Source: Thermanaeromonas sp. C210 (GTDB lineage Bacteria > Bacillota > DSM-521 > Neomoorellales > Neomoorellaceae). Taken from it: 64,000 nt of DNA. The translations under genes were made by a program, and so were the position numbers. Location of the stretch: contig NZ_BLWF01000001.1 in assembly GCF_013167955.1 (NCBI RefSeq), forward strand, positions 682,001 through 746,000, read 5' to 3'. Shown here one piece after another: positions 1 to 64,000 of the stretch. Numbering within the stretch: position 1 is the stretch's first letter; each line of letters starts with the position of its first letter. The notes below the pieces were generated by a model. It was not told the DNA's origin, searched no databases, and saw only the letters and a program-made list of their open reading frames with translations.

Positions 1-1
1 C

Positions 2-562
2 CTGGCCGACTATTTGACCATCAGGGAACGCTTCGGCCGCAACACCCGGGGCCTAAAGCTGGTAGTCTCCTGGACCTCGGCTCCCAAGTATGTGCGCCCC
101 TTGTCCGTGCCCCAGAGCTTGATACTTATGATGCCGCGTTTCGGGCTGGATGTTACCCTGGCCCATCCGCCGGAGTTCGAGCTCATGCCCGAGATTGTGG
201 CCCAGGCTAAGAAGAATGCCGAAGAGGCCGGCGTTAAATTTGAAATCGTGGACGACATGGAATATGCCTTTAAGGATGCGGACATCGTCATCCCCAAGAG
301 CTGGGGTCCCCTGGTCCATACCCAGGATAAAGAAGAAGGGGTTAAGCTCATCAAGAAATATCCCAAGTGGATCTGCGATTCCCGCATGATGAGTCTGGCC
401 AAGAAACACGCCATTTATATGCATCCGCTGCCGGCGGACCGCGGCTTTGAGGTCACCGATGAGGTTATCGACGGGCCGCAATCGGTGGTTTACGACGAGG
501 CGGAGAACAGGCTGCACGTGCAGAAAGCCCTCATGGCTCTGGTGATGGGCGGCCGGCCTTAA
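2..562 (+). CDS. ygeW: YgeW-type knotted carbamoyltransferase, C-terminal part (5' end outside window)
   Basis: The frame is open from the first bases, so the N-terminal carbamoyl-phosphate domain lies outside the window. What remains is the second, amino-acid-binding domain of an aspartate/ornithine carbamoyltransferase-fold enzyme; the family signature HPLPADRG is visible near residues 140-147 of the visible part. YgeW proteins form a carbamoyltransferase subgroup of unknown substrate that travels with ygeY, a molybdenum hydroxylase and carbamate kinase in selenium/purine clusters, and the same partners follow here. A likely role is making or using carbamoyl phosphate in nitrogen-compound breakdown. 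A standard OTCase or ATCase cannot be excluded from the fragment alone, but the YgeY neighbour argues for YgeW. It ends 45 bp before ygeY, with an AGGGAGG site between. Confidence 0.82.
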   Translation: MADYLTIRERFGRNTRGLKLVVSWTSAPKYVRPLSVPQSLILMMPRFGLDVTLAHPPEFELMPEIVAQAKKNAEEAGVKFEIVDDMEYAFKDADIVIPKSWGPLVHTQDKEEGVKLIKKYPKWICDSRMMSLAKKHAIYMHPLPADRGFEVTDEVIDGPQSVVYDEAENRLHVQKALMALVMGGRP

Positions 563-607
563 ACAGCCGGCCCCAGCCCCACACCTTTTTAAGGGAGGTA
601 ACGGCCA

Positions 608-1813
608 ATGAAGGTGGACGATACGATTATTAACAAGATAAAAGAAGAAGTAGCGCGTTACCGAGAAGACATCATCCAGTTTCTAAAGGACATCGTAGCC
701 ATCCCGTCCCCCAACGGGGCCATCGGCGACGTGGTGCAGCGCATTGCGGAGGAAATGAAAAAGTTGGGGTATGACGAAGTTTTCTTCGACCACATGGGCA
801 ACGTGGTAGGGCGAATAGGGAACGGGGAAAAGAAGCTCCTGTACGATTCCCATGTGGATACCGTGGATGTGGCGGATCCCACCCAGTGGGAATGGGATCC
901 TTACAAGGGTAAGATAGAGAACGGTATCTTGTACGGACTGGGGGCCTGTGACGAGAAGGGTTCTACCCCCGGTATGGTCTACGGGCTGAAAATCGCCCGC
1001 GATCTGGGACTCTTGGACGGTTACACCGTTTATTATTTCGGCAACCTGGAAGAGGTTTGCGACGGCATTGCGCCCCACTCTCTGGTGGAGACCGACAAGA
1101 TCCGTCCCGACTTCGTACTCATCGGAGAGCCCACTAACATGAAAATTTACCGCGGTCACCGGGGTCGGGTGGAGATGAAGGTGGTCACCAAGGGCCGCAC
1201 TTGCCATGCCAGCGCCCCGGAGCGGGGGGAAAACGCAGTTTACAAGATGGCCCCCATCATCGAGGGCATCAGCAAAATGGGGGCGGAATTCATAGATGAC
1301 CCCTTCTTGGGCAAGGGAAGTATAGCCGTAACCGATATACATTGCAAGACACCTTCCATCAACGCCCTGCCAGACGAGTGCACCATATATATCGACCGCC
1401 GCTTGACCTTCGGCGAAACCCTGGAAATGGCGGTGGAGCAGGTGCGCCGGGTGGCCGAGCCCCACGGGGGCCAGGTAGAAGTGCTGATCTACGACGAGCC
1501 CAGTTATAATGGCTTTGTGTTCAAAGTCGATAAGTACTTCCCGGCGTGGGCCCTTCCGGAAGACCACCTTTTGGTGCAGGCCGGGGTGGAGACCTGTGAG
1601 AAGGTTTTCGGCGCCAAACCCCAAATCGGCAAATGGGTATTCTCTACCAACGGCATATACTGGATGGGCAAGGCCAACATTCCGGCCATAGGCTTTGGCC
1701 CCGGCAATGAAGTCTATGCCCATACCGTGAAGGATCAGGTGCCCCTGGAGGATGTGGTGAGGGCTACGGAGTTTTATGCCCTGTTCCCCGCCGTTCTCCG
1801 CAGCCGCCTGTAA
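608..1813 (+). CDS. ygeY: YgeY-family M20 metallohydrolase (selenium metabolism-linked)
   Basis: This 401-residue protein has the M20 peptidase/deacylase layout: a catalytic domain interrupted by a small dimerisation domain. Metal-site motifs are visible: DSHVDTVD near residue 80, the following GACDEKG, the GNLEEVCDG acid motif near 160, and a C-terminal AHTVKDQV. Family members hydrolyse N-acyl, N-carbamoyl or dipeptide bonds; YgeY itself has no firmly assigned substrate but is consistently found with YgeW and selenium-dependent hydroxylases. It starts at ATG 608 behind AGGGAGG. It is probably co-transcribed with ygeW and may process a carbamoyl or diaminopropionate-type intermediate of purine breakdown (inference). 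Family call secure, substrate unknown. Confidence 0.86.
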   Translation: MKVDDTIINKIKEEVARYREDIIQFLKDIVAIPSPNGAIGDVVQRIAEEMKKLGYDEVFFDHMGNVVGRIGNGEKKLLYDSHVDTVDVADPTQWEWDPYKGKIENGILYGLGACDEKGSTPGMVYGLKIARDLGLLDGYTVYYFGNLEEVCDGIAPHSLVETDKIRPDFVLIGEPTNMKIYRGHRGRVEMKVVTKGRTCHASAPERGENAVYKMAPIIEGISKMGAEFIDDPFLGKGSIAVTDIHCKTPSINALPDECTIYIDRRLTFGETLEMAVEQVRRVAEPHGGQVEVLIYDEPSYNGFVFKVDKYFPAWALPEDHLLVQAGVETCEKVFGAKPQIGKWVFSTNGIYWMGKANIPAIGFGPGNEVYAHTVKDQVPLEDVVRATEFYALFPAVLRSRL

Positions 1814-1884
1814 AAGGGTAAAAAGAAGGTAACCAGTCGGCGCGTTAGGAACGGAAACTTCGGGTTTGCTATAAGTTGGTACTA

Positions 1885-2033
1885 GGGCCTGCTTGAGCTG
1901 GAAGGCGTACCCAAACCGACCCAGGTGGAGGCCGGGCTTATGGTGCAGACGGATGGGTAGCGCGCGGAAGCCAAGCAGGCCCCATCGGTCTTTAGGCTGG
2001 GTACCGGCAAAAATCCTTCCCGCCGGCTTCCGC
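1885..2033 (+). other. Gene-free stretch with two long interlocking inverted repeats
   Basis: Between ygeY and the next promoter no convincing gene is present. An 11-nt arm GGGCCTGCTTG (1885-1895) is perfectly complementary to CAAGCAGGCCC (1972-1982), and a 9-nt arm GCGGAAGCC (1964-1972) is complementary to GGCTTCCGC (2025-2033). The second helix starts inside the first, so together they would form a pseudoknot or two alternative structures. It lies upstream of the sigma-H-like promoter at 2040, so any RNA would be the 3' UTR of ygeY or a separate transcript. I could not match it to a riboswitch class I know. Confidence 0.4.
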
Positions 2034-2039
2034 AAATTA

Positions 2040-2066
2040 GCAGGATTTAAAAAAGACATGGCGAAT
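2040..2066 (+). promoter_or_regulatory. Sigma-H-type promoter upstream of purine riboswitch
   Basis: GCAGGA (2040-2045), a 17-nt spacer, then GAAT (2063-2066) matches the Bacillus sigma-H consensus (AGGA ... GAAT, as in spoVG). Transcription would start about 2074, just before the riboswitch P1 stem at 2081. The same spaced motif recurs ahead of other operons in the window. Confidence 0.7.
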
Positions 2067-2080
2067 CATCTAACGTGAAA

Positions 2081-2149
2081 CCTTCGTATAACCCCGGCAA
2101 TGGGGCCGGGGGTTTCTACCAGGTGACCGGAATCACCCGACTACGAAGG
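2081..2149 (+). ncRNA. Purine riboswitch aptamer, guanine-type (C at position 74)
   Basis: The three-helix purine aptamer is readable. P1 pairs CCTTCGTA (2081-2088) with TACGAAGG (2142-2149). P2 pairs CCCCGGC (2092-2098) with GCCGGGG (2105-2111). The junction has the conserved TTTCTACC. P3 pairs GGTGA (2122-2126) with TCACC (2133-2137), and loop 3 begins CCGG, able to kiss the GG of loop 2. The specificity base next to P1 is C (GAC-TAC), as in guanine/hypoxanthine/xanthine-binding members, not U as in adenine members. No clear terminator follows. A short helix CCTCT (2194-2198)/AGAGG (2207-2211) would cover the Shine-Dalgarno of the next gene, so translational control is possible (inference). 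Confidence 0.9.
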
Positions 2150-2219
2150 CGGGGAGATCGTGGCTACGACCGGTCACTATTTTTATAACCGAACCTCTCT
2201 GGGGGAAGAGGGTGAGATT

Positions 2220-3485
2220 ATGGCCGAAACTTTAATCGGTAAATCTGTGGGACGTATAGAGGGTGTGGCTAAGGCCACGGGCCGGGCCCTTTATCCCGCA
2301 GATATCAGCTTTCCCGGTATGCTGTACGGGAAGGCCAAGCGCATTCCGGTGGCTTCTGCCCGCCTGGTAAGGGTGGACGTGGCGCCGGCCCTCAAAATCC
2401 CGGGAGTAGTGGCAGCATTAACCGCCCGGGATGTTCCGGGGCACAACGGCCATGGGGTCCTCATACCCCATATGCCGGTCTTGGCGGGCGAGCGCGTGCG
2501 GTCCGTCAACGATGTGGTGGCGGTGGTGGCGGCAGAAGACGAGGCCACCGCGGAAGAGGCCTGCCGGGCCATTGAGGTGGAGTATGAGCCCCTGCCGGCG
2601 GTTTTCGATCCGCTGGAGGCTATGAAACCGGGAGCTCCTCTCATCCACGGGGATTCCAACATCCTCTATCACATTAAGATCCGGAGGGGCGATGTGGAGG
2701 CAGGCCGCCGGGCTTCGGCCGTGATAGTCAGCAACACCTATCGCACCCCTATGCTGGACCACGCTTTCCTGCAGCCGGAAGCTGCCGTGGCTAGGGTCGA
2801 TGAGCGGGGTCATATTGAAATCCACGTAGCCACCCAGTATCCCCACTGGGACCGGACGGAAGTGGCCAGATCTCTGGGAGTGCCCCAGGACCGGGTGCGA
2901 ATTGTTACCAGCACTGTAGGAGGGGCCTTCGGCGGCCGGGAGGACATGACCCTGCAGATTCTGGCCGCCCTGCTGGCTTCTCACACCCGGAGACCGGTTA
3001 AAATGATAAACAGCCGGGAGGAATCTTTTTACTCCCACAGCAAGCGCCATCCCATGATTATGAAGTATACTACCGGTGCCGACCGGGAAGGCCGCCTTAC
3101 CTTTGTGGAAGCCGAGATCGTGGGCGACAGCGGCGCCTACGCCTCCTGGTCTCCTAACGTCCTGCGCAAGGCGGCGGTCCATGCCACCGGCCCCTACTAT
3201 GTACCCAATGTAAAAATAGATGCTTATGCCGTGTATACCAACAATCCCTTCACCGGGGCCATGCGGGGCTTTGGAGCCACCCAGCCACCCATAGCCTACG
3301 AGGGCCAAATGGATCTTCTGGCCGCCGAGCTGGGGATCCACCCCTTCACCATCCGGTGGCGGAATATTCTCCGCCAGGGGAGCGTGACGGCTACGGGCCA
3401 GGTTCTGGAGAGGAGTGTAGGGCTGGAGGCCTGCCTGCTGGCAGCTGCCATGGCAGCCGGATGGGATGTGGAGAAGCTCAAATAG
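2220..3485 (+). CDS. Molybdenum hydroxylase, first molybdopterin-binding subunit (NdhL/XdhA-like)
   Basis: The 421-residue protein carries the a/b-hammerhead domain and first MoCo-binding domain of the xanthine dehydrogenase/nicotinate dehydrogenase large subunit. Visible signatures are GGAFGGRED (about residue 239) and AMRGFGATQPP (about 346). The chain stops at TAG 3483-3485, where the usual 750-residue subunit would continue into its second MoCo domain; that domain is the next gene, in the same frame. Start chosen at ATG 2220 behind GGGGGAAGAGGG; the upstream GTG at 2160 would fall just after the riboswitch. A guanine-type riboswitch upstream points to a purine substrate. Neither the Fe-S nor the FAD subunit is in the window. 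Eubacterium barkeri nicotinate dehydrogenase has this split (NdhL + NdhM). Confidence 0.88.
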   Translation: MAETLIGKSVGRIEGVAKATGRALYPADISFPGMLYGKAKRIPVASARLVRVDVAPALKIPGVVAALTARDVPGHNGHGVLIPHMPVLAGERVRSVNDVVAVVAAEDEATAEEACRAIEVEYEPLPAVFDPLEAMKPGAPLIHGDSNILYHIKIRRGDVEAGRRASAVIVSNTYRTPMLDHAFLQPEAAVARVDERGHIEIHVATQYPHWDRTEVARSLGVPQDRVRIVTSTVGGAFGGREDMTLQILAALLASHTRRPVKMINSREESFYSHSKRHPMIMKYTTGADREGRLTFVEAEIVGDSGAYASWSPNVLRKAAVHATGPYYVPNVKIDAYAVYTNNPFTGAMRGFGATQPPIAYEGQMDLLAAELGIHPFTIRWRNILRQGSVTATGQVLERSVGLEACLLAAAMAAGWDVEKLK

Positions 3486-3515
3486 GGAAGGCAGCAAGTC
3501 AGAGGGGAGGGAGAG

Positions 3516-4529
3516 ATGGTGGCCAAGAAACGAGGTACGGGTATGGCCTGCATTTTTTACGGGATAGGTTATGGCAACGGGTTTCCCGACGTATCGACGG
3601 CCCTCGTGGAGATCCACGAGGACGGCTCGGTGACGGTTCGGACCGGAGCTGCCGACTGCGGCCAGGGTTCCAGCACTATTCTGGCCCAAATTGCCGCGGA
3701 GGAGATCGGTGTAGCCTTGGACCGGGTCACGGTGGTGGCGGCGGATACCGATGCCACGCCGGATGCGGGTACAACGGCGGCCACCAGGCAGACCTATGTT
3801 TCCGGCAATGCCGTGCGCCTGGCCAGCCGCCAGGCGGCAGATAAACTTCTTAACTTCGTGGCCCGGGAGCTCGGCGTCAACACCATCATGGGCCTGAAGG
3901 CGGCTGACGGGTATATCAGCGTGCTCGGTTACCCGAAAAAGAGGATCTCCATTGAACAGGCGGCGGCTCAGGCCTGGCTGGCGGGGGTGCGCCTGGTAGG
4001 AGAGGGAACCTTTACCGCCCATACCACCCAGCTCGATGAAAACGGCCAGGGAGCTCCTTACTGGCCCTACGCCTTTGGTGTCCAGATCGCCGAAGTAGAA
4101 GTGGATACCGATACCGGCGAAGTGAAGGTGTTAAAAATCATAGCTGCCCACGATGTGGGCCGGGCCATCAACCGGGGAGCGGTGGAGGGTCAGATAGCCG
4201 GGGGTGTGGCCATGGGTTTAGGCCTCGCGCTAATGGAGGAAGTGCTTTTGAGGGAGGGCCAGATTTACAACCCCAACCTTCACAGCTACCTTATCCCTAC
4301 CACCATGGATATGCCTGAGGTAGAACCCATTATTATCGAAGATCCCGAGCCTTCCGGGCCTTATGGGGCTAAGGGAGTGGGGGAACCTACCACTCTGCCG
4401 ACTGCTCCGGCCATCCTCAATGCCATATATAACGCCGTCGGCGTTCGCCTGACGGAGCTGCCGGCCACGCCCGAAAAGGTGCTCAAGGCTTTAAAGGCTA
4501 AGGAGGGGCAACATGAGCATTCTCATTAA
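3516..4529 (+). CDS. Molybdenum hydroxylase, second molybdopterin-binding subunit (NdhM-like)
   Basis: The 337-residue protein is the second MoCo-binding domain of the XDH family. GAADCGQGSST near residue 45 is the cofactor-binding loop, and GAKGVGEPT near 288 carries the Glu that acts as catalytic base in xanthine dehydrogenase. It lies in the same frame as the preceding gene, separated by a TAG and ten codons that contain a strong Shine-Dalgarno (GAGGGGAGGGAGAG) before ATG 3516. Independent translation of two subunits is therefore well supported. Its end overlaps the next gene by 17 bp. Substrate is probably a purine or N-heterocycle; a labile Mo-Se site as in NdhLM is possible given the selenium-linked neighbours, but cannot be seen in sequence. 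Confidence 0.88.
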   Translation: MVAKKRGTGMACIFYGIGYGNGFPDVSTALVEIHEDGSVTVRTGAADCGQGSSTILAQIAAEEIGVALDRVTVVAADTDATPDAGTTAATRQTYVSGNAVRLASRQAADKLLNFVARELGVNTIMGLKAADGYISVLGYPKKRISIEQAAAQAWLAGVRLVGEGTFTAHTTQLDENGQGAPYWPYAFGVQIAEVEVDTDTGEVKVLKIIAAHDVGRAINRGAVEGQIAGGVAMGLGLALMEEVLLREGQIYNPNLHSYLIPTTMDMPEVEPIIIEDPEPSGPYGAKGVGEPTTLPTAPAILNAIYNAVGVRLTELPATPEKVLKALKAKEGQHEHSH

Positions 4530-5838
4530 AAACGGTATCCTGGTAACTATGGACGGGGACCGGCGTGTCCTACAGGGAAACCTCTACATCGAAAGGGATC
4601 GTATTGCAGCCGTAGGCTCCACCCCGGAAAGGGCCGATACGGTCATCGATGCCTCCGGCCAGGCCGTGATCCCCGGCCTGGTCCAAACCCACGTTCACTT
4701 GTGCCAGACCCTTTTCCGCGGCCAGGCCGACGACCTGGCCCTGCTCGACTGGTTGAAAAGGCGAATATGGCCCCTGGAGGGCGCCCACGACGAAGAATCC
4801 ATATATTACTCGGCCCTCCTCGGCTGCGCCGAAATGCTCTTGAGCGGGACCACGACCATCCTGGACATGGAAACGGTGCACCATACAGAGGCCGCCCTTA
4901 AAGGAGTAGCGGAGAGCGGCATCCGCGCGGTATGCGGCAAGGTAATGATGGATGCGGGGGACGATGTACCTCCCTCCCTACGGGAGGACACCGAGGCGTC
5001 CCTGGCCGAAAGCGAAGAACTCTGCCGCAAGTGGCACGGCGCGGCGGGAGGGCGTATACGCTATGCCTTTGCGCCCCGCTTTGTCCTTTCCTGTAGTGAA
5101 AGGCTGATGCGCGAGGTAGCCGATATGGCCCGCAGCCGCGGCGTTATGATCCATACCCATGCTTCGGAAAACCGCGACGAAGTCCGCTTGGTGGAAGAGC
5201 TGACCGGCAAGCGCAACGTTACCTACCTGCATGATATCGGCCTGACCGGTCCCGACGTGGTCCTGGTCCACTGTATCTGGCTGGATGAAACCGAGAAGGA
5301 TATTCTGGCCGCTACCGGTACCCAGGTAGCCCACTGCCCCTCGTGCAATCTGAAATTGGGCTCAGGTATTGCTCCCGTACAGGAGCTTCTGGACCGGGGT
5401 GTTAACGTGACCCTGGGGGCCGACGGCGCACCGGGCAACAATAATCTGGATGCTTTCAAGGAGATGCACCTGGCGGCCCTTATTCAGAAGCCGTTACACG
5501 GGCCTACGGCTATGCCCGCCAGGAAGGTGATGGAGATGGCCACCCTGGGAGGAGCCCGCGCCCTGGGTCTGGCTCAGGAGATCGGGAGCCTGGAAGTGGG
5601 CAAGAAGGCCGATGTAGTGGTGGTGGACCTCCGGGGCCTCCATCAGACGCCGGGCGATAGCGTGGATATCTACAGCCGCCTGGTCTACGAGACCCGGGGC
5701 AGCGACGTTACCTGGACCATAGTGGACGGTCGGGTGGTGGTGGCCGAAGGACGGCTTCTTACTGTAGATACTGAAGAGCTGCGCCACCAGTGCAATAAAG
5801 CCCTGCACCGGGTCCGGAGCCGGGTCGGCCTGGAGTAG
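4513..5838 (+). CDS. Amidohydrolase-superfamily deaminase (MtaD/AtzA/guanine-deaminase group)
   Basis: This 441-residue TIM-barrel hydrolase has the mononuclear-metal set of the cytosine-deaminase-like clade: QTHVHL near residue 60, HTHASEN near 212, LVHC near 250 and GADGAP near 303. The family removes amino or chloro groups from purines, triazines or 5'-modified adenosines. It occupies the position of ssnA/guanine deaminase in comparable clusters and is translationally coupled to the hydroxylase (17-bp overlap, site AAGGAGGGG). Feeding a deaminated purine to the hydroxylase is the simplest reading (inference). Similarity to MtaD and DadD means S-adenosylhomocysteine, methylthioadenosine or 5'-deoxyadenosine are alternative substrates. 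Confidence 0.82.
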   Translation: MSILIKNGILVTMDGDRRVLQGNLYIERDRIAAVGSTPERADTVIDASGQAVIPGLVQTHVHLCQTLFRGQADDLALLDWLKRRIWPLEGAHDEESIYYSALLGCAEMLLSGTTTILDMETVHHTEAALKGVAESGIRAVCGKVMMDAGDDVPPSLREDTEASLAESEELCRKWHGAAGGRIRYAFAPRFVLSCSERLMREVADMARSRGVMIHTHASENRDEVRLVEELTGKRNVTYLHDIGLTGPDVVLVHCIWLDETEKDILAATGTQVAHCPSCNLKLGSGIAPVQELLDRGVNVTLGADGAPGNNNLDAFKEMHLAALIQKPLHGPTAMPARKVMEMATLGGARALGLAQEIGSLEVGKKADVVVVDLRGLHQTPGDSVDIYSRLVYETRGSDVTWTIVDGRVVVAEGRLLTVDTEELRHQCNKALHRVRSRVGLE

Positions 5839-5850
5839 AGGGATGCTTCC

Positions 5851-6768
5851 ATGGAGGACTATCTGGTACGGGCCACAGGTGAAGAAGGAGTCCTGGCCCT
5901 AGTAGCCCGGACTACCGCACTGGTAGAGATGGCCAGGCAGTTGCACAATACTTATCCTACGGCTACTGCCGCCCTGGGCCGCCTCCTTACCGGAGGGGCC
6001 CTCATGGCGGCCACCCTCAAGGAGGGCCAGAGTGTAACCCTGCGGATAAGAGGAAACGGTCCGCTGGGCAGCCTGGTGGCCGTAGCCAGGCCGGGAAAAG
6101 TCAAGGGTTACGTCGAGGAACCGCAGGTAGACTTGCCGTTAAGGGGGGACGGCAAGCTGGATGTGGGCCGGGCCGTAGGCCGGGGCACCCTCTACGTAGT
6201 CAAGGATTTAGGATTAAAGGAACCCTACGTCGGCAGTGTGGAACTGGTTTCGGGCGAGATCGGGGAGGATCTAGCCCACTATTTTGCTTCTTCGGAACAA
6301 AAGCCTTCGGCTGTGGGCATCGGGGTACGGGTGGAGCCCGGAGGCAAAGTAGGGGCAGCCGGGGGTTTCCTGGTGCAGCTCTTGCCGGGAGCTAGGGAGG
6401 ACTTGGCGGAACTCCTGGAAAACAACATCCGGGAAGCCGGTCCGGTTAGCAGCCTCTTGGCCCGCGGCCTCTCCCCGGAAGATATTTTACACCTGCTCCT
6501 AAAGGGCCTTTCCTTTAAAGTGCATGAGGGTAAGCCGCTGCGCTGGGCCTGCGATTGCTCCCGCAGACGCCTCCGGGAGATCCTGGTGGCTTTAGGTCCC
6601 GAAGAACTGGAGCGGATTCTGGTCGAACAGGGCGAGGCTGAAGCTGTCTGTGCCTTCTGCAGCCGGGTTTACCGTTTTGGCCGGGATGAGGTGGAGGAGC
6701 TGGTGGAGCTGAGCCGGCTAAACCGTGGACAGGGGACGGAGAAAGACCGCCGGTCGCAGGAAGGCTAA
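5851..6768 (+). CDS. hslO: Redox-regulated holdase chaperone Hsp33
   Basis: The 305-residue protein matches Hsp33 in length and layout: an N-terminal folding domain followed by a C-terminal zinc domain with the four diagnostic cysteines, CDC near residue 234 and CAFC near 268. Oxidation of these releases zinc and switches on chaperone activity in the cytoplasm. Start ATG 5851 lies 12 bp after the amidohydrolase stop behind a weak site (GAGGGATG), so it probably shares that transcript. An oxidative-stress chaperone beside a molybdo-/iron-enzyme operon of an anaerobe is reasonable, but the link may be chance. Confidence 0.93.
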   Translation: MEDYLVRATGEEGVLALVARTTALVEMARQLHNTYPTATAALGRLLTGGALMAATLKEGQSVTLRIRGNGPLGSLVAVARPGKVKGYVEEPQVDLPLRGDGKLDVGRAVGRGTLYVVKDLGLKEPYVGSVELVSGEIGEDLAHYFASSEQKPSAVGIGVRVEPGGKVGAAGGFLVQLLPGAREDLAELLENNIREAGPVSSLLARGLSPEDILHLLLKGLSFKVHEGKPLRWACDCSRRRLREILVALGPEELERILVEQGEAEAVCAFCSRVYRFGRDEVEELVELSRLNRGQGTEKDRRSQEG

Positions 6769-6786
6769 AAAATTTTCTTCTCGCCG

Positions 6787-6813
6787 GCAGGACTATAGTA
6801 ATTTATATTGAAT
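6787..6813 (+). promoter_or_regulatory. Sigma-H-type promoter for arcC-sdaAB-sdaAA
   Basis: GCAGGA (6787-6792), 17-nt spacer, GAAT (6810-6813), followed by an AT-rich run. It lies about 45 bp upstream of the carbamate kinase start and would make arcC-sdaAB-sdaAA a transcription unit of its own. Confidence 0.6.
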
Positions 6814-6857
6814 ATATATAGACAAAAATGAAACCGAACTTAACAGGAGTGAGTAAG

Positions 6858-7805
6858 GTGGCGAAGACGGTTGTATTGGCCTTCGGGGGCAATGCTATAA
6901 TACGTCCCGGTCAAAAAGGCACTTATGAAGAACAGAAGGCCAATATCCAGGAAACCTGCCGGCAGCTGGTGGATCTAGTCCGGGATGGCTATCGCTTGGT
7001 CCTTACCCACGGCAACGGGCCCCAAGTAGGCAACATACTTATTAAGAACGAGGTGGCCAAGGATGTAGTACCGCCCATGCCGTTGGATGTTTTGGTCTCT
7101 GATACCCAGGCCTCTATTGGTTACATTATCCAGCAGACCTTAAGCTACGAGCTGGCCCGGGCCGGGTTAAAGGTGCCGACGGTTTCCATAGTCACTCAAG
7201 TAGTCGTGGATCCTTCAGATCCGGCCTTCCAGAACCCCACCAAGCCCATAGGACCTTTTTATTCGGAGCAGGAGGCCCGCAAACTGATCGAGGAAAAGGG
7301 CTATCAAATGGTGGAGGACAGCAACCGCGGTTGGAGGCGCGTGGTACCTTCGCCTAAGCCTTTAGAGATTGTGGAAAAGGAGGCGGTCAAGGCCCTCCTG
7401 CAGGCCGGCATCATCGTAGTAGCCGCCGGAGGCGGGGGAATCCCGGTGGTACGGAAGCCGGATGGGAGCCTGGAGGGGGTGGAAGCGGTCATCGATAAAG
7501 ATCGGGCGGCGCGCCTCCTGGCCAGCGAGGTAGGGGCAGAGTTTCTGTTCTTGTTGACGGAAGTGGAGCAGGTGTATCTCGACTTCGGCAAGCCCACCCA
7601 GAGGGCGGTTTCCCGCCTTACGGTGGAAGAAGCCAAGAAGTACTTGGCCGAAGGCCAGTTCCCGCCGGGCAGCATGGGCCCTAAGATAGAGGCGGCTATC
7701 AGCTTTGTCGAAGCCGGGGGTGAAAAGGCCATTATCGGCTCCCTTAGCAAGGCCGCGGCGGCCGTTGCCGGCAGGTCGGGTACGGCTGTGGTGGCCGGTA
7801 AGTAG
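6858..7805 (+). CDS. arcC: Carbamate kinase
   Basis: A 315-residue amino-acid-kinase-fold enzyme with carbamate kinase landmarks: AFGGNAI at the start, HGNGPQVG near residue 49, the IGPFYSEQEA segment near 131, AAGGGGIPV near 190, the VIDKDRAA nucleotide region near 212 and a terminal GSMGPKIEAA motif. It makes ATP from carbamoyl phosphate and ADP, releasing ammonia and CO2, and so is the energy-yielding end of the carbamoyl-transfer reactions suggested by ygeW and by the FdrA-type genes further on. GTG 6858 is preferred as start because AGGAG sits 8 bases before it; the in-frame ATG at 6828 has no ribosome-binding site. It is followed after 14 bp by sdaAB. Confidence 0.95.
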   Translation: MAKTVVLAFGGNAIIRPGQKGTYEEQKANIQETCRQLVDLVRDGYRLVLTHGNGPQVGNILIKNEVAKDVVPPMPLDVLVSDTQASIGYIIQQTLSYELARAGLKVPTVSIVTQVVVDPSDPAFQNPTKPIGPFYSEQEARKLIEEKGYQMVEDSNRGWRRVVPSPKPLEIVEKEAVKALLQAGIIVVAAGGGGIPVVRKPDGSLEGVEAVIDKDRAARLLASEVGAEFLFLLTEVEQVYLDFGKPTQRAVSRLTVEEAKKYLAEGQFPPGSMGPKIEAAISFVEAGGEKAIIGSLSKAAAAVAGRSGTAVVAGK

Positions 7806-7819
7806 AGTAGGGATGGGAT

Positions 7820-8476
7820 ATGGATGTTTTTCAGGTTATCGGACCGGTTATGATAGGGCCTTCCAGCTCCCACACCGCAGGGGCCGTGCGGTTGGGAAGG
7901 CTGGCCCGCGCCATTCTGGCCGATGAACCCCGGGAGGCCGAGTTCTTACTCCATGGCTCCTTTGCCCGGACCTACCGTGGGCACGGAACTGACCGGGCAC
8001 TGGTGGCCGGACTGCTGGGTTTTGAGGTGGACGATGAACGGGTACGCCGGGCTTTGGAACTGGCTCAGGAAAGAGGGCTGAAGGTAAGCTTTAAAGAAGG
8101 AGATCTGGGGGAGGTCCACCCCAATTCCGTTTTGATGATAATCAAAGGGGGTAGCCGCCGGGTGGAGGTACTTGGCTCCTCCCTCGGAGGCGCCCAGGTA
8201 GTAGTTACCCGGATCGATGGGTTTGCCGTAGAAGTTACGGGCCAGTTGCCCACCCTGGTAGCTGCTTATAAGGATCGGCCGGGCGTCGTCGCCGAGGTTA
8301 CAGCCTTGTTAGCTGATCGGCGAATCAATATTGCCAATATGCGGGTCTCCCGCGAGGGGTTGGGCAGGCGAGCCTTGATGATCGTCGAAACGGATGAGGC
8401 TCTGCTTCCGGAAATTGTTGCCGATATGAGGTCCTGGCCGGTTATGGAGCGGGTGATCACCATTGACCCTGTGTAA
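7820..8476 (+). CDS. sdaAB: L-serine dehydratase, iron-sulfur type, beta subunit
   Basis: The 218-residue protein begins with the serine-binding domain (GPSSSHTAGAVRLG near residue 13) and ends with an ACT domain (about residues 145-218, from YKDRPGVVAEV), typical of the beta subunit of clostridial two-subunit L-serine dehydratase. With SdaAA it converts L-serine to pyruvate and ammonia in the cytoplasm using a [4Fe-4S] cluster. It starts at ATG 7820 behind GGGATGGG and overlaps the alpha subunit by 14 bp. Next to glycine cleavage and reductase genes it completes a serine-glycine fermentation route. Confidence 0.95.
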   Translation: MDVFQVIGPVMIGPSSSHTAGAVRLGRLARAILADEPREAEFLLHGSFARTYRGHGTDRALVAGLLGFEVDDERVRRALELAQERGLKVSFKEGDLGEVHPNSVLMIIKGGSRRVEVLGSSLGGAQVVVTRIDGFAVEVTGQLPTLVAAYKDRPGVVAEVTALLADRRINIANMRVSREGLGRRALMIVETDEALLPEIVADMRSWPVMERVITIDPV

Positions 8477-9356
8477 CTGCAGCTGGAAAAGGGCTTCAGA
8501 ACTGCTTGCGGCGGCAGAAAAGGAGGGCCGCTCGCTGGCTCAAATGGTGCTCCAGTACCAGGCAGGCCTGAGCGGTCAAGATGAAGGGCTTGTCCGGCGG
8601 CAAATGGCCCAACGGCTGAAGGTCATGCGGGCCGCCGCGGCCCAGGGGCTGAAGGGGGATATGCGTTCCCCCAGCGGACTGATAGGCGGCGGGGCCAAGC
8701 TGCTGGAAGCTGCCCGCCAGAGGGGAAAAAGCCTGTCCGGTGGAACTACCGGCCGGGCCATTGTCCTGGCCATGGCCATAGCCGAGGTAAATGCTTGCAT
8801 GGGACGCATTGTAGCGGCACCAACGGCTGGCTCGTGCGGCATCCTGCCCGGAGTGCTTCTGGCCCTCCAGGAAGAAAAAGGTTGGAAGGATGAAGTCCTG
8901 GTGGATGGTCTTTTTGCCGCGGCCGGCATAGGCATAATAGTGGGTAAGCAGGCCTCCCTTGCGGGAGCCGCTTTAGGCTGCCAGGCCGAATGCGGTGTGG
9001 CCAGCGCCATGGCAGCCGCAGCGGCCGTAGAAATGGCCGGCGGCACACCGCGCCAGGCCCTGGACGCGGCGGCCATAGCCTTGAAGGGATGGATGGGGCT
9101 GGTGTGTGACCCTGTAGGTGGCCTAGTAGAAATACCCTGTGTAAAACGGAACGCCATAGGGACGGCCCATGCCCTGGCAGCAGCCGACATAGCCCTGGCG
9201 GGCGTTCCTTCCTTTATTCCCCTCGATGAAGTGGTTACCGCCATGGTCCAGGTGGGCCGCAGTATGCCCCCGGCGTTGCGGGAAACAGGAGAGGGCGGCG
9301 TGGCGGCCTGCCCCAGCGCCCGCGCTCTAATGGAGGGCTTTCTGGGAAGGGAATAA
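8463..9356 (+). CDS. sdaAA: L-serine dehydratase, iron-sulfur type, alpha subunit
   Basis: The 297-residue alpha subunit contains the cluster-ligand and substrate motifs: GSCGILPG near residue 120, GCQAECG near 175, and CDPVGGLVEIPCVKRN near 216-231. It overlaps sdaAB by 14 bp. The best start is TTG 8463 in the overlap, because no ATG or GTG precedes the conserved SELLAAAEKEG segment; the first dozen residues are thus uncertain. The usual one-gene serine dehydratase is here split in beta-alpha order, as in many Firmicutes. Confidence 0.94.
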   Translation: MTLCNCSWKRASELLAAAEKEGRSLAQMVLQYQAGLSGQDEGLVRRQMAQRLKVMRAAAAQGLKGDMRSPSGLIGGGAKLLEAARQRGKSLSGGTTGRAIVLAMAIAEVNACMGRIVAAPTAGSCGILPGVLLALQEEKGWKDEVLVDGLFAAAGIGIIVGKQASLAGAALGCQAECGVASAMAAAAAVEMAGGTPRQALDAAAIALKGWMGLVCDPVGGLVEIPCVKRNAIGTAHALAAADIALAGVPSFIPLDEVVTAMVQVGRSMPPALRETGEGGVAACPSARALMEGFLGRE

Positions 9357-9387
9357 GCGGAAAAAGTTAGTGAAAATTTTCACGCAA

Positions 9388-9415
9388 GAAGGATAATGCG
9401 GCCTAAATGTCGAAT
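9388..9415 (+). promoter_or_regulatory. Sigma-H-like promoter upstream of the gcv glycine riboswitch
   Basis: GAAGGA (9388-9393), 18-nt spacer, GAAT (9412-9415), ending about 33 bp before the first aptamer. The spacer is one base longer than in most other copies in this window. Confidence 0.55.
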
Positions 9416-9440
9416 TGATATGTACAACTTAATAGAGGGT

Positions 9441-9652
9441 GGATGAAAGGAGTAGAAGAGACCCCTTAGCGTTTTTCGCAGGAAAGGGGCGCCGAAGGAG
9501 CAACGCCGGGTAGAAAGGTGGCCGCCCGGAGGAAACTCTCAGGCAAAAGTACTACTCCCGGACCCGCCTCTGGAGAGACCTCCCTGGTGAGGCACCAAAG
9601 GGGTAAGGCTTTAATCTTAAAGCCTAATCTCTCAGGTCAGGAGACAGAGGCC
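9441..9652 (+). ncRNA. Tandem glycine riboswitch upstream of gcv operon
   Basis: Two consecutive glycine aptamers are readable. The first has P1 GGAGTAG (9449-9455)/CTACTCC (9552-9558), the GCGCCGAAGGAGCAA-type core and the AAACTCTCAGGCAAAAG signature. The second starts with GCCTCTGGAGAGACC, has GGCACCAAAGGGGTAAGG and ATCTCTCAGGTCAGGA, and closes with CAGAGGC at 9645-9651. The closing strand of aptamer 2 is also the left arm of the terminator hairpin that follows, so glycine binding should prevent termination and switch gcv on, as in Bacillus gcvT. Confidence 0.96.
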
Positions 9653-9690
9653 CACACCGCCTTTCGAGGCGCTGTGGGCCTCTCGGTTTG
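9646..9690 (+). terminator. Riboswitch-controlled terminator hairpin before gcvT
   Basis: AGAGGCCCACA (9646-9656) pairs perfectly with TGTGGGCCTCT (9673-9683), with an inner CGCCTTTCGAGGCG hairpin. The following U-tract is poor (CGGTTTG), so termination may be inefficient. Its left arm overlaps P1 of aptamer 2, which makes the two structures mutually exclusive. Confidence 0.75.
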
Positions 9691-9726
9691 CCTGGCCATA
9701 CTACTACTATAAGTGAGGTGATGACG

Positions 9727-10848
9727 GTGAGCAACCAGGAAGGGAAAAGGACACCTCTGTATGAGGAGCACCTGGCTGCAGGGGCGCGAATGGTGGAGTT
9801 TGGCGGCTGGCTCATGCCTGTGCAGTATACGGGCATTCTGGAGGAGCACCAGGCCGTGCGTACCCAAGCGGGGCTCTTTGACGTATCCCACATGGGGGAG
9901 ATTGAAATAAAGGGGCCCGATGCTTTTAGTCTGATCCAGCAGTTGATCACCAACGACGCCTCCCTGGCTAGAGGGGACAGGGTCATTTACAGCCCCATGT
10001 GTTACCCTGACGGCGGCACAGTCGACGACATTCTGGTATATCCCCAGGGGGAAGATAAATACCTTCTAGTGGTCAATGCCGCCAATACTGCCAAGGATCT
10101 GGAATGGATCCAGAAGCAGGCCGAGGAGGGGGGTGCCGACGCAGTCATCACGGACCTATCCTCCGCTACGGTTCAACTGGCCCTGCAAGGGCCGGAGGCA
10201 GCGGCTATTTTACAGCCGCTAACCGACGTCAACCTCCAGGATCTGGGGTATTATCGCTGGACCCGCGGCCGGGTCCAGGGGATCTACTGCCTTATCTCCC
10301 GTACCGGGTACACGGGAGAAGATGGCTTTGAACTTTACCTGGACCCTGCTGAAGGACCCCAAATGTGGCGGGGCCTGCTGGAGGCCGGCCGGGACCGGGG
10401 ACTTAAACCCTGTGGCCTGGGGGCGCGGGACGTACTGCGCCTGGAGGCGGCGTTGCCCCTCTACGGCCATGAGCTGGGGCCTCACATAACTCCCGTGGAG
10501 GCGGGACTGGGCCGTTTTATACGGCCGGAGAAGGGGGAATTTAACGGCCGGGAAGTTCTTAAGCAGCAGAAGGAGGTCGGGCCCCCGCGCCGCCTGGTGG
10601 GTCTGGTCATGCAGGATCGGGGCATTCCCCGGCCGGATTATCCCGTGAGCCGGGGAGATAAGGTGGTGGGGCGCGTTACTTCCGGCTCCTTTGCTCCGGC
10701 CCTGGGCAAGAACATAGCCCTGGCCTTGGTCGAAAAGGGATACGCACTAGAGGGCGAGGAGCTTACGGTGAACATCAGGGGCCGGGAGCATCCCGCGCAG
10801 GTGGTGCCTCTGCCTTTCTACAGCCGTAAGAAGAAAGGTGTCTCCTGA
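9727..10848 (+). CDS. gcvT: Glycine cleavage system T protein (aminomethyltransferase)
   Basis: The 373-residue protein has the full GcvT length and hallmarks: [16 protein letters not shown] near residue 27, [13 protein letters not shown] near 52, the [12 protein letters not shown] loop near 195 and [21 protein letters not shown] near 233. It moves the aminomethyl carbon from lipoyl-GcvH to tetrahydrofolate, releasing ammonia. GTG 9727 is preferred as start because GAGGTG ends 6 bases before it; ATG 9721 directly abuts that site. First gene of the riboswitch-controlled gcv operon. Confidence 0.97.
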
Positions 10849-11095
10849 GGAAGAGGGCGAGCCGGGCAGGCCGGCGCCTGGGGCACTGGCGATCCCGGCG
10901 AACCAGAGGCGGTACGAGTCCGCAGGCGGGTAGGAGGGCATGGGGCCAGAAACCGGCCACCGAGCCCCCAAAGTTTAGCCGGCCGGGAAAGGGGGCCTTG
11001 CGGACGGCCTCCAAGCCCGGAAGATACCGGCGCCCGGGCCCCGGCACGGGCAATACAAATACATGGTAAGCCACAAGAAAAGGAGGAGGACCAGA

Positions 11096-11479
11096 ATGCA
11101 TATTCCTGAGGACCTGTTTTACACCGCGGAGCATGAGTGGGTGAAGATAAGGGGCAACCGGGGCCGTATCGGCATCACCGATTATGCCCAGGAGTCCCTG
11201 GGTGACATTGTATTCGTAGAACTGCCGCAGGTAGGAGCTGAATTCAAGGCCGGGGATGCCTTTGGTGTAGTAGAGTCAGTGAAATCGGCTTCGGACGTTT
11301 ACCTGCCGGTATCGGGCAAAGTGATGGCCGTGAACGAAGAACTTCTGGAAGCGCCTCAACTTATCAACCAGGACCCCTACGGCCAGGGCTGGATGATCGA
11401 GGTGGAGTTGACCGATCCCCAGGAAGTAGAAAAGCTGCTGGACGCTTCTGCCTACTCAAAACTGCTGGAGGAGGAATAG
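11096..11479 (+). CDS. gcvH: Glycine cleavage system H protein (lipoyl carrier)
   Basis: The 127-residue lipoyl-domain protein has the lipoylated lysine in VVESVKSASDVY near residue 63 and the terminal GQGWMIEVEL segment. It shuttles the aminomethyl group between GcvP, GcvT and the dihydrolipoyl dehydrogenase. ATG 11096 is preceded by AGGAGGAGG. A 247-bp GC-rich, gene-free gap separates it from gcvT, which is unusual inside a gcv operon; I saw no gene or classifiable RNA in it. It ends 4 bp before gcvPA. Confidence 0.97.
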   Translation: MHIPEDLFYTAEHEWVKIRGNRGRIGITDYAQESLGDIVFVELPQVGAEFKAGDAFGVVESVKSASDVYLPVSGKVMAVNEELLEAPQLINQDPYGQGWMIEVELTDPQEVEKLLDASAYSKLLEEE

Positions 11480-11483
11480 GGCC

Positions 11484-12815
11484 ATGGGTTATATCCCCAC
11501 CACACCGGCCGAAAGGGAAGAAATGCTTAAGGCCTGTGGCGTAACCCGTGTGGAAGAGCTCTTTGAGGATATTCCGGAAGAAGTAAAGCTGAAAGGCGAC
11601 CTGGATCTGCCGGCTCCTTTAGCCGAACCTGACCTTTTGCGCCATCTTAAGGAGCTGGCCGGTAAGAACCGAACGGATTTGATTTCCTTTTTGGGAGCCG
11701 GGGCCTACGAACACTATATACCCTCGGTGGTATCCCATCTATTGTCGCGCTCCGAATTTTACACCGCTTATACCCCTTACCAGCCGGAGGTGAGTCAGGG
11801 CACCCTCCAGGCAATCTTTGAGTTTCAATCCCTTGTCTGCGCCCTGACCGGACTGGATGTAGCCAACGCTTCCCATTATGATGGCGCCACGGCTACGGCC
11901 GAAGCAGCCCTGGTGGCGTGCGGCGCTACCAGGCGCCAGAAGATCCTGTTCTCCCGAGGCCTTAACCCCCAGTACCGGGCCGTTCTTCGTACTTATACCC
12001 GGGGCCAGGGCATTGACCTGGTGGAGATACCCTGGGAGGACGGCCGGACTTCCTTGGAAGAACTGGCCAAAATGGCTGACCGGGACGTAGCCGGCGTCAT
12101 CCTTCAACAACCGAACTTTGTAGGGCAGTTGGAACCCATGGCCGAAGCCGCGGAGCTGGCCCATAAAGTGGGGGCCCTTTTCATCGCTGTAGTCAATCCC
12201 ATTTCCCTGGGCCTCCTGGCCCCGCCGGGGGAATACGATGCCGACCTGGCGGTGGGGGAAGGCCAGAGCTTGGGCAATCCCTTGAACTTCGGCGGTCCCT
12301 ACTTAGGCTTTATGGCTGCTAAAGAAAAACTGGTGCGACGTCTGCCGGGGCGCATCGTTGGCCAGACGGTGGACGTGGACGGCCGACGGGCCTTTGTTCT
12401 TACCCTCCAGGCCAGGGAACAGCATATCCGGCGCGAAAAGGCTACCTCTAACATTTGCTCCAACGAGGCCCTCTGCGCCCTGGCGGCCACCATTTATCTG
12501 TCGTGTTTAGGTAAAGAGGGTCTTAAAGAAGTGGCCCGTCAGTGCCTGCTGAAGGCCCACTACACTTATAATGAACTCTTAAAGATAGAGGGCCTTAAGC
12601 CCGTCTTTTCCGGCCCCTTCTTCCACGAATTCGCCCTCCGGGCCCGGAAGGCTCCTTCGGAGGTGGCGGCCCGGCTGCGGGAAGCGGGTATAGCGGGAGG
12701 CCTGGACCTGGCGCCCTTTTACCCGGAATTGGAAGGAGCCATGCTCTTCTGTGTTACTGAAGTGCGCACGCAGTCGGAAATAGAACGTTTAATAGACGCT
12801 ATGAGGGGGTTGTAA
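11484..12815 (+). CDS. gcvPA: Glycine dehydrogenase (decarboxylating) subunit 1
   Basis: The 443-residue protein is the N-terminal half of the P protein, a separate subunit in Firmicutes. Visible landmarks are FLGAGAYEHYIPSVV near residue 69, YTPYQPEVSQGTLQ near 94 and GPYLGFMA near 270. With GcvPB it decarboxylates glycine and loads the aminomethyl group onto GcvH. It is packed 4 bp after gcvH and 3 bp before gcvPB. The pyridoxal-phosphate lysine is not in this subunit. Confidence 0.97.
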   Translation: MGYIPTTPAEREEMLKACGVTRVEELFEDIPEEVKLKGDLDLPAPLAEPDLLRHLKELAGKNRTDLISFLGAGAYEHYIPSVVSHLLSRSEFYTAYTPYQPEVSQGTLQAIFEFQSLVCALTGLDVANASHYDGATATAEAALVACGATRRQKILFSRGLNPQYRAVLRTYTRGQGIDLVEIPWEDGRTSLEELAKMADRDVAGVILQQPNFVGQLEPMAEAAELAHKVGALFIAVVNPISLGLLAPPGEYDADLAVGEGQSLGNPLNFGGPYLGFMAAKEKLVRRLPGRIVGQTVDVDGRRAFVLTLQAREQHIRREKATSNICSNEALCALAATIYLSCLGKEGLKEVARQCLLKAHYTYNELLKIEGLKPVFSGPFFHEFALRARKAPSEVAARLREAGIAGGLDLAPFYPELEGAMLFCVTEVRTQSEIERLIDAMRGL

Positions 12816-12818
12816 GCC

Positions 12819-14279
12819 GTGGCAGTAGAACCGCTTCTCTGGGAACTGGGTGCTCCCGGCCGCCGAGGCTGCACCTTACAGCCGGTGGATGTGCCGGGAG
12901 AAGTAGAAGACTACTTGCCGGAAGCCTATCGCCGGCGGGGGGACGCCGGGCTGCCCGAGCTCAGCGAAATAGAGGTCGTGCGCCATTTCACCCACCTATC
13001 TAGTCTTAACTATGGTGTGGATACCGGTTTTTACCCTCTCGGGTCTTGCACCATGAAATATAACCCCAAGGTGAACGAAGTAGCAGCCGGGTTGTCCGGG
13101 TTTACCGGCCTCCATCCCTACCTGCCGCCGGAAGCGGCCCAGGGGGCTTTAGAACTCATGTACCACCTGCAGCAGTACCTGGCCGAAATAACCGGTATGG
13201 ATGCCGTAACCCTGCAGCCGGCGGCCGGTGCCCACGGCGAACTGGCGGGACTGCTCATTATTGCGGCGTACCACGCCAGCCGGGGTGAAACCCAACGGAA
13301 GAAAGTGTTGGTGCCCGATTCGGCCCACGGGACCAACCCGGCCAGCGCCGCCATGGCCGGTCTGGAAGTAGTCCAGATACCCTCCGACAAACGCGGACTG
13401 GTGGACTTGGAGGCCTTGGAGAAAGCCTTGAGTCCGGATACGGCGGCCTTGATGCTCACCAATCCCAATACCCTGGGCCTCTTTGAAAGCGACATTGTGA
13501 CCATGGCCCGCATGGTCCATGAGGCGGGCGGCCTCCTATACTATGACGGCGCCAATCTCAATGCTATTATGGGCATCACCAGGCCGGGGGATATGGGCTT
13601 TGATGTGGTGCACCTCAACCTCCACAAGACCTTCTCCACCCCCCACGGCGGAGGCGGGCCCGGCAGCGGGCCGGTAGGGGTAAAGGAACACCTGGCCCCC
13701 TTCCTGCCCGTACCGGTAGTGAGTTACGATCAAGCTAAAGGGCAGTACTACCTGGACTACGAGCGTCCCCAGACCATAGGCCAGATGAAAGCCTTCTACG
13801 GTAATTTTTCCGTGATGGTCAAGGCTTATGCTTACATCCGGACCCTTGGTCCCCGGGGTTTAAAGGAGGTCAGCGAGCAGGCCGTCCTCAACGCCAACTA
13901 CTTGTTGAGCCTCCTGCGCCCGCACTTTAACGTACCCTATGACCGTATCTGCAAGCATGAATTTGTGATCAACCCGGGAACCAAAATAAAAGAGGCGGGC
14001 GTGCGGACCCTGGACATAGCTAAGCGGCTCCTGGATTATGGCTTCCACGCACCCACCATCTATTTCCCCCTTATCGTGCCGGAAGCCTTAATGATTGAGC
14101 CAACGGAGACGGAACCTAAAGAAGTGTTGGACGCCTTTGCTGGGGCTTTAATTCGTATCGCCGAGGAAGCGGTTGCCCAGCCGGAGCTGCTGCGCAACGC
14201 ACCCCATAATACCCCTGTGCGCCGTCTCGATGAAGCTGCCGCCGCTCGCAATCCGGTGTTAAAGTGGCAGAAGAAATAA
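12819..14279 (+). CDS. gcvPB: Glycine dehydrogenase (decarboxylating) subunit 2
   Basis: The 486-residue protein is the C-terminal half of the P protein with the pyridoxal-phosphate lysine in [19 protein letters not shown] near residue 271. Other family landmarks are [13 protein letters not shown] near 69 and [13 protein letters not shown] near 130. It starts at GTG 12819, 3 bp after gcvPA, and is the last gene of the riboswitch-controlled unit; lplA follows after its own promoter-like motif. The dihydrolipoyl dehydrogenase (gcvL/lpdA) is not in the window. Confidence 0.97.
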
Positions 14280-14301
14280 AGCAAAAAAAACTAAGGATTA
14301 G

Positions 14302-14328
14302 GCAGGAAATTGCCCGTCATGGTTGAAA
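14302..14328 (+). promoter_or_regulatory. Sigma-H-like promoter upstream of lipoate ligase
   Basis: GCAGGA (14302-14307), 17-nt spacer, GAAA (14325-14328), one mismatch from GAAT in the -10 box. It sits 24 bp before the lplA start, which would leave a very short leader. Confidence 0.4.
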
Positions 14329-14352
14329 GGAACTTAGGGTGAAATTAGGGCT

Positions 14353-15168
14353 ATGGCCGAGAACTGGCGCCTCCTCGACACCGGAATAGCCGATGGAGCC
14401 ACCAATATGGCGGTGGATGAGGCCATCCTGCGGGCCCACCAGGTCGGCGCGGTACCCCCTACCGTACGCTTCTACGGGTGGGACCCGCCGACCATCTCCT
14501 TAGGCTACGGCCAGTCCCTGGAGAAGGAAATCGACGTGGCTGCCCTGGAGAAAAAGGGGTTGGGGCTGGTGCGGCGCCTGACGGGGGGCCGCGCGGTGCT
14601 CCACGACCGGGAAGTGACCTATAGTGTTGTGGTAAGGGAAGACCACCCTTTGGTCGCGGGGGGAATTTTGCCCTCTTACCTCCGCATCGCCAGGGTGTTA
14701 GCCCGGGGGCTCCAAAGCCTGGGGGCCCCCGTGGAGGTGGCTTCAGGCCGGAAAAACATGGGCGAACACAGCAGCGCGGCCTGCTTTGACGCCCCGTCCT
14801 GGTATGAAATCACCGTGGCCGGCCGGAAAATGGTGGGAAGCGCCCAGACCAGGAAGGGCGGGGTACTGCTCCAGCACGGCTCCATCGTACTGGAGCTTAA
14901 CGTAGACGACTTGTTCGCCGTGTTGCGTTTTTCTTCTTCCGCAAGGCGGGAAAGGCTTAAGGAAAAGTTTGCGCTGCAGGCTTGCGGCCTTTGGGAGGTC
15001 CTGGGTCGCCCGGTTGACCCGGCAGAAGTGAAGGAGGCCATCACCAGAGCCTTTGCCGAAGTCTATGCCGTTCATCTGGTGTTAGGCGAGTTGACGCCGC
15101 GGGAAAAGTCCCGGGTGGAGGAATTGCGCCGGAAATACGCCAGCCGGGAATGGAACTGGCGGCGCTAG
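14353..15168 (+). CDS. lplA: Lipoate-protein ligase A family
   Basis: A 271-residue member of the LplA/LipM family, with RRLTGGRAVLHD near residue 76, the GRKNMGEHSSAACF loop near 136, and the catalytic-lysine region GRKMVGSAQTRKGGVLLQHGSI near 157-178. It attaches lipoate or transfers octanoate to lipoyl domains; the obvious substrate is GcvH. ATG 14353 has only a weak upstream site. Whether it uses free lipoate (LplA) or octanoyl carrier protein (LipM) cannot be decided by eye. Confidence 0.92.
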   Translation: MAENWRLLDTGIADGATNMAVDEAILRAHQVGAVPPTVRFYGWDPPTISLGYGQSLEKEIDVAALEKKGLGLVRRLTGGRAVLHDREVTYSVVVREDHPLVAGGILPSYLRIARVLARGLQSLGAPVEVASGRKNMGEHSSAACFDAPSWYEITVAGRKMVGSAQTRKGGVLLQHGSIVLELNVDDLFAVLRFSSSARRERLKEKFALQACGLWEVLGRPVDPAEVKEAITRAFAEVYAVHLVLGELTPREKSRVEELRRKYASREWNWRR

Positions 15169-15276
15169 CTCCGACGTTGCCCCTGGCGCCCTTACAACCC
15201 AGCATAGGCTCAGCCTCCCCGGGAAATGCTATAGGACAGGAGAATTTCCTTATGTATTTCCAGGGAGGTAAAATAA

Positions 15277-15663
15277 ATGGGCGACAGAGGTCGCAGCCGT
15301 TTCGTAAATGAAGATCGCACCAGGCTGGAGAGTATGCGGGCGGCCGAATATCCCGGCGGGGTAGTTGTGGACCCGGTGCCTATTACCGCCGGGAGCGAAG
15401 TGACCGTTCTGTACTACGGCCTGCTGTCACAGTGCGGGGCCGACCAAGTCTGGATGCGGACGGGGTACGGCGACCCCCACAATTGGGAGGGCATTTACGA
15501 TTATCCCATGGAACGCACCGGCTACGGGTGGGTTAAAAACATCCGCATCTCGGAGGATTACGACCGCTTCCACCTTTGCTTCAAAGACAGCGCCAACAAT
15601 TGGGACAACAACAACGGCCTTAACTGGAGCTTTATCATTCACAAAGGTGATCGGCAGGTATGA
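15277..15663 (+). CDS. Small stand-alone starch-binding-like (CBM25/CBM53-type) protein
   Basis: The 128-residue protein has no catalytic domain. From about residue 34 it reads as a starch-binding module: PVPITAGSEVTVLYYG, then WMRTGYGDPHNW, an aromatic-rich RTGYGWVKNI segment and CFKDSANNWDNNNGLNWSF. This pattern of Gly-Asp-Pro/Trp and NNWDNN is typical of CBM25/CBM53 modules found in glucan-active enzymes and next to glycogen genes in Firmicutes. No signal peptide is present, so it is probably cytoplasmic and could bind glycogen; glgA lies 21 kb away. Start ATG 15277 follows GGGAGG. It marks the last gene before the insertion-sequence relic. Confidence 0.8.
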   Translation: MGDRGRSRFVNEDRTRLESMRAAEYPGGVVVDPVPITAGSEVTVLYYGLLSQCGADQVWMRTGYGDPHNWEGIYDYPMERTGYGWVKNIRISEDYDRFHLCFKDSANNWDNNNGLNWSFIIHKGDRQV

Positions 15664-15779
15664 AGCATCCGTGCCGGTACGCTCGGGCAAGGGGGACCGC
15701 GGGGGCTGAGGAAGCGCAGCTCCCACGTTAGCCCTTGTGCACTTTTGATTTAGAAACTCGTAATATCAAGGCATTTTAG

Positions 15780-16480
15780 TCTTGGTCAGTCACTATCAGT
15801 CGTTTAACCTCGTCTTAGTTGGTTTTTGGGGGTACGCCAAGCTTAGCAGAAGGCTCTCCCAGCTCCGCTTCCCGCACTGTTCTCCAACCGAGGTGCACCC
15901 TTTTTGTGCGCGGTCTTCTCTATGGCCACCAGAAGATGATAGGCCAAAACGTAGAGGAATATGTGTTCCCACACCTAGTTCTTTAGCCGGTGGAATATGG
16001 CCTTCTCGGCAAATGGGCTTTTCAGAGTGCGAAAGGCGTTCACAGCCTGTGTCAAAAGGGACTAGATGTATCAAGTTTTTCGGCCTTGACCGTCCAGCTA
16101 AGTAAGGCATCCCTTCGCCTTGGGATGGTTCTCCTAAAGGAGGGCAAGGTTAGGGCAAGGTTATACTACATAGAGACTTCCACAAGACTAGAAAGGTTAG
16201 CTCCATGACATATTCTAGAGCCGTGGTATTCACCCAACTGGGCATGCCATGCTCCGAAGCCGCATTTGTTAACCTGTTCAGCACCATTACCTTAATCAAA
16301 TCATCTGTCGTGATCTTTCATTAGTACCTACGTCGCCTAATAACTTTTCCAGCTCCAACCTTTCCCAGAGTTGGGTTCCCGTGTGCACCGACCAGGGTTA
16401 CTTGGCCCCTTCCACCGCATCTTTATCCGCCTTTACTTCCCTCACTTCCTCTGTTCAGTTGCTACCTTCTTACCCTGCTT
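15780..16480 (-). pseudogene. Decayed IS1634-like DDE transposase relic
   Basis: Read on the minus strand, pieces of an IS1634/IS4-group transposase survive in different frames with several stops. From the 5' side (high coordinates) there is TGTQLWERLELEKLLGD, then after a frameshift KVMVLNRLTNAASEHG and PSWVNTTALEYV, and near the 3' end (about 15900-16050) NAFRTLKSPFAEKAIFHR followed after a stop by EHIFLYVLAYHLLVAIEK. The central catalytic part appears deleted. The whole 15664-16744 stretch holds no intact gene, is AT-rich, and marks the left edge of the AT-rich island. No clear terminal inverted repeats were found. Confidence 0.75.
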
Positions 16481-16744
16481 TTTGTTGTGTCCCGTGCTGA
16501 GACAAGGATAAACTGGAGTTACGTTGTGTAGATAAATATCACTCCAGGTAACTTAGTATGTATTAAGTTAGGCCTGATACCACTATATGTTATACCTTAT
16601 TTGGCTGGACTTTCGAAGACTATAGCCTTATCATAAATCACAAGAAAGTTTACTGGCCAGGGGAGGAACTGGATATTTTCCGGCCCCACCCCAAAGTTAA
16701 AAGAAAGAAGCTAGCAAAAGATTAAGATGGGGGAGAATTACGAT

Positions 16745-18412
16745 ATGGATGCCCTTTATGGATTTTCTGTTGAATACGCTCTGACTCTCGATTGTTTTTA
16801 TGGTGCGAAAGTAGTCGGTGGCCGGGAGGGCTTGAACCGGATCATAACAAGTGTAAACGTAATGGAGGTACCGGACGTTCTCCCTTGGGTGAAGGAAGGA
16901 CAGTTGCTGCTTACGACCGGTTTCTCTATCAAAGATGACCCTGTTGCTCAAGAACAGCTGATACCAGAACTAGCCAAACGCGGCCTGGCTGCTTTGGCGG
17001 TTAAACCTAAGCGTTATCTGGACGTAATACCAGTGGCCATGATAGACGCAGCAAACGAACATGCAATTCCCCTAATTGAACTTCCGCCGGACGCTTCCCA
17101 TCCCAAGCTACTGCAAGGTATCTATACTGAACTTGTAAATCGGCAGACCTCTCTCTTAAAGAAGACGGTGGAAGCTCACGAACAAATCATGGCCGTACTT
17201 CTTGAAGGGGGAGGATTAAGAGAAGTAGCTGGTGCTTTATCGCGGCTGGTGAGCAATCCTGCTATTATATTTGACGCCGACGGCAAAATACTTGCCACTT
17301 CGCCAAATGTCCCCCCGTTGATACACTCAAACCGCTGTTTGAAGCTTGCGGATAATAATTCCAAAAAATGGCGCATGAAGAGGGAAACGCTTATCACGGG
17401 CGATAAGAAGGTCTGTCAGGTTATATGCCCCGTAGTCCATGGCAGCACGTTATTTGGATACATTGCAGTATTAGAAGAAAACAGGCCACTACGCGAAATA
17501 GACCTCATTTCTATAGAGCAAGCAAGTACGTTGGCAGCCCTCGTTTTGCTTAACCGCGAAGCGGTCAAGGGCGTGGAGACAAAATATCGCAACGAACTTT
17601 TATATGACTGGATACAGGGTGACATTCAGAGCCTTGATGAACTTTTGGAACGAGCAGCGCCGGTTGGCTGGGATCTTGAAGATAGCTTTAATCTTCTGTT
17701 AATCGGGATTGATAAGTATGAACAGGTATTATCGGGATCATCCAAGGCGAACAATACGGCCCTTATTAAGCTCAAGGAACAACTACGGCGCACAATAGTG
17801 AATGTAATGGAGCAAAATCACGAGTTCTATATATTGGGGGAAAGGGGGCACCATTTTATATTGCTGGTTCGAGTCAAAGCTACCTGGAGCAACCGGGCTA
17901 TTAAGGAAAAAATGCATAAGGTGGCCTCGAACTTACAACAGGGATTACGTCAATCAGCCCCTAAAATAACTTGTTCTATAGGAATAGGTAGATTTTACCC
18001 TAATCTCCTCGATATGAAACAAAGCTACTTGGAGGCTCGGAGGGCCATGGAGATTGGCCGCATTGTTAAGGGCGATGGACAAGTTACTCACTTTGATGAT
18101 CTAGGTATTTACCGGCTGCTTTGTCAGGGCACCCAGGAAGAAATGCGCAGATTTCTAGAAGAAACTTTTCTCCCTTTACAAGACTACGACCGTGCTCACC
18201 ACACGGAGTTGATACCTACACTTGAGATGTTCTTCAAATGCAATGGCAATATTAGCAAAGTGGCACGGGAGATGTTTGCCCACTACAATACCGTTGTATA
18301 CCGGCTGGAGAAGATTCAGGAGATAACAGGAATAAACCTAGACGATCCCGAACAACGCTTAAATTTACAGGTGGCTTTAAAGATTGCGCAGATGGAGGCC
18401 TACAGTTCTTAA
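16745..18412 (+). CDS. PucR-family transcriptional regulator
   Basis: The 555-residue protein has the three PucR parts. The N-terminal PucR sensor domain (residues 1-130) has GAKVVGGREGLNRIITSVNV and ends with IPLIELP. The middle (about 280-430) is CdaR/GGDEF-like. The C-terminal PucR helix-turn-helix (about 490-555) contains FKCNGNISKVAREMFAHYNTV and the typical VYRLEKIQEITG. Family members regulate purine, allantoin, proline or other nitrogen-compound catabolism. It is the first gene of the island and probably controls the genes downstream. ATG 16745 is preferred to ATG 16727 because GGGGGAG lies 9 bases before it. Leucine/isoleucine codons and third positions are AT-richer than in the flanking genes. 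Confidence 0.93.
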   Translation: MDALYGFSVEYALTLDCFYGAKVVGGREGLNRIITSVNVMEVPDVLPWVKEGQLLLTTGFSIKDDPVAQEQLIPELAKRGLAALAVKPKRYLDVIPVAMIDAANEHAIPLIELPPDASHPKLLQGIYTELVNRQTSLLKKTVEAHEQIMAVLLEGGGLREVAGALSRLVSNPAIIFDADGKILATSPNVPPLIHSNRCLKLADNNSKKWRMKRETLITGDKKVCQVICPVVHGSTLFGYIAVLEENRPLREIDLISIEQASTLAALVLLNREAVKGVETKYRNELLYDWIQGDIQSLDELLERAAPVGWDLEDSFNLLLIGIDKYEQVLSGSSKANNTALIKLKEQLRRTIVNVMEQNHEFYILGERGHHFILLVRVKATWSNRAIKEKMHKVASNLQQGLRQSAPKITCSIGIGRFYPNLLDMKQSYLEARRAMEIGRIVKGDGQVTHFDDLGIYRLLCQGTQEEMRRFLEETFLPLQDYDRAHHTELIPTLEMFFKCNGNISKVAREMFAHYNTVVYRLEKIQEITGINLDDPEQRLNLQVALKIAQMEAYSS

Positions 18413-18469
18413 GCCGAGAACTTAGTAGAATTCCCTGAAAATTAGGCGCCACATTTATCAAATTTTCCT

Positions 18470-18497
18470 GAAGGAGACCAACCTTCGCTTAGAGAAA
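18470..18497 (+). promoter_or_regulatory. Possible sigma-H-like promoter before the Fe-S module
   Basis: GAAGGA (18470-18475), 18-nt spacer, GAAA (18494-18497). Two deviations from the better copies in the window, so this is tentative. Confidence 0.25.
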
Positions 18498-18534
18498 AAT
18501 ACATCGTACAAAGTTGTGAAATCGGGGAAGGATG

Positions 18535-19281
18535 ATGTTGATGCGGGTAGATATCGAGACATGTATTGGATGCGGCGAATGCACTCATTACTGCCCCATG
18601 AATGCTTTGACATTGGAGAAAGATCATGTGACAGTAAACAAAGAAGAGTGTGTTGAGTGCAATATATGCTATTATTCAGGAGCTTGTCCCGTAGATGCGT
18701 TACAAAAAGAAGAGCTAACCTGGCCGCGTGCAGTACGTGGGGTATTCAGCGATCCCTTACAATCTCACAGCACTACCGGAGTTCCGGGGCGAGGCACTGA
18801 GGAAATGAAGACTAATGATGTGACCGGCCGCTTCAAGGAAGGATATGCGGGGATTGCCGTGGAATTGGGGCGTCCGGGCACAGGCGCCCGTTTCCGCGAT
18901 GTGGAAAAGGTGGCCATGACCATGGCCAGACTGGGTGTAAAATTCGAAGAAAAGAATCCAGTTACCAGTCTTATGATCGACAAAACTAGTGGAAAGCTTC
19001 GCGACGACGTGCTCGACGAAAAGGTGCTATCGGCTATTGTTGAGTTTGAGGTGCCCTTGGACAAAATGCAGGAAGTCTTAAAAGCGTTGCGGGAAGTTTC
19101 CTTCGAGATCGATACTCTCTTCAGTCTTGACCTCATCTGCCGGATAGATAAGAATAATGTGGCGCCGGCAGCCGAATTAGCCAGGGCGGCGGGATTCGAG
19201 CCCAGCTTGAACGGTAAAACTAATGTTGGTCTGGGTAGACCTCTGGCGGAAACGGGTAGGAAAGGTAGTGAAGTTAAATGA
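18535..19281 (+). CDS. Ferredoxin-domain protein with unassigned C-terminal domain
   Basis: The N-terminal 60 residues form a two-cluster ferredoxin domain: CIGCGECTHYCP, then CVECNICYYSGACP, giving two sets of four cysteines for [4Fe-4S] clusters. A linker (about 65-95) leads into a roughly 150-residue domain I do not recognise, with no cysteines apart from one late in the chain and an alternation of FEVPLDKMQEVLKAL-type helices. It overlaps the next gene by ATGA, so the two are translationally coupled and probably form one complex. Starts at 18532, 18535 and 18541 are all possible. Suggested role: electron delivery to the partner protein or to the dehydrogenase downstream (inference). No membrane segments or signal peptide. 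Confidence 0.8.
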   Translation: MLMRVDIETCIGCGECTHYCPMNALTLEKDHVTVNKEECVECNICYYSGACPVDALQKEELTWPRAVRGVFSDPLQSHSTTGVPGRGTEEMKTNDVTGRFKEGYAGIAVELGRPGTGARFRDVEKVAMTMARLGVKFEEKNPVTSLMIDKTSGKLRDDVLDEKVLSAIVEFEVPLDKMQEVLKALREVSFEIDTLFSLDLICRIDKNNVAPAAELARAAGFEPSLNGKTNVGLGRPLAETGRKGSEVK

Positions 19282-19907
19282 CTCATACATTACACCGGGT
19301 TGGTACTAAAGATAATTTAAGGCATGACTACGTTGTATTTGCTATGGCAGCGCAGGATATAAACCGGGAGGGAGCGGCCGAGAAACTGCGCAAGTTTCTT
19401 GAGATTCTCTTGAAATACAACCCTGTAAACTTTGGGGACATGAAGACGGGTAATGTTATTTCGGTGGGGCGCGATAAAGTGCTGGCCGGCATCCAGGATA
19501 ACTCTATAGTCCATGGTGTCTTTACTGACGTAGAGACCGTTGCGAAGTTGTTGAATGAGCTCAGAGAAGCCGACCTGGGGATGTCGGTAGTGGTTTCGGG
19601 CCTTTTAGAAAGTGTAGATGATTGTTGCCGGAAGGCCGGTCTACAGCGTCATACTGTCGAATACTCGCTGGGGGTGTGGGGTAAGGTTGACCGGTTGCCA
19701 GAAAGGGAAGTACTGGAGATCAGTACTATGTGTGGTCATGGCATGGTCAGTTTCAACCTTGTAAAGTATATGGTGGAGCAGGTGGAAAAGGGTAAGTTGT
19801 CACCGAAGGCTGCGGCCCGGCAATTAGCGGCTAATTGTCATTGTGGGGTGTTGAATCCTGAGAGGGCTGCAGAACTACTAGCCAAGATGGCCAACAAGGA
19901 GGAGTAG
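19278..19907 (+). CDS. Unrecognised conserved-looking protein coupled to the ferredoxin-domain protein
   Basis: A 209-residue soluble protein that I cannot assign to a family. It is coupled to the preceding gene (ATGA overlap) and lies 6 bp before the zinc dehydrogenase. Cysteine and histidine residues are grouped in a way that suggests metal or cluster binding: DDCCRKAG near residue 115, ISTMCGHGMVSFNL near 148, and ANCHCGVLNPERAAELL near 187. The C-terminal QVEKGKLSPKAAARQLA segment is a predicted helix. Possible roles are a small Fe-S enzyme subunit or a metallochaperone-like partner; the sequence does not decide. Confidence 0.75.
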   Translation: MTHTLHRVGTKDNLRHDYVVFAMAAQDINREGAAEKLRKFLEILLKYNPVNFGDMKTGNVISVGRDKVLAGIQDNSIVHGVFTDVETVAKLLNELREADLGMSVVVSGLLESVDDCCRKAGLQRHTVEYSLGVWGKVDRLPEREVLEISTMCGHGMVSFNLVKYMVEQVEKGKLSPKAAARQLAANCHCGVLNPERAAELLAKMANKEE

Positions 19908-19913
19908 TTTGGG

Positions 19914-20990
19914 ATGGCCCTCAAGAGTAGGTCTATAGTATTAGAAGGACCTAAGAGAATGGTTCTTAAAGAATTCCCTCTACCTAAGATTGGACCAGAT
20001 GAGTTTCTGTTGAAAGTGGAAATGGTGGGTATTTGTGGAGGCGATCCCATAGAGTACGAGGGTCGTAATAAAAAGACACGATTTCCTCTTATCCTGGGAC
20101 ACGAGGTTGTAGGCCGCATAGCTGAGATCGGTCACAAGGCAGCCGAGTATTATGGTGTTAAGGTAGGGGACAGGGTGACAGTAGAGCCCTATATAATTTG
20201 TGGGAAATGCTATTATTGCCTCAATGGTCTGTACCAGTTTTGCCAGAATTCGCGGGTTTATGGTGTGAACGTCAGTTGCGACACCCCTCCTCATTTATGG
20301 GGAGCATATAGTGAGTATCTGTACGGAGCCCCGGGAGCAAGAGTACACCTCATCAAACCCGAGATACCTGCAGAGGCGGCATGTATGTCTGCGGTTTTGG
20401 GCAATGGTGTCCGCTGGGTTCGCAGGCTGGGAGGAGTTCGTTTCGGAGAAGCGGTGGTGATTCTGGGCCCCGGCGCGCAAGGTCTGGCTTCAGTCATTGC
20501 TGCTAAAGAGGCTGGTGCCCATCCCATTATTGTGGTCGGGAAAACGCGAAATCCGCGCAAATGGGAACTGGCACGGGAATACGGCGCGGACTATAACATT
20601 GATATTACGGTTCAAGACCCCATTGCGGCAGTTAGTAATATAACTAACAAAGGGATGGCCGAAGTGGTAATAGAGACAACGGGTGCGGCTCATATGATGG
20701 AGCTAGCTCTAGAGTTGGCCCGACCTGCTGGGAGGGTAATAATGGTTGGAACTTGTGGTTTTGAACAAAATCCCCTCACAACGGATCTAATTGTCTTTAA
20801 AGAATTACGGGTCATAGGCGGCTTGGGACAGTCCTGGGACACAGAAACAGCTGTTAGTATTATCAACTCGAGGAAATACGCCGTTGAAAAGATGGTAACG
20901 CACGTTTATCCACTTAATCAGGCAGAAGAAGCTTTGAAGTTCTATATGAACAACACAGGTGAAGCCATAAGAGTAGCGATAAAACCATGA
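19914..20990 (+). CDS. Zinc-dependent medium-chain alcohol/polyol dehydrogenase
   Basis: The 358-residue protein has the MDR fold: a catalytic Cys in GICGGDPIEYEG near residue 39, LGHEVVGRI near 62, a structural-zinc loop CGKCYYCLNGLYQFC near 96-110, and a Rossmann segment VVILGPGAQGLASV near 181. Relatives oxidise sorbitol, threonine, or other polyols and sugar alcohols with NAD(P). Start ATG 19914 follows AAGGAGG. Its place between the Fe-S module and an ECF transporter suggests it acts on the imported compound or a reduced sugar fragment (inference). Substrate unassigned. Confidence 0.88.
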   Translation: MALKSRSIVLEGPKRMVLKEFPLPKIGPDEFLLKVEMVGICGGDPIEYEGRNKKTRFPLILGHEVVGRIAEIGHKAAEYYGVKVGDRVTVEPYIICGKCYYCLNGLYQFCQNSRVYGVNVSCDTPPHLWGAYSEYLYGAPGARVHLIKPEIPAEAACMSAVLGNGVRWVRRLGGVRFGEAVVILGPGAQGLASVIAAKEAGAHPIIVVGKTRNPRKWELAREYGADYNIDITVQDPIAAVSNITNKGMAEVVIETTGAAHMMELALELARPAGRVIMVGTCGFEQNPLTTDLIVFKELRVIGGLGQSWDTETAVSIINSRKYAVEKMVTHVYPLNQAEEALKFYMNNTGEAIRVAIKP

Positions 20991-21083
20991 AGAAAGGAGG
21001 GCAATATTCACTCATGGCATATTTCCTCGCTATGCCTAGCCTAAAAATTTACAAGTAGACCCAGTATTGAAAGGGGGAGCAAA

Positions 21084-21803
21084 ATGCAGTTTTCGTTTCT
21101 CGGGAATCTTGTGACAGGCAGTGGTCCGGTTCATACTCTTATGATAACCTTAGCACTAGTGGGCATGATTATAGCCGTTATCATTTGGGTTATGGAACTG
21201 AGTGGACGCACTATTACTTCTAAGGGAATTGTGAAGAACAATGTAAAATGGGATGCAACTACAGTGGCAACTATAGCAATCTGCGCTGCTTTATACATCG
21301 TAGGTAGGCCTATACAGTTTCAGTTTGTGCCAGGTATAGGAGGCTTCAATCCCACTCTTGCTCTGGCTCCAATACTTTCGGTCCTTTTTGGTCTTCCAGG
21401 CGCAATTGGGGTTACTTTTTCAATGCCAGTAGGTGATGCCATATCCGGAGCCTTGACAGTAGGATCGGTGGCTGGCTTCCTAAGCCATACGTTTGTAACA
21501 TGGCTGCCTTACAAGATGGTTAAGAATGCAGATTTCAAAAAGGCTAGTAATGTGATTAGCTTTTATGTTTGGGGTATTATAATTGGACCTATTATTCACG
21601 CTATAGTAATACCTGGTTGGCTCGACTTTACCCATACTGTTCCACCGGCGGTGGCCTGGGCGGGTGTTACCGCGAGTATAATCATTAACCACATGCTAAC
21701 TGCTGCTGTGGTATCAGCGATCTTAATGCCTATTCTTTATCCGATTGTTAAGAGCCGCGGCATGTATTGGCAAGACAGGTACCAAGTAGGCGAGGAAGAA
21801 TAA
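21084..21803 (+). CDS. ECF transporter substrate-binding (S) component, substrate unknown
   Basis: A 239-residue membrane protein with about six hydrophobic segments: roughly residues 17-40, 60-75, 88-112, 125-150, 162-185 and 195-220. It is followed by two EcfA-type ATPases and an EcfT protein, so it is the substrate-specific component of an ECF importer. It resembles the S component at 50368 in its central FNPTLALAPILSVLFGLPGAIGV-like segment (there RPAQIITTTFPLFFGPAGAWGV). No vitamin riboswitch precedes it. The neighbouring kinase and aldolase suggest a nucleoside- or sugar-like substrate (inference). Confidence 0.82.
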   Translation: MQFSFLGNLVTGSGPVHTLMITLALVGMIIAVIIWVMELSGRTITSKGIVKNNVKWDATTVATIAICAALYIVGRPIQFQFVPGIGGFNPTLALAPILSVLFGLPGAIGVTFSMPVGDAISGALTVGSVAGFLSHTFVTWLPYKMVKNADFKKASNVISFYVWGIIIGPIIHAIVIPGWLDFTHTVPPAVAWAGVTASIIINHMLTAAVVSAILMPILYPIVKSRGMYWQDRYQVGEEE

Positions 21804-21850
21804 AAACTGAGAATTAGCATTCACTACCACTAGGCAGCGGGGGATATGCC

Positions 21851-22720
21851 ATGAGTGATACAATCGTTGAGGTCAGGAATTTATCCTTTCGTTATATGGC
21901 TAGCGATGAATGGGTGTTAAAGGATATTAATTTAACTATAAATCGGGGAGAATTTGTGGGAATTATAGGACCTTCTGGGGCAGGCAAGACTACTCTTTGT
22001 TACTGTTTAAAAGGGCTCATTCCGCATACAATTAGCGGTAAAATGCGAGGAGAAATAAACATATGCGGTATGAATACCAAGAAATGCACACCCGCACAAC
22101 TATCCGAAAGGGTAGCTATGGTATTGCAAGATCCTGAGGCGCAAATAATTGGGTTGACAGTAATTGAAGATCTAGCCTTCGGACCGGAGAACCTGGAGTG
22201 GCCGCGCGAACGAATACTGGCTAAAGCAAGTCCTTTGTTACAAAAAGTGCGGCTGACCGGACTGGAGAATCGCGAAACTTATAGCCTATCTGGTGGTCAA
22301 AAACAGCGTCTGGCAATAGCAGGCGCTCTCATGATGGAACCTGAGCTTTTAATCTTGGATGAACCTACGTCAGAATTGGACCCTGTGGGGAGAGAAGAAG
22401 TATTTGCTACTATCAGACGTTTGCGAGACGAAAAAAGCATAACGGTCATAGTAGTCGAGCAGGCCGTAGAGGAGCTCGTTGAGGTGTGTGACCGTCTGAT
22501 CATTATGAGGGCTGGTGAAGTGATTGGCGACGATACGCCTGGGCAACTATTCCAAAGGAAGGATATTTTTGCTCGTGATAACGAAGGCGAAATTCCGGTG
22601 CCTCAGGTAGTAGAGCTGTTGCATATGTTGGAGGAAGCAGGCCATATAGCTTTGAATTCAGTGACACCTTACGAGAAAGAAGCTCTTGGGGTACTCAGTA
22701 CCCTTCTTGAGAGGTGCTAA
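21851..22720 (+). CDS. ECF transporter ATP-binding protein EcfA (first)
   Basis: A 289-residue ABC ATPase with Walker A GPSGAGKTT near residue 41, Q-loop QDPEAQIIG, signature LSGGQKQRLAIAGAL near 147 and Walker B LLILDEPTSELDP near 169. It pairs with the next ATPase to energise the S component and EcfT in the membrane. ATG 21851 follows CGGGGGAT. It ends 4 bp before the second EcfA start. Confidence 0.94.
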   Translation: MSDTIVEVRNLSFRYMASDEWVLKDINLTINRGEFVGIIGPSGAGKTTLCYCLKGLIPHTISGKMRGEINICGMNTKKCTPAQLSERVAMVLQDPEAQIIGLTVIEDLAFGPENLEWPRERILAKASPLLQKVRLTGLENRETYSLSGGQKQRLAIAGALMMEPELLILDEPTSELDPVGREEVFATIRRLRDEKSITVIVVEQAVEELVEVCDRLIIMRAGEVIGDDTPGQLFQRKDIFARDNEGEIPVPQVVELLHMLEEAGHIALNSVTPYEKEALGVLSTLLERC

Positions 22721-22724
22721 GTTA

Positions 22725-23558
22725 ATGGAAAGCACGGTTATTAAGACCGAAAAACTTTTTTTTAAGTATCCCAACTCCAGAGATTATGCACTAATAGATG
22801 TTAACCTAACAGTTAAGCAGGGAGATTTCCTCGCCATTATCGGGCAAAACGGTGCTGGTAAAACCACACTAACCAAGCACTTTAACGGCTTGTATAAGCC
22901 AACAGAAGGCAATGTGTTCATAATGGGTAAAGACATACGTGGAATGCCTACTACCGAGATCATTAAGTTGGTGGGTTATTGCTACCAAAATCCTGATCAC
23001 CAACTATTCTGTCGCACCGTATACGAGGAGGTAGCTTACGGACCTCGAAACTTGGGCTTGGCACCAGACAAAATTGACCGGAATGTGTCTGAAGCGTTAA
23101 AGGTTACTGAGCTAGAGGATAAGAAAGATCGCTATCCTTTTACTCTCGGTAGAGGCGAACGCCAAAGGTTGGCCATAGCCTCAGTTATTGCCATGGGTTC
23201 TCCAATCTTGATAGTAGACGAGCCTACGACGGGATTGGATAAACGGGGTGCCAGAAAAATAATGGATCTCCTTAAAAGTTGGAATCAGCAGGGTCATACG
23301 GTAATAGTGATTACCCATGATATGGCTATAGTAGCCGCGTACGTTCCCCGAACTGTAGTAATGTCCAATGGTAGAGTGATAGCTGACGGACCGACAAGGG
23401 AAATCTTAAGAGAGAAGGCTCTTCTAGATGCAGCCTTTATCAAGCAGCCCCAGATATTGCGTTTGGCTCGTGAGCTTGCTCCGTGGGGCGTACCAGATGA
23501 CGTTCTGACCTCGCAAGAAATGTATGAGGCGCTCCTAACACTGTGTAAAACATGTTGA
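22725..23558 (+). CDS. ECF transporter ATP-binding protein EcfA' (second)
   Basis: A 277-residue ABC ATPase: Walker A GQNGAGKTT near residue 41, Q-loop QNPDHQLFCRTV, and Walker B ILIVDEPTTGLDK. The signature motif is altered to LGRGERQRLA, a common asymmetry in ECF ATPase pairs where only one composite site has a canonical LSGGQ. Start ATG 22725 is preferred behind GAGAGGTG; the frame extends upstream over the previous gene without a site. It would form the heterodimer with the preceding EcfA. Confidence 0.94.
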   Translation: MESTVIKTEKLFFKYPNSRDYALIDVNLTVKQGDFLAIIGQNGAGKTTLTKHFNGLYKPTEGNVFIMGKDIRGMPTTEIIKLVGYCYQNPDHQLFCRTVYEEVAYGPRNLGLAPDKIDRNVSEALKVTELEDKKDRYPFTLGRGERQRLAIASVIAMGSPILIVDEPTTGLDKRGARKIMDLLKSWNQQGHTVIVITHDMAIVAAYVPRTVVMSNGRVIADGPTREILREKALLDAAFIKQPQILRLARELAPWGVPDDVLTSQEMYEALLTLCKTC

Positions 23559-23577
23559 GCATAAAGGGGAGACCAAG

Positions 23578-24381
23578 ATGCCTGTAGGGTACAGCATTTA
23601 TATCGAAAAGGATTCCTACATCCATAATAATCTAGATCCGCGTACCAAGTTGGTTTGGCTAGTAAGTATGTTTCTTTTGAGCCTGCTTTTTAATCACCCT
23701 GTACCCCTGGCTATATTTTTGCTCCTAGTCATAGGAATGGGGTTGCTGGCCCGTTTAGAGCTAAGAGCTCTAGTTCCCTTTTTGCTAGCGTCGGTATGGT
23801 TTCTTCTACTGGGGGTACTTATCTGGCCCTTTTATATCAAACAAGGTGCCGTTGCCTTTCACGTATTTGAGTATGAAATTACATGGGACGGAATTCTCTT
23901 CGGCCTTGCTATGGGCCTAAGGGTGGCCCTTATGGTGACGGCGGCGGCTGTTTGGATGATGACGACTTCTCCACAAAAAATGATGCTAGGGCTGTTAAGG
24001 ATGGGTTTGCCTTATAAAGCGGGGATGGCCTTATCATCGGCGATACGGTTTGTACCCCTGATTAATGCTGAAAGGTTAACCATTAGTGAGGCCCAAAGAG
24101 CAAGAGGACTTGATCTGGAAAGGGGTTCATCCTTCTCAAAGGCAATTAAGTATGTAGGTGTCATAGGCCCACTCCTACTTCGTAGTTTTGGTCTGACCCA
24201 ATCCCTGGCCGTTGCTATGGATTGCCGAGGATTTGGTGCAAGACCAAGGAGGACAAGTATCTTTGAAATAGGTTTTCAGGAGGTTGATAAATGGGTTATG
24301 TTTATTTGCTTATTAGCACTGGTAGGGGGAATTATATGCAGGATATTAGGCATCGGTATACTGGTAAAGGGTTACCTGTAA
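23578..24381 (+). CDS. ECF transporter transmembrane component EcfT
   Basis: The 267-residue integral membrane protein has the EcfT hallmarks: the N-terminal LDPRTKLVW motif near residue 21, several hydrophobic segments (about 28-60, 68-90, 108-130), and the coupling motif around SEAQRARGLDLERG near residue 165, whose ARG helix contacts the ATPases. It completes the S-A-A'-T module of this island. ATG 23578 follows GGGGAG. Confidence 0.93.
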   Translation: MPVGYSIYIEKDSYIHNNLDPRTKLVWLVSMFLLSLLFNHPVPLAIFLLLVIGMGLLARLELRALVPFLLASVWFLLLGVLIWPFYIKQGAVAFHVFEYEITWDGILFGLAMGLRVALMVTAAAVWMMTTSPQKMMLGLLRMGLPYKAGMALSSAIRFVPLINAERLTISEAQRARGLDLERGSSFSKAIKYVGVIGPLLLRSFGLTQSLAVAMDCRGFGARPRRTSIFEIGFQEVDKWVMFICLLALVGGIICRILGIGILVKGYL

Positions 24382-24435
24382 CAAAAATAGAGGTTCGATG
24401 TAGGGGATTGGACAGGGACATGGAGGGATCGTGAT

Positions 24436-25407
24436 TTGGACACGAATCTTTTTCGGGGGAGGACGGTTTTTATCGGGCATCTCACCCTGGACGACGTCGT
24501 CCTGCCGGATGGACGCACGTACTTTGATAGCCCTGGTGGTGCGGCGCTTTATGCAGCCGCAGGCGCTATTCTATGGTGCAGTGAGACTCGAGGGGTGGGA
24601 CTCGTAGCACGGATCGGCCACGATTATAATAATGCCATTATTAGTAGACTCAAAGATCTTGGTCTGGACCTTACCGGCATAGTTAGAACAGATGATGCAA
24701 CTATTCATATCTGGGCTCTATATGACCGAAAAGGGTACCGCTACTTCATACCCCAAATAGGTGGAGGAAGATATGAACAATTGGCTCCAAGACCAGAAGA
24801 TATACCGGTTACATTTTTGAAAGAAGCGGTTGGTTTCCATGTGGCTCCGATGCCCCTGCCATCCCAGGAACAAATAATAGAAAAACTAGGCAGCACTGGT
24901 AAGGTGATTTTACTTGATCCTCACCACGAATGGGTTGAGCCTAGGCACTGGGAGCGCTGGCGAAGAATATTGCGCACCATTGATGTCTTTTTGCCCAGTG
25001 AGGATGAATTAGCGGGCCTTATGGGGCTTGACGGGCGACTCGAATCCATTGAGCACTATAAGGTGCACTTGCAAGAGTTGGCTGGTATGGGACCTCGGAT
25101 TGTTGCATTGAAACTGGGGGAAAGAGGTGTGCTACTTTATGATGCAGATAAAGGCGCGTTCTGCCACGTCCCCAGCGCTGCTGAAAAAGTGGTGGATGTT
25201 ACAGGTGCAGGAGATGCTTTTTGCGGGGGGTTTTTAGAAGGGCTGGTTGAAACAAATGATCCCATAACGGCGGCACTTTATGGAACTGTTTCGGCATCTG
25301 TGGCATTGGAGGATTTTGGAGCAATTTCGATATTACAGTATGATCGAGAAATTATTCGCAAGCGTCTAGCAAAGTTGAAAGAGATGTTGGCCGCTGCAGG
25401 CTGTTAG
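24436..25407 (+). CDS. PfkB-family carbohydrate/nucleoside kinase
   Basis: The 323-residue ribokinase-fold protein has an N-terminal FIGHLTLDDVVLPDG, the substrate-site SPGGAALYAAAG near residue 30 and the C-terminal anion-hole/catalytic motif VVDVTGAGDAFCGGFLEG near 251, including the base Asp. Family members phosphorylate ribose, fructose, tagatose-6-P, adenosine and similar compounds. TTG 24436 is used as start because GGAGG ends 9 bases earlier; the overlapping GTG is in another frame. Following the importer and preceding the SIS protein, it would trap the imported sugar or nucleoside (inference). Confidence 0.88.
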   Translation: MDTNLFRGRTVFIGHLTLDDVVLPDGRTYFDSPGGAALYAAAGAILWCSETRGVGLVARIGHDYNNAIISRLKDLGLDLTGIVRTDDATIHIWALYDRKGYRYFIPQIGGGRYEQLAPRPEDIPVTFLKEAVGFHVAPMPLPSQEQIIEKLGSTGKVILLDPHHEWVEPRHWERWRRILRTIDVFLPSEDELAGLMGLDGRLESIEHYKVHLQELAGMGPRIVALKLGERGVLLYDADKGAFCHVPSAAEKVVDVTGAGDAFCGGFLEGLVETNDPITAALYGTVSASVALEDFGAISILQYDREIIRKRLAKLKEMLAAAGC

Positions 25408-25436
25408 CTAAGAATTATGCAATAGGAGGTTCAGGT

Positions 25437-26564
25437 ATGGTTAATTCCGCCCTGGAGCTTATGCTAAAAGAAATTAGAGAGCAAACAGAACTCCTGGTGT
25501 CCGGAGTGGCGGACTTGGAGCAACAAATTAATAAAATTTTGGAGGCACCTGATTGGGTTAGACCTGAAAAAATCTATATTGTGGGGTGTGGCGACTCGTT
25601 TTATGCTGGACTGGCGTGCCAACAGGTTTTTGTAAGGTATACTGGAGTCGAAACGCAGGTTTGGCAAGCCTTGGAGTTCTCGCGTTATATCTACTCCAGT
25701 GTCAATCCTAGAAGCGTAGTGCTAGCAGTGTCCAATTCCGGCGAAGTGGCACGGACGGTGGAGTGTGTTGTTCGCGCAAATAGGCAAGGGGCGAGGACGA
25801 TTGGCATAACACGAAACACACGAAGCAGGCTGGCTGAACAATCGAAAAGCGTAGTGGAGGTTAAGATACCGTCGGTTGTAGGGGTGCTGCCTGGCACTCG
25901 TTCGTACCTGGGCTCACTGGTGGCTCTCGCAGCCTTTGCTTTGACCCTTGGAGAAAGGTTGGGTGCAATCACTCCAACAGAAAAACATGAGCTGAAAGCT
26001 TACCTTAAAGACTTAGCTGCTCCGATGCGGGCTACAATCGAGGCCAATTACATTACAATAGGTGAATATATACACAGCGAGGAAGTGGATATTTACCATA
26101 TTCTCGGTAGCGGACCCAACTACGGTACAGCACAATTTGGAACAATGAAGCTTCTGGAGGCGGCTGGATTTGTAAGTATACCCCAGGGTATAGAGGAGTG
26201 GGCTCATGCGCAGTATTTTGTAACGCGGCCAGGTACGCACGTTATCGTCCTCGCTCCTAAGGGCTGCTCACACGACCGCTCGCTAGAGATCATGCCGGCG
26301 GTTAAGACCGTTGGAGGGAAAGTGATCGCTGTGGCCGAAGAGGATGATGAAGAGGTTAAACAGCATGCGGATTTTGTCTGGGGTATTACCGGAATCCGGA
26401 ATATTAGAGAGGAATTCAGCCCGTTCCTCTATTCAGTGCCCCTGGAGCTCTTGGCCTACCATATTGCTGTTAAGTATAACACTGTGCCCTTAGACTTTGA
26501 GGGGAAGCCGTGGAAACGCGAAGAGAATTTTAGACAGATCTTCCATTCGCGCATTGTTGAATAG
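25437..26564 (+). CDS. Double-SIS-domain sugar isomerase/deglycase-like protein
   Basis: The 375-residue protein has two SIS domains as in the isomerase half of GlmS and in FrlB/AgaS-type enzymes. The first contains VGCGDSFYAGLA near residue 45 and LAVSNSGEVARTVE near 97; the second contains ILGSGPNYGTAQFG near 222 and IPQGIEEWAHAQYF near 245. SIS enzymes bind phosphosugars and cleave or isomerise aminosugar or glycated amine phosphates. Next to a PfkB kinase this resembles kinase/deglycase pairs for N-linked sugars. The start is ATG 25437 after AGGAGG. Exact reaction unassigned. Confidence 0.88.
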   Translation: MVNSALELMLKEIREQTELLVSGVADLEQQINKILEAPDWVRPEKIYIVGCGDSFYAGLACQQVFVRYTGVETQVWQALEFSRYIYSSVNPRSVVLAVSNSGEVARTVECVVRANRQGARTIGITRNTRSRLAEQSKSVVEVKIPSVVGVLPGTRSYLGSLVALAAFALTLGERLGAITPTEKHELKAYLKDLAAPMRATIEANYITIGEYIHSEEVDIYHILGSGPNYGTAQFGTMKLLEAAGFVSIPQGIEEWAHAQYFVTRPGTHVIVLAPKGCSHDRSLEIMPAVKTVGGKVIAVAEEDDEEVKQHADFVWGITGIRNIREEFSPFLYSVPLELLAYHIAVKYNTVPLDFEGKPWKREENFRQIFHSRIVE

Positions 26565-26589
26565 TTGAAGGGAGAGAGGAAGGTTCATA

Positions 26590-27393
26590 ATGGCAAACAC
26601 CGGTGGGAGACGTAAAACTGTTATAGGAATGGTAGGTCTTAAAGCGCTTCCCGGTACCTATATGTACCAAGGTGAAAGTGTTGAGGAGATCAAGAAGCTT
26701 GCTGTAGAGGATGCAATAAAGCTGTGCTCTGCCGGCTTTGATGGCATAATTATTCAAAACGTGAATGATCTACCTGGAAAGCGGAAAGTTGGTCCAGAGA
26801 TAGTGGCGTATATGGCGTCTATAGGCCAGGCAATACGCACAGAGGTGGGGCGCAATTGTCTTTTGGGTGTGAGCGTACTAAAAAACGACGGCGAAGCCGG
26901 CGTTGCCATAGCCCATGCTATAGAGGCGGATTTTGTAAGGCTTAAGGTTTATGTTGGAGCTATGGTTAGCGCAGAAGGGCTCATCGAGGGATGCATGGAA
27001 GAAGTGCTTGAGATGAAAAAGCGCATAGGAGCGCAGGTTGAACTATGGGCAGATGTACTTGATCGTACTGGCCGGCCATTAACCCAGGTTACGGTTGAGG
27101 AGATGGCAGAGCAAGCCTTTACCAAGGGGGGAGCCGATGCAGTGATTGTGACAGGTCGAAGTTTTGAGGAGACCTTGAAGTGGATCGAAACGACGCGCAG
27201 GAGCGTACCGGGTCGGCGGATACTAGTGGGAGGAGGGTGTACGCCGAATAATGTTGGAGCGGCATTGGAGTACGCCGATGGGATAATTGTGGGAACCTAT
27301 TTGAAGAGAGATGGTTGCATATATAACAGCGTGGATGACAGTCGGGTGCTAAGGTTCATGAAAGCTGTTACTGCTGCCAGGGATGCCAAATAA
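26590..27393 (+). CDS. BtpA/SgcQ-family TIM-barrel protein
   Basis: The 267-residue protein matches the BtpA family (BtpA of cyanobacteria, SgcQ of E. coli): GMVGLKALPGT at the N-terminus, GFDGIIIQNVNDLPG near residue 50, FVRLKVYVGAMV near 115, and a phosphate-binding-like ILVGGGCTPNNVG near 213. Family members have a triosephosphate-isomerase-like fold and an undefined enzymatic role; SgcQ lies in a sugar-catabolic operon. It lies between the SIS protein and DeoC with short gaps, supporting a role on a phosphosugar. ATG 26590. Confidence 0.88.
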   Translation: MANTGGRRKTVIGMVGLKALPGTYMYQGESVEEIKKLAVEDAIKLCSAGFDGIIIQNVNDLPGKRKVGPEIVAYMASIGQAIRTEVGRNCLLGVSVLKNDGEAGVAIAHAIEADFVRLKVYVGAMVSAEGLIEGCMEEVLEMKKRIGAQVELWADVLDRTGRPLTQVTVEEMAEQAFTKGGADAVIVTGRSFEETLKWIETTRRSVPGRRILVGGGCTPNNVGAALEYADGIIVGTYLKRDGCIYNSVDDSRVLRFMKAVTAARDAK

Positions 27394-27422
27394 GGTATAT
27401 GATTGAAGGGGGAAGGCAAGCC

Positions 27423-28085
27423 GTGCTGACTAGGAATGAGCTGGCAGCTCTAATAGACCACACCTTGCTGAAACCTACCGCTACGCTACCAGACATTAAG
27501 CGCCTTTGCGAGGAAGCACGGCAATTCCATTTTGCCGCTGTTTGTGTGAATCCTTGCTATGTGCGGATAGCCTCACAGGAATTAGCAGATACGCCTGTGA
27601 AAGTTTGCACAGTCATCGGTTTTCCGTTAGGAGCAACAAGTTCATTAATGAAGGCAATGGAGGCGGAAGTCGCTATTGCTGACGGTGCTCAAGAACTTGA
27701 TATGGTCATGAATATAGGTGCTTTTAAGCATGGTGATCTTAAGATAGTTGAGAAAGAAATAAGGCAGGTAACGGAGGTGAGTGAAGGCCGCGCTTTAGTC
27801 AAAGTGATCTTGGAGACGGGATATCTGAGCCGAGAGGAGATTGTCACTGCATGCCGCGTGGCGCAGGAAGCTGGTGCACAATTTGTGAAGACCTCAACAG
27901 GTTTTGGCCCCAGGGGAGCTACAGTAGAGGATATTGTTATTATGCGGGAGGCAGTTGGTCAATCTTTGGGGATCAAGGCTTCCGGTGGAATTCGGGAATA
28001 TGAAGTTGCTATCAGAATGGTTGAGGCCGGTGCGAACCGTTTGGGTACGAGCGCAGGGGTAGCGTTAGTATCATGGGAAGGGTGA
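27423..28085 (+). CDS. deoC: Deoxyribose-phosphate aldolase
   Basis: The 220-residue class I aldolase has IDHTLLKPTAT at the N-terminus, VCVNPCYV near residue 40, the VKVILETGYL strand near 133 and the Schiff-base lysine in FVKTSTGFGPRGAT near 157. It splits 2-deoxyribose 5-phosphate into glyceraldehyde 3-phosphate and acetaldehyde. GTG 27423 behind AAGGGGGA is preferred; ATG 27399 is an in-frame alternative. In this operon it may act on a related deoxy- or C-branched sugar phosphate made by the kinase and SIS protein. Phosphopentomutase (deoB) is 24 kb downstream. Confidence 0.94.
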   Translation: MLTRNELAALIDHTLLKPTATLPDIKRLCEEARQFHFAAVCVNPCYVRIASQELADTPVKVCTVIGFPLGATSSLMKAMEAEVAIADGAQELDMVMNIGAFKHGDLKIVEKEIRQVTEVSEGRALVKVILETGYLSREEIVTACRVAQEAGAQFVKTSTGFGPRGATVEDIVIMREAVGQSLGIKASGGIREYEVAIRMVEAGANRLGTSAGVALVSWEG

Positions 28086-28098
28086 GGTGAGGTAAATT

Positions 28099-28863
28099 AT
28101 GCGGCTCAAGAACAAAGTGGCGGTTGTGACTGGCGGGAGTTCAGGGATTGGCAGGGCCATTGCGATCAAATTCGCTGAAGAGGGGGCTAAAGTTGCAATT
28201 TTTGATGTTCAACGGGAATCCCGCCTTGAAAGCGAAAAACCCTGCACAGTAGAGGCAATCGAAACTATGGGTGGTGAGGCACTATACGTAAAAACCGACG
28301 TGAGCCGGACGGAAGAAGTAGAACGTGCGGTAGACCAGGTGTTGTCGGAATACCAACGGATTGATATACTTGTAAACTCAGCAGGCATTTTCATTCGGGA
28401 TCCTATTACTGAGGTTTCAGATGATGAGTGGGACCAAGTGATAAGAGTAAATCTATACGGGTGCTTTTATATGTGCCGCACCGTAATTCCGCATATGGTT
28501 AAGTCTGGATATGGCAAAATTGTCAATATTGCGTCTATACACGGCCTCCTTGGCACTGGGAATGCAACGGCCTATTGTGCCTCGAAAGGAGCCCTAATAA
28601 ATTTGACGAGGCAGTTGGCTGTCGATTACGCCAAGAAAGGCATAAGAGTAAATACAATAGCACCAGGAACAATTGTAACCGCAATGTCCAAGCCCTTCAG
28701 GGAGACGCCTGAGATTATGAAGGAGTACTTGACGCGCACGTTGCTTCCCCGTTTGGGGACACCCGAGGATGTAGCGTATGCTGCCTTGTACCTTGCTTCC
28801 TCGGAGTCGGACTGGGTTACGGGTCACTGCTTAGTGGTGGACGGTGGTTGGACTGCTTGGTAA
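28099..28863 (+). CDS. Short-chain dehydrogenase/reductase
   Basis: A 254-residue classical SDR: TGGSSGIGRA near residue 12 for the nicotinamide cofactor, LVNSAG near 93, the catalytic Ser in IVNIASIHG near 142 and Tyr/Lys in YCASKGAL near 157. The C-terminal GHCLVVDGGWTAW is typical. It could oxidise a sugar or a 3-hydroxy intermediate; the substrate cannot be read from sequence. ATG 28099 follows GGTGAGGTG, 14 bp after deoC. Confidence 0.92.
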   Translation: MRLKNKVAVVTGGSSGIGRAIAIKFAEEGAKVAIFDVQRESRLESEKPCTVEAIETMGGEALYVKTDVSRTEEVERAVDQVLSEYQRIDILVNSAGIFIRDPITEVSDDEWDQVIRVNLYGCFYMCRTVIPHMVKSGYGKIVNIASIHGLLGTGNATAYCASKGALINLTRQLAVDYAKKGIRVNTIAPGTIVTAMSKPFRETPEIMKEYLTRTLLPRLGTPEDVAYAALYLASSESDWVTGHCLVVDGGWTAW

Positions 28864-28876
28864 GGGGTGAGGAGGT

Positions 28877-30433
28877 TTGATTATTAAGGCTTTGGTAAAA
28901 CCGGCATACTATCAAGATTCGGTGGCGTTAATGTGGATTTCGAGACGGGTCCATGCTTGCGCGGGTGTGCACAAGGCAGCGGTCATGATGGCGACACCAC
29001 AGAATAAGGATATAATGCGGGAAGCCGGACTATTTACTGAGGCGGTCGCAAGAGCGGGGCCGGGCGACATGGTTATAGTGGTCAGCGCAGAAACTGAGGA
29101 GGCGGCTGCTGGGGCGCTGAGGGAGGCGGAGCAATGGCTGGCAAAGCCGGTAGGAGAGGAGAAAAACAGTACCACGTCCTCTCAGTACCGTCACTTAGCT
29201 GCCGGCATCCGTAGCTTGCCTGGTGCTGACGTAGCTGTAATTTCCGTACCTGGTGTTTATGCAGCAGCTGAATCTCTAAAGGCTTTGAAAAACGGACTCC
29301 ATGTGTTCCTGTTCAGTGATAATGTTTCGCTGGAAGATGAAATCCAACTAAAAAGGCTGGCCCATCAGCGAGGACTGCTGCTTATGGGACCCGATTGTGG
29401 CACGGCGTTTATTGGCGGGGTGCCCCTGGGTTTTGCCAATGCGGTACGGCGGGGGGGCATAGGTATAGTGGGCGCTTCGGGTACCGGCATGCAGGAGATA
29501 ATGTGTCTGGTTGACAGGTGGGGCGGTGGCATATCCCACGCCTTTGGTACTGGAAGCCGCGATCTGTCCATGGGGGTCGGCGGGATAACCACCCTAGACG
29601 CCCTGGAAATTCTAGCCAGAGATGAACAGACAAAGGTCGTAGTCCTGGTGTCCAAACCCCCGGCGCCACAAGTTGCCGAAAAGATACTCCGCCGGGTCGG
29701 CGGCATGGGCAAGCCGGTAGTCCTATGCCTGCTTGGCAATAATAATACAACTTCCCGGCGGGGGGTGTATATGGCCAGAACACTCGAGGATGCTGCTCGC
29801 CTAGCAGTAGTCCTTGAACGAGGAGAGGCGCCTGGGACTGATACCGTTGAAGGGAGTGTTCCGACCTTATCCCTGGACATAACGGGGGGCTATTTGCGAG
29901 GTCTTTTCTCGGGTGGTACCCTTGCAGAAGAGGCCTTACTCATCCTTCGCGCTTGCATCGGACGCGTTTACTCTAACCTTCCTGAAGGGGAGACGCTGGC
30001 AGACCCAAACTTCAGCAAGGAAAACACTATTGTTGATATGGGAAGTGATGAGTTTACCGTAGGCAGGCCGCATCCCATGATTGACTTTTCCTACCGCCTG
30101 GAGAGATTCCAGCGGGAGGTAGCTGACCCCAGAGTAAGCGTTATCCTAATGGATGTGGTATTGGGATTCGGTTCCCACCCGGACCCGGCAGCCGAACTTG
30201 TTCCCCCCATTAGTGAAGCGATCAAGGAGGCACGACGCACTAACCGTGACCTTAATATCGTGCTCAATGTGGTGGGTACTGATGCCGATCCTCAGGACTA
30301 TACCGCGCAGGTGACCAGACTGAAGACGGCCGGAGCTCTGGTGGCGCCTACTAACGCTCAAGCAGCCCTCATGGCGGCGAAATTGCTTAGTTCAGGTAGA
30401 GGTAAGCTGGAGTTGGAGGTTAACAAACAATGA
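28877..30433 (+). CDS. fdrA: FdrA-like protein (AllF-type, carbamoyl-transfer complex)
   Basis: The 518-residue protein matches FdrA/YlbE-cluster proteins, related to the CoA-binding/ligase fold of succinyl-CoA synthetase: GPDCGTAFIGGVPLGFAN near residue 172, GIVGASGTGMQEI near 195, and MDVVLGFGSHPDP near 424. In E. coli the fdrA-ylbE-ylbF set (allFGH) has been linked to oxamate carbamoyltransferase in anaerobic allantoin breakdown, which passes a carbamoyl group to phosphate for carbamate kinase. It starts at TTG 28877 after GAGGAGG and overlaps the next gene by ATGA. Homologues of all three parts are here, so a related reaction is likely; the substrate is open. Confidence 0.88.
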   Translation: MIIKALVKPAYYQDSVALMWISRRVHACAGVHKAAVMMATPQNKDIMREAGLFTEAVARAGPGDMVIVVSAETEEAAAGALREAEQWLAKPVGEEKNSTTSSQYRHLAAGIRSLPGADVAVISVPGVYAAAESLKALKNGLHVFLFSDNVSLEDEIQLKRLAHQRGLLLMGPDCGTAFIGGVPLGFANAVRRGGIGIVGASGTGMQEIMCLVDRWGGGISHAFGTGSRDLSMGVGGITTLDALEILARDEQTKVVVLVSKPPAPQVAEKILRRVGGMGKPVVLCLLGNNNTTSRRGVYMARTLEDAARLAVVLERGEAPGTDTVEGSVPTLSLDITGGYLRGLFSGGTLAEEALLILRACIGRVYSNLPEGETLADPNFSKENTIVDMGSDEFTVGRPHPMIDFSYRLERFQREVADPRVSVILMDVVLGFGSHPDPAAELVPPISEAIKEARRTNRDLNIVLNVVGTDADPQDYTAQVTRLKTAGALVAPTNAQAALMAAKLLSSGRGKLELEVNKQ

Positions 30434-31875
30434 ACGCAGGAATATTGAAACAAGGGCCCAAGGTGATAAATATTGGACTTGATTGGTTCTATTCTAGCGT
30501 CGTTCCCTTTACCAGTGCAGTTCATTTGGAGTGGCAACCTCCTGGCTGGGGAGACCCAGAGTTGGCGCGCATAGTGGCACAGCTTTCCGATGATATCGAT
30601 CCGGCCAGTCTTGGTGGCAAAATAGCGTCTGCCAACCAGGAGGCTTTAATCCGGATCACTTCAGCACGACCAGTTGTCGTAGACATGCTCCCGGCCAGGA
30701 AAGTAATTCCTGGCATGAGCAGCAATACTATTCTGCATGCAGGCCCACCTATAGAATGGGATAGGATGTGCGGGCCCATGCGCGGCGCTGTTATCGGTGC
30801 CCTTCTGTACGAGGGGATGGCTTCTTCACCTGATGAAGCAGAAAAACTTGCGGTAAGCGGTGAAATCGAATTTGCCCCTTGCCATTCGCGGAACGCTGTG
30901 GGGCCGATGGCTGGCATAATTTCACCTTCAATGCCTGTATGGGTAGTGGTTAACGAAACCTTTGGCAACCTTGCGTTTTCAACGATGAACGAAGGCTGGG
31001 GCAGAACCCTCCGGTTCGGCGCTTACGATGATAAGGTTATTGAGCGGTTAAAATGGATGGAGTACAGGTTGGCCCCCGCGATGAAATATCTCATCGAGAG
31101 GCTCCAGGGAATTGATTTGAAAAGTATTATTGCCCAGGCGTTGCAGATGGGTGACGAATGCCACAACCGGGATATTGCTGCTACTAACTTATTTTTCAAA
31201 AAGGCTGCTCCCGTGTTAGTAGACAGCGACCTGGACAGCAGCATGGTACGGGAAGTGATTTCTTTCTTAGGTAACCACGAGCACTTCTTTCTCAACCTCG
31301 CCATGGCCGCCTGTAAGGCCACTCTGGATGCGGCGGAGAATATTCCCTACTGCAGCGTCGTAACTGCTATCGCGCGAAACGGCGTAGAGGTGGGGATCAG
31401 GGTCAGCGGTTTAGGTGATAGATGGTTTACAGAAGAGGCCACCATACCACAAGGCCTTTACTTTCCTGGCTATTCCGAAAGCGATGCAAATCCGGATATC
31501 GGGGACAGCGCCATTACGGAAACTGCCGGCATAGGTGCTTTCGTAATGGGTACGGCTCCGGCTATAGTCCAGTTTGTGGGAGGTACTCCGGAGGATGCTG
31601 TGAGGCTCACCAGGGAGATGTACGAGATCACGGTTGGGACCAACGACAGCTACCGCTTGCCCAATATGTCCTTTATCGGAGCACCGACTGCAATTGATGT
31701 GCGCAAAGTGGTGGAAACTGGTATCCTGCCGATTATTAATACCGGTATAGCACATAAGGAACCGGGGCACGGGCTGGTGGGCGCCGGTATAGTAAGGGTT
31801 CCGCGGGGTGCTTTTGAGAAGGCGCTGCGCGCTCTGGCTGAAAAATATGCGCCGGAGGGACGAGTGCTGACTTAG
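30430..31875 (+). CDS. DUF1116 (YlbE/AllG-like) protein
   Basis: The 481-residue protein belongs to the DUF1116 family, the constant partner of FdrA. Recognisable segments are GCGPMRGAVIGALLYEG-like (MCGPMRGAVIGALLYEG near residue 112), FAPCHSRNAVGPMAGI near 152 and a C-terminal HKEPGHGLVGAGIVR. It overlaps fdrA by four bases and so is co-translated. In E. coli the homologue (AllG) is a subunit of the oxamate carbamoyltransferase system. The catalytic role of this subunit has not been read from motifs here. Confidence 0.88.
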   Translation: MNAGILKQGPKVINIGLDWFYSSVVPFTSAVHLEWQPPGWGDPELARIVAQLSDDIDPASLGGKIASANQEALIRITSARPVVVDMLPARKVIPGMSSNTILHAGPPIEWDRMCGPMRGAVIGALLYEGMASSPDEAEKLAVSGEIEFAPCHSRNAVGPMAGIISPSMPVWVVVNETFGNLAFSTMNEGWGRTLRFGAYDDKVIERLKWMEYRLAPAMKYLIERLQGIDLKSIIAQALQMGDECHNRDIAATNLFFKKAAPVLVDSDLDSSMVREVISFLGNHEHFFLNLAMAACKATLDAAENIPYCSVVTAIARNGVEVGIRVSGLGDRWFTEEATIPQGLYFPGYSESDANPDIGDSAITETAGIGAFVMGTAPAIVQFVGGTPEDAVRLTREMYEITVGTNDSYRLPNMSFIGAPTAIDVRKVVETGILPIINTGIAHKEPGHGLVGAGIVRVPRGAFEKALRALAEKYAPEGRVLT

Positions 31876-31890
31876 AGGAGGTGAGGATTG

Positions 31891-32970
31891 ATGAAAGAGG
31901 ACCTAAAACGGATTCTGACGGAACTGGTTGCTCTTAGTGGGGTATCGGGGTTTGAACAAGACGTGATTCGAACTGTGGCCAAGAAAATAAAGCCGTTTGC
32001 AGATAATGTTGAGATCGATAATTTCGGCAACGTGTATGCGGTGAAGGAAGGACTTCGGCCGGGGCCTACTCTTATGGTGGCGGCCCATGCTGATGAGGTG
32101 GGGGGCATTGTCAGCGAAATTCTACCCAACGGCTTACTTAGATTCCAAACGATTGGTATTGTGAGCGAGGCAGTACTCCCGGCAACCAGGGTGATAGTAA
32201 ACGGTATCAATGGTGTTATCGGCTCCGAGCCAGCACACTTAGAACGAAAGGCTGCTAGTGGTGAGGGGGGGTCCTATAGTCAGCTCTACATAGATATCGG
32301 CGCTAACAGTGATGTGGAGGTTAGGGAGTGGGGCATAGAGGTTGGGTGCCCTGTTTCCTACGCTGGGGCACTTATGGAGTTAGGAACTCCAGACCGGATC
32401 TGCGGTCATGCTATCGACAACAGGATAGGCTGTGCCATCGTAATTCGCCTGTTCCAAGAGCTTGGCACCCTGAGATTTGCCGGAAAAGTATACGGAGTAA
32501 TTACAGTGCAGGAAGAAACCACCATGAGTGGAGCCAGGATAGCAGCCGCTCGCCTTCAGCCCGACTGTGCCATTGTTCTGGACACAGTACCGGCTGCCGA
32601 TACTTCAGCGGAGGGTGCCGGCAAGTTCGGGATTGGTCGTGGCCCCGTAATCCAGCTGGCCGAGGGTGTACAGAGAGCTTATGTAGGCACGATAGCTCAC
32701 CCGGCGGTAAAGGGTGCAATCCTGAGGGCGGCAGCGGAAAGGGGTATTCGAGTACAGCTGGCCGCGGAAGTCGGACACTGGACAACCGATGCAGCTGGAC
32801 TTCACATAGCCGGTAAAGGAGTACCTACCGGATTTATCTCCATTCCCCGTCGTTACGCCCACTCCCCGGCTGAAGTTATGGACATAAATGATGCGGTAGG
32901 GGCAGTAGAACTACTGAAAGGGGTAATCAGCGGCCTTGGTACCCTTGACCTCCGATTCGTTTCCCTGTAG
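31891..32970 (+). CDS. M42-family metallo-aminopeptidase/hydrolase
   Basis: The 359-residue protein has the M42 dinuclear site: AAHADEVGG near residue 68, CGHAIDNRIGCA near 172 (bridging Asp), VQEETTMSG near 204 (catalytic Glu-Glu), VLDTVPAAD near 229 and the late RYAHSPAEVMD near 322. M42 enzymes are tetrahedral aminopeptidases or related amidohydrolases. ATG 31891 follows GAGGAGGTGAGG. It interrupts the usual fdrA-DUF1116-DUF2877 order, which suggests that it takes part in the same pathway, possibly removing an aminoacyl or amide group (inference). Confidence 0.9.
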   Translation: MKEDLKRILTELVALSGVSGFEQDVIRTVAKKIKPFADNVEIDNFGNVYAVKEGLRPGPTLMVAAHADEVGGIVSEILPNGLLRFQTIGIVSEAVLPATRVIVNGINGVIGSEPAHLERKAASGEGGSYSQLYIDIGANSDVEVREWGIEVGCPVSYAGALMELGTPDRICGHAIDNRIGCAIVIRLFQELGTLRFAGKVYGVITVQEETTMSGARIAAARLQPDCAIVLDTVPAADTSAEGAGKFGIGRGPVIQLAEGVQRAYVGTIAHPAVKGAILRAAAERGIRVQLAAEVGHWTTDAAGLHIAGKGVPTGFISIPRRYAHSPAEVMDINDAVGAVELLKGVISGLGTLDLRFVSL

Positions 32971-33016
32971 TTCAGCCGGGTGGCAGCAGACCGCCGCCTT
33001 CAGTGTAGGATGGAAG

Positions 33017-33898
33017 GTGAAAGCAATACTAAGGCTGCGTTCACACGTAGGCCGGGTCCATAGTGTGTTCTCCAGGGCCTTCAATGTGGAAACCCCTGAG
33101 GGGGAGGTATTTAGTGTTCTAGTTGGCGGGACGCGTTATTGGCTGGCCATAAACGTTCAACCCTGGCCAGGGCAGCTTAGGGTAAGAAAAGGGATGGTTG
33201 TCACTTACGGGGATAGCAAAATGGCTATACCTGATGCGGGGATAAGTATTTTACTGAAAGGCTCACCGGTGTGGAGGACTACAACCCTCGAGGTAAGGCT
33301 TGGTGCACGGCATGATGTTCTTCAGGCGCTTCGCATTGCCGCAGCCATTGGGTGCCGTTTCGGTAACTTGCAAGGGTTCGGCGGATTGCTAAGACATTTT
33401 TGCAGTGAGGGAAGCACACCTTCCGCAGGGGCCGAAGTACCATTTTGGTTGGGCCGGGGGTACAGAGCGGCAGAGGATTTGTTGATGGCACTTAGACGGA
33501 GAGATCCCTGGTGCGCAGAAAAGGCTGCCAGGGAGCTGGTGGGTCTGGGGCCGGGTCTCACGCCGGCCGGCGATGATCTGCTGGCGGGGCTCATAGGTGG
33601 CTGGTGGTGGCGGAAGAAAGCCTACGGTGGGCATGGGGGCCTCCCACAGCACTGTCTGAGAACAGTGGCGGCGGTTGCACGCGAATGCACTAACGTTTTT
33701 GGCTATCGGGAGATTTACGGTGCTACGGTGGGAGAGCTGCCTGAGGCTGCCCTGGAAGTTGTTACTGCTATATTAAGAGGCAACATAGAGTTGGCTTCTC
33801 GAGTTTTGGAGCTTTTGGCGTTGGGATCTTCGTCAGGAACCGATATGCTAGCTGGCATTTGCCTGGCCCTGGCATCGGTGGAGGATTTAGTCAGCTAG
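33017..33898 (+). CDS. DUF2877 (YlbF/AllH-like) protein
   Basis: The 293-residue protein has the DUF2877 core: LVGLGPGLTPAGDDLLAGLIGG near residue 178 and a C-terminal LGSSSGTDMLAGICLAL. It is the third element of the FdrA/AllFGH set. GTG 33017 is preferred as start (AGGATGGA before it, 46 bp after the M42 gene); the frame is open further upstream but would overlap the peptidase. Together with FdrA and DUF1116 it should form the carbamoyl-transfer complex. Confidence 0.85.
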   Translation: MKAILRLRSHVGRVHSVFSRAFNVETPEGEVFSVLVGGTRYWLAINVQPWPGQLRVRKGMVVTYGDSKMAIPDAGISILLKGSPVWRTTTLEVRLGARHDVLQALRIAAAIGCRFGNLQGFGGLLRHFCSEGSTPSAGAEVPFWLGRGYRAAEDLLMALRRRDPWCAEKAARELVGLGPGLTPAGDDLLAGLIGGWWWRKKAYGGHGGLPQHCLRTVAAVARECTNVFGYREIYGATVGELPEAALEVVTAILRGNIELASRVLELLALGSSSGTDMLAGICLALASVEDLVS

Positions 33899-33926
33899 CC
33901 TATGGTAAGTGCTGGGAGGGGGAGCC

Positions 33927-35318
33927 ATGCTAGATCTAATAATTAAAAATGGTAAAATAGTCGACGGGAACAACATTGTCGAGGGAGACATTTTGGTGGC
34001 TGGCGGGAAAGTAGTGGGGGTGACACGGAGAGGGGAAATTGATAGAGCCCGGAGGGTATTAGATGCTGAAGGTCGTTACGTTTTACCAGGGGCTATCGAC
34101 AGCCATTCGCATCTCGGCCAGATGCCCGGAGCAGGGCAGCCTAAAGTGCAGGGTCAAGAGGAAAACTTTATGACCGAAAGTTCGTCCGCTCTGTACGGTG
34201 GTGTAACCAGTGCCCTGAATTATATCTTTACCCAGGAATCATTGGAAAAGGTGTTTCCTCGCTTTATTGAACTGGTTAAGAGACACAGTCTAATTGATAT
34301 AAAGTTCCACGGAGCCTTGATGAATCAGGTTCACCTGGACAATATCGAGAGATATATTCACGATCTGGGCATTACCTCTTTTAAAATTTTTTTACCTTAT
34401 AAGGGTGCAGAGGCCGCGAACTTAGGTGGATTGAGCAGTCTCAATGATGGTCAGATATTGGAGGCATTTGTCAAACTAAAGGAGTATGGCGGCTTGCCCA
34501 TGATCCATGCAGAGAATCCTGAACTCATTGATTACTATTCAAGGCGGTTAACCGATCCAACTAGACAGGATATGGCCTCTTGGGAGGCGACCAGGCCGGG
34601 GATCTGTGAAGGTGAAGCTGTGGCCAAGGTTCTCTACCTTGCGCGAAAGGTCGGATGTAGAATTGGCATCGCCCATGTGAGCTCGAAGGAAGCTGTAGAG
34701 TGCATTCAAGAAGCCAGGGACCAGGAGGTCGTGTTGGAGACATGTCCGCATTATCTAGCCCTTACCGTTGAGGCAGGCCTTGGCAGTTTGGGTAAGGTAA
34801 GCCCCCCGATCAGACACCATGATGACAGGGAAAAAATTTGGGAGGCGGTTGAAAAACAGGTTCCGGTTATCATCGGATCGGATCACAATTCCTGGGTCAC
34901 GGCCCACAAGCAAGAATTGTGGAGTGGGCTGGCCGGACTCCCGGGCAACGCTGTGATAATGGCGGTGCTGTTTACGGAAGGCGTAAACAAGAGGGGCCTT
35001 TCTCCTCTTGATGTGGTTCGGGTTAGCAGCTATAATGCGGCCAAATTATTTGGGTTGTTCCCAGCCAAAGGGACTCTGGCGGTGGGCAGCGACGCCGATA
35101 TTACCATCATGGAAACCGGAATTAAGAAATACCTTGACCCTAGCGAGACCGGCTCTATAGTTGATTATACTCCCTACCAGAACTATCTCTTTACAGCTTG
35201 GCCTTATGCGGTTATAGCACGCGGAGAGGTCATGGTCTTGGATGGAAGAAGGGAGAATAGTGAGCACCGGGGAAACTGCCTCAACACCTTTTGCCTTAAC
35301 ACTGTTTGTTCCACGTAG
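33927..35318 (+). CDS. Dihydropyrimidinase/hydantoinase-like cyclic amidohydrolase
   Basis: The 463-residue amidohydrolase has the dinuclear-metal set of hydantoinases and allantoinases: GAIDSHSHLGQ near residue 55 (HxH), the lysine to be carbamylated in TSFKIFLPYKG near 150, HAEN near 196, a further metal His in GIAHVSS near 250, and the late Asp in GSDHNSW near 320. Such enzymes open cyclic ureides. ATG 33927 follows GGGAGGGGGA. With the FdrA set it gives a plausible route: ring opening to a carbamoyl compound, transfer to phosphate, then ATP via carbamate kinase. The tail after residue 445 (HRGNCLNTFCLNTVCST) is unusual and may be an extension into flanking DNA. Confidence 0.9.
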   Translation: MLDLIIKNGKIVDGNNIVEGDILVAGGKVVGVTRRGEIDRARRVLDAEGRYVLPGAIDSHSHLGQMPGAGQPKVQGQEENFMTESSSALYGGVTSALNYIFTQESLEKVFPRFIELVKRHSLIDIKFHGALMNQVHLDNIERYIHDLGITSFKIFLPYKGAEAANLGGLSSLNDGQILEAFVKLKEYGGLPMIHAENPELIDYYSRRLTDPTRQDMASWEATRPGICEGEAVAKVLYLARKVGCRIGIAHVSSKEAVECIQEARDQEVVLETCPHYLALTVEAGLGSLGKVSPPIRHHDDREKIWEAVEKQVPVIIGSDHNSWVTAHKQELWSGLAGLPGNAVIMAVLFTEGVNKRGLSPLDVVRVSSYNAAKLFGLFPAKGTLAVGSDADITIMETGIKKYLDPSETGSIVDYTPYQNYLFTAWPYAVIARGEVMVLDGRRENSEHRGNCLNTFCLNTVCST

Positions 35319-35720
35319 ATTGTCTCTGTATGAATAGCAAGGTTGGAGGGATGCCCACGTAAGGGGTAGGGTTGCTTATATTGAATCTTCATCACATAAC
35401 TATCACATAACCCCATTAATCCCTAACTGGTCTTTTCCAAACTTAATACCTCTTTTACCGATATAGCTGACCAGTTTTCTCGTTGAGGAAGTACTTTTCC
35501 AGGTACCTTCCCCAAGCTTAGGGGATAATCTTCTCCTATCCTCGACCGTTGCCCGGATATAGACTAAATCGGGTGGTAAGCTTGGGAAATTCAATGTCTC
35601 TTGCCAGGAAGCACTTCCTTTCGGGAACAATCATCTTCCGCGCTGCATTGCAGCCCGTCTGGAAAACCGGGTTAGCCTGCAACGACCAGGAAACCTGTAA
35701 GCTTTAGAGTACCCTCCACA
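35319..35720. other. Gene-free AT-rich stretch at the right edge of the island
   Basis: No convincing gene on either strand. A minus-strand frame around 35405-35630 contains a basic stretch that could be transposase debris, but no recognisable motif survives. The composition is like that of the island, not of the GC-rich genes that follow. It parallels the gene-free relic on the left side of the island. Confidence 0.4.
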
Positions 35721-35721
35721 G

Positions 35722-35940
35722 CTACCACCGCCGGTGCACACCATAGATGAACCATGCTTGCAATAAGGAAGCTCCCGGACTCGTGGAAAGACGTCTTCGG
35801 GGGCCGAAGCCGGTGGTCATAATAGGGGACCTGGTAAGCGAACAGGTGAGTAGGGTATTTAAAGCGCAGGACCTAGGCAGGAAGTCCTAGCCGTGGGGGC
35901 GTAATAAATACCGCAGATGATGAAGCCCCCTGCGGGGAGT
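35722..35940 (+). other. Run of RNA-like hairpins upstream of DUF1638 gene
   Basis: Consecutive inverted repeats are visible: CTTCGG/CCGAAG around 35794-35808, ACCTG/CAGGT around 35829-35847, GGTATTTA (35857-35864)/TAAATACC (35906-35913) enclosing AGGAC/GTCCT, and GCCCCC/GGGGAG just before the DUF1638 start. ACCACCG near 35725 could also pair with CGGTGGT near 35813. The last hairpin would cover the ribosome-binding site. One broken reading frame runs through this part and could be the tail of a lost mobile-element gene. I could not assign it to a known riboswitch or element. Confidence 0.4.
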
Positions 35941-35947
35941 GAGAGAT

Positions 35948-36658
35948 ATGGCCAGGATTATTGTGGCGTGCCAGACTATAAGCGACGAGGTAAAGAAGGT
36001 CCTGAAGGAGGAACAGATAGACTATCCGGTCCTTTGGATAGAGTCGGGCTTGCACAACCATCCCGAGAGGTTAAGGGAAAGGCTTACCGACGCGATAAGC
36101 CGCCTCGATAATGTGGACACCATTATCCTGGCCTTCGGCTACTGCGGCAACTCTCTCCTGGGGCTTTCTGCGCCGGAAGCCCAGATGGTGATACCCCGGG
36201 TGGACGACTGCATCTCCTTGCTCCTGGGCTCGGTGGAGCGCAGGCTGGAGCTCACCCGCGGGGCAGGCACGTATTTTCTCACGCGGGGATGGCTGGTGTA
36301 CGAGAACAACATCATGCGGGAGTACGAGCGGTGCGTGGCCAAGTACGGGGAGGAGCGGGCTTCCCGCATTATGCACGCTATAATGAAACACTACCGGCGG
36401 CTTACCCTCATCGATACGGGAGCCTTTCCCCTGAACGAGTACGTAGATATATCTTCGGCCTTTGCCCGCAGGATGGGCTTGGAATATGAAATAGTCCCGG
36501 GCTCCCTGGTCTATATCAGGAAACTGCTGTGCGGTCCCTGGAATGACGATTTTGTAGTGCTGCCGCCGGGGAGGCCGGTGACCTTGGGGGATTTTGGGCT
36601 GGAGTTCGCCGGCGCGGTGGCCCAGCCGTCATCCTTCCCGGGCCTGGGGCAGCCATAG
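35948..36658 (+). CDS. DUF1638 family protein
   Basis: The 236-residue protein matches DUF1638: MARIIVACQTI at the start, AFGYCGNSLLGLSAP near residue 59 and GTYFLTRGWL near 106. The family has no proven activity but is common in anaerobes with corrinoid-dependent methyltransferases (MttB/MtbB types), and a corrinoid methyltransferase cluster begins 3.5 kb further on. ATG 35948 is preferred (GGGGAGTGAG before it). Conserved Cys and His residues (CQT, GYCGN) could bind a metal or cofactor. GC-rich composition places it outside the AT-rich island. Confidence 0.85.
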   Translation: MARIIVACQTISDEVKKVLKEEQIDYPVLWIESGLHNHPERLRERLTDAISRLDNVDTIILAFGYCGNSLLGLSAPEAQMVIPRVDDCISLLLGSVERRLELTRGAGTYFLTRGWLVYENNIMREYERCVAKYGEERASRIMHAIMKHYRRLTLIDTGAFPLNEYVDISSAFARRMGLEYEIVPGSLVYIRKLLCGPWNDDFVVLPPGRPVTLGDFGLEFAGAVAQPSSFPGLGQP

Positions 36659-36660
36659 AT

Positions 36661-36683
36661 GCGGCCGGGATTCACTCGGCCGT
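36661..36683. terminator. Hairpin between convergent DUF1638 and glgA genes
   Basis: GCGGCCG (36661-36667) pairs with CGGCCGT (36677-36683), allowing a G-U or end mismatch. It lies in the 31-bp gap between convergent genes. The T-tract is weak on both strands, so efficiency is uncertain. Confidence 0.45.
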
Positions 36684-36689
36684 ATCTTG

Positions 36690-38153
36690 CTATCCGACTT
36701 TAATCTGAGCGTTGCGGCGTTTTTCTAAGGCCTCCCGGTACATGTTTTCATACTGGGCGGCAGAAGCCGACCAGGAGAAGTCGGCCCGCATGCCCCGTTC
36801 CATTAGCCGGCGCCATTCCTGCGGCTGGGTGCGGTAAACATTTAAGGCGCGGTTTACCGCCTGCAGCAAGGCCTGGGGCGTATACTCTAGGAAGGAAAAT
36901 CCGTTGGCCCGATCCGGATGCCGGTGGAAGTCTACGATGGTATCCTCCAGGCCGCCGGTAGAGCGCACGACGGGCACGGTGCCGTAGCGCAGGCTTATCA
37001 TCTGGCTCAGGCCGCAGGGCTCGAAGCGGGAGGGCATGAGAAAGATATCCGCCCCGGCGTAGATGCGCTGGGCCAGGTCCGGGTCGAACCCGATCTTCAC
37101 CGCCATCTTGTGGCGGTATTTTAATTTGTACTCGGAAAAAAGCCGCTGATAATAGTCTTCGCCGCTCCCCAGGAGAACAAACTGCACATCTTGCTGAAGC
37201 AGGGGGTCCATGATGGCGGCCAGGAGATCGAGGCCCTTCTGCCCCACCAGGCGGGAAATTAAAGCCAAGAGGGGCACATCCGCCGCTGGCAGATCCATCT
37301 CCTGCTGCAGGGCCCGTTTGTTTTCCTTTTTTCGTTCCAGGGTGGAAACATCGTAGTTGACCGGTATGCGGGGATCGGTGGCCGGGTTGAATTCCTCGTA
37401 GTCGATACCGTTCAAGATCCCGCGCAGGTCGGCGGCCCGCTTCCGTAAGAGCCCGTCCAGGCCTTCACCCAGTTCGGGCGTCTGGATTTCCAGGGCATAT
37501 TTTTTGCTAACGGTGTTGATCAGATCGGCGTAAAGGAGGCCGGCCTTCATGAAATTGACTTTGCCGTAAAATTCCAGGCGATCGGGGATGAAGAATTCAT
37601 CCCCCAGGGCCATGAGCCTCAGGGTTTCCCGGGGGAAATGGCCCTGGTACTGCAAGTTGTGAATGGTAAATACAGTAGCCGTATGCCGGTAAAAGGGGTT
37701 GTCCTCATGTTTCACTTTAAGGAAAAGGGCGATGGGTCCCGTCTGCCAATCGTTCAAGTGGATTACATCCGGGCGGAAATCTATCCCGGGCATCAGGGAC
37801 AGGACCGCCTTGCAAAAAAAGTTGAAGCGGGCATCGTCATCAGGATAGCCGTACATGCCGTCCCGGTAAAAGTACTTGTAGTTATCGATGAGGTAAACAG
37901 GTACCGGGGTGGTACCGGGAAGGCTAGCCCGGCGAATTATGGCTGTCTCCAAGCTGCCGTCCATCTCCACCGGGAGGTCGGTGAGATAGTCCACCTCCGT
38001 GATCTGGCGATAACGGGGCATTACTATCCGCACCTCGTGCCCCCTCATGGCCAGGGCTTTAGGGAGGCTCCCGGCCACGTCGGCCAGACCCCCGGTCTTG
38101 GCCAGGGGCGCTACTTCAGGAGAAACGAAGAGAATTTTAAGCGAGCCCGTCAT
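36690..38153 (-). CDS. glgA: Glycogen synthase (ADP-glucose type)
   Basis: The 487-residue GT5 enzyme begins with LKILFVSPEVAPLAKTGGLADV, including the KTGGL ADP-glucose motif, has HLNDWQTG near residue 133 and a C-terminal SRFEPCGLSQMISLRYGTVPVVRSTGG-type nucleotide-binding region near 377. It extends alpha-1,4-glucan chains from ADP-glucose in the cytoplasm. It is on the minus strand, downstream of and overlapping galT by 17 bp, so the two are co-transcribed. The starch-binding-like protein at 15277 could be a functional partner. Confidence 0.96.
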   Translation of the reverse strand: MTGSLKILFVSPEVAPLAKTGGLADVAGSLPKALAMRGHEVRIVMPRYRQITEVDYLTDLPVEMDGSLETAIIRRASLPGTTPVPVYLIDNYKYFYRDGMYGYPDDDARFNFFCKAVLSLMPGIDFRPDVIHLNDWQTGPIALFLKVKHEDNPFYRHTATVFTIHNLQYQGHFPRETLRLMALGDEFFIPDRLEFYGKVNFMKAGLLYADLINTVSKKYALEIQTPELGEGLDGLLRKRAADLRGILNGIDYEEFNPATDPRIPVNYDVSTLERKKENKRALQQEMDLPAADVPLLALISRLVGQKGLDLLAAIMDPLLQQDVQFVLLGSGEDYYQRLFSEYKLKYRHKMAVKIGFDPDLAQRIYAGADIFLMPSRFEPCGLSQMISLRYGTVPVVRSTGGLEDTIVDFHRHPDRANGFSFLEYTPQALLQAVNRALNVYRTQPQEWRRLMERGMRADFSWSASAAQYENMYREALEKRRNAQIKVG

Positions 38154-39177
38154 TTTGCTCCTCCTTGTTAACGTCGTTTAAAGAGCGGGCGGCATGCTCG
38201 GGAGGGGTAGGGTTGATGTATATGTTAGTACCCCATTCAAAACCGGCGACTGTGGTGAGGCGCGGCAGGAGCTGTAGGTGCCAGTGATAGGCCGGCGCCT
38301 CCTGGTGCAAAGGAGCCGTACGCAGGACCAGGTTAAAGGGAGGATCGGCCAAGGCGCGGGCGAGACGATCGAGCACGTCCTGGAGAAGGGAAACCAGATC
38401 TTCTATTTGTTCATCCTTAAGGTCACCAAAACTGGGCTGGTGCTGCCGGGGGAATATCCAGGTTTCAAAGGGAAACCGCGAAGCGAAGGGGCAAAAGGCC
38501 AGGAAAAGCTTATTAAAGGCCACCACCCGCGCTCCTTGCCTTAACTCGGTTTCCACCATGTCACAGTAAAGGCAGCTTTCTTCCCGCTCCATGTACTGCT
38601 CCGCCTTCCGAATTTCTTCCTGGACATCGGGCGGGATTACCGGCGTGGCGATGAGCTGGCTATGGGGATGCTGAAGGGAGGCCCCTGCTTCGGTGCCGTA
38701 GTTCTTAAAGATCTGCACGTAAGCCAGGCGTTCGTCCTGGGCATGCTGAAGGTACCGCTGGCGCCAGGTCTTTAGTACCCGGACGGCGTGGTCGGGCTCG
38801 TACCCTCTAAGTTCGACGTCATGGTCGGGGCCTTCGATAATGACTTCGTGAAGTCCCATTCCCTCCTGGCGGCGGTATAACCCGGCTGCTTCTTCACCCC
38901 CTCCGCCGTCGGGGACGAGGGCGGGAAATCTGTTAGGTACTACCCGTACCTGCCAGCCGGGCGTATCGGCGGCTGTCCCAGGCAGGCGGAGGGCAAAGAC
39001 TTCGGGAGGTGTTTCCTTCTCGTTACCGGGACAAAAAGGGCAGTTATCCCTTCTTTTGGGGATCCTTCTGTGGCTTTCTCGGCCCTCACGGCGTGCAAAG
39101 TCCGAGGGACGCTTGGCCCGTTCGGTGGAAATAATTACCCATCTCCCGGTGACCGGGTCCTGACGCAGTTCGGGCAT
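38137..39177 (-). CDS. galT: Galactose-1-phosphate uridylyltransferase
   Basis: The 346-residue HIT-superfamily enzyme has MPELRQDPVTGRWVIIS, zinc-site CPFCPGNE near residue 47, and the nucleotidylated histidine in LQHPHSQLIATP near 175. It exchanges hexose 1-phosphate and UMP. In Moorella-like genomes galT-glgA pairs are probably involved in glucan/nucleotide-sugar metabolism; some GalT-like proteins act as ADP/UDP-sugar phosphorylases, so the exact nucleotide is not certain. First gene of a two-gene minus-strand unit. Confidence 0.93.
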   Translation of the reverse strand: MPELRQDPVTGRWVIISTERAKRPSDFARREGRESHRRIPKRRDNCPFCPGNEKETPPEVFALRLPGTAADTPGWQVRVVPNRFPALVPDGGGGEEAAGLYRRQEGMGLHEVIIEGPDHDVELRGYEPDHAVRVLKTWRQRYLQHAQDERLAYVQIFKNYGTEAGASLQHPHSQLIATPVIPPDVQEEIRKAEQYMEREESCLYCDMVETELRQGARVVAFNKLFLAFCPFASRFPFETWIFPRQHQPSFGDLKDEQIEDLVSLLQDVLDRLARALADPPFNLVLRTAPLHQEAPAYHWHLQLLPRLTTVAGFEWGTNIYINPTPPEHAARSLNDVNKEEQNDGLA

Positions 39178-39265
39178 AAAACCGGAACCTCCGCGGAAAA
39201 TACAGTCTGGGTCTAGGTTACTTCTTTCAGGGTCCCTTTATACAGAAAAAAGGTTAAAAAATGTG

Positions 39266-39292
39266 GCAGGAATCATCAAGGAAAAGTAGAAT
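39266..39292 (+). promoter_or_regulatory. Sigma-H-type promoter upstream of GntR regulator
   Basis: GCAGGA (39266-39271), 17-nt spacer, GAAT (39289-39292). It points toward the GntR gene, leaving a leader of about 185 nt that contains the large inverted repeat at 39371-39457. Confidence 0.65.
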
Positions 39293-39370
39293 AGCTGAAT
39301 AAACTATTCTTAACTTTCGTCCGCAAGGCATCCGGTACCGAGTATTAACAGTAGGGATTATCTCAACGCC

Positions 39371-39457
39371 GTGCTTCCGAAGGAAACATCAAACGGCCAG
39401 GAGGCCGGCGGACCACCGGCAGCGGGTTTCCCCGCCCGGGGTATGCTTCGGAAGCAC
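39371..39457 (+). promoter_or_regulatory. Structured leader: 12-nt inverted repeat enclosing three hairpins
   Basis: GTGCTTCCGAAG (39371-39382) and CTTCGGAAGCAC (39446-39457) are perfectly complementary. Inside lie three small hairpins: CGGCC-AGGA-GGCCG, CGG-ACCA-CCG and GCGGG-TTTC-CCCGC. The result would be a four-way-junction RNA ending 14 nt before the GntR ribosome-binding site. It could be an uncharacterised riboswitch-like leader, or the inverted repeat could be a DNA operator for the regulator itself. I do not recognise its class. Confidence 0.6.
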
Positions 39458-39485
39458 CTGGGCGCCCGTGAGGGGGATTGAGTCA

Positions 39486-40214
39486 ATGATAGATAAGAGC
39501 TCCTTTGTGCCTCCTTATTATCAACTAGCCCAAATCCTGGAGCGCCAGATTAAATCAGGACAGTACCGCCCGGGCGATGCATTGCCTTCGGAAGCGGAAC
39601 TGAGCGAGAAATATGGGTTAAGTCGAATGACGGTACGCCGCAGTCTGAACGAGCTTGCCAGGGCGGGGCTTATAAGGACGGAAAGGGGTAAGGGTACCTT
39701 TGTGTCCCGGCCGGAACTGGACCGGGCGGTTTTTGTTATGGATGTTTTCCCCAAAGACATGGCCTCCCGCGGCATGGCTTCCAGTGTCCGGCTGCTGGAA
39801 GCGAGGCTGGTGCCGGCGCCGGATAAGGCGGCCCGGAAGCTACAACTTCCCGTAGGCACCAAAGTGCTGTACATACGGCGATCCCTCTTGGCCGACGGGG
39901 AGCCCATGGCGTACGATCGCAAGTATCTCCGGTACGACCGGGGCCGCCCGATACTGGAGAACGAGCTCCAGTACCAGGCCCTGCCTGAGATGGTGGAAAA
40001 GCACGCCGAGGCCCTGCCGGTAAACAGCCGCATGGTTTTGCAGGTAACCCTCCTCAACGAAGAAGAGGCCCGGGCCCTGCGGACGTCGCCGGGATCGCCG
40101 GCGTTCTTGCTGGAGCAGATACTCGTAGCGGGGGACGGCCGGCCGGTGGGGTGGGGGTGGTGCATATACCGCGGGGACCGATATGAGTTGATTTCGGTGC
40201 CCACCGCCATCTAA
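39486..40214 (+). CDS. GntR/HutC-family transcriptional regulator with UTRA domain
   Basis: The 242-residue protein has the GntR winged helix at residues 8-75 (YRPGDALPSEAELSEKYG and SRMTVRRSLNELARAGLI) followed by a UTRA ligand-binding domain (about 95-235). HutC-subfamily members sense small metabolites such as phosphosugars or carboxylates and repress the adjacent operon. ATG 39486 is preferred behind AGGGGG; GTG 39468 is an alternative. It heads the corrinoid methyltransferase cluster and is its likely regulator. Confidence 0.93.
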   Translation: MIDKSSFVPPYYQLAQILERQIKSGQYRPGDALPSEAELSEKYGLSRMTVRRSLNELARAGLIRTERGKGTFVSRPELDRAVFVMDVFPKDMASRGMASSVRLLEARLVPAPDKAARKLQLPVGTKVLYIRRSLLADGEPMAYDRKYLRYDRGRPILENELQYQALPEMVEKHAEALPVNSRMVLQVTLLNEEEARALRTSPGSPAFLLEQILVAGDGRPVGWGWCIYRGDRYELISVPTAI

Positions 40215-40245
40215 GGAAGCCGCCTGGGAGAGAGGGTGAAAGGAC

Positions 40246-40911
40246 ATGACTCCCTTGGCTATGGCCATGGCTGAATTGGATGAAAAGAAAGTCCTGGAAC
40301 TAGTTAGACGGGAACTGTTCGCCCGGAGGGTTCCCTTGGAAATAGTCGAGGAGTGCAGGATGGGGCTTAACATCGTAGGGGAACGTTACGGCCGGGGGGA
40401 ATATTTTCTCAGCGATCTCGTGATGTCAGCAGAAATATTCCAGGAAGTGCTCCGCGTGCTCGAGCCCTTCCTGGCGGGTGTGTCCGTCTCCGAGGAGCAG
40501 GGAGGAAAGGCGGATATTCTTTTTGGGACAGTGGAGGGTGATATTCACGACATCGGCAAGAACATAACCATTTCCCTCCTTCGGTGTGAAGGCTTCCGCG
40601 TCTACGACGCCGGGGTGGACGTTCCGCCCGATATGTTTTTGACTTTGCTGCGGGAAACGGGCGCGCGGGTGCTGGGGCTCTCTGCCCTCCTCACTTCTTC
40701 CTTTGAAGCCATGCGGCGGACTATCCAGCTGGTGCGCATGGTTATCCCCAAATCGGAGGTCCGGGTGATTATCGGAGGACTGGTGAACGAGCGGGTGGGT
40801 CGCTATGTGGGTGCCGATGCCTGGGTGCGGGAAGCAGGTGAAGGGGTCGCCATTTGCCGGCGGTGGCTCGGCGTGAGGGTGGTAAGGAGCACCATGATTA
40901 GACAAAATTAA
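40246..40911 (+). CDS. Corrinoid (B12-binding) methyl-carrier protein, first copy
   Basis: The 221-residue protein has an N-terminal helical cap (residues 1-90) and a B12-binding Rossmann domain with the DxHxxG cobalt-ligand motif in EGDIHDIGKNI near residue 100 and VIIGGLVNERVG near 176. It carries a methyl group on cobalt between a substrate-specific methyltransferase and a methyl-THF methyltransferase, like MtvC/MtaC. It diverges from the second copy at 44850, suggesting a different partner. ATG 40246 follows AAAGGA. The C-terminal RRWLGVRVVRSTMIRQN extends beyond the other copy. Confidence 0.93.
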   Translation: MTPLAMAMAELDEKKVLELVRRELFARRVPLEIVEECRMGLNIVGERYGRGEYFLSDLVMSAEIFQEVLRVLEPFLAGVSVSEEQGGKADILFGTVEGDIHDIGKNITISLLRCEGFRVYDAGVDVPPDMFLTLLRETGARVLGLSALLTSSFEAMRRTIQLVRMVIPKSEVRVIIGGLVNERVGRYVGADAWVREAGEGVAICRRWLGVRVVRSTMIRQN

Positions 40912-41015
40912 GTTGAGTTAAAGAAAATTGGCGAAAGATCCATGGGCGACTATCCTCCCCGGCAAGCCTGGATTCATGTGACGGGCAGAGTTTAAGACCC
41001 TACGGGGGTGATCGG

Positions 41016-42332
41016 TTGACGCCGGAGGAGAAGCAGGAACAGTTATTTTCTTCCTGGCTTGCGGCTCAGGGTACTTCCTTTACCGACTGGGAGGCCGAAG
41101 AAGGATACCGGCAACGGGTGATGCGTATAAAGCAGGCTGTTCAGCTAAACCAGCCGCCGGACCGCGTCCCGGCGTGCCCCATGACGGGTCTCTTTCCGGT
41201 TTATTACGCAGGTATAACCGTCCGGGAGGCCATGTACGACTACCAGAAAGCGGCGGGGGCGTGGATAAAGTATGTTTTAGATTTTCAGCCCGATGCCTAT
41301 GTGGGAATGTTTGTGGTACCCCCTGGCAGGTTTTTTGACCTGCTGGATTATAAATTATACAAGTGGCCGGGTCGCGGCGTTCCACCCGACATATCGTACC
41401 AGTGTGTGGACGCCGAGTACATGAAGGCCGACGAATACGATGGTCTAATCCACGACCCCTCCGATTTCTGGCTGAGAACCTACTTTCCCCGCATCTTTGG
41501 TGCCCTTAAGCCTTGGGAAAGGTTGACCCCCCTTACCCACGTGCTAGAGATGGTGATTACCTGTGGAAGCTTCGTTCCCTTCGGCAGGCCCGATGTCCAG
41601 GGAGCTTTCCGGGTCCTCCTGGAGGCGGGCAACGAAGCTGCACGGTGGGCCGAGGCGGTGGACTACGTGGACCGTTTCCTCCGCGGGCGCGGGTTTCCTA
41701 CCCTATTGGGAGGCATCAGCAAGGCTCCCTTCGACATCCTCGGGGACACCCTGCGGGGGACCCGCGGCATAATAGTGGACATGTACAGGCGGCCCGAAAA
41801 ACTGCTGAAGGGCCTGGAGGCCGTGACTCCCCTGGCCATAAGGATGGGGATATCCTCTGCCCGGGCCGCGGGCAATCCCCTGGTGTTCATACCCCTGCAC
41901 AAGGGAGCCGACGGCTTCCTGTCAGATACGCAGTTCAGGACTTTCTACTGGCCGACCCTGCGCAAGGTAATCATGGGCCTCATCGAGGAGGGGCTGGTGC
42001 CCTTTTTGTTCGCGGAAGGTGGCTACAATTCCCGGTTAGAGATTATCCGCGACCTGCCTCCGGGAAAAACGGTTTGGCTTTTTGATGATATCGACATGGC
42101 CCGGGCCAAGGAGGTGCTGGAAGGAGTGGCCTGTATAGCGGGAAACGTGCCCATTTCCCTGCTGGCCTTCGGCTCTCCCGAGGAAGTAGAGGATTGTTGC
42201 CGGAAACTAATAAAAGTAGCCGGCCGGGGTGGAGGGTTTATTTTGAGCTCCGGGGCTGTGATCGACGACATAAGGCCGGAAAACATGCAGGCCCTCATAG
42301 AGGCGGCCCGGAGGTTTGGCACTTATTCTTAA
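41016..42332 (+). CDS. URO-D-family corrinoid methyltransferase, first copy
   Basis: The 438-residue protein belongs to the uroporphyrinogen-decarboxylase superfamily, in the group that acts as methyltransferase I (MtvB/OdmB-like) or MtaA, not in haem synthesis. Landmarks are GGISKAPFDILGDTLRGTRG near residue 230, IPLHKGADGFLS near 290 and FAEGGYNSRLE near 335. The HxC zinc motif of MtaA is replaced by FAEG. It is paralogous to the protein at 43422. TTG 41016 has GGGGGTGATCGG before it. With the neighbouring corrinoid proteins it probably demethylates a methoxy- or methylated compound; the substrate is unknown. Confidence 0.85.
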   Translation: MTPEEKQEQLFSSWLAAQGTSFTDWEAEEGYRQRVMRIKQAVQLNQPPDRVPACPMTGLFPVYYAGITVREAMYDYQKAAGAWIKYVLDFQPDAYVGMFVVPPGRFFDLLDYKLYKWPGRGVPPDISYQCVDAEYMKADEYDGLIHDPSDFWLRTYFPRIFGALKPWERLTPLTHVLEMVITCGSFVPFGRPDVQGAFRVLLEAGNEAARWAEAVDYVDRFLRGRGFPTLLGGISKAPFDILGDTLRGTRGIIVDMYRRPEKLLKGLEAVTPLAIRMGISSARAAGNPLVFIPLHKGADGFLSDTQFRTFYWPTLRKVIMGLIEEGLVPFLFAEGGYNSRLEIIRDLPPGKTVWLFDDIDMARAKEVLEGVACIAGNVPISLLAFGSPEEVEDCCRKLIKVAGRGGGFILSSGAVIDDIRPENMQALIEAARRFGTYS

Positions 42333-42377
42333 AAGGGATTAACGGAGGAATAACGACTAAAATTAAAGATTAATGAA

Positions 42378-42404
42378 GCAGGAATTTTACAGCAAAAGTA
42401 GAAT
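42378..42404 (+). promoter_or_regulatory. Sigma-H-type promoter upstream of methyl-THF methyltransferase
   Basis: GCAGGA (42378-42383), 17-nt spacer, GAAT (42401-42404), followed by ATATGTATA. It would start a separate transcript inside the methyltransferase cluster, about 75 bp before the next gene. Confidence 0.65.
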
Positions 42405-42490
42405 ATATGTATAGACAGGACTTGGGCCGAGTGGGCTAGCGGCTGGTCCCCTTAGATGCAATACTAAAGGTTTGACGGAGGGTGCCCCAA

Positions 42491-43288
42491 ATGCTAATAA
42501 TCGGCGAAAAGCTCAATAGCGCCATTCCCAGTGTACGACAGATCATCCAGGAGAAGGACGCGGCGGCGGTCCAGGATTTGGCTGTAAAACAGGTGCAGGC
42601 CGGTGCCCATTACCTGGATGTTAATACTGCCCACTGTAATGAGATAGAGGATATGGAGTGGCTCGTCCGGACCGTGCAAGAGGTCACCGATGCACCTTTA
42701 TGTGTGGACAGCACTTCAGGGGAAGTAATTAAGAAGGCTTTAAAAAATATCAAAGGAGAGAAAAGTAAGGTTATCATTAACTCTATTTCTATGGAAAAGA
42801 ACCGCCTGGAGGAGGTCCTGCCCCTGGTTTTAGAGTACCAGTGTCCGGCCATCGGGCTCACGGCGGACGACAACGGCATTCCCAAGACCGTGGAGGACAG
42901 GCTTAAGATTACGGAGCGCCTCGTCGAGCTCCTTTCCAAGCACGGCTATAATCTCGAGAACTTATACATCGACCCCCTGGTCCTGCCCCTGGCCGTCAGC
43001 CACACCCATGCGGCAACGTTTTTTCAATGCTTAACGGAAATTAAACGGTTGTTTAACGTTAAGACGGTCTCCGGTTTGAGCAATATCTCTTTCAATATGC
43101 CCAAGAGAAAGCTTATCAACCGGTATTTCCTGGCCATATGTATGGCCCACGGCATGGACGCGGCGATACTCGACCCCCTGGATTCCAAGATTATGACGGC
43201 CGTTACGACGGTGGAGCTGTTAATGGGCCAAGACGCCTTTGGCAAGAATTTCCTAAAGGCTTATCGTAAAGGCCTGCTGGCCGACTGA
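42491..43288 (+). CDS. Methyltetrahydrofolate:corrinoid methyltransferase
   Basis: The 265-residue pterin-binding TIM barrel (DHPS/MeTr family) starts LIIGEKLNSAIPSV, has GAHYLDVNTAH near residue 37, CVDSTSGEVIKKAL near 73, YIDPLVLPLAVS near 157 and GLSNISFNMPKR near 197. It transfers methyl groups between a corrinoid protein and tetrahydrofolate (MtvA/MtgA role), linking the cluster to one-carbon metabolism. ATG 42491 behind GGAGGGTG is preferred to GTG 42482. A single copy serves two corrinoid protein/methyltransferase pairs. Confidence 0.93.
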   Translation: MLIIGEKLNSAIPSVRQIIQEKDAAAVQDLAVKQVQAGAHYLDVNTAHCNEIEDMEWLVRTVQEVTDAPLCVDSTSGEVIKKALKNIKGEKSKVIINSISMEKNRLEEVLPLVLEYQCPAIGLTADDNGIPKTVEDRLKITERLVELLSKHGYNLENLYIDPLVLPLAVSHTHAATFFQCLTEIKRLFNVKTVSGLSNISFNMPKRKLINRYFLAICMAHGMDAAILDPLDSKIMTAVTTVELLMGQDAFGKNFLKAYRKGLLAD

Positions 43289-43421
43289 GGAGAGGCACGG
43301 TGTGGAGGGGGTGAAGGAGAAAGGGAGGATAAGAAGGGGTTGTCCCGAGACAGGTAGAGGCGCCTAGAACAGGGGAAGTTGGTGGATTTTATTACTATGC
43401 GCAAGGGGAGGGAATAAAAGG

Positions 43422-44594
43422 ATGGGTGGCAAGGAGCAGCTTTTTCAGGAAAGGTTCAAACGCTACAGCGTAGCCATGGAGTGCGGCAAGCCGGACAAAG
43501 TGCCGGTAGTTTTTCCCCTGGGCGAATGGGTCATTAAATATAGCGACATCACCCTGCAAGAAGCTTACTACGATGTAGACAAAGCCACGGCCGTCATCGA
43601 CGGGGTGCTTAAAGACCTGGACTTCGATGTAATGTTCGGATCCATCAACTTGTGGTGGCCGCCCATGTTCGATGCGGTGGGCTGCAGGCAGTATAAATTC
43701 CCCGGGATCTATTTTGAAGCGGATGCAGGCTTCCAGTACGTAGAAGAGGAATTCATGAAGGCCGAGGACTACGACGATTTCATTGCCAACCCCACCCAAT
43801 GGTTGGTGGAAAATTATTTACCCCGGGTAAATGAGGAGTTTTCCGAGCCGGGTTCTTACCGCGCTACTGTAGCCCTCATCAAGGGCGCTGCCGGCTTTGC
43901 CATGCATAACGGCAAGACGGCCCAGGTGGCGCAGAAGTGGAGCCAGGAATTCGGTATAGTGCCGTATGGAACGGGGATGACCAAGGCTCCTTTTGACACC
44001 CTGGGCGATTCCCTGCGGGGAACGAGGGGCATTCTTCTGGACCTGCGGCGTCGCCCGGATAAGGTAGCGGCCGCCTGCGAGGCCATTGTGCCCCATAATA
44101 TTGCCTTCGGCATGATTACCTCGGCGGGGGATACTTCCTTACCGTGCTTTGCTCCCCTCCACAAGGGAGCCTATCCCTTCTTGAGCCTCGAACAGTGGGA
44201 TAAATTCTACTGGCCGACCTGGAAGAAGGTTATCGAAGGACTCTGGGCCCTGGGGAAGAGAGTTTTCTTCTTCGCCGAAGGGGATTGGACGCCCTACCTG
44301 GAAAGGATCGCGCAGCTTCCCGACAAGAGCATAGTCTTCTGCATTGATCTGACCGATGCCCAGAAGGCCAAGAAGGTTCTGGGCGGGAGGTTCTGCCTTT
44401 ACGGCGGCGTTCCCACCACCCTTTTGACCTACGGCACGCCCCAGGAAGTCAAGGATTGTGTCAAGCGGGCTATTGACGAACTGGCCGGTGATGGTGGCTT
44501 TGTCCTGGCGGCCGGCGGGGTGGTCATGGGCGACGCGAAGCGAGAAAACATTGAGGCTATGCTGGAAGCCGCCCGGCAATACGGCGCTTACTAA
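43422..44594 (+). CDS. URO-D-family corrinoid methyltransferase, second copy
   Basis: The 390-residue paralogue of the protein at 41016, shorter at the N-terminus. Shared blocks are MTKAPFDTLGDSLRGTRG near residue 187, APLHKGAYPFLS near 245 and FFFAEGDWTPYLE near 284. The N-terminal GKPDKVPVVFPLGEW segment shapes the substrate site in this family. Differences along the substrate-facing loops suggest a different methyl donor from that of the first copy. ATG 43422 follows AGGGGAGGG. It is followed closely by the small protein at 44623 and the second corrinoid protein. Confidence 0.86.
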   Translation: MGGKEQLFQERFKRYSVAMECGKPDKVPVVFPLGEWVIKYSDITLQEAYYDVDKATAVIDGVLKDLDFDVMFGSINLWWPPMFDAVGCRQYKFPGIYFEADAGFQYVEEEFMKAEDYDDFIANPTQWLVENYLPRVNEEFSEPGSYRATVALIKGAAGFAMHNGKTAQVAQKWSQEFGIVPYGTGMTKAPFDTLGDSLRGTRGILLDLRRRPDKVAAACEAIVPHNIAFGMITSAGDTSLPCFAPLHKGAYPFLSLEQWDKFYWPTWKKVIEGLWALGKRVFFFAEGDWTPYLERIAQLPDKSIVFCIDLTDAQKAKKVLGGRFCLYGGVPTTLLTYGTPQEVKDCVKRAIDELAGDGGFVLAAGGVVMGDAKRENIEAMLEAARQYGAY

Positions 44595-44622
44595 TTGAGC
44601 CCGGAGGGAGGAGGGGAAAAGG

Positions 44623-44796
44623 ATGGCCGAGAACAAAGTCCAGGCCTTTGTACCCGAAGCGGGTACCTGTGTGCCCTGGAAGGTGAAGAAGGAAGAGCTG
44701 GGGCAGCTGGCCGGGAACGAGGAAATCGTTAAGCAGGAATGGGATAAGCTTGACGCCTTTGCCTACGCCTTTATCTGGTTCTGGGTACAGCGTTAA
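44623..44796 (+). CDS. 57-residue protein inside the methyltransferase cluster
   Basis: An open frame of 58 codons with a strong site (GGAGGGAGGAGGGG) before ATG 44623, placed between the second URO-D methyltransferase and the second corrinoid protein. The product begins MAENKVQAFVPEAGTCVPWK and ends DAFAYAFIWFWVQR, that is, an acidic/lysine-rich middle and an aromatic C-terminal tail. It has one cysteine. I do not recognise a family. Position and ribosome-binding site argue that it is real; it may be a small accessory subunit or membrane-associating peptide (inference). Confidence 0.6.
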   Translation: MAENKVQAFVPEAGTCVPWKVKKEELGQLAGNEEIVKQEWDKLDAFAYAFIWFWVQR

Positions 44797-44849
44797 AGGC
44801 CGGCGGCAAGGGGTAACTAAATCTCTTCGAGGGGATGGTGGTAGTAGCT

Positions 44850-45473
44850 ATGTCTAAGGAAGCCCTGGCCAAAGCCATGGCCGAATTAGAGGAGGAACGG
44901 GTAATCGCCCTGGTTAAGGAATTATTGGGAAGCGGTACGGCTCCCCTGGATATAGTCAAATCCCTGCAAGAAGGAATGACGGAAGTAGGCAAGCGGTTTG
45001 AGCGGGGGGACTATTTCCTCAGTGAGCTGGTCATGGCCGGCGAGGTCATGAAGGGGGCCATGGATATCTTAGAACCCCATTTAAGCGGCGAAAGTGCAGA
45101 GAATAAGGGCACGGTTGTGATCGGGACCGTTAAAGGGGATATCCACGACCTGGGAAAAAATATCGTAATCATGCTGCTGAAGGGTGCTGGATACAACGTG
45201 GTTGACCTCGGGGTTGACGTGCCCAAAGAGAAGTTTGTGGCCGCCGTCAAAGAAACCGGCGCTCCTCTGGTGGGTATGAGCGTTCTCTTGACCAGCTGCC
45301 AGGGAGCGTTAAAAGAAACCATCGACGCCCTGCGGGCGGAAGGTTTGACTCCTAAAGTGGTTATCGGGGGCAACTACGTCGACGAAACCGTCAGGAAACA
45401 CGTCGGGGCCGATTACTTTGCGGCCACGGCGGGGGACGGCCTCAAAGTGGCCTCCGAAGTCTTCGGAGGATAG
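44850..45473 (+). CDS. Corrinoid (B12-binding) methyl-carrier protein, second copy
   Basis: The 207-residue protein has the helical cap and B12 domain with KGDIHDLGKNI near residue 97 (DxHxxG), SVLLTSCQGALKETI near 145 and VIGGNYVDETVRKHVGADY near 174. It is the methyl carrier most likely paired with the second URO-D methyltransferase. ATG 44850 is preferred to ATG 44835, giving the family-typical SKEALAKAMAELEEERV start. A strong terminator follows 54 bp later and closes the cluster. Confidence 0.94.
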   Translation: MSKEALAKAMAELEEERVIALVKELLGSGTAPLDIVKSLQEGMTEVGKRFERGDYFLSELVMAGEVMKGAMDILEPHLSGESAENKGTVVIGTVKGDIHDLGKNIVIMLLKGAGYNVVDLGVDVPKEKFVAAVKETGAPLVGMSVLLTSCQGALKETIDALRAEGLTPKVVIGGNYVDETVRKHVGADYFAATAGDGLKVASEVFGG

Positions 45474-45526
45474 GACCGGTAGAGGACTAGGACATGTTAC
45501 CTCCCCTAAAATAGCCTCTGCACCTA

Positions 45527-45554
45527 CCCCCTTGCGTTGGCAAGGGGGCTTTTT
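45527..45554 (+). terminator. Rho-independent terminator closing the methyltransferase cluster
   Basis: CCCCCTTGC (45527-45535) pairs with GCAAGGGGG across a short GTTG-type loop (right arm ends 45548), followed by CTTTTT (45549-45554). Confidence 0.92.
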
Positions 45555-45713
45555 ATGCTCACCGGAATTGGGGAAGGATAACCTGGGGGCGTGCCTCCTC
45601 GGGAGGTACGCGGAGTAAAGTGAAAAACTTCCCGATTTGGGGAGGAAAAACTCTGGCCCATGAAGAAAGAATATATCAAAAAGGATACGGCGACCTCAGG
45701 GGAGGCATGGCAG

Positions 45714-46496
45714 GTGCGCATAGCCATCATCGGAGGCTCAGGAGTTTATGATCCGGGAATTTTGACGAACCTGCAGGAGGAGAGTGTCGAGACCCCGTAT
45801 GGCAAGGTTACGGTAAAGGTGGGTACTTACCGGGGCGAGGAAATATGTTTCATGAACCGCCACGGCCAGAAGCATTCCTTGCCCCCCCACAAAGTCAACT
45901 ACCGGGCCAATGTGTGGGCCCTCAAAATGCTGGGAGTAGAGCGGGTTATAGCCACGGCGGCGGTGGGGTCCACCAATCCCGAGTTTAAGCCGGGAGAATT
46001 TGTGCTGGTGGATGATTTCCTGGACTTCACCAAGACCCGCGTCTACACTTTTTTTGAAGGCGGTGAGATGGGGGTAGTACACACCGATTTTACCGAGCCC
46101 TATTGCCCGGAACTGCGCCGGATACTGGCTGAGACGGCCGCCGAAGAGGGTATTAAGGCCCATAGCGGGGGTGTTTACGCCTGCACTGAGGGGCCGCGCT
46201 TTGAAACGCCGGCGGAAATCCGGATGATCCGCCAGCTGGGTGGGGACCTAGTGGGTATGACCAATGTACCGGAAGTCGTGCTGGCCCATGAGCTGGGACT
46301 GTGCTACAGCCTCATCGCCATGGTCACCAACATGGCGGCCGGTATTGCGGAGACCACCCTAACCCATGAAGAAGTGCTGGAAGTCATGGCCCAGAACGGC
46401 AAAAAGTTACGGAGCCTCATCATGGAGGCTATACCCCGCATACCGCAGGAAAGAAATTGCCGGTGCTGGCAGACGCCCGGTAAATTAAACATTTAA
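45714..46496 (+). CDS. Methylthioadenosine/purine nucleoside phosphorylase (MTAP family)
   Basis: The 260-residue protein matches the trimeric MTAP/PNP family: RIAIIGGSGVYDP at the start, MNRHGQKHSLPPHKVNYRAN-like phosphate/ribose-site residues near 44-63, TAAVGS near 82, CTEGPRFETPAEIRM near 162 and MTNVPEVVLAHELG near 182. It cleaves 5'-methylthioadenosine or a 6-oxopurine nucleoside with phosphate. GTG 45714 behind AGGGGAGG is preferred; the frame is open to ATG 45660, whose site is too distant. The next gene is an adenosylhomocysteinase, pointing to adenosine-type nucleosides. Confidence 0.9.
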   Translation: MRIAIIGGSGVYDPGILTNLQEESVETPYGKVTVKVGTYRGEEICFMNRHGQKHSLPPHKVNYRANVWALKMLGVERVIATAAVGSTNPEFKPGEFVLVDDFLDFTKTRVYTFFEGGEMGVVHTDFTEPYCPELRRILAETAAEEGIKAHSGGVYACTEGPRFETPAEIRMIRQLGGDLVGMTNVPEVVLAHELGLCYSLIAMVTNMAAGIAETTLTHEEVLEVMAQNGKKLRSLIMEAIPRIPQERNCRCWQTPGKLNI

Positions 46497-46521
46497 ATCC
46501 TGAAGAAAGGGGTCGCGCATC

Positions 46522-47775
46522 ATGCCGGAATCCATCATCCGTGACTACGGATGGGCCGAAGAAGGGGTACTGAAAATCCAGTGGGTTCAAGACCACATGC
46601 CCATCTTGAAGGAAATACGCCGGGATTTTGAGACGCGTCAGCCCTTCAAAGGGAAAAGGGTGGGCATCTGCCTCCACCTGGAGGCCAAAACGGCTTACCT
46701 GGCCACGGTCATCAAGGCCGGAGGCGCCGAGGTGGCCGTGTGCGGCTCCAACCCCCTTTCTACGCAGGATGATGTCTGTGCCGGTCTGGTCAGCCTGGGG
46801 GTAACGGTCTATGCCCGGCACGGTTGTCCGCCGGAAGAGTATACTTCTTTTCTCCACAAGGTGCTGGATACCAGGCCCCACCTCATCATTGATGACGGCG
46901 GCGACCTGGTCCACCTGCTGCATACCGAGAGGAAAGAGCTTCTACCGGACATTATAGGTGGCGCCGAGGAAACCACTACCGGCATTTTGCGTCTGAAGGC
47001 CATGGAAAGGGACGGTGTCCTGGCCTTCCCCATGGTAGCGGTGAATGACGGGTACTGCAAACACCTTTTTGACAACCGTTACGGAACCGGACAATCCACC
47101 TGGGACGGAATCATGCGCACCACCAACCTCACCATCTGCGGCAAAACCGTAGTGGTGGCCGGTTACGGGTGGTGCGGGAAGGGTATTGCCGCACGGGCCA
47201 AGGGTCTGGGGGCCCGGGTCATCGTGACGGAAGTCAATCCCATTCACGCTAACGAAGCCCTCATGGACGGTTTTGAGGTCATGCCCATGGTGGAGGCTGC
47301 CAAGTACGGCGACATCTTTGTTACCGCCACCGGGTGCGCCAACGTAATTAGGGGCGAACATTTTAAGGTTATGAAAGACGGGGCCATACTAGCCAATGCC
47401 GGCCACTTTGACGTAGAGATCAACAAGAAGGACCTTCAGGCCATGGCCCAGACCCGGCGGGTGGCACGTCGGAATGTAGAGGAATTCAGGCTGCCGGACG
47501 GCCGGCGCCTTTACCTGCTGGCGGAAGGCCGCCTGGTCAACATTGCGGCGGCCGACGGCCATCCTGCGGAAATAATGGACCTCACCTTTGCCCTCCAGGC
47601 CCTCTCTCTGGATTACGTGCTGAAGAACAAGGGCCAACTGCCTCCTAAGGTCATCTCCGTACCCTGGGAGATAGACCGGGAGGTGGCTTCCTTGCGTCTG
47701 CGCTCCCTGGGGGTCAAAATCGATACCCTTACTCCTGAACAAGAAAAGTACCTGGCCAGCTGGCGACACGACTAG
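46522..47775 (+). CDS. ahcY: Adenosylhomocysteinase (short, thermophile/archaeal-type)
   Basis: The 417-residue protein has the S-adenosylhomocysteine hydrolase fold: [30 protein letters not shown]-type N-terminus, [13 protein letters not shown] near residue 151, [18 protein letters not shown] near 180 and the NAD site [16 protein letters not shown] near 217. It ends at [15 protein letters not shown] and lacks the C-terminal KPxHYRY extension of bacterial/eukaryotic enzymes, like Thermotoga and archaeal forms. It splits S-adenosylhomocysteine into adenosine and homocysteine; some short forms prefer S-inosylhomocysteine. It lies between a nucleoside phosphorylase and an ECF transporter. Confidence 0.92.
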
Positions 47776-47805
47776 TCTTGCCCAGGGCAAAGGGGTTGGA
47801 CGGGA

Positions 47806-49512
47806 ATGAGCTTTATAACCATTCGCGACCTCCACTTTACCTATAAAGGCGGCTCAAACCCGGCCCTGCGCGGCATCAACCTGGATATTGAGCCGGGGGA
47901 ATTCACCGTCATCATGGGGCCCAGCGGAGCGGGCAAATCTACCCTCTGCCTTGCCTTAAACGGCCTGATCCCCAACGTAAAGAAGGGAGACTTCCGGGGC
48001 GAGGTTAAGATCAAGGGTGTACCTACTGCGGGCCGGAAGGTCAGCAATTTTGCCGAAACAGTAGTCCTGGTCTTTCAGGATTTCGAGTCCCAGCTCTTTT
48101 GTACCAATGTGGAATTGGAAGTTGCCTTTGGGCCGGAAAATTTCAATGTTCCGCCGGAAGAAATTAGAGAGCGGATCAAGGAAGCCCTGCGCAAAGTACG
48201 GCTGGAAGGCTTTGAAAAGCGCCAGCCGGCCACCCTTTCGGGTGGCCAGAAACAGCGCCTGGCCATTGCGTCGGTGCTATCCATACAACCGGAAATGATA
48301 TGTATGGATGAACCGACTACGGACCTCGATCCCGTGGGCAAATACGAAGTCTTTGCCATAGCCAAGGCTTTGCGGGAAGAAAAGAAAATGACCATGCTCT
48401 TAGTAGAGCATGAAACCGAGGAGTGCCTGAACGCCGATAGAATTGTCCTCCTGCGGGAGGGTTCCGTGGTGGCCCAGGGACCGGCGCAGGAGATCCTGCG
48501 CCAGAGCCGGCTCCTGGAGGAATGCTCTATAAAACCTCTGGACATGGCCCAACTTTTTGCCCGGCTGGGCGTGGAAGAGGTTCCCCTTACAGTAGAAGAA
48601 GGTTTGGCCAAGTGGCGGTCTCTGGGATGGACGGTGGATCAGCAACGCTACCGGCAGATGGTTAGAGAGCAACAGGAAGCTCAAAGGAGGGGTTACGGCC
48701 AACCCATTATCGAAGTAAAGGGCCTGGTTCACCGTTACGACAACGGTGTAGAGGCCGTCAAGGGTGTGGACCTCACCATAAGGCAGGGAGAGTTCGTAGC
48801 CGTTTTGGGCCAAAACGGCAGCGGCAAGACCACCCTGGTAAAACACTTTAACGCCTTGCTCCGCCCTTCATCGGGTGAGGTACGGGTGGCGGGACTGGAC
48901 ACCCGGCAGGAGAGTATCGACAAGTTCGGCCGCTTAGTGGGCTACGTCTTTCAAAATCCTGATCACCAGATCTTTGCCGGCACGGTGAGGGAAGAAGTAG
49001 CCTACGGCCCCAAGTTACACGGAGTGCCGCCCGAGGAGATTGAGGAGCGGGTGAGGGATGCCCTGAGGGCAGTGGAGCTGGTCGGCTACGAGGAAGAGGA
49101 TCCCTTTTCTTTAACCAAGGGACAGCGCCAGCGGGTGGCGGTAGCCTCCGTCCTGGCCACCAAACCCCAGATTATTATCCTGGATGAGCCCACTACCGGC
49201 CTGGACTATAAAGAGCAGCGGGGCATGATGGAACTGGTGAAAAGACTCAACGAAATGGGCCATACCATTATCATGGTTACCCACAGCATGTGGGTGACGG
49301 CCGAATATGCCCACCGGGCCATCGTTATGAAGGAAGGCCGGATAGTCATGGACGGTCCGGTACGGGAAGTCTTCGCCAGGGAGAAGGAGCTCGAAGAAGC
49401 TTACCTCAGACCGCCCCAGATCGTCCGGTTCAGCAACCGCTTGGGAGCTACCTGCCTCAGCGTGGAGGAAATGCTGGCGTGCCTGGACCGCGCTAAGGAG
49501 GGGGAGCAATGA
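47806..49512 (+). CDS. Fused double ATPase of an ECF-type transporter (EcfA-EcfA')
   Basis: A 568-residue protein with two ABC ATPase domains. The first (1-270) has GPSGAGKST near residue 41, LSGGQKQRLAIAS near 147 and CMDEPTTDLDP near 167. The second (about 305-560) has GQNGSGKTT near 335, an altered signature LTKGQRQRVAVAS near 440 and ILDEPTTGLDY near 461. This is the single-chain counterpart of the two separate ATPases at 21851 and 22725, with the same altered second signature. ATG 47806; the end overlaps EcfT by ATGA. Confidence 0.94.
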   Translation: MSFITIRDLHFTYKGGSNPALRGINLDIEPGEFTVIMGPSGAGKSTLCLALNGLIPNVKKGDFRGEVKIKGVPTAGRKVSNFAETVVLVFQDFESQLFCTNVELEVAFGPENFNVPPEEIRERIKEALRKVRLEGFEKRQPATLSGGQKQRLAIASVLSIQPEMICMDEPTTDLDPVGKYEVFAIAKALREEKKMTMLLVEHETEECLNADRIVLLREGSVVAQGPAQEILRQSRLLEECSIKPLDMAQLFARLGVEEVPLTVEEGLAKWRSLGWTVDQQRYRQMVREQQEAQRRGYGQPIIEVKGLVHRYDNGVEAVKGVDLTIRQGEFVAVLGQNGSGKTTLVKHFNALLRPSSGEVRVAGLDTRQESIDKFGRLVGYVFQNPDHQIFAGTVREEVAYGPKLHGVPPEEIEERVRDALRAVELVGYEEEDPFSLTKGQRQRVAVASVLATKPQIIILDEPTTGLDYKEQRGMMELVKRLNEMGHTIIMVTHSMWVTAEYAHRAIVMKEGRIVMDGPVREVFAREKELEEAYLRPPQIVRFSNRLGATCLSVEEMLACLDRAKEGEQ

Positions 49513-50288
49513 ATTTATACCTCTATCTGGATAAAGATACCATCATCCACCGCCTGGATCCCCGGGCCAAAATCATGATTCTTATTTGCAGTTTTGCCAT
49601 CCCCCTTTTAAATGACCATCCTTTATGGTCGTTGGGGGCTGCCGCTTTAATCCTCCTTTACGGTTTTTTGGCCCAATCCCTCTCAAACATTAAGCGCATC
49701 AAGACCATTTTGATCTTGATCTTTATTTTCTCTTCCCTCGTATGGTTTGTTTTCGCCCGGGGTAGTACTCCCCTATTCTGGCGCCTGACCCGGGAATCGG
49801 TGATGTACGGCATAGCCACCGGTATAAAGATCGATGCCATGATTATTGCCGGTCTGATCTTCCTTTCCACCACCAAGAACGAGGAAATCACCGTGGGCTT
49901 AATCAGGCTCGGCCTGCCCTTCCCCGTGGCCTTTGCCTTTTCCACTGCCCTGCGGCTCGTGCCCACTTTTGTAGGAGCCGGGGCCACGGTATCTCAGGCC
50001 CAGCGCTCCCGCGGGCTGGATCTCGATTCCGGCTCCTTCCTGGAAAAGATACAGAAGTATGTGCCCCTGCTGGTGCCCATTTTCCTCTCTTCCATCCGCA
50101 ACAGCGATGGTCTAGCCATGGCCCTAGAAAGTAAAGGCTTTGGGGCATATCCCCACCGGACCTTTTACCTCCAGCTACAGTGGAAAAAGGTGGACACCCT
50201 ATTCCTGGCCGTCTTTCTCCTCTTAACCGTCCTCAATGCCTGGGCCAAAATCCAAGGCCTTACAGGCATTCCGGGGTTAATAAAGTAA
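49509..50288 (+). CDS. ECF transporter transmembrane component EcfT (second system)
   Basis: The 259-residue membrane protein has LDPRAKIMI near residue 18, several hydrophobic segments (about 25-60, 63-82, 95-118, 235-255) and the coupling motif SQAQRSRGLDLDSG near 160. It belongs with the fused ATPase and the S component that follows, and is homologous to the protein at 23578. Translationally coupled to the ATPase gene. Confidence 0.93.
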   Translation: MNLYLYLDKDTIIHRLDPRAKIMILICSFAIPLLNDHPLWSLGAAALILLYGFLAQSLSNIKRIKTILILIFIFSSLVWFVFARGSTPLFWRLTRESVMYGIATGIKIDAMIIAGLIFLSTTKNEEITVGLIRLGLPFPVAFAFSTALRLVPTFVGAGATVSQAQRSRGLDLDSGSFLEKIQKYVPLLVPIFLSSIRNSDGLAMALESKGFGAYPHRTFYLQLQWKKVDTLFLAVFLLLTVLNAWAKIQGLTGIPGLIK

Positions 50289-50367
50289 TTAGGGGAGGTG
50301 AGCTGCCTGGGCTAACTACAAGGGAGTGCCTGCTGGCCACAACTTTTGAATGAAGGGGGAGAGAAGT

Positions 50368-51162
50368 ATGAAAGAGATGTGGACCATGTGGAAGAACACC
50401 AGGATGGTGATCCTCACGGCCCTGACGGCCGGCATCTTCGCCGCGCTCTTAATTCCTTTTAAGAGCATCCCTATAATTCCCGGGATCACCGAGTTCCGTC
50501 CGGCCCAGATCATTACTACGACCTTTCCTCTTTTCTTCGGCCCGGCCGGCGCCTGGGGCGTAGCCATCGGGAACCTCATAGGGGATTTCTTCGGTACCCT
50601 TGGCCCGGGAAGCTTTTTCGGTTTCTTCGGCAATCTCTTTGAAGGGTATGTAATTTATAAGATATGGCAGGCCCTCAAGAAAGAACCGACCCTTAAGAGC
50701 GGTCAGGACTTCTTACAATACGCTTTAGCAGTGATTTTAAGCGGTGCTGTTTGTGCTATGATCATAGCTTGGGGCCTGGAGATCCTGGGCATGTATCCCT
50801 TCGCCGTTCTGGGCACCATCATTAGCCTTAATAATACCATAGTACCCATAGTTCTGGGACCACCTCTGATCTTGCTCCTCTATCCCCGGATAAAGAAATG
50901 GGACCTGATCTGGACGGAGATAATGGACGAAGAGGATATCAGCACCGTAAAATCCCCGGGCCTCGGTTTAGCTCTGATGTGGATCGGCGGCCTGGGGGGG
51001 TTGGTGGTGGGTCTCCTTCTCTCCACCGGCATGTATGGCGCTAAACTGGCCGGCTTCGGCGTCGGCAGCACGGGCCCGGCCGTGATTCTGGGCGTTTTGC
51101 CTTTTATCGTCATATTCCTGGCCTCTGCTGTGGCCTTCCCCTCGAGGTCCTCGAAGGAATAA
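50368..51162 (+). CDS. ECF transporter S component (second system), probably nucleoside-type
   Basis: The 264-residue membrane protein has hydrophobic segments at about residues 14-32, 48-70, 72-95, 120-150, 160-185, 205-228 and 235-258, and ends in a short charged tail. ATG 50368 follows GGGGGAGAG. Its operon (nucleoside phosphorylase, adenosylhomocysteinase, then phosphopentomutase) suggests a purine nucleoside substrate (inference). A cytoplasmic loop with KKWDLIWTEIMDEEDIS separates its two halves, which is longer than usual for S components. Confidence 0.8.
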   Translation: MKEMWTMWKNTRMVILTALTAGIFAALLIPFKSIPIIPGITEFRPAQIITTTFPLFFGPAGAWGVAIGNLIGDFFGTLGPGSFFGFFGNLFEGYVIYKIWQALKKEPTLKSGQDFLQYALAVILSGAVCAMIIAWGLEILGMYPFAVLGTIISLNNTIVPIVLGPPLILLLYPRIKKWDLIWTEIMDEEDISTVKSPGLGLALMWIGGLGGLVVGLLLSTGMYGAKLAGFGVGSTGPAVILGVLPFIVIFLASAVAFPSRSSKE

Positions 51163-51193
51163 ACGTAAAAGACTGACCTCGGCGCATCACCTA

Positions 51194-51238
51194 CCCCGCC
51201 GAAGAAAAGGCAACGGCGGGGGAGGTGGTGCCCTTTTT
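51194..51238 (+). terminator. Terminator-like hairpin after the second ECF operon
   Basis: CCCCGCCG (51194-51201) pairs with CGGCGGGG (51214-51221); a T-rich run (CCCTTTTTAT) begins 10 bases later. The gap between stem and T-run makes strength uncertain. Confidence 0.6.
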
Positions 51239-51314
51239 ATTCTCTTTTTTGGTAGAAACGCCGTCCGAAATGGGTATTATCTTATATAGAAAGGCATAGG
51301 GGTGACACACACCA

Positions 51315-52484
51315 ATGATCGCAAAACGCGTCGTTCTCATCGTTTTGGATAGCGTCGGTGTCGGGGCCCTGCCTGACGCCGACCAGTACGGCGACGAAGG
51401 CAGCAATACATTGGGCCACATTGCCGAAAGCGTACCTCTAAGACTGCCCAACTTGGCCCGGATGGGCATAGGAAACATTATTCCCCTCCGGGGGATTGAG
51501 GCGGTGGACCGTCCCCTAGCAGCCTACGGCAAAATGGGAGCCCGGGCCCCGGGCAAAGACACCACTACGGGCCACTGGGAGTTGGCCGGCCTAATTTTAG
51601 AGCGGCCTTTTCCCGTATACCCGGAGGGTTTCCCCGAAGAAGTCATTCGGGCCTTCGAAGAGGCCATCGGCCGCAAAGTATTGGGCAACAAACCGGCTTC
51701 CGGGACGGCCATTATCGAAGAGCTGGGCGAGGAACACATGCGGACCGGGTACCCTATTGTTTACACTTCAGCGGACAGCGTCTTCCAGATTGCGGCCCAC
51801 GAAGAAGTGATTCCCGTGGAGGAACTGTACCGTTACTGCCGCTTGGCCCGGGAATTGCTTAAAGGAGAACACAGCGTAGGGCGCGTCATCGCCCGTCCCT
51901 TTGTGGGAGAGCCGGGGCACTTTATCCGGACCGACCGGCGGCAGGATTTTTCCTTGGAGCCGCCCGGCCCCACCCTTTTAGATATTTTGAGTGAAAACGG
52001 CCTCCCGGTTTTAGCCGTGGGTAAAATAAAAGACATTTTTGCCGGCAGGGGAATAACCCGGTGGATCCATACCCACGACAATATGGACGGTATTGACAAA
52101 ACCTGTAAATTCTTACGGGAAAGCAGCCATGGCCTTATATTTACTAATTTGGTAGACTTTGATATGCTCTACGGGCACCGGAATGATGTGGAGGGCTATG
52201 CGGCCGCCTTGGAAGCCGTCGACCGCAGGCTGCCGGAAGTCATGGAGGGGCTGGATGAGAAGGACGTACTGGTGATCACCGCCGACCACGGCTGCGACCC
52301 CACCACGCCCAGTACGGATCACTCCAGGGAATACGTCCCCCTATTAATATACGGCCGGAGGATTCGGCCGGTGAACGTAGGCCTCCGTTTCACCCTGGCC
52401 GACCTGGCGGCGACGGTGGCTGATCTTTTGGGGGTAAACTATACCCTGGCGGGGGAGAGCTTTGCTGAACTTTTGAAGGGGTAA
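51315..52484 (+). CDS. deoB: Phosphopentomutase
   Basis: The 389-residue alkaline-phosphatase-superfamily mutase has [13 protein letters not shown] near residue 12 (metal Asp), [13 protein letters not shown] near 82 with the phosphorylated Thr, [11 protein letters not shown] near 252, [16 protein letters not shown] near 277 and ADHGCDPTT near 319. It interconverts ribose/deoxyribose 1- and 5-phosphates, linking nucleoside phosphorylase products to DeoC and central metabolism. It follows the second ECF operon after a terminator-like hairpin and may have its own promoter. ATG 51315 follows AGGGGTG. Confidence 0.97.
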
Positions 52485-52524
52485 TGTATTAGCGTATTGA
52501 CGGGTCGAAGTGCCGCCGCAGAAA

Positions 52525-52551
52525 GAAGGAAAGTACCACTTTAAGTAGAAA
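52525..52551 (+). promoter_or_regulatory. Sigma-H-like promoter upstream of chromate transporter gene
   Basis: GAAGGA (52525-52530), 17-nt spacer, GAAA (52548-52551). The -10 box has one mismatch from GAAT. It lies 50 bp before the gene. Confidence 0.45.
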
Positions 52552-52601
52552 TTATGTCGTACTAGAACAAATGACGGCGTAGATGATGGTGGAAAGTCCC
52601 T

Positions 52602-53150
52602 ATGCTAAAGACCCTTCTGGACCTTATGATCGGCTTCGGGCGGGCGACCTTGTTGGGCTACGGCGGCGGCCCTTCGATCGTACCCCTTTACGAACATGAA
52701 GCGGTTAACGTTTATGGGTGGGTTACTAAGGAAGAATTCGGCCAGGCTTTAGCCTTCGGCAATGCCCTGCCGGGTCCCATTGCTACTAAGCTCACCATGT
52801 ATATTGGCTACAAAGTGGCGGGCTGGCCGGGAGCGTTGGTTTCTTTGTTGGCCGTGACTCTTCCCACGGGCATCATGCTAATCGCCTTTTTCGCCCTCCT
52901 GGGGAAATTCAAAGACAGTACCTTTTTTAAAGGTATGGTTGCCGGCGTAAGGCCGGTGGTATTTGTAATGCTGGCCATGCTGGCCTGGGACTTTGCCAAG
53001 TATACCTTTGAGCCTGCCGGAACCGGTCCCTTTAGCTGGCTGCCCTTCGGTATCGCTGCCGCTTTCTTTGTGTCCGTTCACTATCTCCACCTTAACCCCC
53101 TCTGGGGAGTCCTTGCCTCTCTGATTTTAGGAGGGCTTTTCTTACGGTGA
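52602..53150 (+). CDS. chrA: Half-size chromate transporter (single CHR domain)
   Basis: The 182-residue membrane protein is one CHR domain: FGRATLLGYGGGPSIVPLYEHEAV near residue 12, TKEEFGQALAFGNALPGPIATKL near 41, followed by about five hydrophobic segments. Short ChrA proteins usually occur as tandem pairs that form one transporter. No second half is found before the riboswitch downstream, nor upstream. Proposed function is export of chromate or another oxyanion, unproven here. ATG 52602 follows GGTGGAAAG. Confidence 0.88.
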   Translation: MLKTLLDLMIGFGRATLLGYGGGPSIVPLYEHEAVNVYGWVTKEEFGQALAFGNALPGPIATKLTMYIGYKVAGWPGALVSLLAVTLPTGIMLIAFFALLGKFKDSTFFKGMVAGVRPVVFVMLAMLAWDFAKYTFEPAGTGPFSWLPFGIAAAFFVSVHYLHLNPLWGVLASLILGGLFLR

Positions 53151-53443
53151 GGTCCGTCACGGGGGCTTCGGCTGCAGGCGCGCCGTCCCCGAGCAATGCC
53201 TCGCGGAGCCCCTCCCTTTGTTGGTTGGCCTTTTGGGTAAGGAGCTCTGTTACCGCCTTGCTGCCCAGAACTTGGGGAACCGTTCCGGCTATTCCAGGCC
53301 GGACGGCCTGATTTAACCAGGGCGGCGTAGGTGTAATCGTCCTTCTGAAGTAAGGAGTTAACATGGCGTCGGGTGGAACCTTTGACGGCAATACTGGCAC
53401 TTCGTGGGGAGTCTCCCGCGAGGAAATAATTTTTTGTTAGTGA
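53151..53443. other. Gene-free GC-rich stretch after chrA
   Basis: Nothing convincing on the plus strand. On the minus strand a 102-codon frame starting at GTG 53400 has a protein-like middle (TELLTQKANQQREGLREALL), but it runs into the end of chrA and lacks a well-placed ribosome-binding site. No riboswitch or repeat recognised. Confidence 0.4.
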
Positions 53444-53470
53444 GAAGGAGAATTTAAGAATGCGGCGAAT
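53444..53470 (+). promoter_or_regulatory. Sigma-H-type promoter of the glycine reductase operon
   Basis: GAAGGA (53444-53449), 17-nt spacer, GAAT (53467-53470). Transcription would start about 53478, some 50 nt before the first glycine aptamer. Confidence 0.6.
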
Positions 53471-53526
53471 ATATAGTACTAGTGAAAACCCGAACAATAA
53501 AGTCTAACTGAATATCGAAGGGCGGT

Positions 53527-53735
53527 TGAAGAGAGTAGGAGAGACCCGGTGAGGCCGGGCGCCGAAGGAGCAATGCGGGGTCTGCGGTGGAGTCCCCGCA
53601 GAAACTCTCAGGCAAAAGTACTACTCTCGGACGCGGCTCTGGAGAGCGTCCCCCCTGGGAGCCGGGCGGCCCGGCAGGGGGGAACACCAACGGGGTAAGG
53701 CGTAAAGCCTATTCTCTCAGGTGGAAGGACAGAGG
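53527..53735 (+). ncRNA. Tandem glycine riboswitch upstream of glycine reductase operon
   Basis: Aptamer 1 closes with GAGAGTAG (53531-53538)/CTACTCTC (53621-53628) and carries the GCGCCGAAGGAGCAA core and AAACTCTCAGGCAAAAG. Aptamer 2 follows at once with GGCTCTGGAGAG, AACACCAACGGGGTAAGG and TTCTCTCAGGTGGAAGGA, closing with CAGAG (53730-53734). The sequence is clearly homologous to the riboswitch at 9441, with longer P3-type arms. The end of aptamer 2 overlaps the terminator, so glycine should turn grd on. Confidence 0.96.
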
Positions 53736-53769
53736 CTATTCACCCTTAAGAAGGGCGAATAGCCTTTTT
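53733..53769 (+). terminator. Riboswitch-controlled terminator before grdX
   Basis: AGGCTATTC (53733-53741) pairs with GAATAGCCT (53757-53765), extended by CCCTT/AAGGG, followed by TTTTT. It is a strong intrinsic terminator whose left arm overlaps the closing strand of aptamer 2. Confidence 0.93.
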
Positions 53770-53808
53770 GTCGTCTTGGTGCGAGGTGTGGGGAAGAATA
53801 AATTTAAC

Positions 53809-54279
53809 ATGAATGTACAGGAACGGGTCTTAATAATCACCAACAACCCCGATATAAAGCCGGTCCGAGGACGGGTCCTATTCGTACCAGAGGGGCCCCT
53901 GAGTGTTTTGCGGGAGGCTCAAAAGCTCATCTTCCGCGGCTATACCCTGCTGAGCCATCCCCTCATGGGGAGCTTGAAGCCCTGGCAAAACCCCTACCGC
54001 AGTGTGGTACTGCTGAAGCCCCCAGGCCGTCCCGCGGGTCTGGATACCCGTTCTATTATCCTTATGGGAAACGCCATAGCCATGATGGAAGCCAGGGAAA
54101 GGGAGGTCGGTAGCCAGCGCGACTACGACGGCGAAACCCTGGAGGATTTCCGGCGTCTGGATCGGGAACTGCTCGGCCAGGCGGAGGGAGTTTGGGCCGG
54201 GGAGCACCCAGGCCTAGAGGTGGACTTGGGAAGCACGGACTCCGGAAGCTTCGGTGGGGGACGTCCGGAGGGAGGTTAA
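53809..54279 (+). CDS. grdX: GrdX protein
   Basis: The 156-residue protein corresponds to GrdX, the first gene of clostridial glycine reductase operons, with unknown function. Visible features are ERVLIITNNPDI at the start, SVLREAQKLIFRGYTLLSHPLMGSLKPWQNPYRSV-like central block near residue 27-60 and a Gly/Ser-rich C-terminus. ATG 53809 is used; GTG 53788, in frame, is an alternative. It lies just behind the riboswitch terminator. Confidence 0.88.
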   Translation: MNVQERVLIITNNPDIKPVRGRVLFVPEGPLSVLREAQKLIFRGYTLLSHPLMGSLKPWQNPYRSVVLLKPPGRPAGLDTRSIILMGNAIAMMEAREREVGSQRDYDGETLEDFRRLDRELLGQAEGVWAGEHPGLEVDLGSTDSGSFGGGRPEGG

Positions 54280-54317
54280 TCTGGGTAGTCTAAGTTGCGA
54301 GAAGGGAGTGGTTTGAG

Positions 54318-55541
54318 ATGGGCACCAAAGAAGTGGATGTACTTATAATCGGGGGCGGCCCGGCCGGTTTGACGGCCGGTCTGTACGCCTCCCGGGCCAG
54401 GTTGAATACCGTTATTTTGGAAAAAGGGCGCCACGGCGGCCAGATTGCCACCACGCAAGTCATTGAAAACTGGCCCGGCACCCTGAAGGCCGGCGGCGCC
54501 GAACTGACGGACCAGATGGCGGAACACGCCCGGCGTTTCGGCTGCCAGATTATCAAGGACGAAGTAGTCGAGGTGGATTTTAGCGGCTACGAAAAGGTAG
54601 TAAAGACCAAGAAACAGGATACTTATGTGGCCAAGGCCGTCATTATCGCTTCCGGCGCCGAGCCCAGGGTACTGGGTATCAAGGGAGAAAGGGAGTTCCG
54701 CGGCCGCGGGGTCTCCTACTGCGCCACCTGCGACGCCGATTTCTATACCGATGCCAGTGTAGTGGTAGTAGGCAACGGCGATGCGGCCGTGGAAGAGGCC
54801 ATCTACCTCACCAATTTCGCGGCCGAGGTCACCTTGATCGTCATCCACGATGAGGGAATTCTGGACGCCACGAAAGTGATACAGGAGAGGGCCTTTGCCA
54901 ATCCCAAACTCAAATTCAAATGGAACTCGGTGGTAGAAGAGATCAAGGGCGATGAGGCGGTCACCGGGGTAGTTATCCGGAATATCAAGACCGGGCAGTT
55001 GGAGGAACTACCTACCGAGGGCGTGTTCTTCTTCGTAGGGACCCTTCCCAACACCTCCTTCCTGCAGGGCAAGATAGAAATGGATGCCCGGGGGTATATT
55101 AAGGCCAACGATATGATGGAAACTTCGGTGGAGGGGGTTTACGCTTGCGGCGATTGCCGGGAGAAATTCCTGCGCCAGGTGGTTACGGCAGCGGCCGATG
55201 GGGCCATCGCCGCCATGGCGGCGGAGAAATACATCCGCGAAGAGGAATTCTTCCGCCAGGAAGTGCTGCAGCAGGAGAAGCCAGTTCTCTTGGTCTTCTG
55301 GAGCCCCATGGTGGAAGCCAGCCTCCCGGTGGTGGCCGATGCCGAGAAACTGCAGGAAAAGTGGGGAGATAAGATTAAGGTGACCAAGATCGATACCTAT
55401 CGCAATACCAAGGTGGCCAGGCGCTACGGCATTGAGCGAGTCCCGGCCGTCCTGCTCCTGCGGCAAGGCCAGGTGGTGGCGCAAATCCGGGAGTTAGAAG
55501 GCGAAGAGATGGAGAAGGCCTTGTCCTCCTTGATCTCTTAA
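54318..55541 (+). CDS. trxB: Thioredoxin reductase-like flavoprotein fused to a thioredoxin fold lacking CxxC
   Basis: Residues 1-305 form a low-molecular-weight thioredoxin reductase: LIIGGGPAGLTAGLYASRA near residue 9, redox pair CATC at 135-138, second nucleotide site VVVGNGDAAVEEA near 149 and YACGDCREKFLRQV near 274. The NADPH-specific HRRDxxRA motif is absent; the corresponding segment reads VIHDEGILDAT. Residues about 310-407 are a thioredoxin fold (PVLLVFWSPMVEA, later RYGIERVPAVLLL with the cis-Pro), but the CxxC is replaced, so this domain cannot do thiol exchange. It supplies electrons for glycine reductase via the next protein. ATG 54318. Confidence 0.92.
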   Translation: MGTKEVDVLIIGGGPAGLTAGLYASRARLNTVILEKGRHGGQIATTQVIENWPGTLKAGGAELTDQMAEHARRFGCQIIKDEVVEVDFSGYEKVVKTKKQDTYVAKAVIIASGAEPRVLGIKGEREFRGRGVSYCATCDADFYTDASVVVVGNGDAAVEEAIYLTNFAAEVTLIVIHDEGILDATKVIQERAFANPKLKFKWNSVVEEIKGDEAVTGVVIRNIKTGQLEELPTEGVFFFVGTLPNTSFLQGKIEMDARGYIKANDMMETSVEGVYACGDCREKFLRQVVTAAADGAIAAMAAEKYIREEEFFRQEVLQQEKPVLLVFWSPMVEASLPVVADAEKLQEKWGDKIKVTKIDTYRNTKVARRYGIERVPAVLLLRQGQVVAQIRELEGEEMEKALSSLIS

Positions 55542-55604
55542 AACTGCTAGCCTGAAAGCCTAGGTTAAATAAACTTCATGGCCTACGAAGAAAGGAGGTG
55601 TACT

Positions 55605-55922
55605 ATGCTGGAGGTCCACAAGGACAACTTTGAGGCCGAGGTGCTGGGAGCTTCCGGGCTAGTGGTGGTGGATTTCTGGAGCCCGAATTGCGAGAAGTGC
55701 CTGGCCCTCATGCCGGACATGGAAGCCCTGGAAGGTAAATACCAAGGCCAGGTTAAATTCGCCAAACTGAACATCCAGGGAAACCGCCGGCTGGCCCTTT
55801 CCCTGGGAGTGAGGGGACTGCCGGCCATGGGCTTCTTTAAGGGAGGCCAGAAGGTCGCCCTTCTCACTCCCGAGGAGGTATCTCCGGAAGCAGTGGAGGC
55901 CAAGATCCGGGAACTCTTATAG
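55605..55922 (+). CDS. trxA: Thioredoxin of the glycine reductase operon
   Basis: The 105-residue thioredoxin has the active site WSPNCEKC near residues 25-32 in place of WCGPC, and the cis-proline in RGLPAMGFF near 70. Such variant active sites are typical of thioredoxins in grd operons, which reduce the oxidised selenoprotein GrdA. ATG 55605 follows AAAGGAGGTG, a near-perfect site. It is flanked by its reductase and grdE. Confidence 0.95.
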   Translation: MLEVHKDNFEAEVLGASGLVVVDFWSPNCEKCLALMPDMEALEGKYQGQVKFAKLNIQGNRRLALSLGVRGLPAMGFFKGGQKVALLTPEEVSPEAVEAKIRELL

Positions 55923-55952
55923 TGACCAGGCCAAGATAAGGAGGTGCAACTT

Positions 55953-57239
55953 GTGAAGCTAACCCTGGGGTACATTCACATAAGGGACGTCCAGTTCGGC
56001 CCGGCAACAAAGGTCAAAGGAGGCGTGCTGTATGTAAACGCCGAGGAACTGATAGCCAAGATCAAGGAAGACGAGCGCATTGCCGGGGTTAAAGTGGAGC
56101 TGGCCCGGCCGGGAGAGAAGGTAAGGATCTTACCGGTCAAAGATGTGATCGAGCCGAGGGTAAAAGTGGAAGGGCCGGGCGGGGTATTTCCCGGCATGGT
56201 CAGCAAGGTGGAAACTGTGGGCAGCGGCCGTACCCATGTCCTGAAAGGGGCCGCGGTGGTGACCTGCGGCAAAATCGTCGGTTTCCAGGAAGGCATTATC
56301 GATATGAGCGGCCCCGGAGCCGAGTACACTCCCTTCTCCCAGACCTACAACGTTGTCCTGGTCATCGACCCGGTTAAAGGATTGCCCCAGCACGAACATG
56401 AGGCTGCAGTGCGCATGGCGGGGCTCAAGGCGGCCGCCTTCCTGGGTGAGGCCGGCCGGGAGGTGGAGCCGGATGAGGTGAAGGAATACGAATGCCTCCC
56501 GCTCCCCCAGGCAGTGGCCCGCTATCCGGACCTGCCCAAAGTTGTCTATGTTTACATGCTCCAGAGCCAGGGGCTCCTCCACGACACGTGGGTGTACGGC
56601 GTGGATGCCAAGCGGATTTTGCCTACCCTGATCTCCCCTACGGAGGTTATGGACGGGGCCATTGTCAGCGGGAACTGTGTGTCGGCCTGCGACAAGAACA
56701 CCACTTATCATCACCAGAACAACCCGGTTATCGAGGATTTGTATGAGCGCCACGGCAAGGACCTGAACTTCATAGGCGTGGTCATCACCAACGAAAACGT
56801 CACCCTGGCCGACAAGGAGCGTTCGTCCAATTATACGGCCAAGCTGGTGGAGTTCTTGGGCGCGGAGGGCGCCATTATTACCGAAGAAGGCTTCGGGAAC
56901 CCCGACACCGACCTGATTATGAACTGTGTAAAGATCTCCCGCAAGGGCATCAAGACCGTGCTCATCACCGACGAGTATGCCGGCCGGGACGGCGCTTCCC
57001 AGTCCCTGGCGGACGCCGCTCCGGAGGCGGATGCCGTAGTAACGGCAGGGAACGCCAACGAGACCATCACCCTGCCGCCCATGGAGAAGGTCATCGGGTA
57101 CCCCGAAACTGCCGACGTTATGGCAGGCGGCTTTGCCGGCAGCTTGCAGGCGGACGGCAGCATTAAAGTAGAAATCCAGGCCATAACCGGCTCGACTAAC
57201 GAGCTGGGCTTTAGCCGGTTATCGGCCCGGCAGTATTAA
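55953..57239 (+). CDS. grdE: Glycine reductase complex protein B, proprotein GrdE
   Basis: The 428-residue proprotein is cleaved before a Cys that becomes the pyruvoyl group which binds glycine as a Schiff base. That Cys is in SGNCVSACDKNTTYHHQNN and is residue 242 when counted from GTG 55953, matching the position I recall for the clostridial enzyme; this supports the start behind AAGGAGG. The two products are the alpha and beta subunits of protein B, which work with GrdB. Other landmarks are GLPQHEHEAAVRMAGLKAA near 143 and TDEYAGRDGASQSLAD near 336. Confidence 0.97.
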   Translation: MKLTLGYIHIRDVQFGPATKVKGGVLYVNAEELIAKIKEDERIAGVKVELARPGEKVRILPVKDVIEPRVKVEGPGGVFPGMVSKVETVGSGRTHVLKGAAVVTCGKIVGFQEGIIDMSGPGAEYTPFSQTYNVVLVIDPVKGLPQHEHEAAVRMAGLKAAAFLGEAGREVEPDEVKEYECLPLPQAVARYPDLPKVVYVYMLQSQGLLHDTWVYGVDAKRILPTLISPTEVMDGAIVSGNCVSACDKNTTYHHQNNPVIEDLYERHGKDLNFIGVVITNENVTLADKERSSNYTAKLVEFLGAEGAIITEEGFGNPDTDLIMNCVKISRKGIKTVLITDEYAGRDGASQSLADAAPEADAVVTAGNANETITLPPMEKVIGYPETADVMAGGFAGSLQADGSIKVEIQAITGSTNELGFSRLSARQY

Positions 57240-57268
57240 ACAGTTCAGGGAAAGGAGCGTGATTGAGT

Positions 57269-57742
57269 ATGGCCGTTGATTTCAAAGGCAAAAAGGTCAT
57301 CGTCCTGGGGGACCGGGACGGTGTACCGGGTCCGGCCATAGAGGAATGCGTTAAGAGCGCCGGCGGGGAAGTCGTTTTCAATACCACCGAATGCTTCGTC
57401 TGAACGGCGGCCGGCGCAATGGACCTGGAAAATCAGGCGCGGGTAAAGGAACTGGCGGAGAAGTATAATCCCGCCGACTTAATCGTCGTTTTGGGCGGCG
57501 CGGAGGCCGAAGCTTCCGGCCTCACGGCCGAAACGGTGACTAACGGCGACCCCGCCTTTGCCGGTCCATTGACGGGAGTCCAGTTAGGACTCAGGGTGTA
57601 CCATATTCTGGAGCCGGAGGTCAAAGAGGCCGTTGACCCCGAGGTATATGAAAAGCAGGTCGGCATGATGGAAATGGTGCTGGATGTGGAAGCCATAACC
57701 AATGAGGTCCGGACCATCCGGGAGCAATACAGCAAATACTAG
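57269..57742 (+). CDS. grdA: Glycine reductase complex selenoprotein A (in-frame UGA = selenocysteine)
   Basis: The 157-residue selenoprotein is read through UGA 57401-57403, giving Sec45 in [16 protein letters not shown], the invariant GrdA motif. It carries the carboxymethyl group as a selenoether from protein B to protein C and is re-reduced by thioredoxin. ATG 57269 follows AAAGGAG. A short stem GGCC/GG(A)CC just after the UGA could be the SECIS element, but it is less clear than in grdB. Automated callers would start it at 57419 and miss the N-terminus. Confidence 0.97.
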
Positions 57743-57765
57743 GGAGCCGGAAAGGGGGATGAAGG

Positions 57766-59082
57766 GTGGAAAAAAAGAAGGTCCGCATCGTCCATTATCT
57801 GAACCAGTTTTTCGGCCAGATAGGCGGCGAGGAGAAAGCGGACGTCCCTCCTATGGCCAAAGAGGGCACTGTAGGGCCGGGACTGGCCCTGCAGCAGGCC
57901 CTGGCTCAGGAGGGGGAAGTCGTCGCCACCGTTATATGCGGGGATACCTATTTTGCCGAACACCTGGAAGAGGCTAAGGCCGAAGTAGTCAGGCTCATTG
58001 CCCAATACGATCCGGATGTAGTCGTCGCCGGCCCGGCCTTTAATGCCGGCCGCTACGGGACCGCCTGCGGCGCCGTGGCCCAGGGCGTCTGGGAAACCCT
58101 GAAGAAGCCGGTGGTTTCCGGTATGTACCCCGAGAATCCCGGCGTGGAGCTCTACAGCCGTTATGCCTATATTATTAAGACTGGTAATTCCGCGGCGGCC
58201 ATGCGGCAGGCTGTTGGTCCTATGGCGCGGTTGGCCGTCAAACTGGGCCGCGGGGAGCCGGTGGGAGCGCCGGAAGAGGAAGGCTACCTTCCCCGGGGTA
58301 TCCGCAGGAACGTCTTCTGCTCCGAACGCGGTTCCAGGCGCGCCGTAGAGATGCTGGTAAAGAAACTCCGCGGCGAGCCCTTTACGACCGAATATCCCAT
58401 GCCGGTCTTCGACCGGGTGCCCCCCAATCCGGCGGTCAAGGACTTAGCGCGTGCCAAGGTCGCCCTAGTAACTTCCGGAGGTATAGTGCCCAAGGGCAAC
58501 CCCGACAAGATCGAGTCCTCCAGCGCCTCCAAGTTCGGGAAATACGATATTGCCGGCATAACGGATTTGACCAGCGAAACCCATCAGACGGCCCACGGCG
58601 GCTATGATCCGGTCTACGCCAACGAGGACCCGGACCGCGTGCTGCCGGTAGATGTTATGCGGGAACTGGAAAAAGAGGGGGTCATCGGCGAGCTCCACCG
58701 CTACTACTATGCCACGGTAGGCAACGGGACCTCGGTGGCCAACGCCCGTAGGTACGCCCAGGCTATTGCCGCCGAACTCAAACAGGACGGGGTGCAGGCA
58801 GTTATCCTCACCTCCACCTGAGGAACCTGCACTCGTTGCGGCGCAACGATGGTAAAGGAAATCGAAAGAGCCGGGATCCCTGTAGTTCACGTCTGCACCA
58901 TTGTACCCATTTCCCTCACCGTAGGGGCCAACCGCATAGTGCCGGCCGTGGCCATACCGCACCCCCTGGGCAATCCCGCCCTTTCGCGGGAAGAAGAGAG
59001 AAACTTGCGGCGCAGGCTGGTCATGAAGGCCCTGCGGGCCCTGCAGACGGAAGTGGAGGAGCAGAGGGTCTTTGCCGACTAA
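57766..59082 (+). CDS. grdB: Glycine reductase complex protein B gamma subunit, selenoprotein GrdB
   Basis: The 438-residue protein is read through UGA 58819-58821, giving Sec352 in TSTU-GTCTRCGATMVKEIERAG, the usual GrdB context. With the pyruvoyl GrdE subunits it activates glycine and delivers the carboxymethyl group to GrdA. Typical segments are VVAGPAFNAGRYG near residue 86, VSGMYPENPGVELYSRYAY near 118 and LTSETHQTAHGGYDPVYANEDPDRVLPVD-like block near 268-296. GTG 57766 behind AAAGGGGGATGAAGG. Without recoding it would be called as two frames ending at 58821 and starting at 58849. Confidence 0.97.
58822..58850 (+). promoter_or_regulatory. Candidate bacterial SECIS hairpin of grdB
   Basis: CGTTGC (58834-58839) pairs perfectly with GCAACG (58843-58848) around a GGC loop, 12 nt after the UGA codon. 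Distance and a G in the apical loop agree with bacterial SECIS elements read by SelB. Confidence 0.65.
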
Positions 59083-59093
59083 AGCCGGAACCG

Positions 59094-59126
59094 AGGTGGG
59101 CAAGGAACCCTTGCCCACCTTTCCTT
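59094..59126 (+). terminator. Terminator-like hairpin between grdB and grdC
   Basis: AGGTGGGCAAGG (59094-59105) pairs perfectly with CCTTGCCCACCT (59109-59120) around a 3-nt loop, followed by TTCCTT. It lies within the operon and may lower expression of grdC and grdD or protect the upstream mRNA. Confidence 0.7.
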
Positions 59127-59149
59127 AAGCCTTTGCGGGAGGTGAGAAG

Positions 59150-60691
59150 ATGAGCTTTCCGGTTCTCAAAGGAGCCGCCTACGCCCTTTTCCATTCTCCG
59201 GACATTCTCCTCACCGGAGGCTCCACTCAGAAGGTAGAACGCCTGAAAAATCCGGAGGGGGAGTACCTCCAGCAACTGCCCTCCCACCTCAGGTCTTATG
59301 AAGAAGTGGTACAGTATCCCCCCAATCAGGTTTTCATCGGCAACCTGCGGCCCGAAGAGCTGGAAAACATATCCCGGCCCTGGTACTCCAACTTGCTTAC
59401 AGGTGCTTCCGCCCAAGGAAAGTTTGGGGATATCGTTTCCGAGGACTTGCTCTACGGGCTGCTGAAGCTGGCGGACAGCTTCGACCTCGTCTACCTGGAA
59501 AAGGATTTTCAGGCCCGCATTAAAGCAAAGCTGCTCCAGACGGGGCTTTTTGAGGATGGGGACTTTGCCAAATGGAAGGAAGGCAGCGAGCGAGAGGAAA
59601 TCGAGAAGTATGTCCGCGAAACAGGAGCCGAAGAGCTCCTGCTAGACGGCCAGATGGTGGGCTGTGTGCGCCGGGCCCATGATGTGGATGAAAACCTACA
59701 GGCCCATGTGATGCTGGAGAACCTGGTCACCAAGGCCACGTCCATCTGGGCCGTGCGGCGCCTCCTCAAACTGCTGGGTTCTACCGGGGAGGAAGTGGAA
59801 TACATTATCGAGACCTCTGAAGAAGCGTGCGGCGACATGAACCAGCGGGGCGGGGGGAATTTTGCCAAAGCCATCGGTGAGATGTGCGGACTGCGCAATG
59901 CTACAGGGGCGGATATGCGTTCCTTCTGCGCCGGCCCGGCCCACGGGTTGGTGACGGCGGCGGCCTTAGTCCAGGCGGGTATTTACAGGAACGTCCTGGT
60001 TGTCGGCGGGGGTGCCGTGGCCAAACTGGGGATGAACGGCCGGGACCACGTGAAAAAGGGCATGCCGGTGCTGGAGGACGTCCTGGGAGCCTTTGCCGTC
60101 CTGGTGGGCGAGAACGACGGGGCGAATCCGGTCATCCGCACCGACATCATTGGCCGCCATAAGATAGGGTCTGGGGCTACCCCCCAGGCAGTAATGGAGG
60201 CCCTGGTTACCGAGCCCCTGGGCAGGGGCAATTTAAGGATCGGCGACATCGACAAATACGCGCCTGAAATGCAGAACCCCGAAATTACGGAGCCGGCCGG
60301 CGCCGGGAACGTCCCCAAGGCCAACTATAAGATGATCGGTGCCCTGGCCGTAATGAAGGGCGAGATCCAGCGGGGTGAGCTGGAGGACTTTATCAAACGG
60401 CACGGTATGCCCGGTTATGCCCCGACCCAGGGTCACATACCCTCAGGGGTGCCCTTCCTCGCTTTCGCCCGGGAGGGGATTATGAACGGCCGGTATAATC
60501 GCGTCATGATCATCGGTAAAGGCAGCCTCTTTCTGGGAAGGATGACCGGCCTCTTCGACGGCGTGTCCTTGGTGTTAGAGAAAAACTCCGGAGACGTGCC
60601 GGGTAAAGGGGATGTCCTACCCAAAGATGAAGTTCGCCGCCTGGTGGCCGAAGCCCTGCGCAGAGTAGCCGGGGAGATTATGGGAGAGTGA
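59150..60691 (+). CDS. grdC: Glycine reductase complex protein C, beta subunit
   Basis: The 513-residue protein is the larger subunit of protein C, which converts the carboxymethyl-selenoether on GrdA to acetyl phosphate. Typical segments are FPVLKGAAYALFHSPD at the start, NQRGGGNFAKAIGEMCG near residue 227, SFCAGPAHGLVTAAALVQAG near 258 and APTQGHIPSGVPFLAFAREG near 424. It resembles the FabH/thiolase fold. ATG 59150 follows GGGAGG. It is followed by grdD with a 10-bp gap to the preferred start. Confidence 0.97.
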   Translation: MSFPVLKGAAYALFHSPDILLTGGSTQKVERLKNPEGEYLQQLPSHLRSYEEVVQYPPNQVFIGNLRPEELENISRPWYSNLLTGASAQGKFGDIVSEDLLYGLLKLADSFDLVYLEKDFQARIKAKLLQTGLFEDGDFAKWKEGSEREEIEKYVRETGAEELLLDGQMVGCVRRAHDVDENLQAHVMLENLVTKATSIWAVRRLLKLLGSTGEEVEYIIETSEEACGDMNQRGGGNFAKAIGEMCGLRNATGADMRSFCAGPAHGLVTAAALVQAGIYRNVLVVGGGAVAKLGMNGRDHVKKGMPVLEDVLGAFAVLVGENDGANPVIRTDIIGRHKIGSGATPQAVMEALVTEPLGRGNLRIGDIDKYAPEMQNPEITEPAGAGNVPKANYKMIGALAVMKGEIQRGELEDFIKRHGMPGYAPTQGHIPSGVPFLAFAREGIMNGRYNRVMIIGKGSLFLGRMTGLFDGVSLVLEKNSGDVPGKGDVLPKDEVRRLVAEALRRVAGEIMGE

Positions 60692-60701
60692 GGTGGGGAG
60701 T

Positions 60702-61883
60702 ATGTCCGGCTCGGCTCTTAAGCAGGCGATAGGGGAGGTCTTCCTGGAGCTGGGCGATGCCCTGGAGGGCAGGGCTCCGGTAGTACCCCGCGTACGGGTG
60801 GGCCTTACCCTGTCCCCCAACGAGGTGGGCCGGGAAGAGCTGGTCCGGGGGGCCGTGGAAGCGGTCCTCAGTCACAGCGATATCGAGGTAGTACTCATAG
60901 GGCCGGAGGTGGAAGGCCTGGAGGAAGCCCTCCGCCTGGGAATCTCCCATGTCCCGGCCGGTGACTGCGAGAGGGACCTGCACCAGGCCATGGAAACACT
61001 TCTGAAAACCGGTGAGATCCAGGCGGCGGTGACCATGCATTTTAATTTCCCCCTGGGCACGGCCACCGTAGGCCGGGTGGTTACCCCCGGCAAGGGGCGG
61101 GAGATGTTCATAGCCACTACTACGGGTACCTCCGATGCCGACCGGGTAAAGGCCATGGTAAAAAACGCCCTGGCGGGCATCGCCTGTGCCAAAGCTTGCG
61201 GCATCGCCCGGCCCAAGCTGGGCATTTTAAACGTTGAAGGCGCCCGCATGGTGGAGCGGATCTTGAGGAAACTGCAGAGTCAGGGGTACGACCTGGAGTT
61301 CGCAACTTCCGTGCGTTCCGACGGTGGAGCGGTCATGCGGGGGAACGATCTCCTGGCCGGCGCCTGCGACGTCATGGTGACCGACAGCCTTACCGGGAAC
61401 ATCCTCATGAAGGTCTTTTCCTCCTTTACCACCGGCGGGGAATACGAGGCCCTGGGCTACGGCTACGGGCCGGGAATAGGGGAAACTTATGGTCACCTCG
61501 TTTTCATCTTGTCCCGGGCCTCCGGAGCGCCGGTAGTAGCCGGTGCCATCCGTTATGCGGCGCAGGCGGCCCAGGGTAAGGTCCTTGCCCTTTATAAAGA
61601 AGAGCTGGCCAGGGCCAAAGGGGCCGGTCTGGAGGGCCTCTGGGACGCTGAAGAGGTTAAAGGCGAACAGACGGCTGCTCCTGTGCCGGAACCGCCCAGA
61701 AAGCCCGTGAGCGAGGAGATCCCCGGTATCGATATCTTAGAATTGGAGGCGGCCGTCCGGGCCCTGTGGAAGGCCGGGATTTACGCCGCCAGCGGGATGG
61801 GCTGCACCGGCCCTGTAATCCTGGTAGCCCCCGAGGACGCCGAGACGGCTAGAAACCTGCTGAGGCAGGAGGGCTATATTTAG
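60702..61883 (+). CDS. grdD: Glycine reductase complex protein C, alpha subunit
   Basis: The 393-residue protein is the acetyl-phosphate-releasing subunit, related to PlsX/phosphotransacylase-like proteins. Landmarks are RVGLTLSPNEVGREELVRGAVEA-type N-terminus, MVTDSLTGNILMKVFSSFTTGGEYEALGYGYGPGIGETYG-type central block near 226-265, and a C-terminal SGMGCTGPVILV near 364 with the Cys thought to carry the acetyl thioester. ATG 60702 is preferred (GGTGGGG before it). A strong terminator follows. Confidence 0.97.
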   Translation: MSGSALKQAIGEVFLELGDALEGRAPVVPRVRVGLTLSPNEVGREELVRGAVEAVLSHSDIEVVLIGPEVEGLEEALRLGISHVPAGDCERDLHQAMETLLKTGEIQAAVTMHFNFPLGTATVGRVVTPGKGREMFIATTTGTSDADRVKAMVKNALAGIACAKACGIARPKLGILNVEGARMVERILRKLQSQGYDLEFATSVRSDGGAVMRGNDLLAGACDVMVTDSLTGNILMKVFSSFTTGGEYEALGYGYGPGIGETYGHLVFILSRASGAPVVAGAIRYAAQAAQGKVLALYKEELARAKGAGLEGLWDAEEVKGEQTAAPVPEPPRKPVSEEIPGIDILELEAAVRALWKAGIYAASGMGCTGPVILVAPEDAETARNLLRQEGYI

Positions 61884-61920
61884 ATTGGCCACCCGGGACC
61901 TGCCTCGGGGGTGGACGCGT

Positions 61921-61962
61921 AAAGCCGCGGGTTAAGATTGGCTTACCCGCGGCTTTGCTTTC
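61921..61962 (+). terminator. Terminator of the glycine reductase operon
   Basis: AAAGCCGCGGGT (61921-61932) pairs perfectly with ACCCGCGGCTTT (61945-61956), followed by GCTTTC. Confidence 0.85.
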
Positions 61963-62037
61963 TGCAGGCGCGATGGCTACTCCTAGTTGCGGGCGGTCAG
62001 GAGGAAATGCAAGAACTTTTAGCTGCTCCCGGCTTTG

Positions 62038-62081
62038 GTTAAAAAGGCCTGCTCGGGGTCGAAGATGTCCGGGCAGGCCTT
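62038..62081 (-). terminator. Terminator of the minus-strand ABC exporter operon
   Basis: Read on the minus strand, AAGGCCTGC (62081-62073) pairs with GCAGGCCTT (62052-62044), and the T-run lies at 62045-62041. It is about 140 bp downstream of the permease gene. Confidence 0.85.
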
Positions 62082-62221
62082 CGCGCGAGACACGGCTTAA
62101 TAAGGCAGCTGGCGCAGCCGAGGATGGGAATTCGGGGAACCGGCCTATCGACATTGACGCCGGCTCACGGGGGAATTGCCAGGACCTTTGGGGGTGCAAT
62201 AGTTGGGCCGGGTAACGGGGA

Positions 62222-63226
62222 TTAATTCGTGCGTATCTCCTGGCGCATGAAGAAATAGTAGGCCGCCGCGAAAATGAGCATGGTGGCGGCGATAAGGCCC
62301 ACCAAATGCGGCCAGATGAGGAGCAGGCTCTGTCCCAGGGGCAAGAACCCGGGAACGGCTCCTATGAGCTGCTGGATCAGAACGGGGCCCAAAGTGCGTA
62401 CATCGGGGTTCAGCAGGGTTATGGTCGCTTCATCGTAAAGGGTGGTCGGCGAAAGACGGCTGAGCCCCTGCTTCCAGGCAGCGTTGCGAAGCACCAGGTC
62501 GGCAGGAGAATCCTGGGCCACGGGGAACAGCCCATCGGCAATAATTCCGGCCAGCATAGGTGCAAAGATGGCAAAGAAAAGCCACACGGCTATACCGGCC
62601 AGGGCCGAAGTGGCCGTCTGGCGGAAGACCAGGGAAAATAGCAAGGACAGGCTTAGCCAGAAGGCTATATAAATGACGGTTACCAAAAGATAAGCAACCA
62701 TCCGCAATAATTCTTCCCCCCGGGGTGGAACGCCGAAGAGGGCGAGGCCCAGCCCGGCCACCAGCAGCCCCAAGACGGCAACCATAAGGGTCAGCACCGC
62801 AATGCCGGCAAGAAATTTGCCGTTTATCACGTCGTCGCGGTAAATAGGCTGGGCCAGCAGGCGGCTCAGGGTACGCTTATGGTATTCGCCGTTTATGGCG
62901 TCGAAGCCCATGGCCAGCCCCAAAAGGGGCCCCAGAAAGGACATGAAGGCGATGAAAGGGGGCAAAGAGCCGCCGCTCGTGGTGAAAAGACGCAGAAACA
63001 CGAAGGCCGAGGTTTCGTCGCTCACCGCCTGGCGGATGTTTTGACCCGCGACGTAAAGGGACGAGAGGCAGGCCACGGCGACCAGGGAAAAGATAATGGT
63101 CATCCTCGTACTGCTTAGGTGGTCGCCGAGCTCTTTGAGGAAGATAACCTTCAAGCCACCGCTACTGCGGAAGGCCTCACGCCACCAACGGACAAAGTCC
63201 CGGAGTGCTTGGCGCCAATCCCTCAT
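62222..63226 (-). CDS. ABC-2 type transporter permease
   Basis: The 334-residue membrane protein belongs to the ABC-2 group: an N-terminal cytoplasmic helix with FLKELGDHLSSTRM near residue 30, then about six hydrophobic segments (roughly 40-62, 105-125, 150-178, 190-212, 220-240, 295-325), with an extracellular insertion. It would pair with the ATPase that overlaps it by 4 bp to export a drug, lipid, polysaccharide or Na+ (NatAB-like). The substrate cannot be told. Minus strand, opposite to grd. Confidence 0.9.
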   Translation of the reverse strand: MRDWRQALRDFVRWWREAFRSSGGLKVIFLKELGDHLSSTRMTIIFSLVAVACLSSLYVAGQNIRQAVSDETSAFVFLRLFTTSGGSLPPFIAFMSFLGPLLGLAMGFDAINGEYHKRTLSRLLAQPIYRDDVINGKFLAGIAVLTLMVAVLGLLVAGLGLALFGVPPRGEELLRMVAYLLVTVIYIAFWLSLSLLFSLVFRQTATSALAGIAVWLFFAIFAPMLAGIIADGLFPVAQDSPADLVLRNAAWKQGLSRLSPTTLYDEATITLLNPDVRTLGPVLIQQLIGAVPGFLPLGQSLLLIWPHLVGLIAATMLIFAAAYYFFMRQEIRTN

Positions 63227-64000
63227 GGTCTTCCCTCTCCTTGGAAGTATTGCAGGTAGATATCATCCAAGTCGTAACCCCGGGCCCGCATGTGGAGCAG
63301 GGTTATTCCCCTCCCCGCCAGAAGCCCGGCCAGTGGGGGACGGACGTCCTGGCCCTTGGCACAGCGTACACGGATGTAGGGTCCCTGGCTCGACACTTCC
63401 TCGACGCCCTCCAGGGAGGCCAGGAGAGACAGGACTTCGTCGTTCTGCGGCTGGACCTGCAGCTCAATTTCCAGGGGCTTTCCGGACATCACTTGGCGGC
63501 CAAGAGTCTCCAGGGGGCCCATCGCGAGGAGCCGGCCGCCCACAAAAATGCCGACCCTGTCGCAGATCTGTTGAATCTGGTGGAGGAGGTGGGAGGAGAT
63601 AAGGATGGTTTTCCCCTTTTCGCGGGAAAGGCGGACGATCAAGTCCAGTAATTCCCGGACGCCCTCCGGGTCGATACCCAGGGTGGGTTCGTCCAGGATG
63701 ATGATGCGCGGATCTTTTATGAGAACATCGGCAATGCCCAGGCGCTGCCTCATGCCACGGGAAAACTCCCTTACCCTGCGGTCGCCGTGCTCGGTTAGGC
63801 CGACCTGCTCCAGGGCGGAATCAATGCGCCTCCCGCTCTCCTCCGGGGGAATGTGGTTCAGGCGGGCCGTGTAGAGGAGGTTTTCCCTGGCCGTCATATC
63901 GTCGTAGAACCCTACGTTATCGGGAAGGTACCCTACTATCCTTTTAACGGCCAGGGGTTGACGGATGGCATCCAGGCCCGCCACCAGGGCCCGCCCGGAC
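63223..64000 (-). CDS. ABC transporter ATP-binding protein, partial (N-terminus outside window)
   Basis: The frame is open to the window end, and an additional SGRAL precedes the first possible internal start, so the Walker A region lies outside. Visible parts are GYLPDNVGFYDDMTARENL near the cut, signature FSRGMRQRLGIADVL with S-R-G in place of S-G-G, Walker B RIIILDEPTLGIDPEGV and the switch SSHLLHQIQQICDRVGIF. The C-terminal regulatory extension is typical of exporter ATPases (NatA/CcmA types). Overlaps the permease gene by four bases. Confidence 0.92.
   Translation of the reverse strand, partial: SGRALVAGLDAIRQPLAVKRIVGYLPDNVGFYDDMTARENLLYTARLNHIPPEESGRRIDSALEQVGLTEHGDRRVREFSRGMRQRLGIADVLIKDPRIIILDEPTLGIDPEGVRELLDLIVRLSREKGKTILISSHLLHQIQQICDRVGIFVGGRLLAMGPLETLGRQVMSGKPLEIELQVQPQNDEVLSLLASLEGVEEVSSQGPYIRVRCAKGQDVRPPLAGLLAGRGITLLHMRARGYDLDDIYLQYFQGEGRP

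Follow-up and report, generated by a model that had tools for sequence, protein, structure and literature searches.

Overlapping genes for a ferredoxin fusion and a Cys/His protein

Two plus-strand genes share the letters ATGA at positions 19278 to 19281 of the window, i.e., the whole 64,000-nucleotide stretch of DNA that was analyzed. The first, here called P1 (18532 to 19281), encodes 249 amino acids (aa), and the second, P2 (19278 to 19907), encodes 209 aa, giving a combined size of about 460 residues. As the equivalent ATG is used by most relatives, P1 may truly start at the ATG at 18541 rather than at 18532 or 18535. A PucR-type regulator is encoded 5' of P1 (16727 to 18412, plus strand) and a Zn-dependent dehydrogenase directly 3' of P2 (19914 to 20990, plus strand). 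Both the gene overlap and the location between these two neighbors had been recorded in the initial annotation and were confirmed.

P1 consists of a 2x[4Fe-4S] ferredoxin domain (18541 to 18720, plus strand) and an unassigned alpha/beta domain. Residues 5 to 57 match 4Fe-4S dicluster models (Pfam Fer4_21, E value of 3e-9) and include two CxxCxxCxxxC(P)-type motifs, and in Foldseek the N-terminal domain matches the fold of 2[4Fe-4S] ferredoxins. The proposal that a two-cluster ferredoxin is joined here to unrecognized sequence holds, with an unassigned part of approximately 165 residues. Outside the ferredoxin domain, conservation is highest in the motif GRGTEEMKTNDVTGRF (18787 to 18834, plus strand), and the K, N, G, G, and P residues of the C-terminal motif NGKTNVGLGRPLA (19210 to 19248, plus strand) are invariant. 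The motifs kept among the homologues read GRG..E.K.N..T, (E/D)xGRP, and K.N.G.G.P.

P2 has an invariant LHR motif (19290 to 19298, plus strand) and carries two motifs of putative metal or cluster ligands, C152-G-H154 (19731 to 19739, plus strand) and C187-x-C189-G-x-x-N193 (19836 to 19856, plus strand). H125 and the stretch SLG..G....LP are kept as well. The residues that had been taken for ligands are retained in homologues: the eight ferredoxin cysteines of P1 (C..C..C...C, repeated) and C152, H154, C187, and C189 of P2 were invariant in 24-row alignments and nearly so among 52 unique P1-P2 pairs. Archaeal copies of both proteins carry the same conserved residue set. The P2 motifs were originally read as CGHG and CHCG, which was right in part. 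CGH is conserved, but the glycine after the histidine varies, with archaeal copies reading CGHH; likewise, CxCG is conserved, but the histidine between the two cysteines is not. CxCA replaces CxCG in 2 of the 52 copies, both of which retain the two cysteines. Judged from this pattern, the three cysteines and one histidine of P2 may serve as ligands of a metal or of an Fe-S cluster.

The initial annotation knew no family for either unassigned part, and this was borne out in Pfam, NCBIfam, and PDB sequences. Neither P2 nor the portion of P1 beyond the ferredoxin domain matched a Pfam or NCBIfam model above the curated cutoff, and neither P2 nor the C-terminal domain of P1 matched a PDB chain by sequence or profile. 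PDB sequence matches of P2 to phospholipase C-beta (E value of 0.19) and of the P1 C-terminal domain to glycerate kinase (E value of 0.019) were at chance level. Weak Pfam matches of P2 (SHOCT-like, FeoC, PrpR_N) stayed under the cutoff and involved only 2 to 3 of 24 members. The idea that P2 and the P1 C-terminal domain are homologous halves was rejected as well (hhalign probability of 0.4%). A split 6-hydroxynicotinate reductase (Hnr in Eubacterium barkeri) was also considered, but profiles gave it no support and nothing pointing to it turned up among plasmids or in the literature.

P1 and P2 were modeled with AlphaFold as single subunits. In the P2 model (pLDDT of 93.6, pTM of 0.90), the N-terminal half is alpha/beta, and the ligand motifs lie in the second half, which is helical. 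For P1 (pLDDT of 86.3), the best-conserved motifs outside the ferredoxin domain fall in lower-confidence stretches of the model, as would be expected if those motifs fold against P2. A match to a known enzyme pair was not recovered, as no PDB entry scored below an E value of 1e-3 in Foldseek with either model and no significant match to a solved structure extended over most of either chain. The top matches of P1 were mostly ferredoxin domains. The best match of P2 (E value of 0.043) was partial and of low TM score, and the resemblances of P2 to PII-like SbtB and to dimeric alpha/beta-barrels, likewise partial and with E values above 0.04, were discarded.

Distribution and pairing

P1-P2 pairs occur as adjacent, codirectional genes with the conserved Cys/His set, and more than 60 such loci were found across Bacillota, Bathyarchaeota, and Asgard-type archaea. 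P2 was present in 7 of 61 related genomes, one of which holds 9 copies, and 25 of 398 genomes in a sample of the phylum were positive. A scan of genome contigs added Bacillota metagenome-assembled genomes, Bathyarchaeota, and "Candidatus Borrarchaeum." In the phylum of the Borrarchaeum genome, 12 of 99 genomes were positive, and in several of these P2 is shorter, at about 197 aa; the phylum of a Bathyarchaeota genome yielded 3 positive genomes of 250. Plasmid records yielded no credible match to the pair.

The two genes occur together far more often than expected by chance. Eight genomes searched for both contained 30 P1 and 30 P2 genes in one-to-one pairing, the extra P1 rows in this count being pieces of one split match plus one fragment. 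At the loci that were read, 64 of 68 P1 matches and 64 of 67 P2 matches were adjacent to their partner on the same strand. Several seemingly lone P1 or P2 genes proved to be artifacts of open reading frame (ORF) calling, in which antisense ORFs are preferred in GC-rich DNA; after tblastn, seven exceptions to pairing were left, among them fragments, what looks like a duplicated P1, and one case at the end of a contig. Furthermore, distances among P1 C-terminal domains correlated with those among P2 proteins (r of 0.79 over 52 unique pairs, against a maximum of 0.19 in 2,000 permutations), a correlation that in part reflects the shared ancestry of linked genes. P1-P2 is a real and apparently undescribed family.

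A Bathyarchaeota contig carries a tandem P1 duplication (locus L025, 7326 to 7877 and 7933 to 8694) with a truncated first copy, possibly an assembly artifact. Three P1 copies of one genome (L029, L030, and G041:C1:2263160-2263639) have identical profile scores, which suggests recent duplication of the unit.

Genomic context and proposed function

On the tree, the copy from the window groups, with full support, with its two nearest relatives (L020 and L021), in which the same Zn-dehydrogenase directly follows P2 and a related PucR gene is present in the locus. The window cluster continues into a probable importer (21084 to 24381, plus strand). The genes for it encode a membrane protein that Pfam does not recognize, followed by two ABC ATPases and a membrane protein similar to CbiQ, a gene order from which an ECF-type transporter is probable. 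The first of these genes (21084 to 21803) encodes a predicted membrane protein of 239 aa with no Pfam or NCBIfam match and is a candidate for the ECF transporter S component. What appears to be a segment for the catabolism of sugars or nucleosides lies in the same gene run (24436 to 28863), with a PfkB kinase, a SIS-domain protein resembling half of GlmS, a BtpA family protein, a DeoC/LacD aldolase, and an SDR protein. This segment is followed by a ureide-type catabolic island (28877 to 35318) encoding FdrA, AllG, AllH (oxamate carbamoyltransferase type), an M42 peptidase, and an amidohydrolase of the dihydropyrimidinase/allantoinase type. A similar set (dihydropyrimidinase, M42-like, AllG-like, FdrA) adjoins P1-P2 at another locus (L087). 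On the other side of the pair, a 128-aa ORF (15277 to 15663) resembles, by eye, a stand-alone carbohydrate-binding module, not joined to an enzyme.

Across the family, importers of organic acids are frequent neighbors. With identities in some clusters assigned by reading of the sequences, the gene runs of the 52 unique pairs contained genes for the tripartite tricarboxylate transporter TctABC in 28 cases, GntR regulators in 13, CooF-like ferredoxins in 11, Zn-dehydrogenases in 8, AOR in 7, mini-CooS or FNOR in 7, dehydrogenases of the 3-hydroxyisobutyrate type in 4, and TRAP transporters and M20 proteins in 3 each. In eight genomes, chosen for having the pair, 13 of 44 TctA genes lay within 5 kb of a pair, where 0.6 would be expected; viewed from the pairs, 17 of 30 had a TctA gene nearby. 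A citrate-symporter-type carrier (2HCT) was found at one locus (L101), and MFS carriers accompany the pair in Asgard-type archaea. DcuS/MalK-type sensor kinases also recur, as do hydroxyacid enzymes (aconitase, lactate racemase LarA, Ldh_2, 2-hydroxyacid dehydrogenase, PdxA) and ferredoxin-linked redox partners (AOR, mini-CooS, CooF-like proteins, PadH-like FNOR, KorAB). Several operons consist of a transporter, a regulator, and the pair, with nothing else. The outcome of this neighborhood survey, which the initial annotation had suggested, fits a catabolic enzyme, and the "new Fe-S-dependent reaction" that it envisaged for the pair stays a candidate.

The most economical reading is that of a two-subunit enzyme acting on an imported acid. 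We consider the chances about even that P1-P2 is a ferredoxin-coupled, two-subunit metalloenzyme for imported (hydroxy)carboxylates with a Cys3His site in P2. The analysis established the pairing and covariation of the two genes, the conservation of the ligand residues, the linkage to transporters, and the lack of recognized homologues; that the proteins form a complex and catalyze a reaction, which clusters they hold, what class of substrate they use, and which way electrons flow are what we infer in this scheme. P1 and P2 would be the two subunits of one enzyme, with P2 as the catalytic subunit in which C152, H154, C187, and C189 would hold a metal or an Fe-S cluster beside the substrate. 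The C-terminal domain of P1, with its invariant Arg, Lys, and Asn residues, may help to close the site and bind the carboxylates of the substrate, while the two [4Fe-4S] clusters of P1 would shuttle electrons between the P2 site and a cellular carrier; a ferredoxin could fill this role, as could a CooF/FNOR pair or a dehydrogenase acting as partner. The enzyme would act on an organic acid, often a hydroxy acid, taken up by the coencoded importer. In the clade of the window, the pair would work with PucR, the zinc dehydrogenase, and the probable ECF-type importer. As an explanation for the presence of up to nine paralogous copies per genome in separate settings, we propose that the paralogues differ in substrate. 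Two observations run against this reading: no single reaction fits AOR, mini-CooS, dihydropyrimidinase, and aconitase as neighbors, and what surrounds the pair in the window suggests ureides or sugars instead of a plain hydroxycarboxylate.

The presence of exactly three invariant cysteines and one invariant histidine in P2 would also suit an Fe-S lyase or isomerase similar to aconitase or class I fumarase. The three cysteines would then hold a [4Fe-4S] cluster with one open iron serving as the Lewis acid toward a hydroxycarboxylate; the ferredoxin clusters of P1 would be structural or would merely tune the P2 cluster. Carboxylate carriers, the hydroxyacid context, and operons with no other recognized enzyme agree with such a lyase. 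However, the eight-cysteine ferredoxin domain is intact in all copies, which suggests electron transfer, and P2 has no similarity to a known hydro-lyase. As AOR, mini-CooS, CooF, FNOR, and KorAB recur near the pairs, a redox step is favored over a simple lyase, although short of proof, and we regard the lyase as unlikely.

Alternatively, the pair may have no substrate of its own. As P1 contains a ferredoxin domain and a subset of operons encodes AOR, mini-CooS/FNOR, or KorAB, P1-P2 might instead be an electron adaptor that joins these enzymes or the Zn-dehydrogenase to the ferredoxin pool. Indeed, the tree of copies groups by partner type, with 16 changes compared with 28.5 after shuffling (none of 200 shuffles was as low), i.e., subclades follow the partner; this grouping speaks for the two-subunit enzyme as well. 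Nevertheless, mini-CooS and AOR operons have a CooF-like ferredoxin of their own, and the adaptor leaves no role for the conserved Cys3His site of P2. Moreover, a pure adaptor is disfavored because in the operons made up of transporter, regulator, and pair there is no oxidoreductase to serve, and no enzyme candidate other than the pair itself. We rate this role as unlikely, slightly more so than the lyase.

A nonenzymatic role, either as a cofactor assembly factor or as a redox or ligand sensor of the operon, appears improbable. The resemblance of the P2 motifs to metal ligands would be compatible with it, as would the adjoining transporters and regulators and the special cofactors required by AOR, CODH, and LarA. 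However, the neighbors have no cofactor in common and many operons encode no cofactor enzyme, nine paralogues in one genome are unlike an assembly factor, and domain searches found no DNA-binding or signaling domain in P1 or P2.

Relation to known systems

In anaerobes, we know of no first enzyme for many of the organic acids that are imported by TTT and TRAP carriers. A pair that repeatedly lies beside such carriers, in up to nine copies per genome, and is sometimes the only recognized enzyme candidate points to one undescribed chemistry serving many substrates. It is possible, though somewhat short of an even chance in our estimation, that P1-P2 represents a new class of metalloenzymes in anaerobic Bacteria and Archaea. 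The catalytic subunit would have no characterized relative among enzymes, and the step performed on imported (hydroxy)carboxylates would be coupled to ferredoxin. The novelty lies in the protein family itself, as its setting in anaerobic organic-acid catabolism is ordinary. No description of such a gene pair was found in the open literature; it may have been noted before as a hypothetical family. The small size of the paired proteins makes expression and assay feasible.

In sequence and fold, residues 5 to 57 of P1 are a domain of the bacterial 2[4Fe-4S] ferredoxin type (PF14697 in Pfam, with its relatives), but ferredoxin families lack the fused stretch of about 165 residues, and P1 is coencoded with P2. 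With aconitase and class I fumarase, P2 shares three conserved cysteines and a hydroxycarboxylate setting, whereas there is no similarity in sequence or fold and P1-P2 has a ferredoxin domain. AOR and 2-oxoacid:ferredoxin oxidoreductase offer a proposed likeness, i.e., a substrate site coupled to ferredoxin-type clusters and encoded in organic-acid operons. However, neither P2 nor the C-terminal domain of P1 is similar to them in sequence or fold, and homologues of their catalytic subunits occur only as separate neighboring genes.

The operons of mini-CooS, CooF, and FNOR have been described in work on Ni-CODH diversity (PMC8776680, PMC6344411), and the passages searched in these two papers make no mention of a P1-P2-like pair. 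In some genomes, P1-P2 lies between mini-CooS and FNOR in operons of the kind presented there for clade G Ni-CODH (PMC8776680), whereas the majority of pairs have no CODH nearby, and CooS, CooF, and FNOR are not homologous to P1 or P2. At two loci (L072, 10244 to 11515, and L098, 7555 to 8823), Prismane/CODH-family proteins of 422 to 423 aa, shorter than the mini-CooS of other loci, are encoded in operons that also hold CooF, FNOR, P1-P2, and TctABC. For the mini-CooS operons, P1-P2 represents a testable partner.
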